DNA from: Ignatzschineria sp. RMDPL8A
Lineage (GTDB): Bacteria; Pseudomonadota; Gammaproteobacteria; Cardiobacteriales; Wohlfahrtiimonadaceae
Direction: 5' to 3'
DNA: 64,000 nucleotides
NCBI RefSeq assembly: GCF_029815055.1
Contig: NZ_JAPPWA010000002.1
Location: 310,001 to 374,000 of the forward strand
In this document: piece after piece, positions 1 through 64,000 of the stretch
How positions within the stretch are numbered: the first letter of the stretch is position 1
Layout of the letters: each line of letters opens with the position of its first letter
Translations under genes and position numbers: made by a program
The notes under the pieces: generated by a model
The model's input: only the letters and a program-made list of their open reading frames with translations
The model's database searches: none
Told to the model about the DNA's origin: nothing

Positions 1-83
1 GGATGATCGCAGGGACCTTCCTCGTGATCTTCTACGCTCCGGTCTTCTTTAGATTGATCGTTGGAAAACGCACGAAAGTGTAG
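1..83 (+). CDS. RND efflux transporter, C-terminal end (partial)
   Basis: Only the last 27 codons are inside the window; the gene begins upstream. The reading frame gives a hydrophobic stretch of the form MIAGTFLVIFYAPVFF followed by a basic tail and TAG at 81-83. This matches the last transmembrane helix and cytoplasmic tail of AcrB/MexB-type resistance-nodulation-division pumps, where a GGMIxAT...FxPVFF pattern is usual. Such proteins are inner-membrane proton/drug antiporters working with a periplasmic adaptor and an outer-membrane channel. Substrate and partner genes cannot be judged from this fragment. A strong terminator follows 34 bases downstream, so it ends its transcription unit. 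Confidence 0.8.
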   Translation, partial: MIAGTFLVIFYAPVFFRLIVGKRTKV

Positions 84-117
84 TGACGATCAAGTAAAGA
101 AACACCATAAAAACAAA

Positions 118-152
118 AACCGGCTCCAGAATTATCTGTGAGCCGGTTTTTT
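118..152. terminator. Bidirectional rho-independent terminator
   Basis: A perfect 9-bp stem (AACCGGCTC / GAGCCGGTT) with a 13-base loop is followed by a T-run on the plus strand and preceded by an A-rich run that acts as a T-run on the minus strand. It sits between the RND pump gene and the convergent ridA. Confidence 0.85.
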
Positions 153-191
153 ATCGCTTGAATAAAGCGACATTAAAACGGACGCATAAAC

Positions 192-575
192 TTATTTAAC
201 GTAAGCGATCGCTTCCACTTCCACTAATACGCCCATCGGTAATTTACCGACTTCAAAGCATGAGCGCGCAGGCGTATTTTCAGACCCAAAGAACTCTGCA
301 TAGACTTCATTAAAAGCGGCAAAGTCTTTAATATCGTCTAAGAAACAGGTGGTTTTGAGTACGCTATCAAAGCCCGCTCCCGCCTCTTCAAGGACTGCTT
401 TTAAGTTAAGGAGCGTTTGGCGTGCTTGCGCTTTTACATCGCCCTCGACCACTTGCATCGTAGCAGGATCGAGTGGAATTTGGCCTGAGGTAAAGACTAA
501 GTTACCAAGTGCATTCGCTTGTGAATAAGGACCCACCGCTTTCGGTGCGTTATCAGTATGAATAATTTTTTTCAT
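192..575 (-). CDS. ridA: 2-iminobutanoate/2-iminopropanoate deaminase RidA
   Basis: A 127-residue YjgF/YER057c/UK114 family protein, the normal length. RidA hydrolyses reactive enamine/imine intermediates released by PLP enzymes such as threonine dehydratase, protecting other PLP enzymes; it is a cytosolic homotrimer. Visible family features are GPYSQA (residues 15-20), the FTSGQI strand near residue 28, and the C-terminal signature PARSCFEVGKLP with the substrate-binding Arg at about 104, followed by EVEAIA. It is the last gene before a terminator shared with the convergent pump gene. A phosphofructokinase gene lies 42 bases upstream on the same strand and may be cotranscribed. Confidence 0.95.
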   Translation of the reverse strand: MKKIIHTDNAPKAVGPYSQANALGNLVFTSGQIPLDPATMQVVEGDVKAQARQTLLNLKAVLEEAGAGFDSVLKTTCFLDDIKDFAAFNEVYAEFFGSENTPARSCFEVGKLPMGVLVEVEAIAYVK

Positions 576-617
576 GATGTCTCCTTGATAGTATTTTTAT
601 AGTGCGTGTGATTCGGG

Positions 618-1652
618 TTAAATGCCCATGCAGACGCCGGTGTCGAGCATCGTTTTAATGAGGCTATGATTGCGCGGTAATAGACGGGGTTTCCCGGCCA
701 CTTCCTCGATTGGCACCGAGGTGAGTTTACCATTTTGTTGCGCGACCATCACACCGTATTGTGACTTTTTAATGAGCTCGATTGCTTTAGTGCCGCATTG
801 GGTGGCAAAGATTCGGTCACTTGCCGTTGGCACGCCGCCACGGCTCACATAACCAAGCGTTGTTAAACGGGCTTGCATTCCGGTGAGTTCTGGAATAGCA
901 TCGACGATCTTAATCGCTTCGGCATGTTTTTTGGGTTTAAGACCGAGCGCGTGATTCTCTTCCGAGACTGCGCCTTCCGCAATCACAAGTAGCGCCGAGC
1001 GTTTGTTATAGATATGTTTGTTAATGTATTTGACGAGCGATTCCATCGAGTAGGGCATCTCAGGAATAAGGCAGATATCCGCCGAGCCACCAAGCGCCGC
1101 GCCTGCTGCTAACCAACCGGCATCGCGTCCCATCACCTCTAAAATCATTAACCGGTGATGAGAATCGGCCGTTGTGCGAAGGCGATCGAGCGCCATCACA
1201 GAGACGTGAACCGCCGTATCATAGCCAAAGGTGACATCGGTTTTCGCAATGTCATTATCGATGGTTTTCGGAAGGGTGACGACTGGAATGCCCGCTTGAT
1301 GGAGATAGGAGGCAAATCGTTGCGTTCCGTCCCCTCCAAGGCAGACAAGGGCATCGAGCTCCAGTTTTTTAAAGCTCTCAACGCAGTTTGCGACCGCCTC
1401 TTCGGTATTGCGGGCACGTCCACCACCTCGGCCGGTTCCTAAAATGGTGCCACCGGTCCCTGCGATTTGATAGACATCTTCAAAGGTGAGGGGCGTGTGC
1501 GCCATTTCTGCCAATCCAACAAATCCGTCATTAATCCCGGTGACTTTCCAGCCCTCTTTGAGCGCCGATAAGGTAACGCCTCGAAGCGCTGCATTAAGCC
1601 CCTGACAGTCACCGCCTGCGGTTAAAATCCCGATATGTTTTCCGTTCGCCAT
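618..1652 (-). CDS. pfkA: 6-phosphofructokinase
   Basis: Phosphorylates fructose 6-phosphate to fructose 1,6-bisphosphate in glycolysis (cytosol). The 344-residue product has GGDCQGLNA near the N-terminus, GGDGT at about 106-110, PKTIDND at about 128-134 with the catalytic Asp, and MGRDAGW at about 174-180. The Gly after GGD (equivalent to Gly104 of the E. coli enzyme) is typical of ATP users, whereas Lys in PKTIDND (position 124) is more often seen in pyrophosphate or group III enzymes, so the phosphate donor is uncertain. A start 15 codons further upstream (1697) is possible but would overlap ygfZ by 35 bases; the ATG at 1652 leaves a 10-base gap and has GGGAG upstream. Probably cotranscribed with ygfZ. 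Confidence 0.9.
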   Translation of the reverse strand: MANGKHIGILTAGGDCQGLNAALRGVTLSALKEGWKVTGINDGFVGLAEMAHTPLTFEDVYQIAGTGGTILGTGRGGGRARNTEEAVANCVESFKKLELDALVCLGGDGTQRFASYLHQAGIPVVTLPKTIDNDIAKTDVTFGYDTAVHVSVMALDRLRTTADSHHRLMILEVMGRDAGWLAAGAALGGSADICLIPEMPYSMESLVKYINKHIYNKRSALLVIAEGAVSEENHALGLKPKKHAEAIKIVDAIPELTGMQARLTTLGYVSRGGVPTASDRIFATQCGTKAIELIKKSQYGVMVAQQNGKLTSVPIEEVAGKPRLLPRNHSLIKTMLDTGVCMGI

Positions 1653-1662
1653 GATAGTGTTT

Positions 1663-2334
1663 TTACTCCCAAATATGTTCGATCGTGATGGGTTCATTAA
1701 GTTTTAGCGCCGATTCTTTCGCGCTCAATTGAATCACCGCGAGCGCATTATCCCCTTCAAAGTAGATAATCGTTCCCGCTGATTTATCCTCATCATTAAG
1801 GATTTCTGCGCCATAGGCAAGTTCTTTTACGTTACTTGCTGTAATTTTTGCAAGGCGGCGTTTCGGAGCGCCTAAATACTCCATCCGCGCCACTACCTCT
1901 TGTCCGGTATAGCACCCTTTTTTAAAGTGAATCCCGTTCAATTTATCGAGGCTTAACATATGAGGCACAAACTTTTCCGTTGTCGCTTGGGTAATCCAAG
2001 GAATTAATAGATCTTCGGGCAGCGTAGCAAGCTCGTCCGCTAGCGCCTCTCTAAGCTCAATTTTCACCTTAGAGATAAAGACAAATTTGGTAAGATGGGC
2101 TTTAATTTGCTCCGCCATATCGCTTGGCATTAAGAGCACAATGTCATCTTCAGCATGACGGATAATCCACATCACCACCACCACACGGCCCTGATGGGTA
2201 CAAAGTGCCCCAAGCCCTGTGTTTTCGGCAGTTTGCTCAATAAAATTAAGATGATTAATATCGGCGGTGATTTGGCCTTGAATAAAGGTGCCCGCATCGG
2301 CACCGGTGAGATGAATGGCTGAGAGTTCAATCAT
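1663..2334 (-). CDS. ygfZ: tRNA-modifying / Fe-S repair folate-binding protein YgfZ
   Basis: A GcvT-like folate-binding protein that supports assembly or repair of iron-sulfur enzymes such as MiaB. The diagnostic motif K-G-C-Y-x-G-Q-E is present at residues 139-146 with the conserved Cys at 141. At 223 residues it is much shorter than E. coli YgfZ (about 326), a length seen in other compact family members; the missing part is C-terminal to the motif. The N-terminus (FIQGQITADI) matches the usual beginning of the family. It is first in a minus-strand run with the phosphofructokinase gene 10 bases downstream. Confidence 0.85.
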   Translation of the reverse strand: MIELSAIHLTGADAGTFIQGQITADINHLNFIEQTAENTGLGALCTHQGRVVVVMWIIRHAEDDIVLLMPSDMAEQIKAHLTKFVFISKVKIELREALADELATLPEDLLIPWITQATTEKFVPHMLSLDKLNGIHFKKGCYTGQEVVARMEYLGAPKRRLAKITASNVKELAYGAEILNDEDKSAGTIIYFEGDNALAVIQLSAKESALKLNEPITIEHIWE

Positions 2335-2552
2335 GTAAAGTCTCCTTTTATTCGTAATTTTCCTATCTTAACATGGATTGAGTGGGGGATGATGAAAAGC
2401 GCATAGCACTCTATGAATCAGGCGGTTGTGTGTTAGTATACAGAAGGAATATTTCCCTTTTTTGACGGGTGTAACCGTGGTGTAAGAGGGAGGCGATTCC
2501 CAATATTTTAGCTTAACCGAGAGCTTAAAATAAGGCTCTAAAAGGAGTGAAG

Positions 2553-3212
2553 ATGAGTTATCAATTAGTGGGTTATCCGTTGTGTCCCTTTGTTCAGCGC
2601 GTGTTGATTGCGCTCAATTATAAAAAGGTGGCGCATGAATTGACGTGGCTCGATCCGCATGGCGAGTTGCCCGATTGGTTTAACGCGTGGTCACCGCTTG
2701 GAAAAGTGCCGGTCATGAAGGTAAGTGAACGGGATGTGCTCTTTGAGTCGCTCGCGATTGTGGAGTTTATCGAAGAAGAGCATCCGGAGCATTCGCTCTA
2801 TGAAATCTGTCCGATTTCCCGGGCGAAAGATCGCGCGTGGGCAGGGGTTGCAGGCGAACTTTACGGGCCTCAATATATGTCGATGCGCACTAAAACCGTA
2901 GAGGATGCCGATCAATACTTTGATGCGCTTAAAGCAACGCTCGCGATTTTAGAAAATGAGAAAAACCCTGATGCGCGCTACTTTAGTCGGGATCAGTTTT
3001 CATTAGTGGATCTAGTGCTTGCGCCGATGTTTGCTCGTTTTGTGATTGTTGATGAACTGCGTTCAGGCGATCTTTTAAGCGGCTTTCCAAAGCTTGCCGC
3101 ACTTCGCAATACGCTCTTAAATGAGCCCTTTATTGCGCCGATGATTGATCGAGAATGGAAAGAAAATTTCATTAAAAATATGGCCAAAAATGGCGGCGTC
3201 TTTTTTAATTAG
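2553..3212 (+). CDS. Glutathione S-transferase family protein
   Basis: A 219-residue protein with an N-terminal thioredoxin-like domain carrying the active-site type motif YPLCPFVQR (Cys11-Pro-Phe) and a helical C-terminal GST domain. The later segment GKVPVM holds the cis-Pro and LFESLAIVEFI resembles the glutathione-binding E-S motif. The Cys at the N-terminal end suggests an omega/beta-like class with thiol-transfer or deglutathionylating activity rather than classical conjugation; substrate unknown. ATG at 2553 is preferred over GTG at 2547 because AAAGGAG lies at 2541-2547 with 5-base spacing. It is a single-gene unit closed by its own terminator. Confidence 0.85.
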   Translation: MSYQLVGYPLCPFVQRVLIALNYKKVAHELTWLDPHGELPDWFNAWSPLGKVPVMKVSERDVLFESLAIVEFIEEEHPEHSLYEICPISRAKDRAWAGVAGELYGPQYMSMRTKTVEDADQYFDALKATLAILENEKNPDARYFSRDQFSLVDLVLAPMFARFVIVDELRSGDLLSGFPKLAALRNTLLNEPFIAPMIDREWKENFIKNMAKNGGVFFN

Positions 3213-3225
3213 ATCACACATTAGG

Positions 3226-3252
3226 AGGAGCTTTTATAAAAGCTCCTTTTTT
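3226..3252 (+). terminator. Rho-independent terminator after GST gene
   Basis: Perfect 10-bp inverted repeat AGGAGCTTTT / AAAAGCTCCT with a 2-base centre, followed by six T residues, 13 bases after the stop codon. Confidence 0.8.
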
Positions 3253-3430
3253 ACGAGCGCTTGCCATCTTAGCGGGAAATCTTTTTGAAGGAATTTTGAA
3301 AACTTGCTAAGCTTAGCAAACCTTTACATCGGCGTAGATTACGATGGTGTGAAGGCGTTTTAAACCAAAAATTTTTATGAAAAATGTAATGCAATAACAA
3401 CAAAAAATGACTTTATGGGGAGGAGTCTAA

Positions 3431-4510
3431 ATGAGGCCATTACAAGCAAATTTATCCATCAATGCACTGAAACACAATCTTGAAACGCTGCGCGCGTGCT
3501 CACCTGAAAGCCAACACGTCGCGGTGATTAAAGCGAATGCGTACGGGCACCGTGTGCCATTATTATTGCCTGAACTTGAGCGCAATCCTGTGATCGACTA
3601 TTTGGCGGTCGCGATCATTGAAGAGGCGCTTGAGATTCGTGAATTTGGGGCGCAAAAGCCGGTGCTTCTTTTAGAGGGCGTGTTTGAGCAAGAGGAGTAT
3701 TACACCGCGTCTGAATACAATTTTGCAGTGGTGGTCGCAAATGCCAAACAGCTCAAATGGCTCACCGATGTGGAGCTTAAAAAACCGCTCAATGTCTTTT
3801 TAAAGGTCGATAGTGGCATGCATCGCCTCGGAGCCAATCCGGCGGATATTCCGGAGATCTACGAGTGTGTGAGTTCATCAAAAAACGTGAAATCGGTCAC
3901 TTTGATGACCCATTTTGCCTGCGCCGATGAGGCGGATTCTCCCTTAACGGAAAAACAGATCGCCATTATGGAAGCGCTAAAAGAGATCGATGCGCCTCAA
4001 AGCAATGCCAATTCCGCGGCGGTACTAACGCTTCCGCAGACTCATAACGCCATCGTTCGCTTTGGAATTTCGCTCTATGGCGTCTCGCCGATTGACGATA
4101 CCACGGGTGCGGATTTTAACCTCAAACCGCTCATTAATCTCACTACAAAAATTATCCATACCTCCATTATTGAAAAGGGCGAAACGGTCGGTTACGGGGC
4201 GAAATTTACCGCACCGGAAACGATGCCGATTGGGGTGATTGCGATGGGCTATGCCGATGGCTATCCCCGTGAAATTTCAACGGAGGCGTATGTTTTAGTG
4301 GGTGAGCATAAAGCGCCGATTATTGGCCGGCCGGCGATGGATATGATGATGATCGATCTGCGTTCTGTGCCGATGGAGTCGTGGAATGAGGAAGTAACGC
4401 TCTTTGGCGATGCACTCCCGATTGAACGCGTTGCGCTCTGGGGTGGGACAATTCCCTATACCATTTTTACCCATCTAGCGCCGCGAATTCGTTTTGAGAT
4501 TGTGGATTAA
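3431..4510 (+). CDS. alr: Alanine racemase
   Basis: PLP-dependent racemase that makes D-alanine for peptidoglycan. The 359-residue length is standard. The PLP lysine lies in AVIKANAYGH (Lys34), which is the family signature. Other conserved pieces are DSGMHRLG, the MTHFACAD region, RFGISLYG, and VGYGAKF with the catalytic Tyr, followed by GYADGYPR and GRPAMDM. The protein has no signal peptide, so it is cytosolic and biosynthetic. Start ATG at 3431 is preceded by GGGGAGGAG. It is monocistronic, with terminators on both sides. Confidence 0.97.
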   Translation: MRPLQANLSINALKHNLETLRACSPESQHVAVIKANAYGHRVPLLLPELERNPVIDYLAVAIIEEALEIREFGAQKPVLLLEGVFEQEEYYTASEYNFAVVVANAKQLKWLTDVELKKPLNVFLKVDSGMHRLGANPADIPEIYECVSSSKNVKSVTLMTHFACADEADSPLTEKQIAIMEALKEIDAPQSNANSAAVLTLPQTHNAIVRFGISLYGVSPIDDTTGADFNLKPLINLTTKIIHTSIIEKGETVGYGAKFTAPETMPIGVIAMGYADGYPREISTEAYVLVGEHKAPIIGRPAMDMMMIDLRSVPMESWNEEVTLFGDALPIERVALWGGTIPYTIFTHLAPRIRFEIVD

Positions 4511-4516
4511 CAAGAT

Positions 4517-4558
4517 GGAAAAAAGGAGACTTAAGTCATCAGCTTGAGTCTCCTTTTT
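4517..4558. terminator. Terminator between alr and ydfG
   Basis: A stem of about 15 bp (AAAAGGAGACTTAAG with CTTGAGTCTCCTTTT, one wobble pair) and a 7-base loop. A- and T-runs on opposite sides let it act for both convergent genes. Confidence 0.8.
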
Positions 4559-4597
4559 GTTTGATATCGATTTTTAGTCGGGATTATGCACTCCGTG

Positions 4598-5353
4598 TTA
4601 AAGCTTGCCCTTATGAACCGTTAGTCCGTTAAAGGTTTGCGCCGTTGGCATCATTTCGATGCGATTAATATTGACGTGCTCCGGTTGATTGGAGAGCCAG
4701 ACTAAAATATTGGCCACGTCTTCACCGGTGATCGCTTTTACATCAGCATAAACATCGGCAGCGCGCTCATCATCGCCTTTAAAGCGCACATTGGAAAATT
4801 CTGTTTCTGAGCAAAGCCCGGGTTCGACGTTGGTAACGCGAATGTTTTTCCCCACAAGATCGGCTCTGAGATTGAGCGAAAACTGCGTGACAAACGCCTT
4901 GGTGGCGCCGTAAACATTGGAGCCTTTATAGGGGTAATTGCCCGCGATTGAGCTTAAATTAATGATGTAGCCGCGATTGCGCTCTACCATTTGCGGAAGC
5001 ACCAGATGGGTTAGATAGGTGAGCCCTTTGGTATTCACATCAATCATGGTTTCCCAGTCGGAAAAATCTGCCTCAAAGGCCGGATCTTGCCCAAGCGCAA
5101 GGCCAGCATTATTGACAAGCACATCGATCTGATTGAAAAGCTCAGGAATCGATTCGATCGCTTTTTTAAGTTTTTTATGGTTGGTTACATCGGCAACCAC
5201 CGGTAAAAAACGTTCGCCAAGCAGCACTTTTAGCTCATCTAAACGCTCTTTACGGCGCGCAAGACCGATGACAAAATCGCCGTTTTCAATAAACTTTTTC
5301 GCCGCTTCCATCCCAAATCCGGCAGAGGCTCCAGAAATTAAAATGACTCGCAT
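4598..5353 (-). CDS. ydfG: NADP-dependent 3-hydroxy acid dehydrogenase YdfG
   Basis: Classical short-chain dehydrogenase. E. coli YdfG oxidises L-allo-threonine, L-serine and 3-hydroxy acids with NADP+ and also reduces malonic semialdehyde. The Rossmann motif GASAGFG is at 8-14, NNAG near 81-84, and the catalytic Ser (about 134), Tyr148 and Lys152 appear in YGATK. The C-terminal TEFSNVRFKGDD and HVNIN...EMMP segments are close to the E. coli protein as I remember it. A GTG one codon upstream is possible; the ATG is preferred because AGGAGAGAG precedes it. Confidence 0.9.
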   Translation of the reverse strand: MRVILISGASAGFGMEAAKKFIENGDFVIGLARRKERLDELKVLLGERFLPVVADVTNHKKLKKAIESIPELFNQIDVLVNNAGLALGQDPAFEADFSDWETMIDVNTKGLTYLTHLVLPQMVERNRGYIINLSSIAGNYPYKGSNVYGATKAFVTQFSLNLRADLVGKNIRVTNVEPGLCSETEFSNVRFKGDDERAADVYADVKAITGEDVANILVWLSNQPEHVNINRIEMMPTAQTFNGLTVHKGKL

Positions 5354-5476
5354 CACTCTCTCCTTTTGTATGGTGTAATCTCTCTATCCTACGCGCTCTT
5401 TTGTCGAAGGGGAAGGGCGCGTATAGAGTGTAGGGTTCTTATAACTATAACCGTAATCGTGCAGATATCGATGAGA

Positions 5477-7390
5477 TTAAATCAGCTCGTTAATCTCTTC
5501 AATGCGTCCGCTATGGGTCAGCCAAAGTTCTTCAAGCGCCATCAGCTCGGTTTCAAGGGTCTCTTTATCGGCGTTGAGCTTCTCGATCGCTTGGGGCGAA
5601 TGAGTATTATAGGTCTCAGGATCGCCCAAAATCGCGTCGATCTCGCCAATTTGATCCTCAAGTTTCGGAATCTTTTTCTCGGCACTCTCTTTTTCACGGG
5701 TAATCCGGCGGAGCTCATTGTTGAGCTGCTTACGCTCTTCACGGCTCTGCTGAGAAGTCTCTTTTTTCGGTGCGATAAGCGCTTCCGTTGCGCCACTCTC
5801 TTTACGATTTGCTTCTCGATTTTGCTCAATAAGGTAATCACGATAATCATCGAGATCGCCTTTAAAGGGCTTGAGCGTCTTTTTCGCCACCAACATAAAT
5901 TCATCGCAACAAAGTTTTAGGAGCGAGGCATCATGGGAGACCATCAGCACCGCGCCCTCAAAGGCTTGCAGCGCAATGGCGATCGCTTCACGCATCTCAA
6001 TATCGAGGTGGTTCGTCGGTTCGTCAAGGAGGAGCAGGTTCGGCTTTTGATAGACGATCATCGCAAGGGCAAGACGGGCTTTTTCACCGCCTGAAAAGGG
6101 GCCGATCGCTTCATCGACTTTTTCCCCATGGAAACCAAACGAGCCAAGAAAATTGCGCGCTTCTTGGGTAATTAACGTGCTATCGAGTTGCTGAATATGC
6201 CAAAGCGGCGTCTCATCAAGGCGAAGATATTCCACTTGATGCTGAGAAAAATAGCCCACATTTAAATGCTCGGAGGCGACGATTAGGCCTTGATCGGTGC
6301 TAAGTTCGCCTGCGATCAGTTTAATGAGTGTCGATTTGCCCTCACCATTTCGCCCTAAAATGCCGTAACGAGTTTCGGGGGTGATGGTGAGATTGATGTT
6401 TTGCAAAATGTTGCGTTCGCCATCGTAAGAAAAATCCACTTCATCCATGCGAATGAGCGGATCGGGCAGGCGATCGGGCGTTCTAAAGCTAAATTTAAAT
6501 TCGTTTTCCGCCACCACCGGTGCAATATCTTCCAGTTTTTCAAGCGCTTTAACACGGCTTTGTGCTTGTTTCGCTTTTGTCGCTTTCGCGCCAAATCGAT
6601 TGATAAATTGTTGCAGATGGGCGCGAGTCTTCTCATTTTTCTCATAGAGCGCTTGTTGGTGCGCTAGTTTTTCCGCACTGAGGCGCAGATAATCGCTGTA
6701 GTTTCCGGTATAGGCGGTCGCTTTTTGCTGATTGAGATGAATGATGTGGGTGCAGATATTGTCGAGAAACTCTTTGTCATGGGAGATCACCATCAGTGAG
6801 CCGCCATAATTTTTGAGCCAATCTTCCACCCAAACCACCGTTTCAAAGTCAAGGTGGTTCGTCGGTTCGTCAAGGAGGAGAAGATCGGAGCGACACATCA
6901 GCGCCTTACCAATATTGAGACGCATGCGCCATCCGCCCGAAAATTCGCGTACTTTTTTATGGTAATCCGCTTCAATAAACCCAAGCCCTTTAAGGAGCTG
7001 GTAGGCACGGCTATCGGCCCGGTATCCATCGATGCGTTCGAGCTGTTGATGAATATCGCTAATGGCAAATCCATCCTCTTCAAGGAGCGCTTTTTCTTCA
7101 GCTTTACGGAGCTCAGCGAGCTCTTCATCGCCCGATAAAATATATTCAAAGGCGGTGAGCGAGGTGTCGTGAATCTCTTGGGCAACCTCGGCAATCACAT
7201 AATTTTTGGGGATATAGATATCGCCCTTATCCGGCTCTAAACGCCCTAAAATCGTATTGAAGAGGGTCGTTTTACCGGTGCCGTTTTTCCCGACAATGCC
7301 CACACGCATCTTCGGCGAGAGGGTAAAGGAAAAACCATCAATTAAGAGATTCGCATTCATGCGAATGGAGAGATTACTAAATTCGATCAT
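5477..7390 (-). CDS. yheS: ABC-F family ATPase YheS
   Basis: A 637-residue soluble protein with two ABC ATPase domains and no membrane segment, as in the ABC-F translation factors that act at the ribosomal E site. The first Walker A is GKNGTGKTT (34-42) with signature FSGGWRMRL; the second Walker A GRNGEGKST is near 345-353 with FSGGEKARLALA. Both halves carry LLLDEPTNHLD. The linker between domains is basic and Gln-rich (AKATKAKQAQSRVKALEKLE), and the C-terminus is a predicted coiled coil. Length and N-terminal sequence fit YheS better than Uup or EttA. The gene is 17 bases downstream of folP, so the two are probably cotranscribed. Confidence 0.88.
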   Translation of the reverse strand: MIEFSNLSIRMNANLLIDGFSFTLSPKMRVGIVGKNGTGKTTLFNTILGRLEPDKGDIYIPKNYVIAEVAQEIHDTSLTAFEYILSGDEELAELRKAEEKALLEEDGFAISDIHQQLERIDGYRADSRAYQLLKGLGFIEADYHKKVREFSGGWRMRLNIGKALMCRSDLLLLDEPTNHLDFETVVWVEDWLKNYGGSLMVISHDKEFLDNICTHIIHLNQQKATAYTGNYSDYLRLSAEKLAHQQALYEKNEKTRAHLQQFINRFGAKATKAKQAQSRVKALEKLEDIAPVVAENEFKFSFRTPDRLPDPLIRMDEVDFSYDGERNILQNINLTITPETRYGILGRNGEGKSTLIKLIAGELSTDQGLIVASEHLNVGYFSQHQVEYLRLDETPLWHIQQLDSTLITQEARNFLGSFGFHGEKVDEAIGPFSGGEKARLALAMIVYQKPNLLLLDEPTNHLDIEMREAIAIALQAFEGAVLMVSHDASLLKLCCDEFMLVAKKTLKPFKGDLDDYRDYLIEQNREANRKESGATEALIAPKKETSQQSREERKQLNNELRRITREKESAEKKIPKLEDQIGEIDAILGDPETYNTHSPQAIEKLNADKETLETELMALEELWLTHSGRIEEINELI

Positions 7391-7406
7391 AAATATTGGC
7401 AGTGTT

Positions 7407-8282
7407 TTAAGTTAAATCGTTTGAGGGGAGCGTCGGCGTTGCCGATTCGATCGCTTCCCACATTAAAAAGGCTTCTTTGGTGGCTTTGACATCGTGCACG
7501 CGTAAGATTTCAGCACCCGCATTCATCGCCCAGAGCGCCGCACTTAAGTTGCCCGCAAGGCGCTCTTTTGCCACGTCCACATGGGTAACAGCCCCAATTA
7601 ATCGCTTACGAGATACGCCGACTAATACGGGATAGTCTGTCCCGATTAGATGATGGATCTCGTTAAGCAGCGAGAGCTGGTCGGGATTGGTTTTATCAAA
7701 GCCAAAGCCCGGGTCTAAAATAATGCGCGAGGCATCAATTCCTGCATTTTCACAGCGATAGGCGATCTTTAAGAGATGTTCCGTCACCGAATGAGTAATG
7801 CCGCCAGGATAGGTGAGATCGCCCTCAATATGCATCTTTTCATGGTTTCCAAGTTGATGCATGAGGCAAACCGCCGCCTCACTTTTGGCAATGATGGGGA
7901 GAGAATCGGGGTCACTTAATCCGGTGACATCATTGATAATATCGGCGCCTTCCGCGATCATCACCGCCATGGTTTTAGCGCGAAAGGTATCAATTGAGAT
8001 CGGCACATTGATATGCGCGGTCAGTTTTTTAACGACTGGGAGAAGGCGGGCGATCTCTTCTTCGGCGGTAATGGGGGCCGCTTTCGGATTAGTGGATTCT
8101 GCGCCAATATCGATAATATCTGCGCCCTCTTCAATCATCTGATAGGCGTGTTCGAGCGCCTTTTCAGCATCATAATAATCGCCCCCATCGGAAAATGAGT
8201 TGGGGGTGACATTTAAAATGCCCATAATTTGGGTGCGATCGAAATGAAGCGATGTTTGATTAAAGCGTAGAATTTTAGCCAT
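7407..8282 (-). CDS. folP: Dihydropteroate synthase
   Basis: Condenses p-aminobenzoate with dihydropterin pyrophosphate in folate synthesis; it is the sulfonamide target. The 291-residue product shows IMGILNVTPNSFSDGG (DHPS signature 1) near residue 20, then GADIIDIGAEST (signature 2), DTFRAKT, LDPGFGFDK and GVSRKR with the conserved Lys/Arg. A start 19 codons upstream is open, but the extra residues do not resemble the family, so the ATG at 8282 was chosen. Unlike the common ftsH-folP-glmM arrangement, here it follows hemY (behind a hairpin) and precedes yheS. Confidence 0.95.
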   Translation of the reverse strand: MAKILRFNQTSLHFDRTQIMGILNVTPNSFSDGGDYYDAEKALEHAYQMIEEGADIIDIGAESTNPKAAPITAEEEIARLLPVVKKLTAHINVPISIDTFRAKTMAVMIAEGADIINDVTGLSDPDSLPIIAKSEAAVCLMHQLGNHEKMHIEGDLTYPGGITHSVTEHLLKIAYRCENAGIDASRIILDPGFGFDKTNPDQLSLLNEIHHLIGTDYPVLVGVSRKRLIGAVTHVDVAKERLAGNLSAALWAMNAGAEILRVHDVKATKEAFLMWEAIESATPTLPSNDLT

Positions 8283-8404
8283 GATATGCAGGGTGCCTTC
8301 TCCAGTGAACGGAAATGAACGGGGTGATAAGTGATGCAATGACGCACAATATTATAACGATTTCGGAGCGTTTCGGGAAAAAAGTGATGGAAAATTTGAG
8401 GGAA

Positions 8405-8440
8405 TAAAAAACGCGCAAAAGAGAACGGGCTCTTTGCGCG
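8405..8440 (-). terminator. Terminator of the hem operon
   Basis: On the minus strand an imperfect stem GCGCAAAGAG / CTCTTTTGCGC is followed by six T residues, 22 bases after hemY. It separates the hem genes from folP. Confidence 0.7.
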
Positions 8441-8462
8441 CTGTATCGAGATTAAGAGAGGA

Positions 8463-9824
8463 TTACGCTTTCGGCGCGTCCTCGCTTGAGTTTGCCTCTT
8501 TATTCTTGTCTGCATCATCCGCGACTTCACCGTCGATCACTTCCGCAATGGTCTCGGGAAGTTTCACGGTTTCATCAACTAACAATTCACCATCGGCCTT
8601 TTTCACATGAGCCGGGCGATCAGAAAGAAGCAGATCATTCACAAATTGGAATGATTGAAGCGCTGCCGCCGAATCATTTTGACGAAGTTTTAATTCACCA
8701 AAGAGTTTATGCGCAGGCGCTAAGGTTGGATCGAGTTTGATCGCCGCCATTAATACCTCTTCCGCTTCGGCAAGCTCGTTATTACGGACTAAAAAATTCG
8801 CAAGGGAATAACGGGCAATGGCGCTCTCTTCATGAGTTTTCACAAAATTACGCGATTGTTTAATGAGCTGATGAATGTTGCCACGATAGAGCTGACTGTA
8901 GGCCATCATCATGTTTTCATCCCATGATTTACGCAGCTCGCCACGTAGAAGCGCTTCCGCAGAATCGGGGTCGCCGGCATCAAGTAATAGATGGGCGTAT
9001 TTAATCATCGATGCATGATCGCGTTTAATTTCATTCGGGAACTGCCACCAAGTTTCTTTAATGCGTTTCACATCGAGATCTTTCGCCGCATATTCTAAAA
9101 TATCGCAATAGAGACCGCGCTCTTCACAGGGCGTTGAGGCTTTACGAATCGCTTTTTGAATATCGGGGAGGCGTTTAATGAGTTCCTCAAATTTACCAAG
9201 GCCATGGTAGGCTTTCGCGAGGAGTAAAGTCGCTTTTGCGTTACCACGATCCTCTTTCACAAGGCGCGTGAGCACCTGTTCTGCCTTCTCAAATTCACCA
9301 ATTTCGATTAAGAAATCGCCACGAACCACAAGGGAGAGATCTTCATTGATCTTATCGTCAAGATAATCAATCTCACTTAAATAGCGGTCACGCTGGGCAT
9401 TATCACCAAGCATATGAGAGGCTTTTGCTGCGCCGATATAACAGATGCTAGGGAAGTCGCTCTTTTTCGCTGCGGAGATAAAGAGTTTTTCTGCATCTTT
9501 CGGGCGATTTTCATAGATCGCAAGTTGCGCACGGGCAAATTCACGGTCGGCACTTTTAGCACGGCGACGGCGATTAAAATGCCCAATGCTTTCCGGTGTA
9601 CGAATGAGGCGTGAGAAGAAACGTAAAATAAAATAGAGTGAGAAAAATCCCCCAATGCCAAAGACAATCGCGCCTAAAAAGGTGAGATAGATGGTGCGTT
9701 CGCCGAGGAAGGGAATGGGACCTGAGATCATCACAAGCCCGGGTTCTTTACGGATCACGGAGACCAGAAAAGCCGCAAGAGCAGGGATTAAAATGGTCCA
9801 AAATAGGATACCAAAGCGTCTCAT
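8463..9824 (-). CDS. hemY: HemY, heme biosynthesis-associated membrane TPR protein
   Basis: A 453-residue proteobacterial HemY (not protoporphyrinogen oxidase). Two N-terminal membrane helices lie at about 5-24 and 43-68. Then comes a basic motif (SRLIRTPESIGHFNRRRRAKSADREFARAQLAIYENRP as a family landmark, residues about 72-109) and a cytoplasmic TPR solenoid to about residue 390. The C-terminus is an acidic low-complexity tail. HemY is thought to scaffold heme-pathway enzymes at the membrane with HemX. It overlaps hemDX by one base (TAATG), indicating translational coupling, and is the last gene of hemC-hemDX-hemY. Confidence 0.9.
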   Translation of the reverse strand: MRRFGILFWTILIPALAAFLVSVIRKEPGLVMISGPIPFLGERTIYLTFLGAIVFGIGGFFSLYFILRFFSRLIRTPESIGHFNRRRRAKSADREFARAQLAIYENRPKDAEKLFISAAKKSDFPSICYIGAAKASHMLGDNAQRDRYLSEIDYLDDKINEDLSLVVRGDFLIEIGEFEKAEQVLTRLVKEDRGNAKATLLLAKAYHGLGKFEELIKRLPDIQKAIRKASTPCEERGLYCDILEYAAKDLDVKRIKETWWQFPNEIKRDHASMIKYAHLLLDAGDPDSAEALLRGELRKSWDENMMMAYSQLYRGNIHQLIKQSRNFVKTHEESAIARYSLANFLVRNNELAEAEEVLMAAIKLDPTLAPAHKLFGELKLRQNDSAAALQSFQFVNDLLLSDRPAHVKKADGELLVDETVKLPETIAEVIDGEVADDADKNKEANSSEDAPKA

Positions 9825-12121
9825 TATTGACCCCCTTTCGGTTGACGCGCTTCGATCGCCGCACTAAACGCTAAAATTGCAGGCGTTACATCGGGAAGCG
9901 CTTGGCTATAATCTTGTTCAAGCATGAGATCAAGCTCGGCAACGGCTTTGGCAACGCTCGCATCACGAGGATCGAAATATTCCACAATCCAGGTGCGGGC
10001 AAGGGTGACCGAATCCTTATGCAGCGCCGGCATATTTTGTAAAAGCGCTAAGCGCGCCGCGGAGAGCTGTACTTGAATGTTGTGCTGAATGTAGAGACTA
10101 TCGAGCTCTGCCATCAGTTTTGGTGGCTCAACAGTCTCTTGCTCCACAAAGACAAGGGAGGAGAGAATGTTTTTGTACCATGCTTTATCGGTCTCGATCT
10201 CTTTTTGCGTGCTGTAGATTTTATCTCTAAAGGCCGCAATTGCGCCATCTTCTTTAAGCGGTGCATGGGCGATCTCTTTGGTAATTTCAAAGAGTTTTGC
10301 GGCGGTGACATCACGATGTTGATTATTATCGTTGAAGGTTTTGAGCATCTCCAAGGTGGCGTCCACATGACCGATCGCAACGGTAAAAGGAATCGCTTCA
10401 ATGCCCGCCATGCGTGCTTTGGCCGTCTCTAAGACATTAATGGCCGAATCGGTATCGCGTTCATATTCCAATTTATATTTGGCAAACTTGAGCAGATATT
10501 CGATCTCAGCGAGTTTAAAGGTATCAAGATCGGTGGTGTTTTTAATGGTTTTGATCAGCTCGCGCGCTTCAATAATGGTGCTATCTTGGGTGATCTTGTT
10601 TTGCGCGAGTTCAACGGCTAAGGTATCAGCGCGTTTTGAGGCATCTTTTGCAAGATCGGTAATTCCGGTGAGCAGCACTTTCTGATCGTTAAAATCGGTT
10701 TGAAGAGCACTGTTGGCCTCTTTAAGCGCCTCAATCATGCTCTCCATTTTTTGGTTTTGTGATTGAATGACGGTGAGGTTATCCACTTTTTTCGTCAAAT
10801 TCTCAATCGCTTTTTGCGCCGAATCAAGGCCACTTAAATCGATCTTTTCAGCAGTTTTCGGAAGCGTTTGTAATTGAGATTGTACACTGGAAAGATCGCC
10901 CTTTAAGGTCGCGATCGCGTTATCAATGTGTGAGGTATCAACGGCCGGTGTCTCAACTGATTTTGGCGCCGGTGGATTTAAGTAGAGATAACTACTAAAG
11001 CCGAGCGAACCCAGAGCAATCGCACAGGCAAGCCACGCAATGCCACCGCCTTTTTTCTCCACTACTTTTTCCGTTACAACGGGGGTGGATTCTTCAGGCG
11101 TTGGGCCAAGCGGCATTTCGACGAATTCTTTTTTCGCTTTGTTGGCTTTATTGGTTTTTTTATTGTTTGCGCCGATCACATCGGATTTCGCAGACGATTT
11201 TTTCTCTGGCGTATCGTTTTTTGCGGGAGAATTGGATGATTCCGCACCGACCGTGTCAGCGGTTTCAATCGATTCAAGCTCCTCCTTAGGAGTCTTTTTG
11301 GTGTCGTTATTTTCTTGCATAGTCGCCTCATTATTATCAGTTTGAGTGAGCGATTCACTATAGGTTACGATTGCGTCCCAAAGATCATCTTCAAGCGCCG
11401 ATTGAGCTACGATCGGATTGTGAAAACCCACGTCGATCGCATGATTTGCGAGCCGGTCACTGCCCACGATAACCGCATCGATTGTCTCCATTAATTCTGC
11501 ATCTTGTAGGGCAGGTAGGAGGGTATCGATCGCCTCTGAGCTTGTTAGCGTCAGGAGAACGGGATGCTCTTTGATATAAGTTGTGACCGGTTCAAGAGCA
11601 AATGTTTTTGGTTTCACCCGGCGATAGACATTGACATATTTCGTCTTCGCGCCCTGTTCGATGAGGGCATCGCCAAGTAATCTACGTCCGCCTTCACCGC
11701 TTACAATCAGCACCGATTGATCGGTCAAATCGTATGATTTAAGCGTTTCGATCAAGGCTTCAGAAGTGTAAGGTTTGGGCGCGGTGATGATTTTATCATT
11801 CACATCGTGGGTAATGCCTTCTGCGTGGAGCGCTTTTTCCGTCCCAAGGCCAATGGAGATATACCCCTTGTCCACCGGGAATTTAAAGCCCAGTTTTTTG
11901 GCAAAAATAACGGAATTGGGGCTCGTAAAGAGGAAGTAATCATTCTGATCGCTCTGGCTTAAGATGCGTTTTGCCCCTTTGCTGTTGCGCGCATTAACAA
12001 TGGCAAGGGCGGGGACTAAAAAGCCTTTTCCGCCATGCTCGTGAATGCGATTTAAGAGTGATTCTGCCTGTGCTTCAGGACGGGTCACGATGACACCGAT
12101 TTGACGTAGATCTGCTTTCAT
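9824..12121 (-). CDS. hemDX: HemD-HemX fusion: uroporphyrinogen-III synthase joined to HemX
   Basis: One 765-residue reading frame. Residues 1-255 are a HemD domain (IGVIVTRPEAQAESLL..., FTSPNSV, SGEGGRRLL, YRRVKP, LTSSEAI), which closes hydroxymethylbilane to uroporphyrinogen III. Residues 256-355 are a charged Asn/Lys/Glu linker, about 360-381 a single membrane helix, and 385-765 the coiled HemX domain. The HemX part is often mislabelled a methyltransferase; no SAM motif is visible. An internal ATG at 11320 (Met268) has GAGG five bases upstream, so separate HemX could also be made. Gap to hemC is 11 bases; it overlaps hemY by one base. Confidence 0.9.
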   Translation of the reverse strand: MKADLRQIGVIVTRPEAQAESLLNRIHEHGGKGFLVPALAIVNARNSKGAKRILSQSDQNDYFLFTSPNSVIFAKKLGFKFPVDKGYISIGLGTEKALHAEGITHDVNDKIITAPKPYTSEALIETLKSYDLTDQSVLIVSGEGGRRLLGDALIEQGAKTKYVNVYRRVKPKTFALEPVTTYIKEHPVLLTLTSSEAIDTLLPALQDAELMETIDAVIVGSDRLANHAIDVGFHNPIVAQSALEDDLWDAIVTYSESLTQTDNNEATMQENNDTKKTPKEELESIETADTVGAESSNSPAKNDTPEKKSSAKSDVIGANNKKTNKANKAKKEFVEMPLGPTPEESTPVVTEKVVEKKGGGIAWLACAIALGSLGFSSYLYLNPPAPKSVETPAVDTSHIDNAIATLKGDLSSVQSQLQTLPKTAEKIDLSGLDSAQKAIENLTKKVDNLTVIQSQNQKMESMIEALKEANSALQTDFNDQKVLLTGITDLAKDASKRADTLAVELAQNKITQDSTIIEARELIKTIKNTTDLDTFKLAEIEYLLKFAKYKLEYERDTDSAINVLETAKARMAGIEAIPFTVAIGHVDATLEMLKTFNDNNQHRDVTAAKLFEITKEIAHAPLKEDGAIAAFRDKIYSTQKEIETDKAWYKNILSSLVFVEQETVEPPKLMAELDSLYIQHNIQVQLSAARLALLQNMPALHKDSVTLARTWIVEYFDPRDASVAKAVAELDLMLEQDYSQALPDVTPAILAFSAAIEARQPKGGQ

Positions 12122-12132
12122 TGTGCGTTCCT

Positions 12133-13056
12133 CTACCCGTAGATTTTTTCTAAAATTTTATCGGCTCCACGAGATAAGAGATTCTCCGCAAGTTCGACGC
12201 CTAAATTTTGGGCATCTTCCGGAGCGCCGTAGAGCTCATGATAGATGATCTCTCCTGTATCAAGATCGCCGACAAGACCGCGAACCCATAACCCTTTTTC
12301 GGTGAGTTCCGCATAGCCTGCAATCGGCGCCTGACAACCGCCATTTAAGCGCGCGTTATAGGCTCTTTCGGCCGCAACGCAGATGGAGGTCTCTTCATGA
12401 TTGAGTTTTGAGATTAGATCGCGCACCTCTTGATTCGCCTCAACGCACTCAATGCCGATCGCGCCTTGCCCAACCGCGGGGAGGGAGAGATCTTGGCTAA
12501 TGGTTTCGGTGATGTGCTTATCAAAGCCTAAGCGTTTTAATCCGGCGGCGGCGAGAATAATCGCATCATATTCGCCATCATGGAGCTTTTTAAGACGAGT
12601 GTTCACATTGCCGCGGAGATCTTTAATTTGCAGATCGGGGCGATGGGCGAGCAATTGCGCGCGACGACGAAGAGAGCACGATCCAACCACCGCGCCTTTA
12701 GGAAGATCATCGATCGATTTATAATGATCCGATACAAAGGCATCACGGGGATCTTCACGTTTAAGCACCACCGGAACGATCAATCCTTCAGGAAGCGCTG
12801 AGACGACGGGAACGTCTTTCATCGAGTGAACCGCGATATCGGCACGGCCTTCAAGCATCGCGACTTCCAGCTCTTTTAAGAATAATCCTTTTCCGCCAAT
12901 TTTAGCGAGCGGTGAGGAGAGCATTTGGTCGCCGCGAGTGGTCATCCCGAGAATCTCTACGGTTAGATCGGGATAGAGTTTTAACAGTTCATCTCGAACG
13001 TGATTGGCTTGCCAGAGTGCTAAAGGACTTTCTCGTGTTGCGATCGTTAATTTCAT
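12133..13056 (-). CDS. hemC: Porphobilinogen deaminase (hydroxymethylbilane synthase)
   Basis: Polymerises four porphobilinogen units into hydroxymethylbilane; cytosolic. The 307-residue protein has [11 protein letters not shown] at the start, KDVPV, the SVGTSSLRR-equivalent [22 protein letters not shown], and [11 protein letters not shown] with the Cys (about residue 240) that carries the dipyrromethane cofactor. One variation is VGSCSLRR where VGTSSLRR is usual, which keeps the two arginines. It is the first gene of the hemC-hemDX-hemY operon, reading divergently from cmk. Confidence 0.97.
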
Positions 13057-13206
13057 TGATTCTTTAATTCCCTTTGTCGTAGATTCATATTGAGATGAGT
13101 TTTCAAACGAAAATTCCCATATAATTATACATCAGTGATTTTAACACTTTAGTGGACGTTATCATATATCACCCATATTTTTAATTCAGTTCAAAGAGAA
13201 AGAGAG
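13057..13206. promoter_or_regulatory. Divergent hemC / cmk promoter region
   Basis: This 150-base AT-rich spacer contains a self-complementary TATAATTATA at 13120-13129, which gives a consensus-like -10 hexamer on both strands. Good -35 hexamers at 17-base spacing are not obvious in either direction, so the exact start points are uncertain. Confidence 0.35.
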
Positions 13207-13884
13207 ATGGAAAAAGAGAGAGTCATTACAATCGATGGTCCAAGTGGCGTGGGCAAGGGGACTTTGGCGAAAAAGCTAGCGGAAAAGTTGGGCTGGGAGC
13301 TCCTTGACTCAGGGGCGATTTATCGTGCGCTTGCGCTCTTTGCTGAAGAAAACGGGCTCGATCTTAACGATGAAGCAAAGGTCGCTGCATTAGCGCTCAC
13401 ATTACCGCTTGAATTTAAACCGGGCGAGAAGGGCGTATTAATCTATCTCGATGGTGAAGATCGTACCGATGCCATTCGCTTAGAAACCACCGGCAATAAA
13501 GCGTCGATTGTGGCGAAATTGCCCAAAGTGCGTGAAAATTTATTGCAGCGCCAACGAGATTTTGCAACCGCTAAAGGATTGATTGCAGATGGTAGAGACA
13601 TGGGAACGGTGGTCTTTCCCCGAGCGCCCTTAAAGATCTTTCTGACCGCATCGGCCGAAGAGCGCGCAAAAAGACGATATAAACAGTTGTTGGAAAATGG
13701 AATTTGCGCTAAAATAGAGCAGATTTTATCTGAGGTGAAAGCCCGAGACGAGCGAGATCGTTCGCGAAAGAGCTCTCCCCTTATCCCTGCCGAAGATGCC
13801 GTGATCGTTGATACATCGGAGTTTTCAGCAGATGAGGTGTTTGAGAAAGTTTGGGCAAATATCGCTTCAGTGGAAATTAATTAA
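13207..13884 (+). CDS. cmk: Cytidylate kinase
   Basis: Phosphorylates CMP and dCMP with ATP in pyrimidine nucleotide recycling. The P-loop GPSGVGKGT spans residues 11-19, DSGAIYRALA is the CMP-binding segment, and GLIADGRDMGTVVFP and the Arg-rich lid (EERAKRRYKQL, DERDRSRKSSPL) are typical. The 225-residue length is normal. The gene is followed by rpsA after a 235-base leader, the conserved cmk-rpsA order of gammaproteobacteria. Confidence 0.96.
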   Translation: MEKERVITIDGPSGVGKGTLAKKLAEKLGWELLDSGAIYRALALFAEENGLDLNDEAKVAALALTLPLEFKPGEKGVLIYLDGEDRTDAIRLETTGNKASIVAKLPKVRENLLQRQRDFATAKGLIADGRDMGTVVFPRAPLKIFLTASAEERAKRRYKQLLENGICAKIEQILSEVKARDERDRSRKSSPLIPAEDAVIVDTSEFSADEVFEKVWANIASVEIN

Positions 13885-14119
13885 GGCGCATTGAGGATTG
13901 CCGAATCCGATCATAAATCTCATGGTTTAGATTTAAATGACTTAAATTTGATCAGAGTAGGGTAGACAGTAAACGCTGACTGCCGGGACGGATTCACACG
14001 GGCATCTAAAATGCATAGTGTTTAACATTTAACAGACGGTAAAAACGCATATTGACGGTGATTGAGGGAACAAAACCTTTTGATCATAAGCGATTTTGCC
14101 CATTTGAGTTTATAAATAT
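13885..14119 (+). promoter_or_regulatory. rpsA leader without a clear Shine-Dalgarno
   Basis: The 235 bases before rpsA lack a purine-rich ribosome site at the normal spacing; the 15 bases before the ATG are AT-rich (TTTATAAATAT). Upstream there are several GGA-containing stretches (GAGGATTG, GGGACGGATT, GAGGGAAC) in locally foldable sequence. In E. coli, rpsA is translated from a structured SD-less leader that S1 itself recognises and represses; the layout here is consistent with that, but folding was not computed. Confidence 0.45.
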
Positions 14120-15790
14120 ATGTCATTAAGTTTTGCAGAGTTATTTGAACAATCGATCGCTCAAGAGGAATCTCGTACAGTTGGTTCGATTATTAAAGCT
14201 ACCGTAGTAGCAATTGAAAACGAGTTCGTCATCGTAGATGCTGGACTTAAAAGTGAAGGTCGCATCGCTATCGACCAATTCCAAGATATCAACGGTGAAT
14301 TAGAAGTTGCAGTAGGTTCAGACGTTGACGTAATGCTTGAGTCACTTGAAGATGGTTTCGGTGAAACCCGTCTTTCACGTGAAAAAGCAAAACGTGCAGA
14401 AGTTTGGGCAGCTCTTGAGAAAAAACTTGAAGCTGATGAGATCGTTAAAGGGGTTATTTCTGGCCGCGTTAAAGGTGGATTCACCGTTGACCTTGGTACT
14501 GAAAGAGCGTTCTTACCCGGTTCATTAGTAGATGTTCGTCCTGTACGTGATATCTCTTACTTAGAAGGTAAAGAACTCGAGCTTAAATTAATCAAGCTTG
14601 ATCCAAAACGTAATAACATCGTTGTATCTCGTCGCGCGGTTGTAGAAGAAGAATACTCTGCAGAGCGTGAAGAGTTACTTAAAAACCTTGAAGAAGGCGA
14701 TATCGTTAAAGGTGTGGTTAAAAACCTTACTGATTACGGTGCGTTCCTTGATCTTGGTGGAATTGATGGTTTACTTCACATCACAGACATGGCGTGGAAA
14801 CGCGTTCGTCACCCTTCCGAAATCGTTAACATCAACGATGAGATCGAAGTTAAACTTCTTAAATTCGATCGTGAGCGTAACCGCGTATCTTTAGGTCTTA
14901 AACAATTAGGTGAAGATCCATGGAAAGATATCGGAATGCGCTTCCCATCAGGCATCCAAGTAAAAGGTAAAGTAACTAACATTACCGATTACGGTTGCTT
15001 CGTTGAAATCGAAGACGGTATCGAAGGTCTTGTTCACGTTTCAGAAATGGATTGGACAAACAAAAACGTTAACCCATCAAAAGTTGTGACGGTTGGTGAA
15101 GAAGTTAATGTAGTTGTTCTTGACATCGATGAAGAACGTCGCCGTATCTCTTTAGGCATGAAACAATGCCAACCAAATCCATGGGAAGAGTTCGCGATGA
15201 AATACAACAAGAACGATAAAATCACTGGTACGATTAAATCAATCACTGATTTCGGTATCTTTATCGGTTTAGATGGCGGTATCGACGGTCTTGTTCACTT
15301 ATCAGACATTTCTTGGAATGTTGCCGGTGAAGATGCGATCCGTGACTACAAACGTGGTGATGAAATCGAAGCGATGGTACTTGCTGTCGATGCTGAGCGT
15401 GAGCGTATCTCACTTGGTATCAAACAACTTGACCAAGACCCATTCTCAAACTTCTTAGCAGCACACGAGAAAGGTTCAATCGTTAAAGGTCAAATCGTTT
15501 CTGTTGATGCTAAATTCGCAGTAATCGATCTTGGCGACGGTATCGAAGGTAACTTACGTGCATCAGAAATCTCTAACGAGCGCGTTGAAGATGTTCGTAA
15601 CGTATACAATGTAGGCGACGAAGTTGAAGCTAAATTCATCAACGTTGACCGCAAAAACCGTTCAATCGTTCTTTCTGTAAAAGCGATCGACGAAGTAAGC
15701 GCTAAAGATATCTCTGGCTACTCACACGAGAACAGCCAAGTAGGCGCAACTTTAGGTGATCTACTTAAAGAGCAAATGAAACAGCAATAA
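14120..15790 (+). CDS. rpsA: 30S ribosomal protein S1
   Basis: A 556-residue S1 with six OB-fold S1 motifs at about residues 21-87, 105-171, 192-260, 277-347, 364-434 and 451-520. The first two bind the ribosome and S2; the last four bind mRNA (repeated G-x-V-x-x-I-x-DFG/YGxF and GLxHxSD/EM). Codon use is strongly biased (CGT, GGT, GAA, AAC, TTC), unlike its neighbours, as expected for a very highly expressed gene. It lies between cmk and ihfB, the standard gene order, and ends in a good terminator. Confidence 0.98.
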
Positions 15791-15803
15791 TTATAATTGT
15801 TGA

Positions 15804-15842
15804 AAAGCCATTATGGGTTTAGTCGCTCATAATGGTTTTTTG
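15804..15842 (+). terminator. Terminator after rpsA
   Basis: Stem AAGCCATTATG / CATAATGGTTT (one mismatch) with a 13-base loop and a six-T run, about 14 bases after the rpsA stop. Confidence 0.8.
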
Positions 15843-15998
15843 TATTATTAAGAATTGTAAAAATTTTTAGACTTTTTTACATATTTTTAATTTTTATATA
15901 CTAATATGATAATCCTGTGAAGCGCCTAATTTTAATTAGATTTAATTGAAGTTTTAGGTATCAGGTTAATTTTGAATATTTTAATGGAGTGAAATATT

Positions 15999-16301
15999 AT
16001 GACTAAATCAGAATTAGTACAGCGTTTAGGTGAAAAGTATCCTAACTACACCAACGCTGAAGTCGAAAAAGGGGTTAAAATTATTTTAGATCAGATCAGC
16101 GAAGCGTTAGGTGAAGGCCGTCGCATTGAAGTTCGCGGATTTGGTAGCTTCTCTGTTCGCTATCGTGCGCCGAAAACGGGTCGTAACCCTAAAACTGGCG
16201 ATTCTGTAAAATTAAGCGGTAAATACGCATCACATTTCAAAGCAGGTAAACACCTCCGTGAAAGCGTCAACGAAAGCCGTCACGATTTTGACATTCAATA
16301 A
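15999..16301 (+). CDS. ihfB: Integration host factor subunit beta
   Basis: A 100-residue DNABII protein that heterodimerises with IHF-alpha and bends DNA sharply at specific sites. MTKSELVQRL at the start, RIEVRGFGSFSVRYR in the middle and the beta-arm segment PKTGRNPKTGDSV mark it as the IHF beta type rather than HU. The preceding 150 bases are very AT-rich, with TTTACA and TATACT-like hexamers near 15876-15902, so it probably has its own promoter in addition to read-through from rpsA. The partner ihfA is not in this window. Confidence 0.95.
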   Translation: MTKSELVQRLGEKYPNYTNAEVEKGVKIILDQISEALGEGRRIEVRGFGSFSVRYRAPKTGRNPKTGDSVKLSGKYASHFKAGKHLRESVNESRHDFDIQ

Positions 16302-16387
16302 GTCGGTTTTGCAGGTGAATCAATCGTCTCGTTAGAGGGGGTAAAGAATCTCGATTCACCGGATGCGATATTAATTATTGAAGGGAA

Positions 16388-16417
16388 AAGTGCTATCATT
16401 TGATAGCGCTTTTTTTA
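16388..16417 (+). terminator. Terminator after ihfB
   Basis: Stem AAGTGCTATC / GATAGCGCTT (one G-U pair), 4-base loop and a seven-T run. It separates ihfB from ispD. Confidence 0.8.
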
Positions 16418-16457
16418 TGGGCGCTCCATTTTCGAACTTCCAACGGATACGAAGATT

Positions 16458-17294
16458 ATGCCTAACGATTTACCGCTTCAATCGCCCGATTCTCATCGCT
16501 CTATTTCACATAGAGAAAAATCCCCTCGCGTCTACGGAATTATCCCGGCGGCCGGCGTCGGTGCGCGGATGGAAGCGAGTTGCCCGAAGCAATATCTTAT
16601 GCTGACGACTCACACCATTTTAGAAGAGACCTTAGCGGTCTTTCAAAAAAGTGAGCGGCTCGATGGACTCTATGTGGGCATTGCGAAAGAAGATCCCTAT
16701 TTTGTGCTTCCAGAAAAGCAGAGTTTTGACCAAGCGGATCTTGATTGCACCGCCCCTCATCGAATCGCCATTTATCGAACTGAGGGCGGCGAGAGTCGTG
16801 CGGAAACGGTGTTTAATGCGATGGATTTTATTTTAAAATCGGCAAAAGCTGTGAGTGAGAGCGAACATGAGGCGGTATTAAAGAGCTGGGCGCTTGTGCA
16901 TGATGCGGCAAGGCCGGGGCTTTCAAGTACGGAACTTGATCAATTTATTGCAGCTGTCTTAACGGACAATCACCCTTATGGCGGGATTATGGCGCTTCCG
17001 GCGCAAGACACCATTAAGAAAGTGGGTGCGAATAATACCATTGAAAAAACGCTCAATCGTGATCATATTTGGCTTGCGCAAACCCCGCAGATGATGCCCT
17101 TTGAGCTTCTTTACACACTCTTAGCTAAATGCCTAAAAGAAAATGCGCCGGTCACTGATGAGGCGTCCGTTTTAGAGTATAATGAACGCTTTCCCAAAGT
17201 TTATCGAGGCTACACGCATAATTTTAAGATTACCTATCCGGGCGATCTTGAGCTGATGCGCCTCCATTTTAAAGGACGAGAACGATGCGAATAG
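16458..17294 (+). CDS. ispD: 2-C-methyl-D-erythritol 4-phosphate cytidylyltransferase
   Basis: Third step of the MEP isoprenoid pathway: couples CTP to methylerythritol phosphate. The nucleotide-binding signature PAAGVGARMEASCPKQY is at residues 30-46 and VHDAARP near 150; RDHIWLAQTPQ and the C-terminal DLELM complete the family pattern. At 278 residues it is longer than the E. coli enzyme (about 236), owing to an N-terminal extension of about 25 residues and an insert before VHDAARP. The ribosome site before ATG 16458 is weak, so a later non-ATG start cannot be excluded. Its 3' end overlaps ispF by 10 bases. Confidence 0.93.
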   Translation: MPNDLPLQSPDSHRSISHREKSPRVYGIIPAAGVGARMEASCPKQYLMLTTHTILEETLAVFQKSERLDGLYVGIAKEDPYFVLPEKQSFDQADLDCTAPHRIAIYRTEGGESRAETVFNAMDFILKSAKAVSESEHEAVLKSWALVHDAARPGLSSTELDQFIAAVLTDNHPYGGIMALPAQDTIKKVGANNTIEKTLNRDHIWLAQTPQMMPFELLYTLLAKCLKENAPVTDEASVLEYNERFPKVYRGYTHNFKITYPGDLELMRLHFKGRERCE

Positions 17295-17767
17295 GATTTG
17301 GTTTTGATGTGCACGCTTTTAAAGAGGGCGATCATTTAGTCTTAGCGGGCGTTAAAATCCCGTTTGTGCGCGCCTTTAAAGCACATTCCGATGGGGATGT
17401 GGTGCTTCACGCGCTGACCGATGCGCTGTTAGGCGCGGTAAAAGGCGGCGATATTGGCACGCTTTTCCCCGACACCGATCCAAAATATAAAGATGCCGAT
17501 AGCCGCGTTTTGTTAAAAGAGGCCTACCAAGTGGTTCTTGAGAAGGGCTGGGAAGTGGAAAATATCGATATCACCATCATGGCGGAGCGCCCAAAACTGC
17601 TGCCATATCGCGGTGAGATGGAACAAAATATCGCCACCGACCTCATGATCGGAACCGATCGGGTAAACGTCAAAGCGACCACTACAGAAAAGCTTGGCTT
17701 TGTCGGGCGTGAAGAGGGCATTGCGGCGCAAGCGGCGGTATTATTAAAATCACGCAAAACGCACTAG
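17285..17767 (+). CDS. ispF: 2-C-methyl-D-erythritol 2,4-cyclodiphosphate synthase
   Basis: Cyclises CDP-methylerythritol 2-phosphate in the MEP pathway, acting as a zinc-dependent homotrimer. Metal ligands are visible in DVHAF (Asp8, His10) and in AHSDGDVVLHALTDALLGA with the conserved His; TDRVNVKATTTEKLGF near the C-terminus is the family signature. 160 residues is the usual length. The 10-base overlap with ispD indicates translational coupling, and the two genes form a unit. Confidence 0.97.
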   Translation: MRIGFGFDVHAFKEGDHLVLAGVKIPFVRAFKAHSDGDVVLHALTDALLGAVKGGDIGTLFPDTDPKYKDADSRVLLKEAYQVVLEKGWEVENIDITIMAERPKLLPYRGEMEQNIATDLMIGTDRVNVKATTTEKLGFVGREEGIAAQAAVLLKSRKTH

Positions 17768-17841
17768 AAACATTTATACTGAATTAAACATTTAATAACG
17801 ATCAACCTAAACACGTTTTATAGATAGGATTTAAGAGTACG

Positions 17842-19950
17842 ATGCAGAATCAACGACAATTATTTGTAACGAATGCACTGCCATTTGCGAATGGTGATAT
17901 TCATTTAGGTCACTTGCTGGGCTATGCTCAAGCGGATATCTGGGTGCGTTTCCAGCGAATGCGTGGTCATGTCGTTCACTATATTTGTGCCGATGATACG
18001 CATGGTACGCCCATTATGCTGAAAGCCCACGAGCTTGGCATTACTCCTGAAGAATTGATCGCAAAAGCTCATGCGGCGCACTTAAAAGATTTCCAAGATT
18101 TCTCGATCGATTTCGATAATTACTACACCACCCACAGTAAAGAGAATCAGGAACTCGTTGAAAAGATCTATCTGAAACTTGTTGATGCAGGCCTCATTGA
18201 AACCCGCACCATTGAGCAGTTTTACGATGAAGAGCGCAAAATGTTCCTGCCGGACCGTTTTATCAAAGGTGAGTGCCCTAAATGTCATGCGAAAGATCAA
18301 TATGGCGATAACTGTGAAGCGTGCGGCGCGACCTATCGCCCCACAGAATTGATTGAGCCGTTTTCAGTGGTCACTGGTAAAACGCCGGTGATGAAACCCT
18401 CTGAGCACTTCTTCTTTAAACTCTCTGATCCAAAATGCGTTGCGTTTTTGCGTGAGTTTTTGGAAGACAAAGATCGCTTGCAGTCGGAAGCGGCCAATAA
18501 AATGCGTGAGTGGATCGGTGAAGAGGGCGATGAAAAACTCTCTGACTGGGATATTTCCCGTGATGCGCCATACTTTGGTTTCCCGATCCCGAATGCAGAA
18601 AACAAATATTTCTACGTGTGGCTTGATGCGCCGATTGGCTATTTTGCCTCACTTAAAAACTACGCCGAGCGTGAAGGCATCGACTTTGAGAGCTTTGTAA
18701 AAGCGGATTCTGCCGATAAGGCGGGTACTGAGATGGTGCATTTTATCGGGAAAGATATCATGTATTTCCATACGCTTTTCTGGCCAGCGATGCTCCACTT
18801 TTCAGGCCACCGTATTCCAAGCCAATATGCGATTAATGGATTTTTAACTGTCGATGGCGCGAAGATGAGTAAATCACGCGGCACCTTTATGACAGCGAAA
18901 TCCTACACCGAGCAGGGCTTAAATCCTGAGTGGTTACGCTACTATTTTGCGGCAAAATCTACCGGTGCGATCGATGACTTTGACTTAAATCTCGATGATT
19001 TTGTCAATCGTGTCAACGCCGATCTTATCGGAAAATATGTCAATATTGCTTCACGCACCAGCCGTTTTATCTCGCGTAATTTTGAGAATAAACTCGGTGC
19101 ACTGGGCGATGAAACTGTGGAACTCTTAGCGGAGATTAAAGGGGCGAGCGAGAAAATTGCTGCCGGCTTTGATGGCCGTAATTTTGGCGCAGCACTGCGT
19201 GAAGTATCGCGTCTATGCGATGTGGTGAATGAGCATTTCGATAGCACAAAACCGTGGGAATTGGTACGTGATGAAGCGTCTCTTTCCCGTCTCCATGCGC
19301 TCTGTACCGGGTATTTGGAAGCATTTCGTCTCTTAAGTCTCTACTTAAAACCGGTGATTCCTAATGTGGTCACCGCGGCGGAGGGTTATCTTAATATTGC
19401 ACCGCTTAGCTACGCGACTCTTGATGATGCGCTTGCAGCGGGGCACGAGATTAATGAGTATGAGCATTTGATGACGCGTCTTGACCGTAAAGCGCTCGAT
19501 CGGTTGGTGGAAGCGAATAAATCGGCGTTAAGTGTTGAGCGTAAAGACAATCAAAAAGCGGATAAAAAGTCGGACAAAAAGGCTGATAAAAAAGCCGATA
19601 AGAATGCAGCTGCGGATGGTGATTACATCACCATTGATGACTTTGCCAAAGTGGATCTCCGTTTAGGGAAAGTGCTTGAGTGCGATTTCATCGAAGGGGC
19701 GGATAAACTTCTGACCTTCCAGATCGATCTTGGGGAAGAAAAACCGCGCACCATCTTTTCGGGCATTCGTAAATTCTACGAAGATCCTCAAGCGCTCGTG
19801 GGAACGTATGTGATTGTGGTGGCGAACTTAGCGCCCCGTAAAATGCGCTTTGGTGTCAGCGAAGGGATGATCTTATCGGCATCGACAAAAGATGAACTCT
19901 CGCTCCTCACCTCACTGAGTGAACTTAAACCCGGCGCGAAAATTTCGTAA
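17842..19950 (+). CDS. metG: Methionyl-tRNA synthetase
   Basis: Charges initiator and elongator tRNA-Met. Class I motifs are HLGH (21-24) and KMSKS (about 340-344). The zinc knuckle CPKC...CEAC lies near 145-161. An anticodon-binding helical domain follows. Then comes a hydrophilic linker built from repeated K-A-D-K units (about 571-592), and a C-terminal EMAP/Trbp111-like tRNA-binding domain with DLRLGKVLECDFIEGADKLL that drives dimerisation. At 702 residues it matches the long dimeric enzymes. A terminator follows the stop. Confidence 0.97.
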   Translation: MQNQRQLFVTNALPFANGDIHLGHLLGYAQADIWVRFQRMRGHVVHYICADDTHGTPIMLKAHELGITPEELIAKAHAAHLKDFQDFSIDFDNYYTTHSKENQELVEKIYLKLVDAGLIETRTIEQFYDEERKMFLPDRFIKGECPKCHAKDQYGDNCEACGATYRPTELIEPFSVVTGKTPVMKPSEHFFFKLSDPKCVAFLREFLEDKDRLQSEAANKMREWIGEEGDEKLSDWDISRDAPYFGFPIPNAENKYFYVWLDAPIGYFASLKNYAEREGIDFESFVKADSADKAGTEMVHFIGKDIMYFHTLFWPAMLHFSGHRIPSQYAINGFLTVDGAKMSKSRGTFMTAKSYTEQGLNPEWLRYYFAAKSTGAIDDFDLNLDDFVNRVNADLIGKYVNIASRTSRFISRNFENKLGALGDETVELLAEIKGASEKIAAGFDGRNFGAALREVSRLCDVVNEHFDSTKPWELVRDEASLSRLHALCTGYLEAFRLLSLYLKPVIPNVVTAAEGYLNIAPLSYATLDDALAAGHEINEYEHLMTRLDRKALDRLVEANKSALSVERKDNQKADKKSDKKADKKADKNAAADGDYITIDDFAKVDLRLGKVLECDFIEGADKLLTFQIDLGEEKPRTIFSGIRKFYEDPQALVGTYVIVVANLAPRKMRFGVSEGMILSASTKDELSLLTSLSELKPGAKIS

Positions 19951-19977
19951 TGAGTTTACGTGTTAACTGATTGTAAG

Positions 19978-20011
19978 AGGCCTTATTCCTAAGTGGAGTA
20001 AGGCCTTTTTT
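19978..20011 (+). terminator. Terminator after metG
   Basis: Perfect 8-bp stem AGGCCTTA / TAAGGCCT, 13-base loop and a T-run, 27 bases after the metG stop. Confidence 0.8.
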
Positions 20012-20146
20012 ATGGGAATTGATTTAAACCATGGGGTAAGGCTTCGGTAGCGGATTTCAAACTGTATTTGTGTATAATAGCTTGAATTATTAATAGATTA
20101 TTGATGTTTAAAGGCATGTTTTGTAGTACAGGTTTAGGAGATTTAA

Positions 20147-20608
20147 ATGGATGATTTGAATGATGATCACAATCGGAAAAAGCTCGAGGAGGATCGATAT
20201 CGCCTCGATTATAGTCGCCCTGAGTTTGTGGGAGATTCCGCTTCTCGTGATGAAAATGGGCAGACTGATACCGCCCAAGGAATGAATCCCAAAGCGAAAG
20301 GACGCGATGATGCGCTGGTGGTCTATATTGCGCTTGGAAGCATTGCGGTGTCGGGCTTTCTCGGTTGGATTGTGGCGATCATTTATGCCTATATGCGCCG
20401 TGATAACATCAAAGACACGATCTATTATGGTCACTTAAATTATCTGATTAGAACTAGCTGGATTCTTGCGATCACCTTTATTTTAGGGATTGTTACTGCA
20501 CCCTTTTTAATCGGATTTTTGATCATCGGGATCAATTTTATCTGGTATATCTATCGAATTATTAAGGGCGTTCTGCGCTACAAAGATTATCTGCCGATCG
20601 AATCATAA
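20147..20608 (+). CDS. Small integral membrane protein, DUF4870-like
   Basis: A 153-residue protein of unknown role. Residues 1-53 are highly charged and hydrophilic, then there are three hydrophobic segments: about 58-80, 97-117 and 118-140. The pattern of a helix ending in YMRRD, then YGHLNYLIRTSW and a final helix followed by RIIKGVLRYKDYLPI resembles DUF4870/TMEM-type membrane proteins of Proteobacteria and Neisseria. Start ATG at 20147 follows TAGGAG with 6-base spacing. It stands alone between metG and an effector-binding protein. Confidence 0.65.
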   Translation: MDDLNDDHNRKKLEEDRYRLDYSRPEFVGDSASRDENGQTDTAQGMNPKAKGRDDALVVYIALGSIAVSGFLGWIVAIIYAYMRRDNIKDTIYYGHLNYLIRTSWILAITFILGIVTAPFLIGFLIIGINFIWYIYRIIKGVLRYKDYLPIES

Positions 20609-20745
20609 AGTCTTTGCTAAAAGCCGAATTAAAAGCAGAAACAAAATCAGAAACGGGGCAATATTCGGCGGACGGGCCCCTCATTTTGTATAATGAAATC
20701 ATTGAAGATTAAATCCCCTTTTACCACGATTAGCACGAGGCTCCC

Positions 20746-21177
20746 ATGGAATTATTAACGCTCTCATCGGTTCGCACCCATAACTTTAACGATCTTAAAA
20801 TTTTAGAGAAGATTATTGGCCTATGGCGTAACGGTGGGAAAATGCTGGAAACACTCAATTATCATGGCGATCGCTATGCGCTTTACCATGAATATGAGTC
20901 CGATTATGATGGCGAATATACCTTAACGCTAGCGATTCCGACGGAGGGGCTAAGCGATACGCTCCTTGAGGATCGTGAGGCAATTGTGAGCCTTGATCCT
21001 GAGGTGTCGTATCAAGCCTTTGAGGTCGATCCGTTTGATCCGAACGGCGTGATCGCGATGTGGCAAGAGATTTGGACGCTTGAGGAAGAGGGAAAATTGC
21101 AACGTGCGTATGGCATTGATTATGAAAAATACAGCGTCGATGGCAGTGTAACGATCTATATTGGGCTCGCAAAATAG
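20746..21177 (+). CDS. GyrI-like / effector-binding domain protein
   Basis: A 143-residue protein that looks like a stand-alone effector-binding (AraC_E_bind/GyrI-like) domain. The C-terminal pattern of a Trp-bearing helix (MWQEIWTLEE), then a strand with the ligand-pocket Glu (YGIDYEKY) and a final SVTIYIGLA strand is characteristic. No HTH is present. Proteins of this kind bind small lipophilic or cationic compounds or inhibit a partner; the role here is unknown. A perfect TATAAT lies about 55 bases upstream. The next gene starts 26 bases after its stop, so the two are probably cotranscribed. Confidence 0.6.
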   Translation: MELLTLSSVRTHNFNDLKILEKIIGLWRNGGKMLETLNYHGDRYALYHEYESDYDGEYTLTLAIPTEGLSDTLLEDREAIVSLDPEVSYQAFEVDPFDPNGVIAMWQEIWTLEEEGKLQRAYGIDYEKYSVDGSVTIYIGLAK

Positions 21178-21203
21178 CCCGCCGATATGAAGAGGAGTGA
21201 GCG

Positions 21204-23009
21204 ATGACAAGTGCAGCGAAGCGGATTGCCGCATTACAACAGACGATGGTGCGCGATGAGGTGGATGCGTGGATTATTTTAAGCAGTGATCCCCATCTGT
21301 CGGAATATCTTCCGGAACATTGGAAGCTCCGCGCGTGGTTTTCAGGATTTACCGGGTCGGCGGGAACGCTGGTGGTATTAAAAGAGAGCGCGTATCTCTG
21401 GGCCGATAGCCGTTATTGGGTACAGGCCGCCAAAGAGCTAGGCGGAAGTGGCATTACGTTGCAAAAACTCGGCGCGCCCAATATCCCAAGTTATACCGAT
21501 TTTTTATTAAATACCTTGCCAGAAGGGAGCAGTGTTGCGCTCTTGGGTGAGACCATTTCGGTGGAAGCGTTCTTTAATTTGGAGGATGCGCTCGATAGTA
21601 AATCGATTGAACTGGTCTCCTCGCTCAATCCTTTTAATGGCCTTTGGCCGAATCGCCCGCCGTTACCGCTTGAGACGATCTATCCTCATGAGGCAGAGTT
21701 TGTCTCTCACACGATGATGGAGAAATTGGGCGAGATTCGCGCGGTGATGGAGGATGCGAGTGCCGACTTTCATTTAGTCTCAACGCTTGATGATATCGCT
21801 TGGATTTTAAATCTTCGAGGCAGCGACGTAGAATACAATCCGCTCTTTTTATCCTATCTTTTAATTGAACCCAATCGTGCGGCACTCTATGTGGATTCGG
21901 CAAAATTGAGTGATGAGGCGGTCAGAGCACTTGATGCCGCTCGGGTGATGGTGAAATCCTATCACGAGATCTATCTTGATCTCAAAGAGCTTGAGGTGGG
22001 TAATAGCATTATGCTCGATCCTGCGCGCACCAACTATGCGCTCCTTGAAGCGATTCCAGAAAGTTGTGATGTGCTCCCACTATTTAATCCGAGTACGCTG
22101 GAAAAAGCTTTAAAATCGGAGGCAGATATTGCCCATGTGCGCGTTGCGATGGAAGAAGATGGCGCAGCGCTGTGTGAGTTTTTTGCAGAATTTGAAGAGA
22201 AAATGGCCCGGGGTGAAGCGGTCACTGAGCTTACCGTCGCCGAGATGTTAGAAGAGAAACGCAGTGCTAAACCGAACTATGTCTCGCTCAGTTTTGGCAC
22301 CATTGCCGGATTTAATGAAAATGGGGCGCTCCCGCACTATAGTGCAACGGTTGAGGCGCATTCCGTGATTGAGGGCGACGGCCTTCTTTTAATTGATTCA
22401 GGCGCGCAATATCAAAATGGCACCACCGATATCACTCGCGTGATTCCGATTGGCACGATTACCGACGCGCATAAACGCGATTTTACTTTAGTGCTGAAAT
22501 CGATGATTACGATGAGCCGTGCGCATTTTCCAAGAGGGATTAAAATGCCACAACTAGACGCCATTGCTCGCGCACCTTTATGGCAGGCACACCTTGATTA
22601 TGGCCACGGAACGGGGCATGGGGTGGGCTACTTTATGAATGTGCATGAAGGGCCGCAAGTGCTCTCCTATAATGCAAAATTAACGCCGCAATCGGAAGTG
22701 CGTGATGGCATGATTACCTCCATTGAGCCAGGACTCTATCGTGAAGGAAAGTGGGGCATTCGCATTGAAAACTTAGTGGTTGCAACGGGCACTACACAAA
22801 AGGCGGGCGGTGAATTTGGCGAATTTATGGCCTTTGAAACCTTAACCCTCTGCCCAGTTGATACGCGCTGTATTGATTCATCACTATTAACTAAAGAAGA
22901 GGTGGCGTGGCTTAATGCCTATCATCAAGAGGTGCGTGAGCGTCTTGCGCCGAAATTGAGCTGTGAGCGTGCGCTTGCGTGGCTCAATGAGCGTACGGCG
23001 GCGATCTAG
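21204..23009 (+). CDS. Xaa-Pro aminopeptidase, M24B family
   Basis: A 601-residue three-domain aminopeptidase P that removes N-terminal residues preceding proline. Two creatinase-like N-terminal domains precede the catalytic pita-bread domain; metal ligands appear in LLIDSGAQYQNGTTDITR (two Asp), GHGTGHGVGYFMNVHEGP (His) and SIEPGLYREGKWGIRIEN (two Glu). The C-terminal 60 residues match the extra domain of the long eukaryote-like form (AMP_M24_C), so it is not the shorter E. coli PepP type. The ATG follows GAGGAG. The convergent neighbour is proline permease, an interesting link to proline peptide use. Confidence 0.9.
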   Translation: MTSAAKRIAALQQTMVRDEVDAWIILSSDPHLSEYLPEHWKLRAWFSGFTGSAGTLVVLKESAYLWADSRYWVQAAKELGGSGITLQKLGAPNIPSYTDFLLNTLPEGSSVALLGETISVEAFFNLEDALDSKSIELVSSLNPFNGLWPNRPPLPLETIYPHEAEFVSHTMMEKLGEIRAVMEDASADFHLVSTLDDIAWILNLRGSDVEYNPLFLSYLLIEPNRAALYVDSAKLSDEAVRALDAARVMVKSYHEIYLDLKELEVGNSIMLDPARTNYALLEAIPESCDVLPLFNPSTLEKALKSEADIAHVRVAMEEDGAALCEFFAEFEEKMARGEAVTELTVAEMLEEKRSAKPNYVSLSFGTIAGFNENGALPHYSATVEAHSVIEGDGLLLIDSGAQYQNGTTDITRVIPIGTITDAHKRDFTLVLKSMITMSRAHFPRGIKMPQLDAIARAPLWQAHLDYGHGTGHGVGYFMNVHEGPQVLSYNAKLTPQSEVRDGMITSIEPGLYREGKWGIRIENLVVATGTTQKAGGEFGEFMAFETLTLCPVDTRCIDSSLLTKEEVAWLNAYHQEVRERLAPKLSCERALAWLNERTAAI

Positions 23010-23070
23010 TCATATCTAAGGCGTATTCATGCTTATATAATCGAAACAGGTTAAACTATTAGACAAAATA

Positions 23071-23122
23071 AAACCCTTACGGTGATGACTCAGAATTAAT
23101 GAGCGTTCCGTAAGGGTTTTTT
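23071..23122. terminator. Bidirectional terminator between M24 peptidase and putP
   Basis: Perfect 12-bp stem AAACCCTTACGG / CCGTAAGGGTTT around a 25-base loop, with A- and T-runs on the two sides. Confidence 0.85.
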
Positions 23123-23142
23123 ATTGCGTGTTACTTAATCAA

Positions 23143-24741
23143 TTATTTCGCCATCGCATCGCGATAGGATTTAGTTGCATCATCAAAGTTTGCTTTCATC
23201 GTTTTGCTAGGTTTACCCATGAGGCTCACCACTACGATCATAATACACGCTAAAAGGAAGCCTGGGATAATCTCGTAAAGCCCTAAAAGTGGCATTTTTG
23301 CTAAGATAGCATCAACGCTTACGCCTTGGCTTGCCGCTACCCATGTTTTGATTTTAGGGAAGATGATGACCGTTAAAGCACCTGTAATCATACCGACTAA
23401 CGCACCGTTACGGGTGGTTCTGCGCCAGAATACTGAGAAGATAATGATCGGACCAAATGCCGCGGCAAATCCTGCCCACGCGTATGAGACAAGGTCTAAT
23501 ACTTTACTGTTTGGGTCGTGCGCGATGTAGATCGCAATCGCGGCTACCGCAAATACCATTGAACGACCAATCCATACAAGCTCTTGTTCGCCTGCATCTT
23601 TACGTAAGAAACCTTTGTAGAGGTCTTCGGTTAATGCACTTGATGCCACAAGCAACTGACAGCTAAGCGTACTCATGACCGCAGCGAGTACTGCCGATAA
23701 TACGATGCCCGCAATCCATGGGTTCAGGAGAACTTTAGCAAGTTCCATAAAGACCGACTCAGGATTACCGCTTAATACTTCACCGGTCACAGGATGTGTG
23801 CCACTCATGATGTTTGCCGCAACAACAGGGTGTTCGATGACATAGGCGTATCCAAAGAATCCAACGGCAACCGCGCCCATTAAACAAAGCGCCATCCAAG
23901 TAATGGAGATACGGCGAGCATTGGGAATCGTTTTAACTGAATCGGCCGCCATAAAACGCACTAAAATGTGTGGCTGACCACAATATCCAAGGCCCCATGC
24001 AATGAGCGATACGATGGTGATCCAAGTAAGATCATGGGTGAAATTTAAGTGAGTTGGGCTATAGGTGCGAATGGTTTCAATGGTTGCGCCCACATCTAAA
24101 CTGCCTAAATCTCCAAGTTTTAACACAATGATCATCGGCACTAATAAAAGCGCAAAGATCATGAGTGAGGCTTGAACGGTATCCGTCCAGCTCACCGCTA
24201 AGAATCCACCGATAAATACATAGGCAATCGTTGCAAAGGCACCGACCCAGATTGCGGTTTCATAGCTCATGCCAAAGGTACTGGTGAAAAGACGCGCGCT
24301 TGCCACGACGCCTGAGGCGCAGTAGATCACAAAGAAGAAGAGAATGATCATCGACGCGATGATTTTTAAGAGACGGGTATTATCTTCATAACGGCCGTGG
24401 AAAAAGTCCGGCAGGGTGAGCGCATCGTTTGTTTTTTCGGTAAACATCCGTAAGCGTCCCGCGACAAAGAGCCAGTTTAAGTAGGCACCGAGCGTTAATC
24501 CGATGGCGATCCATGAGCCTGAGATTCCGGAGATGAAGATCGCGCCGGGAAGCCCCATTAAGAGCCATCCACTCATGTCTGATGCACCGGCAGAAAGTGC
24601 GGTGACGAAGCTACCGAGTCGGCGTCCGCCAAGAATATAGTCCGATAGATTGCTGGTGGATTTATAGGCGTAAAATCCAATGCCGATCATCGCGACAATA
24701 TAGATAAAAAATGTGATATGTAAAGGTTGTAACGAACCCAT
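23143..24741 (-). CDS. putP: Sodium/proline symporter
   Basis: A 532-residue solute:sodium symporter with about 13 membrane helices that imports proline with Na+. Family landmarks are SDYILGGRRLG, LSAGASDMSGWLLMGLPGA (the Na+/proline-site region in helix 2), GLGYCGQPHILVRFMA and VLAAVMSTLSCQLLVASSALTEDLYK. The C-terminal tail is charged. It is 83 bases downstream of putA on the same strand and is likely cotranscribed or expressed from a promoter in that gap; the pair forms the proline utilisation locus. Confidence 0.95.
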   Translation of the reverse strand: MGSLQPLHITFFIYIVAMIGIGFYAYKSTSNLSDYILGGRRLGSFVTALSAGASDMSGWLLMGLPGAIFISGISGSWIAIGLTLGAYLNWLFVAGRLRMFTEKTNDALTLPDFFHGRYEDNTRLLKIIASMIILFFFVIYCASGVVASARLFTSTFGMSYETAIWVGAFATIAYVFIGGFLAVSWTDTVQASLMIFALLLVPMIIVLKLGDLGSLDVGATIETIRTYSPTHLNFTHDLTWITIVSLIAWGLGYCGQPHILVRFMAADSVKTIPNARRISITWMALCLMGAVAVGFFGYAYVIEHPVVAANIMSGTHPVTGEVLSGNPESVFMELAKVLLNPWIAGIVLSAVLAAVMSTLSCQLLVASSALTEDLYKGFLRKDAGEQELVWIGRSMVFAVAAIAIYIAHDPNSKVLDLVSYAWAGFAAAFGPIIIFSVFWRRTTRNGALVGMITGALTVIIFPKIKTWVAASQGVSVDAILAKMPLLGLYEIIPGFLLACIMIVVVSLMGKPSKTMKANFDDATKSYRDAMAK

Positions 24742-24824
24742 AATCTGTTCCTCATTGGTTAAGACACCCTCACTACCTTAAACTAAAAGCGGTGAGGGGG
24801 TCGTATAAATATTATTATTTTTAT

Positions 24825-27800
24825 TTATCCTTGTTCGTCATAAGCAAGGCTGATGAGTGCCGCGTCTCCTCCAATAGCCGCGGTATTAACGGAGGTTGAA
24901 CGTTCTGTCATAAAACGTGGAAGATAGTGTGGACCGCCCGCTTTTGGACCGGTTCCTGAGAGGCCGCGTCCACCAAACGGTTGTACCCCAACGATCGCAC
25001 CGACTTGGTTACGATTTACGTAGAAGTTACCAACGCGCGCGTGGGTTTCAATAAAGCGAATATAGTCATCATTACGGCTATGTACGCCCATGGTGAGTCC
25101 AAATCCGGTTGCGTTGACCTCGTGGATCATGTCGAGCAGTTTATCGCTCTTATAGCGAATCACATGCATGATCGGGCCGAAGTGCTCTTTTTTAAGCTCT
25201 GAGATGGAATCGATCTCAAAGATCACCGGCGCCACAAAGTGTCCGTTGAGTTTTGGATCAATTTTGGCTTCTGCAATCAGTTTACCTTGTGCTTTAAGGG
25301 CATCGATATGCTCTAAAAGACTTGCTTTTGCCCGCTCATCAATCACCGAGCTAACATCGGTTTTACGCGAATAAGGAACTCCCACAACGATATCGTCCAT
25401 CGCGCCTTTTAAGAGCTCGATAATGCGATCGGCGATCTCATCTTGAAGATAGAGCACACGCAGCGCCGAACAGCGTTGACCGGTACTCACAAATGCCGAT
25501 TGAAGCGCGTCACGAACCACTTGCTCAGGCAATGAGGTAGAGTCCGCGAACATGACGTTTTGTCCGCCGGTTTCAGCGATTAGGGTCGGAATTGCCCCTT
25601 CACGCGTTGCTAAGTTTTGGTTAATGGCGCGCGCGGTGCTGGTGGACCCGGTAAAACAAACACCCACAACGCGAGGATCTTGCGTGAAGATATCCCCAAG
25701 CATTTTCCCAGATCCAGGAAGAAGTGCGATCACCTCTTTCGGCAGCCCCGCTTCAAAGAGAAGTTCTACCACGCGATAGGCGATCATGGGCGTTGCTTCT
25801 GCAGGTTTTGCAAGAACGGTGTTACCGCTCACAAGTGCTGCGACGATTTGCCCTAAATAGATTGCAAGAGGGAAGTTCCATGGACTGATACAGGCAAAGA
25901 CTCCTTTACCGGCGTGGTAGTAGAGGTTTTGCTCGCCCGTTGGGCCTTTGAGCTCTTTGACTGTGCCGTGTTTACGAGCTTCTTGCGCGTAGTATCGGCA
26001 GAAATCAGCGGCTTCTCGCACCTCATCGATTCCATCATGAATGGTTTTACCCGCTTCCATGGAGCAAAGCGCGATCAGTTCAATGCGATTTTCCTCAAGA
26101 AGGTCTGCGGTTTTTTCTAAAATGCTTGCACGCACTTCAACGGGCGTCTCATTCCAGTTAAACCACGCTTTATCGAGCGAATCGATCGCCGCTTTCACCT
26201 GCGCTTCATTGGCGGTAGTCACCTTACCAACCACATGTTCTAAATCAAACGGTGAGCGGGCTTGATAGGTCTCTTGCCCCTCTTTTTGTGGCACACCATT
26301 AATGATCGGTTTTGCGCGCCAGCGTTTAGTGATCATCTCGTTGTACTGACTTTCAAAGGGAAGCCACGTGCTTGAGAAGTTCATATTGAGACCGCGTGAG
26401 TTCTTACGGGTTTTGTAGAGCTCATCGGAGTAAGGAATATTGGGGTTTTTAATTGTCTCGTAGCCATCAACGACTGTTACTGGATGCTCAATTAAGCTTT
26501 CGATCGGAACGGTTGGGTCAACGAGCTGGTGAACAAATGATGAGTTTGCCCCATTTTCAAGGAGACGGCGTACAAGGTAGGGGAGCAGGTCATGATGCAG
26601 TCCGACCGGCGCGTAGATCCGCACACTTTTACCATACTCTTTAATAATTTCGTTATAGAGCGCTTCACCCATGCCGTGGAGGCGTTGGAATTCGAAATTA
26701 TCGTTATTAAAACGCTCACTGAAATCTAAAATCGTCATCACTGTTTGCGCGTTGTGGGTGGCAAATTGAGGACGAATCACCCCTTGTGCTGCAGGGCTTA
26801 ACATAAAGCGTGCGCACGCAAGGTAGGAGATATCGGTATTCTCTTTACGAGTAAAAACGGGATAATTATTGAGTCCGCGTACTTGTGAATCTTTCACTTC
26901 CGTATCCCAATACGCCCCTTTTACAAGACGAACCGGAATTTCAATGCCAAGCTCACGGCCAAGGAGGCTCACCCAAATTAATGACGGCATCGCATGTTTT
27001 GCATACCCTTGAATTACAAGGCCTAATCCGCCCCATGAACCGATTTCAGGCACACGCACAAGTTTCTCAAATAGCTCAAGTGAGAGCTCTAAACGATCCG
27101 CCTCTTCCGCGTCAATACTAATTTCCGCATCAAGCTCTTTTCCTAATAGCGCAAGTTCTTTCACGCGATTGAAAAGCTCGGTCATTACGCGATCTTTTTG
27201 ATCGACAGTGTAACGTTGATGAAGGGCTGAGAGTTTGATTGAGAGTGAAGGTTTACGGCTATTCGGTAGCGCCTCTTCCGCGCCCACAGCTTTTAGTGCA
27301 TTTTTATAATCTTCAAAATAACGATCGGCATCGGCTTGCGTCATCGCCGCTTCTCCGAGCATATCGAAGGTATAGGTATAGCCTTGTTCGCGTACTTTAC
27401 GACCATTTTTTAGCGCTTCCGCCATGGTTTCGCCAAGGACAAACTGTTTCCCCATTACCTGCATCGCAACGTTCACTGATTTACGAATCACAGGTTCGGT
27501 CATCTTATTGGTGAGCTTTTTAAGCGCGCTGCTCTCATCGTCAATATCCACCAAATTCCCGGTGAGCATCAGTCCCCAGGTGGCAAAGTTTACCAGTTGC
27601 TTATTACTATTGCCTTTATGTGATGACCAGTTGACGCCGGCGATCTTATCGCGAATCAGCGCATCGGCGGATTTTTTGTCGGGAATCCGTAAAAACGCTT
27701 CCGCAAGACACATTAAAATAAGCCCTTCTTTGGTGGTGAGATTATATTCACGCAGAAGAGCATCGAGCGAACTTTCAATTTCAGGGCTATTACGAATGCG

Positions 27801-27989
27801 TTGTACGACATCGTAGGTTTTTTGTCGGATTTTCTGCTCGGTATCCGTAGTCGGTGCGATAATTTCGCGCAGATCACGAATGCATTCCTCTTCGTCCTTA
27901 AGATGCATTTTACCAATCACATCGAAGAACGTTGCGCTAGTGAACTCCCCGAACTCTTTATGATTGATAATCCGATTTAAATCATACAT
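24825..27989 (-). CDS. putA: Bifunctional proline dehydrogenase / P5C dehydrogenase
   Basis: Oxidises proline to pyrroline-5-carboxylate (FAD) and on to glutamate (NAD+), channelling the intermediate; peripheral inner-membrane protein. At 1054 residues it is a short (type A) PutA. The N-terminus begins directly with the PRODH arm, and the ribbon-helix-helix DNA-binding domain of E. coli PutA is absent. PRODH barrel residues occupy about 120-450 (LVKGAYWDTEVK, the C-terminal RLLENGANSSF helix). ALDH residues occupy about 550-1000 with SPWNFPLAIY, AETGGQNV (Glu) and STGQRCSALRVL (Cys near 838). ATG at 27989 follows GGAGG by 7 bases. Repression must come from another protein. Confidence 0.97.
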   Translation of the reverse strand: MYDLNRIINHKEFGEFTSATFFDVIGKMHLKDEEECIRDLREIIAPTTDTEQKIRQKTYDVVQRIRNSPEIESSLDALLREYNLTTKEGLILMCLAEAFLRIPDKKSADALIRDKIAGVNWSSHKGNSNKQLVNFATWGLMLTGNLVDIDDESSALKKLTNKMTEPVIRKSVNVAMQVMGKQFVLGETMAEALKNGRKVREQGYTYTFDMLGEAAMTQADADRYFEDYKNALKAVGAEEALPNSRKPSLSIKLSALHQRYTVDQKDRVMTELFNRVKELALLGKELDAEISIDAEEADRLELSLELFEKLVRVPEIGSWGGLGLVIQGYAKHAMPSLIWVSLLGRELGIEIPVRLVKGAYWDTEVKDSQVRGLNNYPVFTRKENTDISYLACARFMLSPAAQGVIRPQFATHNAQTVMTILDFSERFNNDNFEFQRLHGMGEALYNEIIKEYGKSVRIYAPVGLHHDLLPYLVRRLLENGANSSFVHQLVDPTVPIESLIEHPVTVVDGYETIKNPNIPYSDELYKTRKNSRGLNMNFSSTWLPFESQYNEMITKRWRAKPIINGVPQKEGQETYQARSPFDLEHVVGKVTTANEAQVKAAIDSLDKAWFNWNETPVEVRASILEKTADLLEENRIELIALCSMEAGKTIHDGIDEVREAADFCRYYAQEARKHGTVKELKGPTGEQNLYYHAGKGVFACISPWNFPLAIYLGQIVAALVSGNTVLAKPAEATPMIAYRVVELLFEAGLPKEVIALLPGSGKMLGDIFTQDPRVVGVCFTGSTSTARAINQNLATREGAIPTLIAETGGQNVMFADSTSLPEQVVRDALQSAFVSTGQRCSALRVLYLQDEIADRIIELLKGAMDDIVVGVPYSRKTDVSSVIDERAKASLLEHIDALKAQGKLIAEAKIDPKLNGHFVAPVIFEIDSISELKKEHFGPIMHVIRYKSDKLLDMIHEVNATGFGLTMGVHSRNDDYIRFIETHARVGNFYVNRNQVGAIVGVQPFGGRGLSGTGPKAGGPHYLPRFMTERSTSVNTAAIGGDAALISLAYDEQG

Positions 27990-28068
27990 AGTGTTTCCTC
28001 CAAGCCCTAAAAAGCTTAATTTATAATGGTTTATGCGGGCAGATTATTTTGGTGCCCATTACTCTGAA

Positions 28069-28097
28069 TTTATAGCATGAGTCTCTTTTGTATACAA
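28069..28097 (-). promoter_or_regulatory. putA promoter with operator-like palindrome on -35
   Basis: On the minus strand TTGTAT (28097-28092) and TATAAA (28074-28069) are separated by exactly 17 bases, and TG precedes the -10 (extended -10). The -35 is one half of a perfect 10-bp palindrome TTGTATACAA at 28088-28097, with TTGT/ACAA half-sites of the kind bound by GntR/FadR-type regulators. The whole 27990-28319 spacer holds this promoter, the putA leader and, on the other strand, a TGCTATATT extended -10 near 28248 for the TPR gene; no other gene was seen in it. Confidence 0.65.
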
Positions 28098-28319
28098 GGA
28101 AAACAGGCAAACAATCAGCGGCCTGGCTAACATTTCATTACATAAATAGATTTTATGCAAGTTTTGTTAGTAAAAAGAAGATTTTAATCTAAATGAGCCT
28201 TATTTTCATCGGAGAGAGGCTCTATTTGATGGGCGAATAATGCTATATTCAGCTGTACGAATTGAGAACAAAATGCGATTATCTGAATAATTGAGATAAT
28301 AACGGATAAAGGAAGGACT

Positions 28320-28895
28320 ATGGTGCTTGATAAACAGGATGTGGAGCGATATCAGCAATGTTACGATGCCGCAACGAGCGGGCTTGAGGGCTATCTTTTG
28401 CTTGAGGGTAATGCACGTCGAGCGCTCACAGATGGGGATGTCGTGATTTTAGAGCAAAAGGCGGCACTCTTTAAAGAGGCGCTTAAGATCAACCCGGGGA
28501 GTTTTCCCTCGATCTTCTTTTTGGGCAAAATTTATCAGCGCTTGGAAGATTATCAAAGTGCACTCTTTTATCTTGAAGAGGCGGTCAATAACCATGCAAG
28601 TGATTGCAATGCGCCGATGGAAGCCTCTATTGTGGCGATGAGTTTAGATCTAACCGCGCGGGCCGTCCGTTATTCCGAAGAGGCGGTGCGCCGAGCGCCC
28701 GATTATCTCAATGCGATCACCAATCATGCCGCGAATTTATTTGTCACGGGTAATGATGAAAAAGCGCTCGAGATGGTTGCCGCGGCTCTTGCGATCGATT
28801 CAGAAGACCCGATTGCCAATATGCTTGAGCAGATGATTTTAGAGGTTAAGCAGGGTAGACGCATTCGCCCGACATTTCATGAGTTGATCCGTTAA
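28320..28895 (+). CDS. Tetratricopeptide-repeat protein
   Basis: A 191-residue soluble protein, probably cytosolic, without a signal peptide. TPR-like helix pairs are visible at about residues 40-73 (ALFKEALKINPGSFPSIFFL), 75-90, 118-131 (AVRYSEEAVRRAPDYLNAI) and 135-165. TPR proteins mediate protein-protein contacts; no partner can be named. ATG at 28320 follows AAGGAAGG with good spacing; the second codon GTG is also possible. It is divergent from putA and ends in an unusual long-stem terminator. Confidence 0.75.
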   Translation: MVLDKQDVERYQQCYDAATSGLEGYLLLEGNARRALTDGDVVILEQKAALFKEALKINPGSFPSIFFLGKIYQRLEDYQSALFYLEEAVNNHASDCNAPMEASIVAMSLDLTARAVRYSEEAVRRAPDYLNAITNHAANLFVTGNDEKALEMVAAALAIDSEDPIANMLEQMILEVKQGRRIRPTFHELIR

Positions 28896-28916
28896 TCAAA
28901 AGATTCTCCCAAACGC

Positions 28917-28991
28917 AAAAACGCCCCCAAAGATTGATTGGATCAATAAATCAATAAATCAATTAATCAATCCCAATCCCGGAGGCGTTTT
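28917..28991. terminator. Long hairpin terminator with AATCAATA repeats in the loop
   Basis: Outer stem AAAACGCC..GGCGTTTT closes a second stem GATTGATT / AATCAATC; between them lie repeated AATCAATA-type units (28942-28970). It separates the TPR gene from the convergent uspA. Confidence 0.65.
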
Positions 28992-29039
28992 CAGTATTAA
29001 ATGCTTCGCATTAAACCAATTATCAAATAAATAGAGGCG

Positions 29040-29501
29040 TTACACTTTAATCGTTAAAATATCGCACGGTGAATCATTGATGATTGAGCCTGAGGTTGAG
29101 CCAAGCAGAAGGGCCAATCCTTGACGGGTGTGCGAGCCGATAATAAGCAGATCAACGTCGAGTTCTTTCGCGGCTTTTAAAATTCCCTCTTTTGTGGAAA
29201 GTGCCGAGATCACTAAGGTGTCCGCATCGGGAATCCCCAGTTTAAATGAGAGCTCACGCATCGATTTTTTCGCTTCCGCTAACACTTCATCATCGGTGCC
29301 TTGAGGAATCACGGGCATTAACTCATAGCTCGTATTGAGGCTAATGCTCTCTAAAATGTTAAGAAGCGTTAATTTTGCACGATTTCGTTTAGCCACACCG
29401 AGCGCCTTACGGCCGACCGCTTCCGCATCATCTGACTGGTCAACGGCGACTAAAATGTGTTTGTACTGTTCTTTGAAATCGTCATGGATCTCATCAGTCA
29501 T
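29040..29501 (-). CDS. Universal stress protein, UspA family
   Basis: A 153-residue single Usp domain. The N-terminal strand HILVAVDQSDDA carries the first nucleotide-contact Asp. The C-terminal GSHTRQGLALLLGSTSGSIINDSP matches the G-x2-G-x9-G-S/T ATP-binding pattern (as GSH...LGSTS), so it is probably an ATP-binding member. These proteins help survival under starvation or oxidative stress. The ATG at 29501 is preferred over the one at 29516 because GGGGGA lies 8 bases upstream. It is monocistronic and divergent from prfC. Confidence 0.88.
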   Translation of the reverse strand: MTDEIHDDFKEQYKHILVAVDQSDDAEAVGRKALGVAKRNRAKLTLLNILESISLNTSYELMPVIPQGTDDEVLAEAKKSMRELSFKLGIPDADTLVISALSTKEGILKAAKELDVDLLIIGSHTRQGLALLLGSTSGSIINDSPCDILTIKV

Positions 29502-29808
29502 TTCAAATTCCCCCATAGGATTTAAGTAATCTTTACATTATATACCAAGCGCTTCGCAATTAATCAATTATGATGATGGAAGCGCATCGACTTCCTGCTA
29601 TTCGTCAGTGTTTACGCTAAAAAATGTCGCATTTGCTGATCGCAGGTTTGTGGCTTTTTCTACCCTTAGTTTAGTAAATTCATGTACAATATGGCAGTCA
29701 AAATTTATCTATTTTTAACTTAACGTTCGCTCATCCCTTACCTTTTTGTGAGAGAGGGGCGGTTTGAGTTGCCATTTAAAAAATTGTTTTATAAAGATTA
29801 TCATCACT

Positions 29809-31398
29809 ATGAGTAAATTGTTAAAAGAGAGCCAACGCCGTCGAACCTTTGCGATCATCGCTCACCCGGATGCGGGTAAAACGACAATGACTGAAAAACT
29901 CCTTCTATTTGGGGGCGCGATCAGTTTAGCGGGATCGGTCAAAGGCCGTAAAGCGGCCCGTCATGCCACATCGGACTGGATGGAGCTTGAGCAACAACGG
30001 GGAATCTCGGTAACCTCATCGGTGATGCAGTTTCCCTATCAAGATTACATGATCAACCTGCTTGATACCCCCGGGCACCAAGACTTCTCGGAAGATACTT
30101 ACCGCACGCTTACTGCGGTGGACTCGGCGCTGATGATGATCGACTGCGCGAACGGGGTTGAGGAACAGACCATTAAATTGATGAATGTGTGCCGTCTTCG
30201 TGATACGCCGATCATCACCTTTATCAACAAACTGGACCGTGATGGACGCGATCCGATCGATCTTTTAGACGAAGTGGAAGAGGTGCTTAAAATCAATTGT
30301 GCACCGGTCACTTGGCCGATCGGTATGGGGCGCGATCTCAAAGGCGTTTACCATATTTTAGAAGATTACATTCACCTTTATGACGATGAAGAGCGCGGGA
30401 CGACGAGTAAAGGTCGCGTGATTCAAGGGCTCGATAGTAAAGAGCTCGATGAGGTTTTGGGGGAAGAACGCGCCAATGCCTTTAGAGAAGAGGTGGAGCT
30501 TGTCCAGATCGCGAGTAACGAGTTTGATCTCGATGAGTATCGTGCAGGACGCTTAACGCCGGTTTATTTTGGCTCTGCGATCACCAACTTCGGAGTGCAA
30601 GAGATGCTCGATGGGTTTGTTCAAATTGCGCCCCCGCCAAGCGTGCAAAAAACCACAACGCGCGAGGTTCACGCCGGTGAAGAGAAACTCACAGGTTTTG
30701 TCTTTAAAGTTCAAGCCAACATGGACCCGCGCCACCGCGATAGAATCGCCTTTATGCGCATCTGTTCAGGAAAATATACGCCGGGCATGAGTGCGAAACA
30801 TGTGCGTATCGGCAAAAATATTAAAATCCCAGAAGCGATGACCTTTATGGCCTCCGACCGTAGCCATTTAGAAGAGGCCTATGCCGGCGATATTATCGGG
30901 ATTTACAATCACGGTACGATTCGAATCGGTGATACTTTTACTGAAGGGGAAGACCTAAGTTTTAAAGGGATTCCGGACTTTGCGCCAGAGCTTTTCCGCC
31001 GGGCCCGTCTTCGCGATCCGCTTCGCATGAAACACCTTGAGCGCGGGCTTGAACAGCTCTGTGAAGAGGGAGCAACTCAGCTCTTTAAGCCGCTTCACAA
31101 TAACGATCTGATTATCGGCGCCGTTGGGGTGCTTCAGTTTGATGTGGTCGCGCACCGTTTGAAACTTGAATACAACGTCGATTGTATTTTCGAGCAGGTG
31201 AATGTTGCCACCGCACGTTGGGTAGAATCGGACGATAAGAAGAAATTTGAAGAGTTCAAAAAACGCTGTTACGACAATCTTGCCGTCGATCATCACGGGG
31301 AATATGTCTATGTCGCGCCGACTCGCGTCAATTTAACGTTAACGCAAGAACGCTATCCTGAAATTAAATTTAAAGCCGTACGGGAATTTCACGGATAA
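29809..31398 (+). CDS. prfC: Peptide chain release factor 3
   Basis: A translational GTPase that recycles RF1/RF2 after termination. At 529 residues it equals the E. coli length. G1 is [14 protein letters not shown], the G3 region [12 protein letters not shown], and G4 [10 protein letters not shown]; the C-terminal EF-G-like domain contains [16 protein letters not shown]. An in-frame ATG 15 codons upstream adds residues unlike the family, so ATG 29809 (MSKLLKE) was chosen although its ribosome site is weak. Two terminators follow. Confidence 0.97.
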
Positions 31399-31429
31399 GA
31401 CTCAATTGATTTGATTCATTAAGGTTAAG

Positions 31430-31459
31430 AGGGCGCCGGCTAGACGGCGTCTTTTTTTT
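31430..31459 (+). terminator. prfC terminator 1
   Basis: GC-rich stem AGGGCGCCG / CGGCGTCT (with wobble pairs), 6-base loop and eight T residues. Confidence 0.75.
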
Positions 31460-31484
31460 ATGCTGACGGATATTTCGGGCAATA

Positions 31485-31515
31485 AAAAAGCTCCAGGGGG
31501 TAATTGGAGCTTTTT
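31485..31515. terminator. prfC terminator 2, bidirectional
   Basis: Perfect 11-bp stem AAAAAGCTCCA / TGGAGCTTTTT with a 9-base G-rich loop; A- and T-runs allow it to stop the small minus-strand gene at 31756-31899 as well. The 240 bases between it and that gene (31516-31755) are AT-rich and hold no gene I can support. Confidence 0.75.
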
Positions 31516-31755
31516 CTTTTTTGTCGTTAAATGTATATGTATATTGCTTAGAGTGAAAATCTTTGCAATTGGCTATGGGTTTAAGTATAGAGAATCAATC
31601 TTCAATTTTAGTAAAGGGAATTTAAATCTCCGTTTACGATTCGTAAACATTTGTACATTTGCGCGCTAATCCATTGATCTTAGCGGACTCCTAAATTTTA
31701 GATTTCCTTACAAAATTCTATATTTACGCCTAAAAATATTATTTTCTGCGAATAT

Positions 31756-31899
31756 TTAATTGTTTTCGCGCGATTTTGGCTTTTTAAAATGAATTAAAAA
31801 GAGATAGAGCCAAATAAGTGTGGAGATAATTACCCCAATCACGCCAAAAAAGTGATAACCGAGCAGGCCAAAGATTAAAATTAACAGCACTAAAAACAT
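31756..31899 (-). CDS. 47-residue small membrane protein
   Basis: A short frame with an ATG at 31899, an excellent AAAAGGA ribosome site five bases upstream, and a TAA at 31756-31758. The product begins MFLVLLILIFGLLGYHFFG, continues with a second hydrophobic run ending LIWLYLFLIHF, and finishes with a basic tail KKPKSRENN, so it is one or two membrane helices with a cytoplasmic positive end. No family was recognised. A bidirectional terminator lies 240 bases downstream. The ribosome site, the hydrophobic pattern and the positive-inside tail make it a probable gene. Confidence 0.7.
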   Translation of the reverse strand: MFLVLLILIFGLLGYHFFGVIGVIISTLIWLYLFLIHFKKPKSRENN

Positions 31900-32066
31900 A
31901 ACGATCCTTTTACCGCGATCCCGCCGCGAATTGTTCCAAATTTAGAACAGACTCTCCAACAATCAGAGATATTCAAACAATGAGTTGTCCATTATACTGA
32001 GAATGAATTCCACCTCCGAAATTTTTAGGGTGAGGGGAGCATAATTATGACGATGAGGAGCAGACG

Positions 32067-32681
32067 ATGAAGAAGACTATGAAAAAGACTATGAACAAAA
32101 CAATGAAACGAATGATTCAATTGAGTGCCGGTGCGCTACTGTTTGGGGCGTTTATGGGGAGTGCGCAGGCGAACAGTTGGGCGCTCGATCACGATCACAC
32201 GCGGATCGGCTTTGGAGTTGATCATATGGGCTATTCGACTACCTACGGTTATTTTACCGAATACGATGGCAAGGTACGTTACGATCGGGATGAGCCGGAT
32301 CTTTTGGAGCTTGAAGTAACCATTCAAACCGGGAGCGTGATGACCGTTTCAAAGGGCTTAAACGATCACCTTAAAACGGCGGATTTTTTCAACGTCGAGC
32401 GCTTTCCGACCATGACCTTTAAAGGGAGCGGCTTTGAGAGTGATGATGGAAAAACCGGTATGGTGCACGGCGAATTAACTCTACTCGGCGTCACCAAACC
32501 AGTCACGCTTAATGTGGAACTCTTTAAAGACGCAGTGAGCCCGATGACAGAGGTGGAAACCATTGGCTATCGCGCCAAAACCACCTTGATGCGCAGCGAG
32601 TGGGGCATGAATTTCCTCTCACCGAACGTGGGCGAAGCAGTCTTAATTACCATTGATGGCGAATTGATGAAGGTCGATTAA
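32067..32681 (+). CDS. YceI family periplasmic protein
   Basis: A lipocalin-like YceI domain that in related proteins binds isoprenoid quinones or other lipids; induced by alkaline or osmotic stress in E. coli. A signal peptide with hydrophobic core LSAGALLFGAFMGSAQA ends near residue 36. The mature part begins WALDHDHTRIGFGVDHMG and shows the family pattern HLKTADFFNVERFPTMTF and GELTLLGVTKPVTL. The first 15 codons consist of a repeated Met-Lys-Lys-Thr unit (ATG at 32067, 32079, 32091, 32103), so the n-region is unusually long; GAGGAG upstream favours the first ATG. Confidence 0.9.
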   Translation: MKKTMKKTMNKTMKRMIQLSAGALLFGAFMGSAQANSWALDHDHTRIGFGVDHMGYSTTYGYFTEYDGKVRYDRDEPDLLELEVTIQTGSVMTVSKGLNDHLKTADFFNVERFPTMTFKGSGFESDDGKTGMVHGELTLLGVTKPVTLNVELFKDAVSPMTEVETIGYRAKTTLMRSEWGMNFLSPNVGEAVLITIDGELMKVD

Positions 32682-32857
32682 ACGCCCATAATAGATAAAT
32701 ATTTGGCGATTAATAGGTGCATAGTTGGCGGGTGATTGGGGATGTGATAAACCCATCATCCGCTTTTTTATGCGCTATAGTAATGAGGAATATTGGGCTT
32801 ATCCCGAGAAAAAAGAACAATAATTTAACTGGACCATTAAACGATAAAGGAGCTTTT

Positions 32858-33382
32858 ATGACTCAGAAAACTGATGAACGCCGCAAAGGAATCACCATGG
32901 CGGGCAATCCTGTTACCTTGTTGGGCCACGCATTAACAGTTGGCGAGAAGGCGCCGGATTTTACTGCACTTAAGCAGGTTCTCACTTCCTATTCACTCCA
33001 CGAAGCGGGCGATAAAGTGAAGATTATCTCGGTTGTGCCATCGCTTGATACGGGCGTGTGTGAATTGCAAACTGTTCGCTTTAATAAAGAAGCTGAAACG
33101 CTTAAAAATACCGTTGTCATCACACTTTCGGTGGATTTACCCTTTGCGCAAGGCCGATTCTGCGGTGCCAAAAATATCGATCATCTTTTGACACTGTCCG
33201 ATCATCGCGATCTTGATTTTGGCTTGAAATATGGCTTTGTCATCGAGGAATTGCGCCTATTAAGCCGTGGGATTGTAGTGCTTGATGGCGACAATACCGT
33301 GAAACACATTGAGTATGTTGCAGAAGTGACGGATCACCCTGATTATGACGCGGCGCTCAACGTCGCAAAAGTGTTAGTTTAA
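32858..33382 (+). CDS. tpx: Thiol peroxidase
   Basis: Atypical 2-Cys peroxiredoxin that reduces hydrogen and lipid peroxides using thioredoxin. The peroxidatic Cys68 is in PSLDTGVCELQT and the resolving Cys102 in GRFCGAKN, both exactly as in the Tpx family. The product is 174 residues. An upstream in-frame ATG at 32717 adds 47 residues of non-family sequence; ATG 32858 has AAAGGAG just before it and was chosen. Its stop lies only seven bases from the stop of the convergent LysR gene, with no clear terminator between them. Confidence 0.95.
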   Translation: MTQKTDERRKGITMAGNPVTLLGHALTVGEKAPDFTALKQVLTSYSLHEAGDKVKIISVVPSLDTGVCELQTVRFNKEAETLKNTVVITLSVDLPFAQGRFCGAKNIDHLLTLSDHRDLDFGLKYGFVIEELRLLSRGIVVLDGDNTVKHIEYVAEVTDHPDYDAALNVAKVLV

Positions 33383-33388
33383 GGGCGA

Positions 33389-34297
33389 TTATTCTTCACA
33401 AATTGCTTCAAACTCGACGACGAGAAAATCAATCAGCGCCCGCACCGACGGGAGTAATCCACGGCGGGACGGAAAAACGGCATGGATAATTTCAGGGGTT
33501 GTAGTGAGCTCAGGCAATAATTTAACCAGCTCGCCGCGGGCCACTTCATTTTTAAGCAACATATGCGGGAAATGAATCACGCCAACGCCCGCAAGCGCCG
33601 CCTGTTTGAGCGCATCCATATCGGTCGTCATATACCGCGGGGTGATGGGAAAACAAAACTCATCGCCCTTTTTATTGAGAAATGTCCAAGAATGCCCGGT
33701 CGGTTGGGAGCTATGGGCAAGCAGTGGCCACGCGGAAAGCTCATCTAAACTTTCGGGCATTCCCTGCATCGTATCGATTAAAATAGGGCTTGCAAAAAGC
33801 GCTATCGTGCGAGTGCCGAGCTGACGCATGACTAACTCGCTATCTTCAATATTTGAACGAACACGAAGCGCAATATCGATCCCTTCACCAATAAGATCGA
33901 CGGCCCGATTAGTCGAAAGCAGCTGAATTGTGACTTTCGGATGAATCAGCATAAATCGCGCGAGCATATCACTCACATGGGTTTGCAATAGAGCACGTGG
34001 GCAAGAAATTTTGATCACGCCTTTTGGCTCACTTCGGGCAAGATCAATCGCCTCTTGCGCCGCTTCCGCTTCAATCAGCATCGCCTTACAGTGGGTAAAA
34101 TAGGTCTCGCCGAGATCGGTCAAACGAAACTGACGGGTCGAACGCTGAATTAGCTGAACGCCAAGGGTTTCTTCCAAGGTTGAAATCCGCCGACTGAGCC
34201 GTGATTTCGGAATCCCCAACGCTCGTTCCGCTGCTGAAAATCCGCCATGTTCCACCGACTTTACAAAATAGTAGAGATCATTTAAATCCAGTTGCAT
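33389..34297 (-). CDS. LysR-type transcriptional regulator
   Basis: A 302-residue LTTR with an N-terminal winged HTH (GFSAAERALGIPKSRLSRRISTLEETLGVQL, about residues 18-47) and a periplasmic-binding-like effector domain. The pattern LFKSRSTR...LTDLG/YF matches the CrgA/AaeR-like subgroup that often senses aromatic acids or oxidants. Its target is unknown. It overlaps no gene but is convergent with tpx and divergent from mrr by 152 bases, so it could regulate mrr or itself. Confidence 0.88.
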   Translation of the reverse strand: MQLDLNDLYYFVKSVEHGGFSAAERALGIPKSRLSRRISTLEETLGVQLIQRSTRQFRLTDLGETYFTHCKAMLIEAEAAQEAIDLARSEPKGVIKISCPRALLQTHVSDMLARFMLIHPKVTIQLLSTNRAVDLIGEGIDIALRVRSNIEDSELVMRQLGTRTIALFASPILIDTMQGMPESLDELSAWPLLAHSSQPTGHSWTFLNKKGDEFCFPITPRYMTTDMDALKQAALAGVGVIHFPHMLLKNEVARGELVKLLPELTTTPEIIHAVFPSRRGLLPSVRALIDFLVVEFEAICEE

Positions 34298-34449
34298 TGC
34301 CGATCCTTTGCTGCGCGTTAGCCATTACCTATTGAGATGAATTCATTACTTTAACGAGAACCACGGTCATTGTGAAGGGATTTTAATTCGTTTTTAAGTG
34401 CGCGTTCATTTATGATGAAGCATATTTATTTAAAACTATGGAATAGAGC

Positions 34450-35283
34450 ATGCAAGACAATGTCCCATCGTATGATTTTTTTATCGAGCCCGTTTTACAG
34501 GTGTTGGCAAACTGTCCCGAAGGGGTGCCTGCGCGCGAGGTGCATGAGGCGGCAGCGGACTATTTAGATTTGAGCCATGATGCGCGTTTAGAGACGGTCT
34601 CAAGTGGGCAAGCGATCTATAAAAATCGTTCGGGATGGGCGCATGATCGCTTAAAACGCGCCGGTTTATCGGAGAGTATTTCACGCGGCGTATGGTGCTT
34701 AACGGAAAAGGGGCGGGATTGGGTAAAAACGCACAGGTTTCCATTAAGTAAAGAGACGCGTCGTCATCTGGCGTTTGATTTTTTAGAGGTTAAATTAACC
34801 GATGAGGAAGGCGCGGATGTATCTCCAATTAATTATGCCAATACTCAAACGGATCGCAGTGAATCGCTCAGTGTGGAAAGCCCTGATGATCGCTTGGAAG
34901 AGGCAGTTCGCACCATTAAAGAGACAGTAGCAAGTGAATTGCTGACCATTTTAAAAGAGGTCTCGCCCCAACGATTTGAACTAATTGTGCTCGATCGTTT
35001 AGGGCTTGAAAAGGTGTATGTTCAAGCGAAACGTTGGCAAGATACGGTGGGGCGACCAGAGATTCAAGCCTTTTACGGGGCACTTGCAGGGCAAAAAGCA
35101 AAACGCGGCGTGTTTATTACGACCTCATCTTACTCAAAACAGGCGATCGAATTTGCACAATCGGTAGAAGGGGTAGTGTTAATCGACGGGGTGCAACTAG
35201 TGTATTTAATGATGGATGCGGAGGTTGGCGTGAGCTCGCGCTCGATTAAACTTCCCGCGATCGATTCTGATTATTTTGATTAG
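34450..35283 (+). CDS. mrr: Mrr-like restriction protein with catalytic segment deleted
   Basis: Mrr is a type IV restriction nuclease that cuts methylated DNA. The 277-residue product has the winged-helix N-terminal domain (FIEPVL, REVHEAAAD, YKNRSGWAHDRLKRAGL, about 1-95) and the C-terminal Mrr_cat remainder LGLEKVYVQAKRWQ, RPEIQAFYGALAGQKAKRGVFITTS. Compared with the E. coli protein as I remember it (about 304 residues), roughly 30 residues are missing exactly after VLD (residue 182). They are the part that holds the GGTGDGGIDG strand with the catalytic aspartates. The Lys of QAKRW is kept. The frame is otherwise intact, so this is probably a nuclease-dead DNA-binding remnant. Confidence 0.85.
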   Translation: MQDNVPSYDFFIEPVLQVLANCPEGVPAREVHEAAADYLDLSHDARLETVSSGQAIYKNRSGWAHDRLKRAGLSESISRGVWCLTEKGRDWVKTHRFPLSKETRRHLAFDFLEVKLTDEEGADVSPINYANTQTDRSESLSVESPDDRLEEAVRTIKETVASELLTILKEVSPQRFELIVLDRLGLEKVYVQAKRWQDTVGRPEIQAFYGALAGQKAKRGVFITTSSYSKQAIEFAQSVEGVVLIDGVQLVYLMMDAEVGVSSRSIKLPAIDSDYFD

Positions 35284-35332
35284 TGGTTAAAATCCCGTTT
35301 TACATCTAGAATTTCAAAACATACACAAACAA

Positions 35333-35368
35333 AAAAAGCCATCTTCCTAATTGAAAAGATGGCTTTTT
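35333..35368. terminator. Bidirectional terminator between mrr and pdxS
   Basis: Perfect 13-bp stem AAAAAGCCATCTT / AAGATGGCTTTTT with a 10-base loop. Confidence 0.85.
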
Positions 35369-35386
35369 ATCGAAATCGTTAACCGA

Positions 35387-36241
35387 TTACCAGCCGCGCT
35401 CTTGCATGCGCTCTTCTGGGTTTAATTTGCTGATTTCTAAACCGCGCATGGGTTCGCCTAAATCTTTTGAGAGTTCTGCGATGAGTGCGTAGTCTTGATA
35501 GTTTTCAGTGGCTTTAACGATGGCACGTGCGAATTTTTCAGGGTTTTCTGATTTGAAAATACCTGATCCAACGAATACGCCATCCGCGCCCAATTCCATC
35601 ATCAGTGCCGCGTCTGCAGGAGTTGCAACGCCGCCCGCTGCGAAGTTTGCTACCGGTAGACGGCCGTGCGCTTTGATCTGTAAAAGCACTTCATACGGTG
35701 CACCAAGATCTTTTGCGTAGGTCATGATTTCATCGTTATTCATATGGAGAAGTTTACGCACTTGCGCGTTCACTTTACGCATATGACGTACCGCTTCGAC
35801 GATGTTTCCGGTTCCGGGTTCACCTTTGGTACGGAGCATTTTCGCGCCTTCACCTAAACGGCGAGCCGCTTCCCCAAGATCGCGACATCCGCATACAAAT
35901 GGGACTTTAAAGTCGCTTTTTAAGAGGTGAAATTCTTCATCCGCTGGGGTTAATACTTCACTTTCGTCAAGATAGTGAACGCCCATCGATTCAAGAACGC
36001 GCGCTTCAACAATATGGCCGATACGAGCTTTAGCCATCACGGGAATCGATACTGCACCTAATACTTCTTCAATAATGCGCGGATCCGCCATACGGGCAAC
36101 GCCGCCCGCTTTACGAATGTCTGAAGGAACGCGCTCTAACGCCATGACTGCCACTGCGCCGGCATCTTGAGCGATTTTAGCTTGTTCCGCATTGATCACG
36201 TCCATGATCACGCCGCCATTTTTGATAATTGAATCAGCCAT
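35387..36241 (-). CDS. pdxS: Pyridoxal 5'-phosphate synthase, PdxS lyase subunit
   Basis: Makes PLP from ribose 5-phosphate, glyceraldehyde 3-phosphate and ammonia (DXP-independent pathway); normally forms a dodecamer decorated by the glutaminase PdxT. The 284-residue protein has the key Asp14 (GVIMDV), Lys71 (VMAKARIGH) and Lys139 ([10 protein letters not shown]), and the [16 protein letters not shown] phosphate site. No pdxT lies beside it: a terminator and the convergent mrr follow directly. Without PdxT the subunit could use free ammonia or a distant pdxT. The ATG is 13 bases after GAGG. Confidence 0.96.
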
Positions 36242-36404
36242 CTGTTTTTATTTTCCTCTGTAATCGAATGAAAGAAAGAGCGATATTGCTCAATAAAATC
36301 AAAAACCACTCATCATAGTAAAAGATCTATGGTATAGCGTCAATTGCGAGGCTTTGAAATTCTTAAAAAGAGTGAAAAATTGCATAGTTTGGTTTATAAG
36401 AGTG

Positions 36405-36439
36405 TTATCCGTAGAGTTATCCACAGGAAATGTGGATAA
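36405..36439. promoter_or_regulatory. Cluster of three DnaA-box sequences
   Basis: Within the 315-base divergent spacer of pdxS and the LysE-type gene (36242-36556) lie TTATCCGTA (36405-36413), a consensus TTATCCACA (36417-36425), and a consensus inverted copy TGTGGATAA (36431-36439). The last two form a 9-bp inverted repeat with a GGAAA centre and no T-run, so it is not a terminator. The flanking 36290-36400 is AT-rich. dnaA, dnaN, gidA and par genes are not nearby. Nothing else was identified in the spacer. Confidence 0.55.
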
Positions 36440-36556
36440 GATTGACAGTAAATCGCGGTGGAAAGAAGGGTAAATATTATCGGATGAGATCGTCATTTCC
36501 TTTACACTATAAACGTCGTGAATCAATTGGCATGGAACGCATCAATAAGGAGAGCT

Positions 36557-37201
36557 ATGTTTGCAATTTTACTCAGCATTATCGGGATTCATTTAATGGC
36601 GCTTATTACGCCCGGGCCTGACTTTTTCTTTATCTCGCAGACGGCGGCGCGTTTTTCGCGTAAAGAGAGTTTTAAAGCGGTGCTCGGGATCACCGTTGGG
36701 GTGATGATTTGGGCAGGGCTTGCGCTGCTTGGACTCCATTTTGTCCTCGAAAAATTTGTCTGGCTACGCCATATTATTGTGATTCTCGGGGCACTCTATC
36801 TGAGTTATCTTGCGGTGCAGTTACTCCGTTCGGCCTTTTCCAAACAGGTGGGCGCGGAAGAGGTGAGTTTTTTACCGGAAGCGGGGCAACATCTCTTTTT
36901 AAAAGGGCTCTTGACCAATCTCGCTAATCCCAAAGCGATCGCCTATTTTGCCAGCGTTTTTTCGATGTTTGTCAGTGATGGCATGGGCACTGAGACGAAA
37001 CTTGCGATCTTTGCGGTGGTGGCAATTGAGACGCTTATTTGGTTTTGCATTGTGATCCTTGTGTTTTCCCTTCCGGCGATGAAGCGGGCGTATAAAAAAG
37101 TGATGCGGGTGATCGATGGGGTGGCCGGGGTGATCTTTTCAGGCTTTGCGATCTACTTTCTCTATCAAGAGTTTAAAAGTTTCTTTTTAAATCAAGCGTA
37201 A
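36557..37201 (+). CDS. LysE/RhtB family amino-acid exporter
   Basis: A 214-residue inner-membrane exporter with six hydrophobic segments. The family hallmark P-G-P-D-F in helix 1 (ALITPGPDFFFISQTA) is present, followed by GITVGVMIWAGLALLG, and the mid-protein KGLLTNLANPKAIAYF matches the RhtB signature F..G...N..NPK. It probably exports threonine, homoserine or a related amino acid; substrate not predictable. ATG 36557 is chosen over 36518 because AAGGAG is six bases upstream. Confidence 0.9.
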   Translation: MFAILLSIIGIHLMALITPGPDFFFISQTAARFSRKESFKAVLGITVGVMIWAGLALLGLHFVLEKFVWLRHIIVILGALYLSYLAVQLLRSAFSKQVGAEEVSFLPEAGQHLFLKGLLTNLANPKAIAYFASVFSMFVSDGMGTETKLAIFAVVAIETLIWFCIVILVFSLPAMKRAYKKVMRVIDGVAGVIFSGFAIYFLYQEFKSFFLNQA

Positions 37202-37334
37202 GCGGAAAATTAGCTTAAAGCTCGGTATAATTAGTCGGATGAGGCGTGAATTGAGTGAGCTTTACCAATCATTCACTCAGAATTGACTAGGAATTTACTA
37301 AGCATTAGCTAAAAATGATGAAAGGAGTGCATCA

Positions 37335-37961
37335 ATGCGTGATGAGCAGGAATGGAATGAAATCGAGGTAGATGAGGCGGAGATTCGTGAGGTTAAAGCG
37401 AAACTCACCGGCCTTTATCGGGAAGAGGTAACGCGGGAGTATAGTGATACAGCCGCGCATCCGAGCTATTTTAGCTTAAGTTTTAAGGGGCGAATTGGGC
37501 GCTTGCAATTTATCATTGGCGCATTTTTTTCGATGCTCCCCTTTTTGGCGTATACCGTTTTTCGCTATGTGGGCTATGAGATTAATGAAGGCCCGCTCTG
37601 GACGGAGATGGTTCGGGGTGAGAGTGGCATAATGCTCGCGGTGGTCGCGGGGTTAATCGTTTTGAGTGGTATTTTTACCATTCGGTTTATGGCGCTTCGC
37701 CTGCATGATTTTAATATTACCGGCGGTTATCTCATTTTATTGCCACTTCTTTATTGGATTCATCCCATCGCTTTTGGCATTGCGCTCGGGGTGATGATGT
37801 TTTTGCTACTGGTGAATGAAGGGGTGGATTATGTCAATCCGTTTGGCGCGCCGGTGACGCGAGGAAATCTACCGTTGGCGCTTTTTTGTTTGGTACTCTC
37901 TGCGCTCTATCTGGCTTACTTTTTAGTGATGGTGGGCATTGTGATTGTGATCCGATACTGA
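37335..37961 (+). CDS. DUF805 membrane protein
   Basis: A 208-residue protein with a 45-residue acidic cytosolic N-terminus and four or five membrane helices. The DUF805 landmarks are FKGRIGRLQFIIG at the first helix and RLHDFNITGGYLILLPL near residue 125, followed by the NEGVDYVNPFGAP end motif. Function of the family is unknown; members are widespread in stress- and envelope-linked loci. AAAGGAG precedes the ATG. A TATAAT at 37226-37231 is a likely -10, and a 7-bp inverted repeat TGAGTGA/TCACTCA lies between them. Confidence 0.8.
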   Translation: MRDEQEWNEIEVDEAEIREVKAKLTGLYREEVTREYSDTAAHPSYFSLSFKGRIGRLQFIIGAFFSMLPFLAYTVFRYVGYEINEGPLWTEMVRGESGIMLAVVAGLIVLSGIFTIRFMALRLHDFNITGGYLILLPLLYWIHPIAFGIALGVMMFLLLVNEGVDYVNPFGAPVTRGNLPLALFCLVLSALYLAYFLVMVGIVIVIRY

Positions 37962-38076
37962 GTCGGAGATTGGTCTTCGCATAATGGGCATCTATTTTGA
38001 TATATAAAATTGTAGAATGAATAAAAAATATGCTACAGTATTCCTTCAACGATCTTGAGATAAGTGAGGTATCAAT

Positions 38077-38361
38077 ATGACTCAGTCAACCGAAACACCC
38101 GTTAAACGTAGCAAACTACCCTCAAAATATGCACGATTTATCGTACCCCTCGTGCTTACGTTTTTAATGACATTTGTGGTCGCCGGTATTAGTACGTGGC
38201 GTGTCGCAGGTGGATCCGATATTTTCTTTGCAAAATGGATGGTGTCGTGGATGATTTCGTGGGCGGTTGCGTATCCTACGATGATTATATTTATGCCAAT
38301 CGCACAAAAATTGGTCTTTATGATCGTTGAAAAACCTCAGCCTCCCAAACCCAAAGCGTAA
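38077..38361 (+). CDS. DUF2798 family small membrane protein
   Basis: A 94-residue protein with two membrane helices (about 22-41 and 55-80), a basic N-terminus (KRSKLPSKYARF) and a Pro/Lys tail. The pattern L-P-x-K-Y/R...FLMTFVVAGIST...F...W..SW...WAVAYPTMI...P.AQKLV is the DUF2798 layout. No function is established. GAGG precedes the ATG. It ends in a strong terminator. Confidence 0.75.
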   Translation: MTQSTETPVKRSKLPSKYARFIVPLVLTFLMTFVVAGISTWRVAGGSDIFFAKWMVSWMISWAVAYPTMIIFMPIAQKLVFMIVEKPQPPKPKA

Positions 38362-38385
38362 TGGATTTGGCCAAGAGGAAATGAG

Positions 38386-38433
38386 AAAAACCGCCTTATA
38401 CTTCAGGGGTTCCCTTGGTGTAAGGCGGTTTTT
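38386..38433. terminator. Terminator after DUF2798 gene
   Basis: Perfect 13-bp stem AAAAACCGCCTTA / TAAGGCGGTTTTT with a 22-base loop, suitable for both strands. The next 95 bases up to the convergent regulator gene are strikingly pyrimidine-rich on the plus strand and hold no gene. Confidence 0.85.
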
Positions 38434-38529
38434 AGTGCTCTATAAAAGGGTTGAATCGGTTATTGTTATTATTATTTCTCCCCCATCACCTTTCTTCTTT
38501 TTCTTAATTATTCTTCTTCTTTTTGATGG

Positions 38530-39237
38530 TTATTCTTTTAAAGAGCGGTAGAGACCAATGGTATTTTCAATGTGGTTCATCATCAGCGAAACGGCCTCCT
38601 CTTTCTGCTGATCTCGAATCAGGTTAAACATCTGACGATGCTCGTTAATAAAGTGATCGACTCGGTCAAGACGTCTGACTTTGGTGCGCGTTTCAAGGAG
38701 CGATTCCTTAAAGCTATCAAACAAAATATCGGCAATCTTGATCAGCATATGATTATGGCTCGCTTTGATAATCGCTTTATGGAAGGCGATATCGGCTTTG
38801 GCGGCCACCTGTTTATTGGCGATCGCCTCTTCGAGGGTATTGAGCGCGGCTTCAATGGCCTTTAAATCGGGCTCAGTACGGCGGTCACAGGCAAGCGCAA
38901 TGGCACGCGATTCAATCGCTTCACGCACCTCAAGGAGTTCAATGAGATCCTCGGTGTGGACGTGTAAAATGTTGCTTTTAATCTTCGCAATCAAGAGGCC
39001 ACGATCGCTATTGGAGAGAAAGTACTCACCACTTGGTTTTTTATAGATGATACCCTCTGCTTCAAATCGGTTTAAAACCGTTTCGATCGATTCCGTCTCC
39101 ACGCCCATCTCTTTGGCAATATCCGCAGCTTTCGGGAGATATTCCCCCGGTAAGAATGCGCCTTGCTCAATGCGTTTAACCACTTGACGCACGAGCTCAA
39201 AATAATCGCGATTCTCATGTAATAATGCTGCATTCAT
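38530..39237 (-). CDS. GntR/FadR-type (FCD domain) transcriptional regulator
   Basis: A 235-residue regulator with an N-terminal winged HTH (GEYLPKAADIAKEMGVETESIETVLNRFEAEGII, about residues 31-64) and a C-terminal all-helical FCD ligand domain. The FCD metal/ligand positions are visible as ELLEVREAIESRAIALA, KADIAFHKAII and NEHRQMFNLI, with the last in the D...H...H arrangement. Regulators of this type bind TTGT/ACAA-type palindromes and sense organic acids; the target is unknown. It is 161 bases downstream of the CoA-disulfide reductase gene and probably has its own promoter. Confidence 0.88.
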   Translation of the reverse strand: MNAALLHENRDYFELVRQVVKRIEQGAFLPGEYLPKAADIAKEMGVETESIETVLNRFEAEGIIYKKPSGEYFLSNSDRGLLIAKIKSNILHVHTEDLIELLEVREAIESRAIALACDRRTEPDLKAIEAALNTLEEAIANKQVAAKADIAFHKAIIKASHNHMLIKIADILFDSFKESLLETRTKVRRLDRVDHFINEHRQMFNLIRDQQKEEAVSLMMNHIENTIGLYRSLKE

Positions 39238-39398
39238 GTCGATCTCCTTTTTGAGATGAATGGTTGTGGACTGAGTTCACTGTCGCATACTTTTTTCGGT
39301 TTGAGTAATGCATTTTTGTCATATCTGAAATCATAGAAAGACAATAGCGACCGGCGTAACAATCTGATACCGCTAGCTATTTTAAACGTATTGATTGA

Positions 39399-40739
39399 TT
39401 ATTTAGCGGTGTTGGCCGCGATATTGAGCGCTTCCCAGGTAAGTGAGAAGGGCGGAGCGTAGGCATAATCAAGCAGGCCAATCTCATCGGTTTTAAGATT
39501 GGCATAAATCGCCGTAGATAATCCCGTCATCCGCAGCACGGCATCTTTTTTCCCAAAGAGTTGCGCGCCAAGGAGGATTTTACTCTCCGCATTATAGACA
39601 AGCTTAATATCGATCGGCGTTGCCCCGGGATAATAGGCGGTGTGGGATTGAGTGGTAATGGTGGTGGTTTTATAGGGAATGTTGAGCGCTTTGGCATCCC
39701 GCTCGGTAAGCCCCGTCGACCCCGCTTCATAATGCCCAACTTTAATGGCGCTGCTGCCGAGCGAACCGACATATTGCTCGCGATGTTTATTCTCTGAGAC
39801 AATATTGGTCCCGATCACACGGCCCATTTTATTGGCGCCCGTCGCTAAAGGAAGATAGATATTGCCGTGAAATTTATGGGGAATCGTTGCACAATCTCCC
39901 GCGCTAAAGACATCAGGAATCGACGTTTCACCATAGGCATTAATCACAATCGCACCATTGTCGAGCTTTTTAAGACGCGGGTCGGTAATAAAGGCGGTAT
40001 TGGGGCGAAATCCGATGGCCACCACCACCGCATCGACGTGATAAACGCTCTCTTTTGAGACCATCTGCGTGACGTTTTTTTGCTCGTTGAGGGTGAAGGA
40101 TTCAATCAGCGTATTGAGCACTACTTTAACGCCAATCTCTTCAAGCGCTGTTAAAATTTTGGCGGAAAATTCAGGATCGAAGGGGCGATTGATGAGTGTG
40201 CCGCTTGCTTGAATGAGTTTGACTTTTTTACCCATCAGCGCGAGCTGTTCTGCGACTTCAATCCCGATAAATCCACCACCAATCACGCCGATCGTTTCAT
40301 ATCGGCCGAGCGAATTTTTAAGTTTTTGCGTTTCATTGAGTTTGGTCAGCGTATAGACGTTATCTGCATCGATGCCGGCAATAGGCGGTTTCACGGGCGT
40401 AGCACCGGTTGCAATCATGAGGCGATCGTAGTGCATCATCGTCTCGTCTTCCGTTGCGAGATTGCGGACGCTCACCGCTTTTTGATCAAAATGAATTCCC
40501 GTTGCAAGATGACGCGTTAAGAGAGTAATTCCTTGCGTTTCCATCTGCTCCGGCGTGCGGGCAAACATAGTGTTGGGATCGTCAAAATGGCCACCGAGAT
40601 AATAGGGCAGACCGCAGGCACCAAAGGAGATATAATCCTCCGCTTCAATGACCGTCACCGTTGCCTCGGGTGCTTCACGTTTGGCTTTAGCGGCAACGCT
40701 CATTCCTGCTGCAATCCCGCCGATAATGATAATATTCAT
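39399..40739 (-). CDS. CoA-disulfide reductase / NADH oxidase-like flavoprotein
   Basis: A 446-residue FAD- and NAD(P)H-binding disulfide reductase. FAD site GGIAAGMSVAAKAK at about 7-20; a single redox Cys at about 42 in SFGACGLPYYLGG, as in CoA-disulfide reductases and Nox enzymes rather than two-Cys glutathione reductases; NADH site GGGFIGIEVAEQLA near 155; FAD ribityl site SAGDCATIPH near 290; C-terminal YAPPFSLTWEALNIAAN with the conserved YAPPFS. It may reduce CoA disulfide or persulfide, or oxygen; the sequence does not decide. No rhodanese domain is fused. Confidence 0.85.
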   Translation of the reverse strand: MNIIIIGGIAAGMSVAAKAKREAPEATVTVIEAEDYISFGACGLPYYLGGHFDDPNTMFARTPEQMETQGITLLTRHLATGIHFDQKAVSVRNLATEDETMMHYDRLMIATGATPVKPPIAGIDADNVYTLTKLNETQKLKNSLGRYETIGVIGGGFIGIEVAEQLALMGKKVKLIQASGTLINRPFDPEFSAKILTALEEIGVKVVLNTLIESFTLNEQKNVTQMVSKESVYHVDAVVVAIGFRPNTAFITDPRLKKLDNGAIVINAYGETSIPDVFSAGDCATIPHKFHGNIYLPLATGANKMGRVIGTNIVSENKHREQYVGSLGSSAIKVGHYEAGSTGLTERDAKALNIPYKTTTITTQSHTAYYPGATPIDIKLVYNAESKILLGAQLFGKKDAVLRMTGLSTAIYANLKTDEIGLLDYAYAPPFSLTWEALNIAANTAK

Positions 40740-40772
40740 ACTCCGCTCCTCTTTTTCATTATTGAATGAATG

Positions 40773-40792
40773 ATTTTATAATTCTATAAAAT
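40773..40792. promoter_or_regulatory. Inverted repeat upstream of the flavoprotein gene
   Basis: A perfect 8-bp inverted repeat ATTTTATA / TATAAAAT with an ATTC centre lies 34 bases before the start codon of the minus-strand flavoprotein gene, where a promoter or operator would be expected. No T-run follows. The rest of the 40740-41065 spacer holds the tandem repeat listed separately and no gene. Confidence 0.4.
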
Positions 40793-41000
40793 GATAAAGT
40801 GTTCTCTTTTACTATAGTGGAAGATTGGCGATTGTGCTACGTTTTAGCGCTTTATGCTGAGATTCAAATAAGTGTCGATCGTGCGAGGATTGCGGGCTTT
40901 AAAAAGATTGATCTATGTGTAAATAACCGAAGAAAAACCGAAAAAGATTACAGTTTTTAACGAAAATTGGGTATTATTTTATGCACTTTAAAAATAATCG

Positions 41001-41044
41001 ATCAGCATTCAATCAGCATTCAATCAGCATTCAATCAGCATTAA
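41001..41044 (+). repeat. Four tandem 11-bp repeats (ATCAGCATTCA)
   Basis: Three exact copies of ATCAGCATTCA plus a fourth ending ATTAA stand head to tail, ending 21 bases before the ATG of the lipoprotein gene and directly before its ribosome site (GGAAGGA). The 11-bp unit is about one helical turn, and slippage could change copy number. Confidence 0.9.
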
Positions 41045-41065
41045 AACGGAAGGACAGATACTTTT

Positions 41066-41560
41066 ATGCGTTATCTAGCGGCACTTATTGCTACAGCGAT
41101 TTTAATTACGGGCTGTGCAACGACGGGCTCTACAGGCAATGCCTCAGGCACCTATCTCTATAAAAAACCCAATGGCGATAATGTGTGGTTAGCGAAACCC
41201 ACAAACCGTGAGGGGTATGAGCTCTTAAGTCCGGTGGAATATCTCTATCAGGCCGATAAAAGTACCGATCGTGGGCTAAAAGTGACCTATCGGGAGCTTA
41301 AAAATGGAACGCGCGAAGTAGAACTCAGTTTCATTCCTGATCGGGTGATTGTGTTGCCGCAGATTGAGGCGTGGAGCAAAGGTGCGGTCTATGAAGCCGA
41401 GGGCATCCGTTGGGAAGCACAAGGCGATAAAGGCACGCTCATTGAAAAGGGTAAAAAACGTGGTTTCCATCAGGTGAAACTTGGATGCTCGACCTTGCAA
41501 AATCTCCCGGTTGTTGCCGAACGTAAAGAGCCGATCTATTTCTGCATGACGCGTCTGTAG
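41066..41560 (+). CDS. Small lipoprotein of unknown function
   Basis: A 164-residue protein with a type II signal peptide: basic start (MRY), hydrophobic core and lipobox LITGC, so Cys17 is lipidated. The residue after Cys is Ala, which favours outer-membrane sorting. The mature part is charged, about 145 residues, with no recognised domain; it contains two further Cys residues near the C-terminus (KLGCSTL and YFCMTR) that could form a disulfide. Tandem 11-bp repeats precede it. Confidence 0.75.
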   Translation: MRYLAALIATAILITGCATTGSTGNASGTYLYKKPNGDNVWLAKPTNREGYELLSPVEYLYQADKSTDRGLKVTYRELKNGTREVELSFIPDRVIVLPQIEAWSKGAVYEAEGIRWEAQGDKGTLIEKGKKRGFHQVKLGCSTLQNLPVVAERKEPIYFCMTRL

Positions 41561-41584
41561 ATTTAAATTGATTTAAATCTTGTA

Positions 41585-42142
41585 TTAAAGTCGGCAGTGC
41601 ATATCGATATGCAAAACGCCGCCATCATCGTACGGTTCGGTTACTTTGACAAAACCAAATTTTCCGTAAAAATTCTCTAAATGCGCTTGCGCTCCGATCT
41701 CAATTTGCGAGACGTCGGGGAAGCGCATTTTTATTGTCTCCATTAATTGATCAATTAACGCAGTGCCAAGCCTCGTCCCGCGTGCCTCTTTGGCAATGAT
41801 GACGCGTCCAAAGGAAATCTTTTGCGAAGATGCCAAGTCTTCTTTAAGTTGGGTCGGCGCGAGGATTCGCCCATAAGCAAGAATTGGTAGTGGGGTTTGC
41901 GTTTCAGCTTCAGCGTCATCTTGATCCGACAGTAAAAAGAGGTGCAATGCGGTTAGATCCGCCTCATCAATATCGGGGTAGAGCGAGGTCTGTTCGAGCA
42001 TAAAGACATTTTGACGCAGCTTTAAAATCGAGAAAAGCTCGAGGGTCGTGAGCTCATCAAAGCGTTTAAGAATCCACTTGGGATCGGATGCTAGTTTGAT
42101 TGCCAATGCGTTGGGAATTTGAGAAGGCATAGAATTATTCAT
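41585..42142 (-). CDS. elaA: GNAT N-acetyltransferase, ElaA family
   Basis: A 185-residue GNAT protein. ElaA-specific features are LRQNVFMLEQTSLYPDID (residues about 42-59), AYGRIL, FGRVIIAKEARGTRLGTALID (acetyl-CoA Q/RxxGxG/A loop) and GAQAHLENFYGKFGFVKVTE...GGVLHIDM. A 12-residue insert rich in Asp/Glu lies in the region after LHLFLL. The substrate of ElaA is unknown. Two in-frame ATGs (42142, 42130) are possible. tRNA-Gly lies upstream on the same strand, separated by its terminator. Confidence 0.85.
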   Translation of the reverse strand: MNNSMPSQIPNALAIKLASDPKWILKRFDELTTLELFSILKLRQNVFMLEQTSLYPDIDEADLTALHLFLLSDQDDAEAETQTPLPILAYGRILAPTQLKEDLASSQKISFGRVIIAKEARGTRLGTALIDQLMETIKMRFPDVSQIEIGAQAHLENFYGKFGFVKVTEPYDDGGVLHIDMHCRL

Positions 42143-42223
42143 CTCTTTTTTATGACAGAGGAAAGATCAGTTTATCCTAATTCAATAGGGGTAATAAATT
42201 AGCGTCATTAAATTTTAGACAAT

Positions 42224-42258
42224 AAAAAAAGCAGTCATCTGATAAAATGACTGCTTTT
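42224..42258 (-). terminator. Terminator of tRNA-Gly
   Basis: On the minus strand stem AAAAGCAGTCAT / ATGACTGCTTTT with an 8-base loop and a seven-T run, seven bases after the CCA end. Confidence 0.85.
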
Positions 42259-42264
42259 AAAATT

Positions 42265-42340
<76 letters not shown>

Positions 42341-42354
42341 TGAACAGGTATGCT

Positions 42355-42382
42355 ATTATAGGCGAATCTCGCGGAGAGTCAA
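42355..42382 (-). promoter_or_regulatory. Strong sigma-70 promoter of tRNA-Gly
   Basis: On the minus strand TTGACT (42382-42377) and a perfect TATAAT (42360-42355) are spaced by 16 bases; the first tRNA base lies 15 bases downstream. Confidence 0.85.
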
Positions 42383-42401
42383 CACTATTTTTGCTCAATT
42401 A

Positions 42402-42854
42402 TTAATCGATATCGCTGTGAGCTGCATTTTCAAGCTCGGAGCGCCAGAGCGGAATCACAAAACTCTCAATGAGCGGTGCAAAATCAATCCCTTCCGTTTG
42501 GTCTTTTTCAACCCAACGAATTTCGGCAATTTCTGCCTCGGGATGAATGGTCAAAATTTCATCAAGTTTAACGCGAAATAGATTCGACTTAATGCGGTAA
42601 TCGGGCTCGTTGGCGGCGGGCGCTTCATATTCTTGAATAAAGATAGGGAGCGATGCCTCAATTTTGAGCGCAATCTCTTCTTCTAGTTCACGTAGTAATG
42701 CTTCCCGCGGCGTTTCACCCGCTTCAATCTTTCCACCGGGGAGCATAAATTTATGGGTATTTTGTTTTCGCACCACAAGGAGGCGATCGCTCGCATCGGT
42801 AATGATGGCGGCGGCGAGATAGAAATATTTATCGGAGGGGTGGGGCGTTGTCAT
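42402..42854 (-). CDS. NUDIX hydrolase
   Basis: A 150-residue MutT-like pyrophosphohydrolase. The NUDIX box reads GKIEAGETPREALLRELEEEIAL, matching G-x5-E-x7-R-E-U-x-E-E except that the final conserved Gly is Ala. KFMLPGGKIE before the box is typical of NTP-cleaning members; substrate unknown. An upstream ATG at 42911 adds 19 non-family residues; ATG 42854 was chosen because GGAG lies seven bases upstream. It precedes the tRNA-Gly promoter on the same strand. Confidence 0.87.
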   Translation of the reverse strand: MTTPHPSDKYFYLAAAIITDASDRLLVVRKQNTHKFMLPGGKIEAGETPREALLRELEEEIALKIEASLPIFIQEYEAPAANEPDYRIKSNLFRVKLDEILTIHPEAEIAEIRWVEKDQTEGIDFAPLIESFVIPLWRSELENAAHSDID

Positions 42855-43030
42855 GGCGTTTCTCCAAAGCGTGAACGGGGGAGTGCATTGTAGAGAGATT
42901 GTGTGGTCCATTCAAGAGCTATTCAAGAAGAAAAGCCCGCTATTTTATCGAAAAAGGATTATCATAGAGGGCGAATTTGGTGCATCGGGATGATGCTTAT
43001 TTAATTGATTTTAGGGAGATTGTGGATAAT

Positions 43031-43873
43031 ATGACTGAAATGAAGCGATCGATGATGCCCATCATTTTACTGGTGGTGGCAATTGTTTCGGTACAAGGGG
43101 GCGCGGCACTGGCGAAAACGCTCTTTGCTGAGATTGGTCCCGAAGGGGTGACGGCGTGGCGCCTTGGCTTTAGCGCGATTATTTTGCTCTTGGTCTTTCA
43201 GCCGTGGAAGCGTAATCTCCCGAAGAAAAATCGCATCAATCTGTTCTATTACGGCATTGCGATCGGGACAATGAATTTTCTCTTTTACCAATCGCTCAAT
43301 CGCCTCCATATCGGGATTGCCGTGGGGCTTGAATTTACCGGGCCTTTGCTAGTGGCGATTCTTTCTTCTCGTCGGCCGGTGGATTTTATCTGGATTTTAC
43401 TCGTGATTGCAGGGCTACTCTTTCTGCTGCCGTGGGGCGAAAATAGCGATGTCGATCCGATTGGGGTGCTCTATGCCTTAAGCGCTGGCGCATTCTGGGC
43501 GCTTTATATTATCTTTGGGCAAAAAACGGGGATGGAGTTTGGAATCTCCGCTTCGGGTATTGGACTGGGGATTGGGGCGCTCATCTATTTCCCTGTCGGG
43601 CTTGCGATGCAAGGGTCGGCGCTCTTCTCGCTTGATATTTTACCCCTTGCGTTTGGCGTGGCGCTTTTGTCCTCGGCGATTCCTTTTGCGTTAGAGCTCT
43701 ATGTATTAGCTAAGCTTCCGAAAAAGACCTTCGGAACACTCACGAGTCTTGACCCTGCCTTTGGCGCACTGGCCGGATTTTTTCTCTTAAATGAGATTTT
43801 AACGGTGACGCAGTGGTGCGCATTACTGGCAATTATTGTGGCATCGGTGGGCGCGTCATCCACGGGGCGATAG
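43031..43873 (+). CDS. rhtA: Threonine/homoserine exporter RhtA (DMT/EamA)
   Basis: A 280-residue drug/metabolite transporter with ten membrane helices. It is close to E. coli RhtA as I remember it: VSVQGGAALAKTLF, GVTAWRLGFSAIIL, IGIAVGLEFTGPLLVAILSSRRPVDF and LPKKTFGTLTSLDPAFGALAGF. It exports threonine, homoserine and other amino acids. ATG 43031 was chosen; 42977 (N-terminal extension of charged residues) and 43040 are alternatives, and the ribosome site is not decisive. It is divergent from the NUDIX gene. The second amino-acid exporter in this window is at 36557. Confidence 0.9.
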   Translation: MTEMKRSMMPIILLVVAIVSVQGGAALAKTLFAEIGPEGVTAWRLGFSAIILLLVFQPWKRNLPKKNRINLFYYGIAIGTMNFLFYQSLNRLHIGIAVGLEFTGPLLVAILSSRRPVDFIWILLVIAGLLFLLPWGENSDVDPIGVLYALSAGAFWALYIIFGQKTGMEFGISASGIGLGIGALIYFPVGLAMQGSALFSLDILPLAFGVALLSSAIPFALELYVLAKLPKKTFGTLTSLDPAFGALAGFFLLNEILTVTQWCALLAIIVASVGASSTGR

Positions 43874-44000
43874 CGCGGGTAATAATCATTAAGATAAGTA
43901 AAAAATATTGCGCAGTTCCCGATATTTGTGCGCATTTTGCGATATGATAATCAAAGAACTTTCGTTTATTGTGTAGTGTTACTAAAAAGGAGTCGTGGTT

Positions 44001-44912
44001 ATGAGTTTACACCAACCTGGAATTACCCTTGAGAACAAAATTTTCGGCATTTTTATGGAATTATCGGTGGTCGGTGATGATCTCGATCCGATTCGCGATG
44101 CGTGCGGTGAACTTGCCGGGCGTCTTTCGTCGTTAAAAACCCGTTTTTGGAATTCAGACATTGAGATGGTGATCGCGTTTGGTCCCGATCTTTGGCGTAA
44201 ACTGTCCGATAATCCTGACTCTGCGCCGGAATTAAAACCGTTTCGCGAGCTTGGATATGGCATGGCAAAAGCGACCCAGTGCGACATCTTTATCCATATT
44301 TTATCGGATCGTCATGATCTAAACTTCACCCTGGCAAAAGATGTGGTGGAGGTGTTTGGGGATGCGGTGACGGTGGATGATGAAACGCACGGTTTCCGTT
44401 GGATTGAAGCGCGCGATTTGAGCGGTTTTGTTGATGGGACGGAAAACCCGAAAGGCCAAGTGAATCGCACGGATGTGGCGGTCATTAATGAAGGCGTCGA
44501 TGCGGGCGGAAGCTATGTTCTTGCACAACGTTGGGAGCATCATCTAGAGCAATTTGAGCATTTCGATCTTAAAGCGCAAGAAAATGTCTTTGGGCGCACC
44601 AAAGAGCGGGATATCGAGATGGATGATGAGGAAAAACCGACGACAGCGCATACCGCACGCGTTGTGATTGAGGAAGATGGCGAAGAGCTTGAAATCCTCC
44701 GTCAAAGCTTGCCATACGGGAAAGCAAGTGGCACCAAAGGGCTCTATTTCTTAGCCTATAGCGCTGAGCTTACCCGCATTGAGAAGATGTTTGCCATGAT
44801 GTTTGGTGAAACCGATGGAGAATTTGATGCGATGCTCTCGTACACACACGCGGTGACCGGAAGCTATCTCTATGCGCCATCGCTTGAGCAACTTGAAGCA
44901 TTAGCGGATTAA
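44001..44912 (+). CDS. yfeX: Dyp-type heme peroxidase YfeX
   Basis: A 303-residue dye-decolorising peroxidase, cytosolic (no Tat signal). The GFVDGTENP motif at about 142-150 holds the distal Asp145; the proximal heme His lies in TTAHTARV and the distal Arg in EILRQSLPYG. HGFRWIEARDLSGFVDG and GSYVLAQRWEH are near-identical to E. coli YfeX, which oxidises porphyrinogens and was proposed to release iron from heme. ATG 44001 follows AAAAGGAG. Confidence 0.95.
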   Translation: MSLHQPGITLENKIFGIFMELSVVGDDLDPIRDACGELAGRLSSLKTRFWNSDIEMVIAFGPDLWRKLSDNPDSAPELKPFRELGYGMAKATQCDIFIHILSDRHDLNFTLAKDVVEVFGDAVTVDDETHGFRWIEARDLSGFVDGTENPKGQVNRTDVAVINEGVDAGGSYVLAQRWEHHLEQFEHFDLKAQENVFGRTKERDIEMDDEEKPTTAHTARVVIEEDGEELEILRQSLPYGKASGTKGLYFLAYSAELTRIEKMFAMMFGETDGEFDAMLSYTHAVTGSYLYAPSLEQLEALAD

Positions 44913-44933
44913 GATTTATAGACAGTATTAGAA

Positions 44934-45008
44934 TTAAGAACGGCGCGAAATAAGATAATACATCAGCGACAACGTGCCGAACATGGAAAGCCAATCGTAG
45001 AGGAACAT
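44934..45008 (-). CDS. Possible 24-residue membrane peptide
   Basis: A short frame beginning ATG at 45008, with AAAGG eight bases upstream, ending TAA at 44934. The product (MFLYDWLSMFGTLSLMYYLI then SRRS) has a single hydrophobic helix and a positive C-terminus, the usual look of tiny bacterial membrane proteins. It lies antisense to, and overlaps, the hairpin that may terminate yfeX. No family was recognised; the size makes it uncertain. Confidence 0.35.
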   Translation of the reverse strand: MFLYDWLSMFGTLSLMYYLISRRS

Positions 45009-45036
45009 AGTCAATGCCTTTGCGGTTGGCTTTTTT
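44987..45036 (+). terminator. Possible terminator of yfeX
   Basis: Stem AAAGCCAA / TTGGCTTT with a long 31-base loop (inner TCG/CGG pairs) and six T residues. The long loop makes it weaker than the others in the window. Confidence 0.45.
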
Positions 45037-45101
45037 GTGCCTGCCGCGAAATGATGAGTGAAGGGAAATGTAACCGTTGGATTACCCTTTAAGGTTAATG
45101 T

Positions 45102-45272
45102 CTAAGGTAAAACCTCATAGATGGAACGGTTAGGTATCTGCTGCGCGCTTAATAAAATGAGCTCATTTTTAATCTCTTTATCGAGCACGCGAGCGTTGGT
45201 TTTTTCAATTAAGAGGTGAGAGCCTCCAGCGACGATGGCGGTTAAACTTAAAAGAATCAAAAAGCGTTTCAT
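45102..45272 (-). CDS. 56-residue exported or membrane-anchored small protein
   Basis: The ATG at 45272 follows a consensus GAGGAGG by five bases. The product starts MKRFLILLSLTAIVAGGSH, a signal peptide or anchor helix, and continues with about 35 polar residues (LLIEKTNARVLDKEIKNELILLSAQQIPNRSIYEVLP region, residues 20-56) of unknown fold. There is no lipobox and no signal-peptidase AxA site is obvious, so it may stay anchored. An in-frame start 16 codons upstream is unlikely given this ribosome site. It is divergent from the TetR gene 214 bases away. Confidence 0.7.
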   Translation of the reverse strand: MKRFLILLSLTAIVAGGSHLLIEKTNARVLDKEIKNELILLSAQQIPNRSIYEVLP

Positions 45273-45486
45273 AAGAACCTCCTCTGAGGATTTGATCGGT
45301 GGGCACGTTAAAGTTATCATTTGTTAACATTGCGTTATCTGTATGATAATCGGTCATATTGGCGGAAGTCAAGTAAAAAGTTAACAACTGATTACATCTT
45401 TTTTTAGGACGCGTGCAAAAACCGCAGAAAACCGCGCTTAACTTCGCTATACTAAGTTAACGTTTGTTTGCTTGAGGAGAAAAAGG

Positions 45487-46077
45487 ATGCGAATCGATCT
45501 AGACCAAGAGGGGCGCAAAGGGCGTTATCTGTCTGCGGGGTTAAAGCTCTTTGCTGAGCATGGATATAATCTCGTGACGGTGCGCGATATCGCCAAAGAA
45601 GCGGGCACATCGGAGGCAGCGCTCTATCGTCATTTTAAGAGTAAAGAGGAGATGACCCTCTATCTCTTTGAGCTAATTTTAAAACATTACACCCACGATA
45701 TTGGTGAAATTGCGCGGGATAAAACCCGTACCACCATCGAGCGTCTGTGCGATATGCAACGCTATACCTACGCCTTTTATCATGATGATCCGGAGAGTGT
45801 GCAGTTTGCGTTATTGTCGCAATATCAATTTTGGGATCAGGTGGAAGATGAGTTAAAGCCGCATTTTTGGATGCGTGAGGTGATCGAAGAGGGGCTCGCA
45901 TCCGGCGAAATTGTGCCCAAATCGCTCTATTTGCTGATTTCTCTTTATACCGGGCTCATTTTAGAACCGCTCATTCAATACGCCTATTTTAAAGATGAGC
46001 ATCCCGATTGGGAGCTATTTACCGAAGGCGTTGCCGAAAGCATTGTTCGCCTATTAGAGAATCATGAGTTTAAATAA
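45487..46077 (+). CDS. TetR family transcriptional regulator
   Basis: A 196-residue repressor with an N-terminal TetR HTH (VTVRDIAKEAGTSEAALYRHFKSKEEM, about residues 30-54) and a helical ligand-binding domain of unknown specificity. ATG 45487 is chosen; the frame is open to a TTG 15 bases upstream, but that overlaps the GAGGAG ribosome site. Possible targets are the small protein gene upstream or itself; a 326-base spacer follows. Confidence 0.88.
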   Translation: MRIDLDQEGRKGRYLSAGLKLFAEHGYNLVTVRDIAKEAGTSEAALYRHFKSKEEMTLYLFELILKHYTHDIGEIARDKTRTTIERLCDMQRYTYAFYHDDPESVQFALLSQYQFWDQVEDELKPHFWMREVIEEGLASGEIVPKSLYLLISLYTGLILEPLIQYAYFKDEHPDWELFTEGVAESIVRLLENHEFK

Positions 46078-46095
46078 TTAATCAAACATATAAAT

Positions 46096-46206
46096 ATGGT
46101 AAATAAATTTTATCAGTTTCTGAAAACCTTTTATGCAATGCGTTGTTATTTTTGGCAATTTATTGCAGTATTCGCTCTTTTTTTAGTCATCCTGTTCCTC
46201 TATTAG
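46096..46206 (+). CDS. Possible 36-residue membrane peptide
   Basis: Lies in the 326-base spacer 46078-46403. The frame ATG 46096 to TAG 46204 encodes a basic/aromatic N-terminus (MVNKFYQFLKTFYAMRCYF) and a hydrophobic C-terminal run (AVFALFLVILFLY). No ribosome site is apparent before the ATG, which starts 19 bases after the TetR stop, so expression would depend on coupling or a weak site. The rest of the spacer is the AT-rich promoter area of the DUF1508 gene. Confidence 0.3.
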   Translation: MVNKFYQFLKTFYAMRCYFWQFIAVFALFLVILFLY

Positions 46207-46403
46207 AGAAAATGGGGTACGTGATCCTCATTTGATGCAATGATGCGATCCCATTTGGTTACATTTAAAGTAAAGATAGAGTAAAAATCAGTAAATAAGC
46301 CTTAAATAGTCGTTCGCAATGCTTAAAATTTACGCTATACTGAAACGAGACCAAACTAAGTTTATGACTCAATCACTCAATATAACTAGATGGGAGGACT
46401 CCT

Positions 46404-46742
46404 ATGAGCGGTAAGTTTGAATTATTTAAAGGTAAAGATGGTCAATTTTATTTTCGATTAAAAGCGGTAAACGGTGAAAATATTCTGAGCAGCGAAGGCT
46501 ATAAAGCGAAAGCAAGTTGCCAAAAAGGAATTGCATCGGTCCGTAAAAATGCACCGGATGAGAATCGTTACAAACGTAACACCTCAGATACCGGGAAATT
46601 CTCCTTTAGCCTCAAAGCGGCCAATGGCGAAATTATCGGCACAAGCCAGATCTATAAAACCGAAGCGGGACGTGAAAAAGGGATTCAATCCATTATGAAA
46701 AACGCGCCCGATGCCTCTGAAGAGGATTTAACCAAAGCCTAA
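46404..46742 (+). CDS. DUF1508 (YegP-like) tandem-domain protein
   Basis: A 112-residue protein made of two tandem copies of the about 48-residue DUF1508 unit: GKFELFKGKDGQFYFRLKAVNGE (from residue 3) and GKFSFSLKAANGEII (from about residue 62). Each ends in an Y-K/T-x-A/E...GI.S..KNAPD motif. YegP-like proteins are small, abundant and of unknown function, often stress-linked. GGGAGGA precedes the ATG. Confidence 0.9.
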   Translation: MSGKFELFKGKDGQFYFRLKAVNGENILSSEGYKAKASCQKGIASVRKNAPDENRYKRNTSDTGKFSFSLKAANGEIIGTSQIYKTEAGREKGIQSIMKNAPDASEEDLTKA

Positions 46743-46764
46743 AAATGGCTCGGTAACACATTTT

Positions 46765-46789
46765 AAAGCCCTCCAATGTTGAGGGCTTT
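46765..46789 (+). terminator. Terminator after DUF1508 gene
   Basis: Perfect 9-bp stem AAAGCCCTC / GAGGGCTTT with a 7-base loop, but only a short T-run. Confidence 0.6.
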
Positions 46790-46839
46790 ACTCTATCTGC
46801 CATAAAGTGAGAAGTATAAGGAGTCCCATAAGGAGAAAT

Positions 46840-47538
46840 ATGGCTAAAAAACCGCAGGCACGGCACTCAATTTTTGAATTTGCAAAGCAGTTATTGTTTC
46901 TTTTTCCGATTATCGCCTATCCGCTCTACGTCTTTGTAACGCTGACGGTAGAGAGCTATTACGATTCGCTCGCTCTTCCATATCGCGCTCTTGAAGAAGG
47001 GCTCTATTACCAGCTCTATCAAGCGACCGATATCTACCTCAATCTCTCAGCGCTGTTATTGCCGCTAATTATTTTGGGCGGGTTACTCCTCTTTTCGCTC
47101 CTTCATCTTCTGTTTGCGCCGTGGATGAAATTCTTAAATAACGCACTCAATAACACTGCGTGGGCTCGACTTTTTACTAAAAAAGAGCCCGATTCGCAGG
47201 AATTTTTTACGAGCCACTTTCATAAAGTGACACACTTCCTCTATTTTATGGTGTTGATTTCCATTGTAGCGATGTGTTTATCGATCGCCGGCGTTCGCAT
47301 TGGGAAATTTAGCGCAGCGCAAACGCTCGACCATATCTATAAAAAAGATGCGCAATATTACGCAGAACTCGTTTATCTTACTACAATGGACCGGGAAGTT
47401 TATCTGATGGGATGCGGTTCGCTTCGTTGTTTGGGGCTTGAACGCTTATCGGAAAATGAGGTGCGCAGTGTGGTCTTTGAGAATACCGATTATTACCGAA
47501 TTTTACAAAAAAAATTAAACGCACCATCGATAAACTGA
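46840..47538 (+). CDS. Membrane protein of unknown function
   Basis: A 232-residue protein with three hydrophobic segments, at about 18-38, 66-93 and 136-160, and a C-terminal soluble part of about 70 residues carrying two Cys (MGCGSLRCLGL). The loop between helices 1 and 2 is acidic and Tyr-rich. No family recognised. ATG 46840 follows AAGGAG; an upstream in-frame start at 46807 has no ribosome site. It sits alone between DUF1508 and glycerate kinase genes. Confidence 0.7.
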   Translation: MAKKPQARHSIFEFAKQLLFLFPIIAYPLYVFVTLTVESYYDSLALPYRALEEGLYYQLYQATDIYLNLSALLLPLIILGGLLLFSLLHLLFAPWMKFLNNALNNTAWARLFTKKEPDSQEFFTSHFHKVTHFLYFMVLISIVAMCLSIAGVRIGKFSAAQTLDHIYKKDAQYYAELVYLTTMDREVYLMGCGSLRCLGLERLSENEVRSVVFENTDYYRILQKKLNAPSIN

Positions 47539-47648
47539 TTAAAATAAGAGAATAAAATCCCATCGTCGCTTGAGCATCATCAAAGCAGATCGGGAGAAAA
47601 CGAAATAATGTCAGTGTACCAATTCACCAATTTTAAGGGGACGAATTA

Positions 47649-48812
47649 ATGAAACAAGATAAAGTATCCATCGTCATTGCACCCGATGCCTTCAAAGAAT
47701 CCCTCACCGCTGATGAAGCGGCAACGGCGATTGCAGAAGGATTTAAGCGTGTATTACCCGAAGCAGATTACCATCTTGCAGCGGTATCGGACGGGGGCGA
47801 AGGGCTCATCGAAACGATGCTCTTTGCAAAAGAAGGGTCGCGCATTAAAGCGAGTGCACACGATCCGATCGGGCGTAAAATTGAGAGTGAATTTGGTTGG
47901 GTGGATTCGGAACAGCTCGCGATTATTGAGATCGCAAAAGTGAGCGGCATTGAGTTAATTTCCCCCTTTGATCGCAACCCCCTTCATACCACAAGTTTTG
48001 GAACGGGCGAGCTCATTTTAGCGGCGCTCGATCACGGGGCGAAGAAAATTTTAATCGGTCTTGGCGGCAGTGCCACTAACGATGGTGGCGTCGGGATGCT
48101 TCAAGCGCTGGGCGTGCAGTTTTTTGATCATAATGGCAATCCATTAGGGCAAGGCGGGCGCGCGCTGTTAGAGCTTGCAGAGATTGATCTCTCAAAACTC
48201 GATCCTCGTCTTTTCAATGTGGAAGTGGAAGTGGCGTGCGACGTTAAAAACCCTCTCACGGGAACCAATGGCGCATCAGCGGTCTTTGGGCCGCAAAAAG
48301 GGGCAACTCCACAAATGGTGGGTATGCTCGATCGGGCACTTGGGCAATTCGCCGATGTGGTAAAACACGATATGGGTAAAGAGATTGATAACATCCAAGG
48401 CGCCGGTGCTGCAGGCGGTATGGGTGCAGCGCTCATGGGCTTTTTAGATGCAAAACTTCACTCAGGAATTGAGCTTGTGATTGAGCACTTAAATCTGCGC
48501 AATCATATTAAATCGGCCGATCTTGTGATTACTGGGGAAGGTCAGCTCGATGAGCAGACTTTATTTGGTAAAACGCCGATCGGTGTAGCGGAATGCGCGA
48601 AAGAGTATGGCGTGCCGGTGATTGGCGTTGCCGGAGCGTTAGGTGCGAATTCTGAAAAGCTGCTTGAAGCGGGATTTAATGCAATTTTTAGCTGCTCACC
48701 TGGTGTGATTACGCTTGACGATGCGCTTAAAAATGGCGGTGAAAACCTCACAGCACTCAGTGAAAATATTGCCCGTTTGATCGCGTTTAATTTACCGAAA
48801 GCGATGCATTAA
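47649..48812 (+). CDS. Glycerate kinase (GarK/GlxK family)
   Basis: Phosphorylates glycerate, giving 2-phosphoglycerate in the GarK/GlxK class. The 387-residue length fits. Landmarks are the N-terminal APDAFKESLTADEAATAIAEGF, VSDGGEGLIETML, LGGSATNDGGVGMLQALG, CDVKNPLTG, GAGAAGGMGAAL, DLVITGEGQLDEQTLFGKTP and a final GVAGALG. No glyoxylate or galactarate genes are nearby, so the source of glycerate is unclear. GGGGA precedes the ATG. Confidence 0.93.
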   Translation: MKQDKVSIVIAPDAFKESLTADEAATAIAEGFKRVLPEADYHLAAVSDGGEGLIETMLFAKEGSRIKASAHDPIGRKIESEFGWVDSEQLAIIEIAKVSGIELISPFDRNPLHTTSFGTGELILAALDHGAKKILIGLGGSATNDGGVGMLQALGVQFFDHNGNPLGQGGRALLELAEIDLSKLDPRLFNVEVEVACDVKNPLTGTNGASAVFGPQKGATPQMVGMLDRALGQFADVVKHDMGKEIDNIQGAGAAGGMGAALMGFLDAKLHSGIELVIEHLNLRNHIKSADLVITGEGQLDEQTLFGKTPIGVAECAKEYGVPVIGVAGALGANSEKLLEAGFNAIFSCSPGVITLDDALKNGGENLTALSENIARLIAFNLPKAMH

Positions 48813-48851
48813 ATTTTTCAGCGACAAGCCGATAAATCAATTAACCGATAC

Positions 48852-48899
48852 AAAAACGCTCGGAGAGATCTCAATTAAAGATCCCTCGAGCGTTTTTTT
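48852..48899. terminator. Terminator between glycerate kinase and aldehyde dehydrogenase genes (copy A)
   Basis: Long imperfect stem beginning AAAAACGCTCG and ending CGAGCGTTTTTTT, with a 10-base loop. Nearly the same sequence recurs at 54143-54190. Confidence 0.85.
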
Positions 48900-48943
48900 A
48901 TGCCTTTTTCTCTGCTTTTTCACAGAGTGATGGTTGGTGTGAA

Positions 48944-50437
48944 TTAGTGAGCGATACAGACGGTTTTGGTTTCAGTAAAGTTTTCCACCGCGGTTTTACC
49001 AAATTCACGGCCAATGCCTGACTGTTTTACCCCTCCAAAAGGCATCGCCGGATCGAGCGGAACGTGCGAGTTGACCCATACAGTGCCCGCTTCAATTTTA
49101 CGGGTGAGATCCATGGTATGTTTTAAATTATTGGTCCAAAGGCTTGCCGCAAGCCCATAATCGGTATTGTTCGCGTAATTGATCACCTCGTTAATATCAT
49201 AAAACGAGACAAGCGCGATCACCGGGCCAAAGATCTCTTCTTTTAAAATACGGCTGGTGACTTGCAGGTTAGTAATGACCGCCGGCGGCACATAAAACCC
49301 TTCGGTCAGATGGGAAATATCGGGGCAGAGAATCGACGCGCCTTCCGCTTGCGCAACCGAGAAGTAGTTTAAAATCTGCTCTTGCTGACGTTTTGAGACG
49401 ACCGGTTGAATTTGGGCACTCTCATCAAGTCCATCGCCCACTTTAATATTGAGTAAAATATCTTGAAGTTTGCGCTGTACTTTTTCGTAAATTTTTTGAT
49501 GTACATAGATACGCGAGGCCGCCGCACACACTTGGCCTGAGTTTAAAAATGCCCCCATCATAATGCCATTGACGGCCACATCAACATCCACATCATCCAT
49601 AATGATCATCGGATTTTTCCCACCAAGCTCTAAGGAGAAATGTGCCATATGATCGATGGCGGCTTTCCCCACTTTTTTACCCACAGCGGTCGATCCGGTA
49701 AAGGTCACTTTACGAATCAAGGGGTGCTCAACGAGCGCTTGCCCAATACTGCCATCAGCGCCCACCAATACGTTAAATACGCCGGCAGGAACGCCTGCTT
49801 CGAGTGCCAGTTTCGCAAGATAGAGCGCGGTAAGAGGTGTCTCTTCAGAGGGTTTTAAGACAACTGAACAGCCAGCTGCTAGAGCGGGAATCGTTTTCCA
49901 CGCGGCAATGGAGAGCGGGAAGTTCCAAGGGGCAATCGCGGCCACAACGCCGATCGGCTCTTTGAGTGTGTAGGCGGTAAAATTCGCATTATCAGGCGTT
50001 GCAATGGAGACATCGATCGTTTCGCCGGTGATTTTTGTGGTCCAACCGGCGATATAACGGATATATTCTGCGGTACTTTTCACTTCCACCGCGCGTGAAA
50101 TATGGATCGATTTCCCTTGATTGAGGGTTTCCAGTTGCGCAAGCGTCTCTTCGTGTTCAAGAAGAAGCTCTGAGAGACGATATAAAATACGCTCGCGATC
50201 GGCCGGACGCATATCAGACCAGCGCCGATCGGTAAAGGCTTGGTGCGCATTTTGAACGGCGCGTTCCATATCATCGACAGTGCACTTATTGACGTTTGCT
50301 AACACATTGCCAGTGGCGGGATTGTAGAGCGCATGAGGCGTAGCATCCGGCTTTTGCTCTTCCGCTCCATTGATAAAGTTGCCGTGTTGCACGGATAAAA
50401 ATTCGGTTACGCTGGGTAATATGGTGATTTTACTCAT
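48944..50437 (-). CDS. Aldehyde dehydrogenase (FeaB/PuuC-like)
   Basis: A 497-residue NAD(P)+-dependent aldehyde dehydrogenase. PWNFPLSIAAW, LELGGKNP (catalytic Glu about 268) and LNSGQVCAAASRIY (catalytic Cys about 302) are present, and WVNSHVPLDPAMPFGGVKQSGIGREFG closes the active site. The N-terminal LPSVTEFLSVQHGNFINGAE resembles E. coli phenylacetaldehyde dehydrogenase FeaB, while context (PuuB-like oxidase, permease) suggests an aminoaldehyde. ATG 50437 is preferred over GTG 50443, which overlaps the AGGGAG ribosome site. Confidence 0.9.
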   Translation of the reverse strand: MSKITILPSVTEFLSVQHGNFINGAEEQKPDATPHALYNPATGNVLANVNKCTVDDMERAVQNAHQAFTDRRWSDMRPADRERILYRLSELLLEHEETLAQLETLNQGKSIHISRAVEVKSTAEYIRYIAGWTTKITGETIDVSIATPDNANFTAYTLKEPIGVVAAIAPWNFPLSIAAWKTIPALAAGCSVVLKPSEETPLTALYLAKLALEAGVPAGVFNVLVGADGSIGQALVEHPLIRKVTFTGSTAVGKKVGKAAIDHMAHFSLELGGKNPMIIMDDVDVDVAVNGIMMGAFLNSGQVCAAASRIYVHQKIYEKVQRKLQDILLNIKVGDGLDESAQIQPVVSKRQQEQILNYFSVAQAEGASILCPDISHLTEGFYVPPAVITNLQVTSRILKEEIFGPVIALVSFYDINEVINYANNTDYGLAASLWTNNLKHTMDLTRKIEAGTVWVNSHVPLDPAMPFGGVKQSGIGREFGKTAVENFTETKTVCIAH

Positions 50438-50494
50438 GATCACTCCCTGTTATTGTCGTTGTAATGATGGGCGTTTATGATGATAAATAATGGC

Positions 50495-50537
50495 TAAAAG
50501 CCTTGCACATCAAGGGGATTAGATGAAGTTGCAAGGC
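50495..50537 (-). terminator. Hairpin between cupin and aldehyde dehydrogenase genes
   Basis: On the minus strand stem GCCTTGCA / TGCAAGGC followed by CTTTT, with a 22-base loop. It could partly terminate, giving less aldehyde dehydrogenase than oxidase. Confidence 0.5.
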
Positions 50538-50568
50538 CTTTAACGCATGATATTACTTTTTTAGCAGA

Positions 50569-50928
50569 TTAAACCGCTGAAAGATAGTGTTTGACGAAAA
50601 AGTCAGTTTCCACTTCCCATAAAAGGGTGGTGTCTTTTTCCACAACCCAGCTATCGCCTTCATTTAATTCCCACGATTCGCCGGTTGCCTCATTAGTGAG
50701 TTTGAGTTTTCCGGTGACGATGGTCGCTTGCTCGGTGAAGGGATAGGTCATGCGAAATGTCCCTTTTGTCACCGCAAAATAGCCGCCATTGATCGGTACT
50801 TCAGGATTGCCCACGGTAAATTTACCGTAGATTTTGCACTCACCTTCAACAATTTCAGAGCCTAAATCGGTGATGGTGCCCCAGCTATCGAGCTCATCGA
50901 GTTGTACATTTTTTTTAATTTTTAACAT
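50569..50928 (-). CDS. Cupin-domain protein (EutQ/cupin_3 type)
   Basis: A 119-residue single cupin. The end of the fold is clear: KGTFRMTYPFTEQATIVTGKLKLTNEATGESWELNEGDSWVVEKDTTLLWEVE, residues about 57-107, with the GDSW and W-E-V pattern of the cupin_3 (DUF861/ectoine-synthase-like) group. The usual His metal ligands are mostly replaced, so it may bind a metabolite rather than act as a metalloenzyme. It lies 41 bases after the FAD oxidase gene; stand-alone cupins often accompany PuuB-like oxidases. Function not established. Confidence 0.75.
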   Translation of the reverse strand: MLKIKKNVQLDELDSWGTITDLGSEIVEGECKIYGKFTVGNPEVPINGGYFAVTKGTFRMTYPFTEQATIVTGKLKLTNEATGESWELNEGDSWVVEKDTTLLWEVETDFFVKHYLSAV

Positions 50929-50969
50929 AAAACATTCCTTAAACTTTTAAAGTTACGTGAATAAAATAA

Positions 50970-52271
50970 TTAACGACGGCCATTAAAATAGCCTGAGAGT
51001 TGGTGGACGCATTTTGCGCCGGTTAACAGGAAGGGGCGTAGGGCATCTTTCCCAATAATATTTTTATGATTAACTTGGGTGAAGAGTTCATATCGATTTG
51101 ACCCACCTAAAATACCCTCTGCTAAAATTTTACAGACGATGTGGCTTGGCGTGACCCCAAAACCTGAATACCCCTGTGCATAAAAGACATTCGGGTGATC
51201 CGGAAGTGAGCCAATTTGCGGGAAGAGATTGGCGCTACAGGCCATCGGTCCGCCCCAAGCCAGATCGATTCTCACATCCTTTAAGTAGGGGAAAATATCG
51301 AGCATTAATTTACGATTAAATTCTTTTACATTTTTCGGAATATGCTCAACCCAGCGCGTTGCACTTCCAAAGAGGAGGCGATTTTCATTGGTGACGCGAT
51401 AATAATCGATCACCGGGCGAATATCGCTATACGCGCCACGAATAGGGCTAATGCGCTCAATCAATTCATCTGAAAGGGGTTCTGTCATCAGCTGAAAAGC
51501 GTAGGTGTTGATGGTTTTTTTGTAGAGCGTTGGCTCTAAACGATTTAAAAATCCATCGCAGGCCCAGAGAAGCTTTTTCGCGGTGACGGTGCCATTTGGA
51601 GTACGCACTTTAATCAGATCACCATAGGTCACTTCAACCGCCGGGCTATATTCAAAAATTTTCGCGCCATAAGAGGTGAGCGCTTTTGCCTCGCCTAAAA
51701 GCAGATTTAATGAATGGACTTGCCCTGCGCCCATGTGAACGAGCCCGCTTTGATAGGCATCTGAACCAATGACCGATTTCACCTCACTGCCGGAGACAAA
51801 GTAGATTTCGTTTTCGGTATCGACAGATTTAAACTCTTTTTCCCACTTTTTGAGGGTCTCAGTTTGACGGGAATTGAAGGCCATATAGGCATATCCATGG
51901 CGGAAATCGGCATCAATATCGTATTTTTTAATGCGTTCTTGGATGATTTTAGCGCCCTGATCGCTCAGTTCAAAGATGGTTTGAAGCCCCGCATCGCCCA
52001 CATCTTTACGAATCGCTTCGATATCATGCCCAATGCCGGCCATGATCTGCCCACCATTTCGGCCCGTACCGCCAAATCCAAGATGGCGCGCCTCAAGAAG
52101 AGCAATGTCGGTGATGCCATTTTCAGCAAGTTCAAGGGCGGTATTGACGCCAGAAAATCCCCCGCCGATCACCACAACGTCTACATCAATATCCGCCTCA
52201 AGCGGGGGAAAGTTGAGGAAATATTTTTTCGTCGCGGTGTAATAGGTAGCGGTATCGATCTCTTCAATCAT
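50970..52271 (-). CDS. FAD-dependent amine oxidase, PuuB/YgaF-like (DAO family)
   Basis: A 433-residue D-amino-acid-oxidase-fold flavoprotein. The dinucleotide motif VVIGGGFSGVNTALELAE lies at about 33-50, followed by LLEARHLGFGGTGRNGGQI (flavin attachment-loop region), and the C-terminal GYSGFGVTPSHIVCKILAEGI closes the FAD site. The GTGRNGGQ pattern is shared with gamma-glutamylputrescine oxidase PuuB. It would oxidise a primary or secondary amine to an aldehyde with H2O2. It is first of the minus-strand run oxidase-cupin-aldehyde dehydrogenase. Confidence 0.88.
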   Translation of the reverse strand: MIEEIDTATYYTATKKYFLNFPPLEADIDVDVVVIGGGFSGVNTALELAENGITDIALLEARHLGFGGTGRNGGQIMAGIGHDIEAIRKDVGDAGLQTIFELSDQGAKIIQERIKKYDIDADFRHGYAYMAFNSRQTETLKKWEKEFKSVDTENEIYFVSGSEVKSVIGSDAYQSGLVHMGAGQVHSLNLLLGEAKALTSYGAKIFEYSPAVEVTYGDLIKVRTPNGTVTAKKLLWACDGFLNRLEPTLYKKTINTYAFQLMTEPLSDELIERISPIRGAYSDIRPVIDYYRVTNENRLLFGSATRWVEHIPKNVKEFNRKLMLDIFPYLKDVRIDLAWGGPMACSANLFPQIGSLPDHPNVFYAQGYSGFGVTPSHIVCKILAEGILGGSNRYELFTQVNHKNIIGKDALRPFLLTGAKCVHQLSGYFNGRR

Positions 52272-52664
52272 TTCATATCCTCCTAGAGTGATATTTATAT
52301 TGTTATTATTTTGTAATTTTTGATTAAAAACTGATTGAATCTACATCTTGTTATCAAGTTGCTGCAATATACTGTCTTTTATGCAAATAACACTTGACAA
52401 CGACTCATGAATATTAAAATATCACTAACATATTCGTAAATCAAAAGAAAAGATTGCTTTTCCCATAAATGAGCTCTGTTTGGCAAAGAGTGCTTACCAA
52501 TAAATGGCGGGGAAAGGCTGATAATGACGGGATTACGAAGCATTTAGCTTGAGATAACAACAATAATAATTTCATGAAGCGCAGTTAAATCATCCTTACT
52601 AACCATCCTAAAAATGATAAAAATCGGATCGATTGCGCTCATATTTTGACAAGGAGATTGCACT
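52272..52664. promoter_or_regulatory. Divergent promoter region of the amine cluster
   Basis: A 393-base AT-rich spacer without a gene. Plus strand: TTGACA at 52394-52399 with AAATAT 17 bases on (52417-52422), a fair promoter for the permease with a leader of about 240 bases. Minus strand: AT-rich hexamers such as TATATT near 52365-52372 upstream of the oxidase gene. No obvious operator palindrome was found. Confidence 0.45.
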
Positions 52665-54101
52665 ATGGAAACCAGTAGTTCCACCTATAAAAAGCAGACA
52701 TTAGGCCTCGCGTCGCTCATCTTTTTCGTGGTTGCGGCCGCCTCCCCCTTAACGGGATTAGTGGGCGCAATGCCAATTGCGATTTTAGAAGGGAATGGCG
52801 CCGGAATATCGGGAATTTACATCATTTCTGGACTGATTTTATTGATCTTTTCCGTCGGTTTCATTGCCATGAGCCGTTACATTAAAAATGCAGGGGCGTT
52901 CTATTCTTATATCTCTGCCGGTATGGGAATAAAAATGGGAGTGACCGGGCTTGCACTTGCGATTTTATCCTATGTTTCGATCCAGATTGCGATCGCGGCG
53001 ATTTTCGGCTTGTTTACCCAGATTTTCTTTCAGGAATATTTAGGATTTAATCTGCCTTGGTGGGTCTATACGGTCTTGATGCTCGGCGTTGTGTGTTGGC
53101 TTGGGATCGCTAAAATTGAGATCGGCAGTCGCGTGCTTGGGATTTTAATGCTCTTAGAGGTGGGCATTGCGGTTCTGATTGCGGCGATTGTGGTGGTAAA
53201 GCAGGGCTCGGTGGGCGCGCTGGATCTAAAACCTTTTACTCCGAGCGTTGTATTTAATGGCAACGTGGGAATGGCGCTGGTCTTTACAGTGGCGGCTTTT
53301 ATCGGCTTTGAAGCGACGGCGATCTACGCGGAAGAGTGCCGAGATCCTGAGCGAAATGTCCCGGTTGCGACAGTGATTGCAGCGCTGATTATTATGGGAT
53401 TCTTTGCCTTTTGTAGCTGGGGAATGATTCAGGCGTATGGCTCGGATCATGTCCAAAAAGTGGTGGCGGATAATCCTGAACTCTTTGTCTTTAATATTGC
53501 GGAATCGGCGCTTGGGAGCTGGTCGGTTATTTTGATTAACATTCTCTTAATTACGAGTCTCTTTGCGGCGACCCAATCGTTTCATAATAATATTTCTCGC
53601 TATTTTTATGTGATGGCGCGCGATGGTATTTTCCTTCCGAAGCTTGCTAAATTGCATCCAACCAAAGATACGCCCTATATTTCGAGTATTTGCCAAACGA
53701 TCTTTATGATCAGCTTAACGGTGATTCTTGCGCTCTTAGGGCAAGATCCGCTCATCGATATTTTTACTTGGGGTTCGGCGATTACGACGATGTCGATTCT
53801 GTTGTTAGAGATTTTAGTATCGATCTCGGTGATTTTATATTTCCGCCGTCGTAGCGAGCTCAATATTTCCCATTGGAAAGCGCGTTACGCTCCATTTTTA
53901 GCGGCAATTTTAATGAGCGTTGTGCTCTATTTAGTGACGATGAATCTCGATATTTTAAGCGGGATTAAAACTAAAGTGATCTATCTCGTGCCGATTTTAG
54001 TCTTTGGTTCTGCCATTGCGGGCTATCTCTATGCGGTGATTTTGATTCGTTTTTTCCCAAGTGGCATGAGTAAGCTCAATCGCGTTGTGGAAGAGGCGTA
54101 A
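52665..54101 (+). CDS. APC family amino-acid/polyamine permease
   Basis: A 478-residue permease with 12 membrane helices. It begins with the APC helix 1 motif FFVVAAASPLTGLVGAMPIAI and includes GFEATAIYAEECRDPERNVPVAT in helix 6, the region that binds the amine carboxyl/amino groups. It resembles YdaR/PuuP-type importers used with amine oxidases. Divergent transcription from the oxidase-cupin-aldehyde dehydrogenase genes strongly suggests it brings in their substrate. Substrate not predictable; ATG 52665 follows AAGGAG. Confidence 0.88.
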   Translation: METSSSTYKKQTLGLASLIFFVVAAASPLTGLVGAMPIAILEGNGAGISGIYIISGLILLIFSVGFIAMSRYIKNAGAFYSYISAGMGIKMGVTGLALAILSYVSIQIAIAAIFGLFTQIFFQEYLGFNLPWWVYTVLMLGVVCWLGIAKIEIGSRVLGILMLLEVGIAVLIAAIVVVKQGSVGALDLKPFTPSVVFNGNVGMALVFTVAAFIGFEATAIYAEECRDPERNVPVATVIAALIIMGFFAFCSWGMIQAYGSDHVQKVVADNPELFVFNIAESALGSWSVILINILLITSLFAATQSFHNNISRYFYVMARDGIFLPKLAKLHPTKDTPYISSICQTIFMISLTVILALLGQDPLIDIFTWGSAITTMSILLLEILVSISVILYFRRRSELNISHWKARYAPFLAAILMSVVLYLVTMNLDILSGIKTKVIYLVPILVFGSAIAGYLYAVILIRFFPSGMSKLNRVVEEA

Positions 54102-54142
54102 TTGATCCTCAAAATGTAAGCGGATATCAAAGCTTGTGATAC

Positions 54143-54190
54143 AAAAACGCTCGGGAGATCGTTATATAAAAGGATCTCCCGAGCGTTTTT
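54143..54190. terminator. Terminator between permease and panC (copy B)
   Basis: Perfect 18-bp stem AAAAACGCTCGGGAGATC / GATCTCCCGAGCGTTTTT with a 12-base loop; the same repeat as at 48852-48899 and usable on both strands. Confidence 0.9.
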
Positions 54191-54233
54191 ATGCCATTAA
54201 TAATAGACGTGATGGATGTGCAGGATCTACACT

Positions 54234-55070
54234 CTAATTCACTTTCATATTATCAAGTAGGCGCGTTGTGCCGATTCGCGCGGCGGCTAGAATAATAATC
54301 GGCGTCTCTTTAGAGTTTGCAACGGTAAGCGTTTTTTGATCGCGAATGGAGATATAATCCACTTTCCAGCCCTGTTTATTGAGCGTTTCGATGGCGTTAT
54401 TTTCGAGCGCGCGAAGGTTGGGGTTGTCTTGATGATCGATCGCATCGCTCAATGCTTTTAGGGTTTGCGAGAGCTCAAGTGCCTTTGATTTTTCCGCATC
54501 GGAGAGGTAGCCATTACGGCTTGAAAGGGCAAGGCCCGACGCTTCACGGCGAATGGGCACAGCAATGATTTCGATCGGCATATTAAGCTCGGCCACCATT
54601 TCACGAATGATGTGAAGTTGCTGATAATCCTTTTCACCAAAGCAGGCTTTATCGGGCTGAACGATGTTAAACAGTTTTGAAACCACTGTGGTTACTCCAT
54701 TAAAATGTCCCTCACGGCTCGCGCCACACAGCTCATTTTGAATGCTCGATGGAACCACACGAACCGATTGCACGCCATTAGGGTACATTTCGTTGGCATT
54801 CGGGGCGAAAACGCCGGTGACTCCGAGCGCCTCGAGCTTTTCACAGTCGGCTTCTAAGGTACGGGGATAGCTATCTAAATCTTCTCCTGGACCAAATTGA
54901 ATCGGGTTTACAAAGATCGATACAAAGACGTGATCGGCGTTTTGGAGAGCGATTTTCACAAGGTCTAAATGCCCCTCATGCAGATTTCCCATGGTGGGAA
55001 CAAGGGCAACGCTGCCGCTTAATTCACGGCGAAAATCACGGAGTGTCGAGATGGTTTTAAAGAGTTTCAT
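54234..55070 (-). CDS. panC: Pantothenate synthetase
   Basis: Condenses pantoate and beta-alanine with ATP, the last step of vitamin B5 synthesis. The 278-residue protein has VPTMGNLHEGHLDLV (HxGH motif), IFVNPIQFGPGEDL, CFGEKDYQQLHII and ALSSRNGYLS (KMSKS-like loop). 14 bases separate it from panB, in the order panB-panC. panD is not in this window. Confidence 0.96.
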   Translation of the reverse strand: MKLFKTISTLRDFRRELSGSVALVPTMGNLHEGHLDLVKIALQNADHVFVSIFVNPIQFGPGEDLDSYPRTLEADCEKLEALGVTGVFAPNANEMYPNGVQSVRVVPSSIQNELCGASREGHFNGVTTVVSKLFNIVQPDKACFGEKDYQQLHIIREMVAELNMPIEIIAVPIRREASGLALSSRNGYLSDAEKSKALELSQTLKALSDAIDHQDNPNLRALENNAIETLNKQGWKVDYISIRDQKTLTVANSKETPIIILAAARIGTTRLLDNMKVN

Positions 55071-55084
55071 ACTGAAATCCTAAT

Positions 55085-55873
55085 TTAATTAAATGAGTGA
55101 TCATCCGAAGGAAATGTCCCCGCTTTTACCTCAGCAACATAAGCTTCACAGGCAGCTAAAATGGAGGGGTTGTCGGCTAAAAAGTTTTTCGAAAAACGGG
55201 GAGGAGTTGGATAGACGCCGAGCATATCGTGCATCACTAACACCTGCCCGTCGCACTCATTGCCCGCGCCAATGCCGATGGTGGGAATGGTGAGCGCTTC
55301 ACTAATCGCTTTGCCTAGGGCTTTAGGGACGCATTCGAGCACCAGTAACGATGCACCTGCTTTTTCGTGCGCGAGCGCTGCCTCAATCATGCTATTGGCC
55401 GCCTCATTATCACGCCCCTGAACACGATAGCCACCGAGCGCATTGACCGCTTGAGGCGTTAACCCTAAATGGGCGCAAACGGGGATCGAGCGTTTGGTGA
55501 AATAATTGGTTTTTTCCACCTGTTCAAGTCCGCCCTCAAACTTCACCATATGCGCACCGGCTTTCATCAGTTTTACTGCATTTTGATAGGCCGATTCGAG
55601 CGATTCCTCGTAACTTCCGAAGGGAAGATCCGCCACAATGAGCGCTTTTTTATTCCCGCGCGCCACATTTTCAGTGTGATAGACCATCTCATCGAGCGTA
55701 ACAGGGAGCGTGCTTGCATGGCCTTGAACCACCATTCCAAGCGAGTCGCCAATCAAAAGCGTTTCAACGCCCGCATCATTCATTAATCCCGCAAACGACG
55801 CATCATAACAGGTGAGCATCGTAATCTTCTCGCCCGCCGCCTTCATTTTTTTCAACGTTGTTACCGTAATCAT
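55085..55873 (-). CDS. panB: 3-methyl-2-oxobutanoate hydroxymethyltransferase
   Basis: Adds a hydroxymethyl group from methylene-THF to alpha-ketoisovalerate, giving ketopantoate. The 262-residue TIM-barrel protein has the metal-binding [50 protein letters not shown] and [21 protein letters not shown]. It is the first gene of panBC. Confidence 0.97.
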
Positions 55874-56109
55874 TCCTCTACCTTATTTTTCTTCTTATCT
55901 ACTAATCTAATCGTAGGCCACATTCTTTTGTGCGGCTCAACTCCTCATTATACCCTTTCGGATGGGGAAGTAAGTAAACGTTTAAAATGAATAAGATAGT
56001 TAAAATGCTTGAGTTTTGATTTTAAAGGCTGATATTGTAGTGAGGCTTGATTATTAATGACAGCGTTTCAATCCTAGAAACAATAATAATGATAAAAAAG
56101 GAGTTACGT

Positions 56110-57294
56110 ATGCCTCAATTAAAAAGTGCATTTTATACTAATGAAGCAACATTCTGGCACTCAGCAGGGCAATATATATTGCAGTTTCCCGTTGGTGGAT
56201 GGATTGAGCCTCCGGCTGGCTCCGCTCACGCCGAATCGCCTGAGAGTAAACGCCGGTTATTAAATTTATTTAAACGTTCTGGATTAATGGATTCGTTTGC
56301 GGTGAACTCAGCTGAACCGATTACCTATCAGGATGCTAAATTGGTTCATGATACAGCCTATTTAGATGAGTTAAAACGGGTAAGTGATGCAGGAGGCGGG
56401 CAATTAAGTGCGCCGTTCCGAGTGGATACTCCGGTTGGCGTTAAAACCTATGATATTGCTCTAATGTCAGCGGGACTTGCCTATCAAGCCGTGAAGGATG
56501 TCTATCAAGGGGTATATCAGAATGCCTATTCTCTTTCGCGTCCGCCAGGGCACCATGCAACGAAAAATCAAGCCATGGGATTTTGCTATCTTAATAATAT
56601 TAGTATTGCCATCGAGAAAGCTAAAAAAGAGCTAGGACTTGGGCGCGTTGCGATTGTGGATTGGGACGTTCATCATGGCAATGGGCAACAAGATATCTTC
56701 TACGATCGAGATGATGTATTAACCATTTCGATTCATCAAGAGAGCTGTTATCCCAATGAGTCAATTGTGGCAAAGGGCGATGAAAAGAGTGCGATTGAAG
56801 CCTGTGGCGTTGGTAAAGGGGAAGGGTATAACCTTAATATTCCGCTTCTTCCGGGAAGTGGTGAGGCAATTTATCTTTACGCTTTAGATAATCTTGTGAT
56901 CCCAGCGCTTGAAGCGTATCAGCCAGAAATGATCATTATCGCCTCTGGATTTGATGCCAATACGCTCGATCCTCTTGCGCGGATGATGTTGCATTCCGAG
57001 GCATATTATAAAATGTCCAAACGTATGAAAAGGTTAGCAGAATCCCTGTGTGATGGAAAATTAGTCATTGTGCATGAAGGAGGGTATGCGGAGAGTTATG
57101 TTCCTTTTTGTGGCCTTGCATCGCTTGAGGCATTATCCGGCAAAAAAACAGAGGTTGAATCGCCAGCCCTCGATTTTTTCATCTCACAACAGCCAAAGGC
57201 AACCTTCAATCAATTCCATAGAGATTTGATTGATAAATGGTGTGCGTATTTTAAAGAGAAAACAATCTTGCAAGAGCAGATTTCAATCGTTTGA
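56110..57294 (+). CDS. Histone-deacetylase-like amidohydrolase (acetylpolyamine type)
   Basis: A 394-residue zinc amidohydrolase of the HDAC/AcuC/AphA superfamily. Active-site parts are SRPPGHHATKNQAMGFCYLNN (about 144-164, the paired His), VDWDVHHGNGQQDIF (Zn ligands Asp and His near 183-190) and ASGFDANTLDPL (third ligand near 280). In bacteria such enzymes release acetate from acetylpolyamines or acetylated compounds. An N-terminal GGWIEPPAGSAHAESPESKRR segment matches acetylpolyamine amidohydrolases. ATG 56110 has AAAAAGGAG six bases upstream and was chosen over 56047. Confidence 0.88.
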   Translation: MPQLKSAFYTNEATFWHSAGQYILQFPVGGWIEPPAGSAHAESPESKRRLLNLFKRSGLMDSFAVNSAEPITYQDAKLVHDTAYLDELKRVSDAGGGQLSAPFRVDTPVGVKTYDIALMSAGLAYQAVKDVYQGVYQNAYSLSRPPGHHATKNQAMGFCYLNNISIAIEKAKKELGLGRVAIVDWDVHHGNGQQDIFYDRDDVLTISIHQESCYPNESIVAKGDEKSAIEACGVGKGEGYNLNIPLLPGSGEAIYLYALDNLVIPALEAYQPEMIIIASGFDANTLDPLARMMLHSEAYYKMSKRMKRLAESLCDGKLVIVHEGGYAESYVPFCGLASLEALSGKKTEVESPALDFFISQQPKATFNQFHRDLIDKWCAYFKEKTILQEQISIV

Positions 57295-57335
57295 TCTACG
57301 ATCGTAATAGATTATTTGATATTTTTATCAATGAG

Positions 57336-57361
57336 CCCTTTATGATTTAAAGGGTTTTTTT
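57336..57361 (+). terminator. Terminator after the deacetylase-like gene
   Basis: Stem CCCTTTA / TAAAGGG with a 5-base loop and seven T residues. Confidence 0.7.
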
Positions 57362-57424
57362 ATTTGACGAAGTTTGTGCAGTCGTGAAGTATAAGTATGT
57401 AATAATCATCAAAAAGGAGCTCGT

Positions 57425-58243
57425 ATGACGTTACAGGATTTAGCTACATGGGCTGGTCGCCTTCAAACCACGCCGAAAATGCCGATTCTTTTTTTAGGGC
57501 ATGGCTCGCCGATGAATGCACTTAGCAATAATGAGTTTACCAAAAGCTGGCAAACGCTCGGTACATCGCTCCCGAAACCGACGGCGATTCTCTCGATTTC
57601 AGCACACTGGGAGACGCTTGGGACGGAAGTGACCGCGATGAAAAAACCGAGGACGATCTATGATTTTTACAATTTTCCTGAAAAGCTCTATCAGATGGAA
57701 TATCCGGCGCTGGGAGATCCTGAATTAGCGCGGGAGATCTGCGATTTAGTCGATATGACGACGCTTGAACTCGATCACGCGTGGGGGCTTGATCATGGCA
57801 CGTGGTGTGTGCTTAAATTTCTCTATCCGGATGCTGATATTCCGGTGCTTCAGCTCAGTTTAGACAAGCTTCGCTCGCCGCAATATCACTATGATTTAGG
57901 GCGGGCGCTTAGTAAACTTCGTGAGCGAGGCGTGTTGATTATGGGAAGCGGAAATATCGTGCATAATCTGCGCATGCTCGATCGAAATCTCCCGCACGAG
58001 GGCTTTGAGTGGGCTGATGAGGCGAAAATGCGTATGGTTGAGATGATAAAAATGCACGATCATCGCTCGCTGATTGATTTTGAAAATCAAGGGGAAGCCT
58101 TTCGTTTAGCGATTCCAACGGATGAGCACTTCTTGCCTCTTCTCTATATTTTAGGATTAGAAACCAAAGAGGATGAGCACTTTATTTTTAATGATAAAAG
58201 CGTTACCGGCTCCCTTGCGATGACCTCCGTTTTAATCGGATAA
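57425..58243 (+). CDS. ygiD: LigB-family dioxygenase YgiD (4,5-DOPA-extradiol-dioxygenase-like)
   Basis: A 272-residue member of the extradiol dioxygenase class III fold. Metal-ligand histidines appear in LFLGHGSPMNAL, ISAHWET and LDHAWGLDHGTW; MGSGNIVHNLRML matches the YgiD family. E. coli YgiD is a Zn-containing enzyme reported to cleave L-DOPA in vitro; the physiological substrate is unclear. AAAAAGGAG lies before ATG 57425. Gene 58279 follows after 35 bases and may be cotranscribed. Confidence 0.92.
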   Translation: MTLQDLATWAGRLQTTPKMPILFLGHGSPMNALSNNEFTKSWQTLGTSLPKPTAILSISAHWETLGTEVTAMKKPRTIYDFYNFPEKLYQMEYPALGDPELAREICDLVDMTTLELDHAWGLDHGTWCVLKFLYPDADIPVLQLSLDKLRSPQYHYDLGRALSKLRERGVLIMGSGNIVHNLRMLDRNLPHEGFEWADEAKMRMVEMIKMHDHRSLIDFENQGEAFRLAIPTDEHFLPLLYILGLETKEDEHFIFNDKSVTGSLAMTSVLIG

Positions 58244-58278
58244 TTGATGAACCATCACATAAACGACAGGATGTTGGT

Positions 58279-59352
58279 ATGCTCCAAACCTATGAGAAAA
58301 ACGCTTTTTGGGCCGGTCTCTTACTCACATTTTTAATGCTGATTAATACCGCGCTTGCCGATATTGTGAAGCTTAAAAATGGTGATCAGATCACGGGCGA
58401 GATCACCTATCTTGAGGGTGATCTCATCTTTATTCAGACCGATTATGCCGGCGTGATTAAGATCAATAGCCATAAAGTGGCGAGTTTTTCCATCTTAAAT
58501 CCAAGCTATGTCAAAGCGGGAATGTTTGATAAAGGGCGGACGGCGGAATCGATCACCTTCCACGAAACGCTTCCTACGGGCAGTAAGAAAAAGCGCGCTG
58601 AACCGCGAACACTCACTTTGATGAGCGGGGAAGATGTGTTGAGACTTCCCTATAAAGAGAATCTGCTCGTCGCGCGGATTAACGATCATACGCCGATTTA
58701 TCAGGATTTTAGAATGTCGGGGATGGTGGATCTTGCGCTCGATTTTGATAAAAATAGCACGACCTCAGCGCTCTATAAATTGGGTGGAAGTACGCGGATT
58801 CAACATGGATTTTGGCGGCATACCGTCAAAGGCTCGGTCTATCGTAAGGAAGATGATTCGAAGACGAAAAAGCATTATTACACCCTCAATTATGCGGTGG
58901 ACCGCTTCTTTACCGATCGTTTTTTCTGGCAAGGATCGATCGATTATAAACACGATTGGATCGAGGATATTCGCGAGGATTTCAGCGTCGGTACGGGCCC
59001 GGGTTGGCAGGTGTGGGATAATGAACATTCCGCGCTCTCGTTTGCGACACTCATCAATTATCAAGCGCTCAAATATCAAACAGGGGAAACGAGTAAAGAC
59101 CCGCAACTGGCGATCAAATGGGACTTTCATAACTACTTTTTAAATAAATCGTTCCGCTTTGATTCCGCCGGTCGGCTCGGGCGAAGCATCAATAATAACG
59201 TCTCGCTTGATTTAACGTTAGATGCGTCACTTTCCTACCAGCTCACCAATTCACTCTCCCTTAAAACCGGTCTAAATTACGAGAAAATTAAGGGCAAAGA
59301 AGGAAATTCCAGCGAACGCACCCTCACCATTGGACTTGGGTATTGGTGGTGA
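58279..59352 (+). CDS. DUF481 outer-membrane beta-barrel protein
   Basis: A 357-residue exported protein. The N-terminal signal peptide has hydrophobic core WAGLLLTFLMLINTALA and would be cleaved near residue 27. Residues 28-70 (DIVKLKNGDQITGEI) are a small beta motif seen ahead of DUF481 domains, and the C-terminal 200 residues contain alternating amphipathic strands ending in an aromatic residue (LGYWW), as needed for BamA insertion. E. coli YdiY is a related acid-induced protein. Role unknown. Confidence 0.82.
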   Translation: MLQTYEKNAFWAGLLLTFLMLINTALADIVKLKNGDQITGEITYLEGDLIFIQTDYAGVIKINSHKVASFSILNPSYVKAGMFDKGRTAESITFHETLPTGSKKKRAEPRTLTLMSGEDVLRLPYKENLLVARINDHTPIYQDFRMSGMVDLALDFDKNSTTSALYKLGGSTRIQHGFWRHTVKGSVYRKEDDSKTKKHYYTLNYAVDRFFTDRFFWQGSIDYKHDWIEDIREDFSVGTGPGWQVWDNEHSALSFATLINYQALKYQTGETSKDPQLAIKWDFHNYFLNKSFRFDSAGRLGRSINNNVSLDLTLDASLSYQLTNSLSLKTGLNYEKIKGKEGNSSERTLTIGLGYWW

Positions 59353-59356
59353 TGTA

Positions 59357-59386
59357 AAAAGCTCCCCAGTCACTGAGGAGCTTTTA
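59357..59386. terminator. Bidirectional terminator after DUF481 gene
   Basis: Stem AAAAGCTCC-CAGT / ACTG-GGAGCTTTT (one unpaired base each side) with a tiny loop, shared with the convergent 59407 gene. Confidence 0.8.
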
Positions 59387-59406
59387 TATTTACGAATATC
59401 GTGATA

Positions 59407-59763
59407 TCACGCTGAAAGCGTTCGGCCTTCTTTGGCTAATTGCAAAAATCGAGCCTTTCGTTCATTTGAAAACGTTTCACTCATGGCAGTGAGTTCGAGG
59501 AGATCAGCATAGTGAAAACTGTGCGTGTCAAACTGGTGCTGATGGTGCGCGTAGAGCGTTTTGTGATCGATAAAATCACGCTTTCCATTGTCTCCTAAAT
59601 GCCACCACGCGTGAGAAGCGGGGTCATATTGACCGATGTGAAATGGGGCATTATCAAAATAGAGATAGACACCAATCAAGCTTGAGCCTGGCTCTGTTTT
59701 GAAGGAAACCGAATGGTCGGAATGGGGAAGACGGTAGTGTGAATTTGGCGTAATGTGAGCCAT
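59407..59763 (-). CDS. Hypothetical His-rich protein, 118 residues
   Basis: Unrecognised soluble protein. It starts MAHITPNSHYRLPHSDHSVSF and has a His-rich stretch YAHHQHQFDTHSFHYADL near residues 70-87, then a basic helical tail. The acidic/aromatic centre (GVYLYFDNAPFHIGQYD) looks like a small beta fold. ATG 59763 follows AGGAG; a further upstream frame (59844) lacks a ribosome site. The His cluster suggests metal binding, but this is only a guess. Downstream of recG, 119 bases away, on the same strand. Confidence 0.6.
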   Translation of the reverse strand: MAHITPNSHYRLPHSDHSVSFKTEPGSSLIGVYLYFDNAPFHIGQYDPASHAWWHLGDNGKRDFIDHKTLYAHHQHQFDTHSFHYADLLELTAMSETFSNERKARFLQLAKEGRTLSA

Positions 59764-59885
59764 AATATTTCTCCTATTTAGCAAGTTGAGGGCCGCAATT
59801 GGGTTAAATCGCCCGAAAAATAGAGTGACCGCCGTTGCGATCACCTATTTACGATAATGGAAAAGAGAAATGTCGTCAAGAATTA

Positions 59886-61937
59886 TTATGAGTAGATAAA
59901 ATCGCTATTTTCACCAATCCAGCGGTCGATAAGATGTTGGCAGAGTGCCTCGTTATCGATGATATTCGCCGAGATCGTGGACGCTTTTTCCACCAGATCT
60001 TGATGCAGTAGTAGATCGGCCATCTTAAATTGAAGCACGCCGGTCTGTTTGGTGCCGAAAATCTCTCCAGCTCCGCGAAGTTCGTAATCTTTTTCCGCAA
60101 TTTCAAAGCCATTGGTGGTCTGTTGCATGATCGCTAAGCGCTCTTTGGTGATGCTCGAAAGGGGTGGCGAATAGAGCAGAAGGCAGAAGGAGGCTTTTGA
60201 ACCTCGCCCGACACGGCCACGCAGTTGATGGAGCTGCGAAAGCCCTAAACGCTCGGCATTTTCAATAATCATAATGGAGGAATTGGGCACATCTACGCCC
60301 ACTTCGATCACCGTTGTCGCCACTAAAATATCAAGCTCGTGGCGTTTAAAGGCGAGCATAATTGACTCTTTTTCTTGCGGTTTTTGCCGTCCATGAATTA
60401 GCCCGATACGAAGATTTGGCAGACGCTCAGTAAGATCAGCATGGGCCATCTCGGCGGCTTTTGCAGGCAGTACTTCCGATTCTTCAATCAAGGTGCATAC
60501 CCAATAGACTTGCGTGCCTTCAGCGCATTGCGCGCCAATTCGTTCAATGACGGCATCGCGTTTTTTCACACTGATAAGGCTTGTTTTTACGGGAATTCGA
60601 TTCGGCGGATATTCATCAATAATCGAGCTCTCAAGATCGGCATAGGCAGTCATCGCAAGCGTGCGAGGAATGGGGGTTGCCGTCATCATCAGTTGATGGG
60701 GTGTAAACCCTTCTTCCGCTTTTTTCTGCAAGGTTAACCGCTGCTCAACGCCAAAGCGATGTTGCTCATCAATAATGACGAGATTGAGATCTTTATAGAG
60801 CACATTTTCCTGGAAAACGGCGTGGGTGCCGATGATGATTTTTACCGTGCCATCGGCGATTTTTGCTTGCGCTTCCCGCTTCTGCTTTTCGGTGAGTTTG
60901 CCAGTTAAAAGGATTGTTTCAATGCCAAACGGGGTAAACCAGCGTTCGAGATTGATAAAATGTTGTTCCGCAAGGAGCTCTGTTGGTGCCATAAAGACTG
61001 CTTGAAAGCCTGCTTTTGCAGCGTGAAGAAGCGCCATCGCCGCCACAACGGTTTTCCCCGAACCCACATCCCCTTGCACAAGACGCATCATCGGACGCGT
61101 TGATTGAATGTCATTCTCAATCTCCGCAATGACGCGCTGTTGGGCACCGGTAAGCTCAAAAGGGAGTCCCGCTAAAAATGCCGGTTTTGAGTCATCAAGA
61201 AGGTGAATGGGAAAGGCTTTTTCCGTCTGAAAGAGTGCACGAGAACGTTTGAGTGCGACTTGATGAGCCACAATCTCTTCAAGCGCCATCATCTGCTGCT
61301 CAGGATAGCGTTTCTCTTCAAGCTTTTTAATATCCACATCGGTCGGCGGTTTATGCAGAAAATAGAGCGCATCTTTTAGATTGATGGGAGGATTATGCAG
61401 ATAGGTGGGGAAATTATGATCGTGCAATTCATCGAGAAGCGCATCGATCAGACTCTGCATTTGACGCTGTGAAAGCCCTGCAGTGAGCGAGTAGATCGGC
61501 GTTAATCGCTCCTCGAGTTTGATATCTTTTTGGGCAAAATTGAGAATCTCCGGATGGCTCATCTCAAGATGATTAAAGCCATATTTCACCTCGCCATAAC
61601 AGCGAATGGTTTGTAGCTCCTCAAAGCGTTTAATCATGCCGGCATTGTAATTAAAAAAACGAATCGCCATCACGCCCGAATCATCTTGAAGCCAGATAAG
61701 TAGCGTCGAACGGCGCCCGCGAGTCATCTCTTTTTTAAAGATGCGCCCCTCAATAATGGCAATGTCGCCGGGCTGAATATCGGCAATGAGGGAAATGCGC
61801 GTCCGATCCTGATAACGGTAGGGCAGATGAAAAAGCATATCGAGATACGTTTTAATGCCGAGCTTTGCCAGCGTCTCCGCCATTTTTGGGCCCACGCCTT
61901 TTAAATCGGTGATCGGTTTATGCTTTAACGTTTCCAC
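59886..61937 (-). CDS. recG: ATP-dependent DNA helicase RecG
   Basis: Remodels stalled replication forks and branched DNA. The 683-residue length is normal. An N-terminal wedge domain (from METLKHKPITDLKGVGPKMAETL) precedes superfamily 2 motor domains: Walker A VQGDVGSGKTVVAAM near 290, Walker B with DEQH (IIDEQHRFGVEQR), MTATPIPRTLAMT, VATTVIEVGVDVPN and QLRGRVGRG. Its start is preceded by a spacer rather than spoT as in E. coli. Confidence 0.97.
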   Translation of the reverse strand: METLKHKPITDLKGVGPKMAETLAKLGIKTYLDMLFHLPYRYQDRTRISLIADIQPGDIAIIEGRIFKKEMTRGRRSTLLIWLQDDSGVMAIRFFNYNAGMIKRFEELQTIRCYGEVKYGFNHLEMSHPEILNFAQKDIKLEERLTPIYSLTAGLSQRQMQSLIDALLDELHDHNFPTYLHNPPINLKDALYFLHKPPTDVDIKKLEEKRYPEQQMMALEEIVAHQVALKRSRALFQTEKAFPIHLLDDSKPAFLAGLPFELTGAQQRVIAEIENDIQSTRPMMRLVQGDVGSGKTVVAAMALLHAAKAGFQAVFMAPTELLAEQHFINLERWFTPFGIETILLTGKLTEKQKREAQAKIADGTVKIIIGTHAVFQENVLYKDLNLVIIDEQHRFGVEQRLTLQKKAEEGFTPHQLMMTATPIPRTLAMTAYADLESSIIDEYPPNRIPVKTSLISVKKRDAVIERIGAQCAEGTQVYWVCTLIEESEVLPAKAAEMAHADLTERLPNLRIGLIHGRQKPQEKESIMLAFKRHELDILVATTVIEVGVDVPNSSIMIIENAERLGLSQLHQLRGRVGRGSKASFCLLLYSPPLSSITKERLAIMQQTTNGFEIAEKDYELRGAGEIFGTKQTGVLQFKMADLLLHQDLVEKASTISANIIDNEALCQHLIDRWIGENSDFIYS

Positions 61938-62037
61938 AATATGACTCGTCTCGCCTCAGATTTACAGGATAGTTACGGTTTATCATAAACTAAAATGGGG
62001 CATTTGTTGATTTTTTCACGCGGAAATCGGCGGATAT

Positions 62038-62063
62038 AAAAAAGCCCACGCAAAGGCGCAGGC
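62038..62063 (-). terminator. Terminator of the DUF2059 gene
   Basis: On the minus strand stem GCCTGCGC / GCGTGGGC (two wobble pairs), 4-base loop and six T residues, 31 bases after the stop. Confidence 0.6.
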
Positions 62064-62093
62064 GATTTAAATTTGGGATTGAGAAACGCTGGC

Positions 62094-62519
62094 TTATTGC
62101 GCCATCATTTTTTCAACAACGCGCTCACCGATCGCTTCGCCCCATTTTTCACCCTCTTTCATCGAATCTTTCATGATATCAGGCATTTTATCAACCATTT
62201 TTTGGCCCACTTCAGAATCGTAGAATTTTAAGATCTCTTGGATATCTTCTTCGGTGAAGTGTTTTTGATAGATCGGCACTAAAAGCGCTTGAAGATCGGC
62301 AGGATGAATCTCATCTTTTACCGCTTGTAAAAACTCAGGAGGCGCGCCTGCTTGGCTTAGGTCATTGATCATCTCCATCATCATATCAACGCCCATAGAT
62401 GCGGCTTTTGTTTTCTCAAGAAGGAGGTTAACACTCTCAGCGCTCGCAGGGGCTGCAAACGACACTTGAGAGAAGAGAAGGGTAGCGCCTAAAGTCGCCG
62501 CTGCAAATAATTTTTTCAT
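62094..62519 (-). CDS. DUF2059 periplasmic protein
   Basis: A 141-residue exported protein. Signal peptide: basic MKK, hydrophobic LFAAATLGATLLFSQVSFA, cleavage near residue 23. The mature part is helical with the DUF2059 end pattern HFTEEDIQEILKFYDSEVGQKMVDKMP. Function unknown; many proteobacteria have several copies. ATG 62519 is preferred over 62528 because AGGA lies eight bases upstream of the former. It is monocistronic between recG and the DUF3079 gene. Confidence 0.85.
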   Translation of the reverse strand: MKKLFAAATLGATLLFSQVSFAAPASAESVNLLLEKTKAASMGVDMMMEMINDLSQAGAPPEFLQAVKDEIHPADLQALLVPIYQKHFTEEDIQEILKFYDSEVGQKMVDKMPDIMKDSMKEGEKWGEAIGERVVEKMMAQ

Positions 62520-62653
62520 GGATTTCATCCTAATTTAGCTATATATGCTCGAACCGCATTATAAACATGGCATTAAAGAATTGTAAATCACTTTAATTTT
62601 AAGATAATTGAAGAAAATCAAAGTGATGGGTAAGTTGGGTGATTTTTGGGCAG

Positions 62654-62854
62654 CTACACAATCTCAATCTTCTCTCTGTCCTCTTCGGTGAGGGTTTCAT
62701 ACCAATCCTCGCCGATGATTTCAATAGGGTGTTGTGAGCGATCCGATCCGTTGCCGCAGAGCATTCGTCCGGTAGGGCAATATTTTTCACAGCCCCAGCA
62801 GATGCGTTCGGGGTGTTTGGGTTTGAGCGGAAAGCGCATTTTTTTCTTTTTCAT
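62654..62854 (-). CDS. DUF3079 cysteine-rich small protein
   Basis: A 66-residue protein with a Lys-rich start (MKKKKMRFPLKPKHPERICWGCEKYCP) and four Cys within 20 residues in C-x2-C-x3-C...C arrangement, then GNGSDRSQHPIEIIGEDWYETL. This is the DUF3079 family signature; the Cys set suggests a zinc or Fe-S site, though this is inference. Start codon 62854 has no ribosome site but a -10 box six bases before it (next entry). Confidence 0.88.
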   Translation of the reverse strand: MKKKKMRFPLKPKHPERICWGCEKYCPTGRMLCGNGSDRSQHPIEIIGEDWYETLTEEDREKIEIV

Positions 62855-62860
62855 AGAAAA

Positions 62861-62869
62861 AGTATAGCA
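62861..62869 (-). promoter_or_regulatory. Extended -10 promoter for a leaderless DUF3079 mRNA
   Basis: On the minus strand TGCTATACT (62869-62861): an extended -10 (TGn before TATACT) ending only six bases before ATG 62854. A transcription start at the usual distance would fall at or within two bases of the start codon. Confidence 0.55.
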
Positions 62870-62986
62870 GAGCGATGGGCAGTTATTTTGATCGATATCG
62901 GATTTTATAACGCAGTATGAGGCGAAGCCATATCAATTGGGGGAAATATAATTGCCCTCGCGGGTTACCTTTGCGGTTGATTCCCT

Positions 62987-62992
62987 TATAAT
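62987..62992 (+). promoter_or_regulatory. -10 box of the ispB promoter
   Basis: A perfect TATAAT about 44 bases before the ispB ATG. A matching -35 is weak (TTACCT at 16-base spacing). Confidence 0.5.
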
Positions 62993-63035
62993 AGGGGCAT
63001 TGAATTCATTTTTAGACCGAAATTATAGGAAGAAT

Positions 63036-64000
63036 ATGTCAATTGAATCAGTACAAACGTTAATTAAAGACGATTTTACGGCCGTGAACCAAAAGATTTT
63101 GACGGCACTTGAGTCGGATGTGGTGCTTATCAATGAAATTGGTAAATACATTGTCTATTCAGGGGGCAAACGCATTCGTCCTATGATCGCGCTTTTATGT
63201 GCTCGCGCGGCGGGATATGAGGGTGATAAACACATTACGGCAGCGGCTTTAATTGAGTTTATTCATACGGCAACGCTTCTTCATGACGATGTGGTCGATC
63301 ACTCCGATATGCGTCGCGGTAAAGAGACGGCAAACGAGATTTGGGGCAATGAAGCGGCGGTATTAGTGGGTGATTTTATCTATACGCGCTCGTTCCAAAT
63401 GATGGCGTCGCTCCGTTCGATGCCGATTATGGACATTCTTTCCGAAGCGACCAATATTATCGCGGAAGGGGAAGTGATGCAGCTTTTAAACATCGGCGAC
63501 CCAGATACCACTGAAGAAAATTACATGAATGTGATCTATTCAAAAACGGCGAAACTCTTTGAAGCGTCGGGCGGCGTTGCAGGCGTAATTGCACGAGAAG
63601 CGGGCCTTCCCGATCATGTGGACGCGCTCTCAAAATATGGGATGTATTTAGGCACAGCGTTCCAACTGATTGACGATATTTTGGATTACACTACCACAAG
63701 CGATGTGATGGGTAAAAATACCGGGGATGACTTAGCTGAAGGAAAGCCAACGCTCCCATTAATCTACGCGATGCGCGCGGGAACGGAAGCCGATGCAGCG
63801 CTCATTCACGATGCGCTTGTGAATGCCGATATATCAAAGCTTGATGCCATTTTAGAGATTATCAGCCGTACAAAATCGATCGATTACACCCATAATGTCG
63901 CAAAAGAGCAAGCGAAGTTAGCGATCGAAGCCCTCAAAACGCTTCCCGATTCTGAGCATAAAAAAGCGCTCGAAATCTTAGCGAATTATGCCGTAGATCG
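63036..64000 (+). CDS. ispB: Octaprenyl diphosphate synthase (3' end beyond window)
   Basis: Makes the polyprenyl tail of ubiquinone/menaquinone. 321 codons are present and by comparison with E. coli IspB only a few are missing at the end. Landmarks: YSGGKRIRPMIALLCARAAGYEG, first Asp-rich motif LLHDDVVDHSDMRRG (about 81-95), VLVGDFIYTRSFQMM, GEVMQLLNIGDPD, FQLIDDILDY second Asp-rich motif (about 210-219) and DLAEGKPTLPL. The residues before the first Asp motif determine a long chain. Divergent from DUF3079. Confidence 0.95.
   Translation, partial: MSIESVQTLIKDDFTAVNQKILTALESDVVLINEIGKYIVYSGGKRIRPMIALLCARAAGYEGDKHITAAALIEFIHTATLLHDDVVDHSDMRRGKETANEIWGNEAAVLVGDFIYTRSFQMMASLRSMPIMDILSEATNIIAEGEVMQLLNIGDPDTTEENYMNVIYSKTAKLFEASGGVAGVIAREAGLPDHVDALSKYGMYLGTAFQLIDDILDYTTTSDVMGKNTGDDLAEGKPTLPLIYAMRAGTEADAALIHDALVNADISKLDAILEIISRTKSIDYTHNVAKEQAKLAIEALKTLPDSEHKKALEILANYAVD

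Follow-up and report, generated by a model that had tools for sequence, protein, structure and literature searches.

The three DnaA boxes at positions 36405–36439 of the window (the 64,000-nucleotide stretch analysed here, C2:310001–374000 of a 2,175,527-base assembly in three contigs) very probably form, judging from their structure, a member of the DARS (DnaA-reactivating sequence) core kind, and by analogy with E. coli it is likely that this core works as a DARS1-like site at which DnaA is recharged. The first-pass annotation of this DNA was right to see a non-random group of DnaA boxes that should not be called oriC, but the roles which it offered omitted the best match, a DARS core.

The earlier placing of three candidate boxes within 36405–36439 was correct (they lie at 36405–36413, 36417–36425 and 36431–36439), as was the description of two of them as perfect and inverted relative to each other. 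Box I (36431–36439) is on the minus strand, where it reads TTATCCACA, a perfect box that appears as TGTGGATAA on the plus strand, and, with 5 nt between them, it stands head to head with box II (36417–36425, plus strand), which is also a perfect TTATCCACA. Box III (36405–36413, plus strand, TTATCCGTA) points in the same direction as box II and differs from TTWTNCACA by 2 mismatches. On the minus strand the core reads TTATCCACATTTCCTGTGGATAACTCTACGGATAA, with box I (36439–36431) followed by boxes II (36425–36417) and III (36413–36405), both reversed, and with box starts at 0, +14 and +26. On the same strand the spacer between boxes I and II (36426–36430) is TTTCC and that between boxes II and III (36414–36416) is CTC. 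The site is intergenic, which favours a DARS core; it lies in the AT-rich gap (36242–36556) between the divergent pdxS-like and RhtC-like genes, and the longest stop-free frame across it spans 80 codons. The AT-rich DNA reported next to the boxes is indeed present, with a GC content of 0.304 at 36290–36404 and 0.352 at 36242–36559, compared with 0.459 for the window. A second assembly of the species (G057) carries the same core without change, but its flanks are also 98% identical, and the comparison therefore carries little information.

What is unusual at this site is the arrangement of the boxes and not the number of single boxes. Allowing 1 mismatch, the window contains 61 single boxes against 49.6 expected, a count reached in 9 of 100 shuffles and thus no enrichment. 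The window contains one convergent TTATNCACA pair with a spacer of 0–20, whereas 400 dinucleotide shuffles of it gave none. Across the whole 2.18-Mb assembly TTATCCACA occurs 56 times, against 9 for a backward-read control, and only two convergent perfect pairs with a spacer of 0–14 are present, the window pair and a pair with spacer 6 at C1:169647. The shuffles, together with the class-wide geometry described below, bear out the earlier judgement that this spacing is unlikely by chance. They also make it very improbable that the site is a relic or a chance group of boxes without function, a reading for which the one weak box could be cited. Moreover, core columns are more often invariant than flanks (27–30 of 35 columns against a flank fraction of 0.34–0.45, in five groups of related loci), a contrast inflated by the loci having been picked by the core pattern.

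For comparison with known DARS sites, we took the E. coli MG1655 regions containing DARS1 (L012) and DARS2 (L013). DARS1, in the bioD-uvrB gap, is TTATCCACTATTCCTGTGGATAACCATGTGTATTA (L012:2608–2642), with boxes at 2608 (+), 2622 (−) and 2634 (−), and the rppH-mutH gap contains TTATTCACCTTTTCTGTGGATAGAGTTGTGAAGAA (L013:3136–3170). We take the latter triad to be the DARS2 core; this identification is our own. Two IHF-like sites (+93, +109) and a Fis consensus (+145) agree with the description of DARS2 in the accessible text of PMC4245941, where the core is accompanied by sites for both proteins. The window core, DARS1 and the DARS2-gap core all have the 0/+14/+26 geometry, with box I opposite to boxes II and III, and this identity of offsets, directions and order is a principal argument for a DARS core. 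Equal box spacing in both DARS cores, with the same relative directions, is also described in the part of PMC5742627 available to us.

The likeness to DARS1 extends beyond geometry, as TGTGGATAAC, covering box II and the next base, is identical in the two cores and the spacer between boxes I and II ends in TTCC in both (ATTCC in DARS1, TTTCC in the window), while that of the DARS2-gap core is TTTTC. DARS1 differs in its neighbour genes and in that box III is weaker in the window. E. coli DARS1 requires a stimulating flank of about 50 bp. Around the window core, from −200 to +460, we detected neither an exact Fis consensus nor an IHF match at a threshold of 1 mismatch; at this IHF threshold the scanned stretch at DARS1 likewise gave no match, whereas the same scan found IHF-like and Fis sites at DARS2. 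Because these consensus sites are missing near the window core, a constitutive, DARS1-like action appears likelier than a switched, DARS2-like one.

The same scan bears on the possibility that the boxes titrate DnaA, or act as in datA by binding DnaA and, with IHF, speeding ATP hydrolysis, in either case with no nucleotide exchange. According to the available portion of PMC12371093, DnaA can be titrated by boxes of high affinity that lie elsewhere than in oriC, and datA, as described in the literature, resembles the window site in having DnaA boxes outside oriC. However, datA is a larger box cluster that needs an IHF site, the window core has just three boxes with no IHF match (up to 1 mismatch) nearby, and simple titration would not be expected to keep the head-to-head spacing constant throughout the class. 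We therefore regard either role as improbable.

As a DARS site, the window core would act through ADP-DnaA bound head to head at boxes I and II, with box III helping. The head-to-head contact would loosen ADP, the resulting apo-DnaA would leave and take up ATP, and the ATP-loaded DnaA could then begin the next round at oriC. The accessible text of PMC5742627 identifies the ADP-releasing step with the head-to-head DnaA contact on boxes I and II, and names D269 at DARS1 and L290 at DARS2 as DnaA residues that are needed. The DnaA protein of this genome, identical to E. coli DnaA at 209 of 454 positions in a pairwise alignment, retains D269, R281, R285 and L290, which fits such a role. Four other positions are changed (R227 to K, R245 to G, F46 to I and T435 to S); R227 is named as important at DARS2, and its replacement, together with the differences at F46 and R245, counts against a DARS site, as do the 2 mismatches in box III.

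Searching 185 genomes of the class with the pattern TTATCCACA-N(0–20)-TGTGGATAA, we found a convergent perfect pair in 86, compared with 10 for a divergent control pair, with spacers of at least 9, and 2 for a backward-read control pattern. Among the 75 forward pairs listed, the spacer was 5 in 71, 17 in two, 6 in one and 11 in one, the two pairs with spacer 17 being the I-III pairs of triads. The excess of convergent pairs over both controls in these genomes, and the predominance of spacer 5 among the pairs listed, argue for a DARS core in the window. The third box was then scored in 40 listed places, taken in list order and blind to third box and neighbours, which included 39 spacer-5 pairs. 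In 38 of these 39 a third box (up to 2 mismatches) stood at offset 26 on one side, against at most 7 of 39, and mostly 0–2, at other offsets from 23 to 59; this constancy is a further reason to prefer a DARS core.

The core pattern, run against genome contigs, matched at least 118 stretches, and the 80 titles seen were mostly of Gamma- and Betaproteobacteria, some given just as Proteobacteria, with three metagenome records named otherwise (alphaproteobacterium, Micavibrio and actinobacterium). In the 118 listed cores, positions left free by the pattern were conserved as well, namely the final C of the first spacer (89%) and the middle T of the second (71%), and the third box had G at its second position in 77% and T at its third in 94%. 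The window core has this first-spacer C and second-spacer T, each base of its CTC spacer is the commonest at its position, and its third box is of an A-C variant. Adjacency to oriC was rejected for cores elsewhere, for beside the 118 listed cores we found no match to dnaA, dnaN or rpmH (a short rpmH may be missed), none to mnmG and one to rsmG. Neighbours shared with the E. coli DARS sites were considered and rejected, with one weak ptsP match among the same loci. Further clusters of cores in the genome-contig loci are found near a uracil-DNA glycosylase-like gene (ung; 23 loci, mostly SAR86), HemW-like genes (8) and XseA-like genes (6), all named by eye.

Closer to the window, a strict core pattern matched 8 of 57 relatives, including this genome, and none of the 30 genomes belonging to other genera in the family and order. 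A wide pattern allowing 3 mismatches matched 30 of the 32 genomes of the order, with 112 strand-wise matches (some being one pair read in both directions) against 1 for the reversed pattern. This excess is again in favour of a DARS core, although the need for up to 3 mismatches in other genera is a point against it. Two 3-mismatch matches in this genome were dropped as cores, one at C2:291418 (L087:3019–3053), which lies inside the polA coding region, and a weak one at C2:626687.

We surveyed the genes next to 39 hit regions, from the 10 of 17 family genomes with hits, grouping proteins by blastp and naming representatives by NCBIfam. Genomes of the family hold several such cores each, mostly intergenic. 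A core lies upstream of kdsB in all eight genomes fetched from two other genera, and in the nagZ-typA gap in all five genomes of genus g4, where two (L092 and L094) show double cores 227–260 bp apart beside typA. The yoaA gene adjoins a core in three of the five g4 genomes and in this genome, at C2:865.7 kb, where the core was found by box criteria and not by the wide pattern; this site (L011:5555–5767) comprises two weak cores 178 bp apart. An AbgT-type transporter gene is near a core in this genome (C2:245.6 kb) and one gene farther away in two g4 genomes. Third boxes in the g4 hits are often weak, ending in GGATAA or GGACAA. The recurrence of neighbour genes beside cores between genera is another reason for regarding these as DARS cores.

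In the window, nine proteins between 29.8 and 40.7 kb were compared with Pfam. The core is flanked by a pdxS-like gene of the SOR/SNZ family (35387–36241, minus strand) and by a gene for a LysE-family, RhtC-like exporter (36557–37201, plus strand, with ATG 36557 chosen; searches used 36560–37201), lying 117–152 bp upstream of the exporter ATG. The exporter scores 253 bits against the RhtC model, under the cut-off of 288. An RhtC-like gene whose product is 43–46% identical to that of the window adjoins a core in three of five g4 genomes, the proteins of both genera scoring best to RhtC, under the cut-off, and a GntR-type gene is near the core both in the window and, at 40% identity, in one g4 genome. 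In g4, however, the core follows the 3' end of the exporter gene, whereas in the window it is on the 5' side, and this change of side between the two genera counts against a DARS core. We read the RhtC-like link as a common neighbourhood that was later rearranged, although it could also be coincidence. A gene for an Mrr-family restriction endonuclease (Mrr_N, Mrr_cat; 34450–35283) is also present, one gene away from the core.

Such a position, between two divergent genes, would suit a DnaA-controlled promoter, with DnaA at the core adjusting transcription of the RhtC-like exporter or of pdxS. For pdxS, control of this kind had been proposed previously and is unlikely, as none of 14 pdxS loci in the family's other genera (L056 and L058 being cut by contig ends) contained a core, and we rejected pdxS as a conserved partner of the core. 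A sigma-70-like site for pdxS can be drawn at 36343–36315 on the minus strand, but the gap holds two promoter-like hits, a number at chance level. In addition, cores adjoin many unrelated genes (kdsB, typA, nagZ, yoaA, rsmH, trkH and pepT), and in g4 the core lies at the opposite, 3' end of the gene for the RhtC-like exporter. We consider promoter control at the window core rather unlikely on these grounds.

A regularity in the position of cores concerns priA. Using E. coli PriA as query, we found a homologue in 32 of the 118 listed core loci (L126–L243), and 29 of these 32 loci have the core 109–230 bp upstream of the priA start, in a single orientation in all 29. In a second sample of 40 loci (L268–L307), priA was present in 14, each with the core 43–210 bp upstream and in the same orientation. 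No such core was seen in the 12 kb examined at E. coli priA, and priA of this genome has just the spacer-6 pair (C1:169647–169670, L010:4647–4670) about 0.73 kb upstream. This pair was rejected as a canonical core, given its spacer, the lack of a visible third box and the gene, LemA-like by eye, that stands between it and priA. The regularity at priA would suit control of the gene no less than a set location for a DARS site, and promoter control therefore keeps some probability. In orientation, and approximately in distance, the window core stands to the exporter gene as these cores do to priA.

The part of the literature available to us (PMC4245941, PMC8682772) places conservation of the DARS core in gamma-proteobacteria related to E. 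coli, and in the accessible portions of openly licensed texts we recognised no account of DARS beyond E. coli-like species or near priA. The repeated place of the core upstream of priA is an unexpected lead. Tentatively, and with more doubt than conviction, we propose that the DARS triad is ancient in the class as a whole (Gammaproteobacteria together with the former Betaproteobacteria). Genomes would have several copies, and in many lineages one copy would keep a constant place and a single orientation some 150 bp upstream of priA, which may couple DnaA reactivation to the supply of PriA (replication restart); the window site would then be one of several family-level copies. The E. coli geometry, found in a small genome beside different neighbours and matching a class-wide consensus, suggests that a distant relative of E. 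coli also resets its replication timer by DNA sites of the DARS kind, and would, if true, make DNA-driven release of ADP from DnaA much older and more general. The sequence rule TTATCCACA-N5-TGTGGATAA-N3-third box can list such sites where the DnaA cycle is unstudied.

The position of the site on the chromosome agrees with its not having been called oriC. The dnaA gene is on another contig (C1:22954–24291), and GC-skew analysis, which the first-pass annotation had suggested, placed a change of sign near C2:54.2–55.2 kb, 0.29 Mb from the core. There, a 982-bp gap (C2:54,231–55,212; L009:9231–10212), flanked by genes for an MFS transporter and a pilin-like protein (the latter named by eye), contains five perfect boxes, with negative skew before it and positive skew after it, and is likely to be the oriC of this genome. 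The window core shares with an origin its DnaA boxes beside AT-rich DNA, but has three boxes against these five perfect ones, and the suggestion that it could be part of an origin is weakened accordingly. On the arm with positive skew, the core is separated from the putative oriC by 0.134 of the genome, compared with 0.206 for DARS2 and 0.329 for DARS1 in E. coli, a difference that may count against a DARS site; the other two cores of this genome are at 0.088 and 0.373. A typed gamma consensus for dif, with up to 3 mismatches, matched in one of six genomes, which was not this one, and a second change of skew sign at C2:1.41–1.50 Mb indicates that the arms may be unequal. Seven perfect DnaA boxes in mixed directions also lie within 2.3 kb at L009:15928–18212, a possible titration or datA-like cluster.
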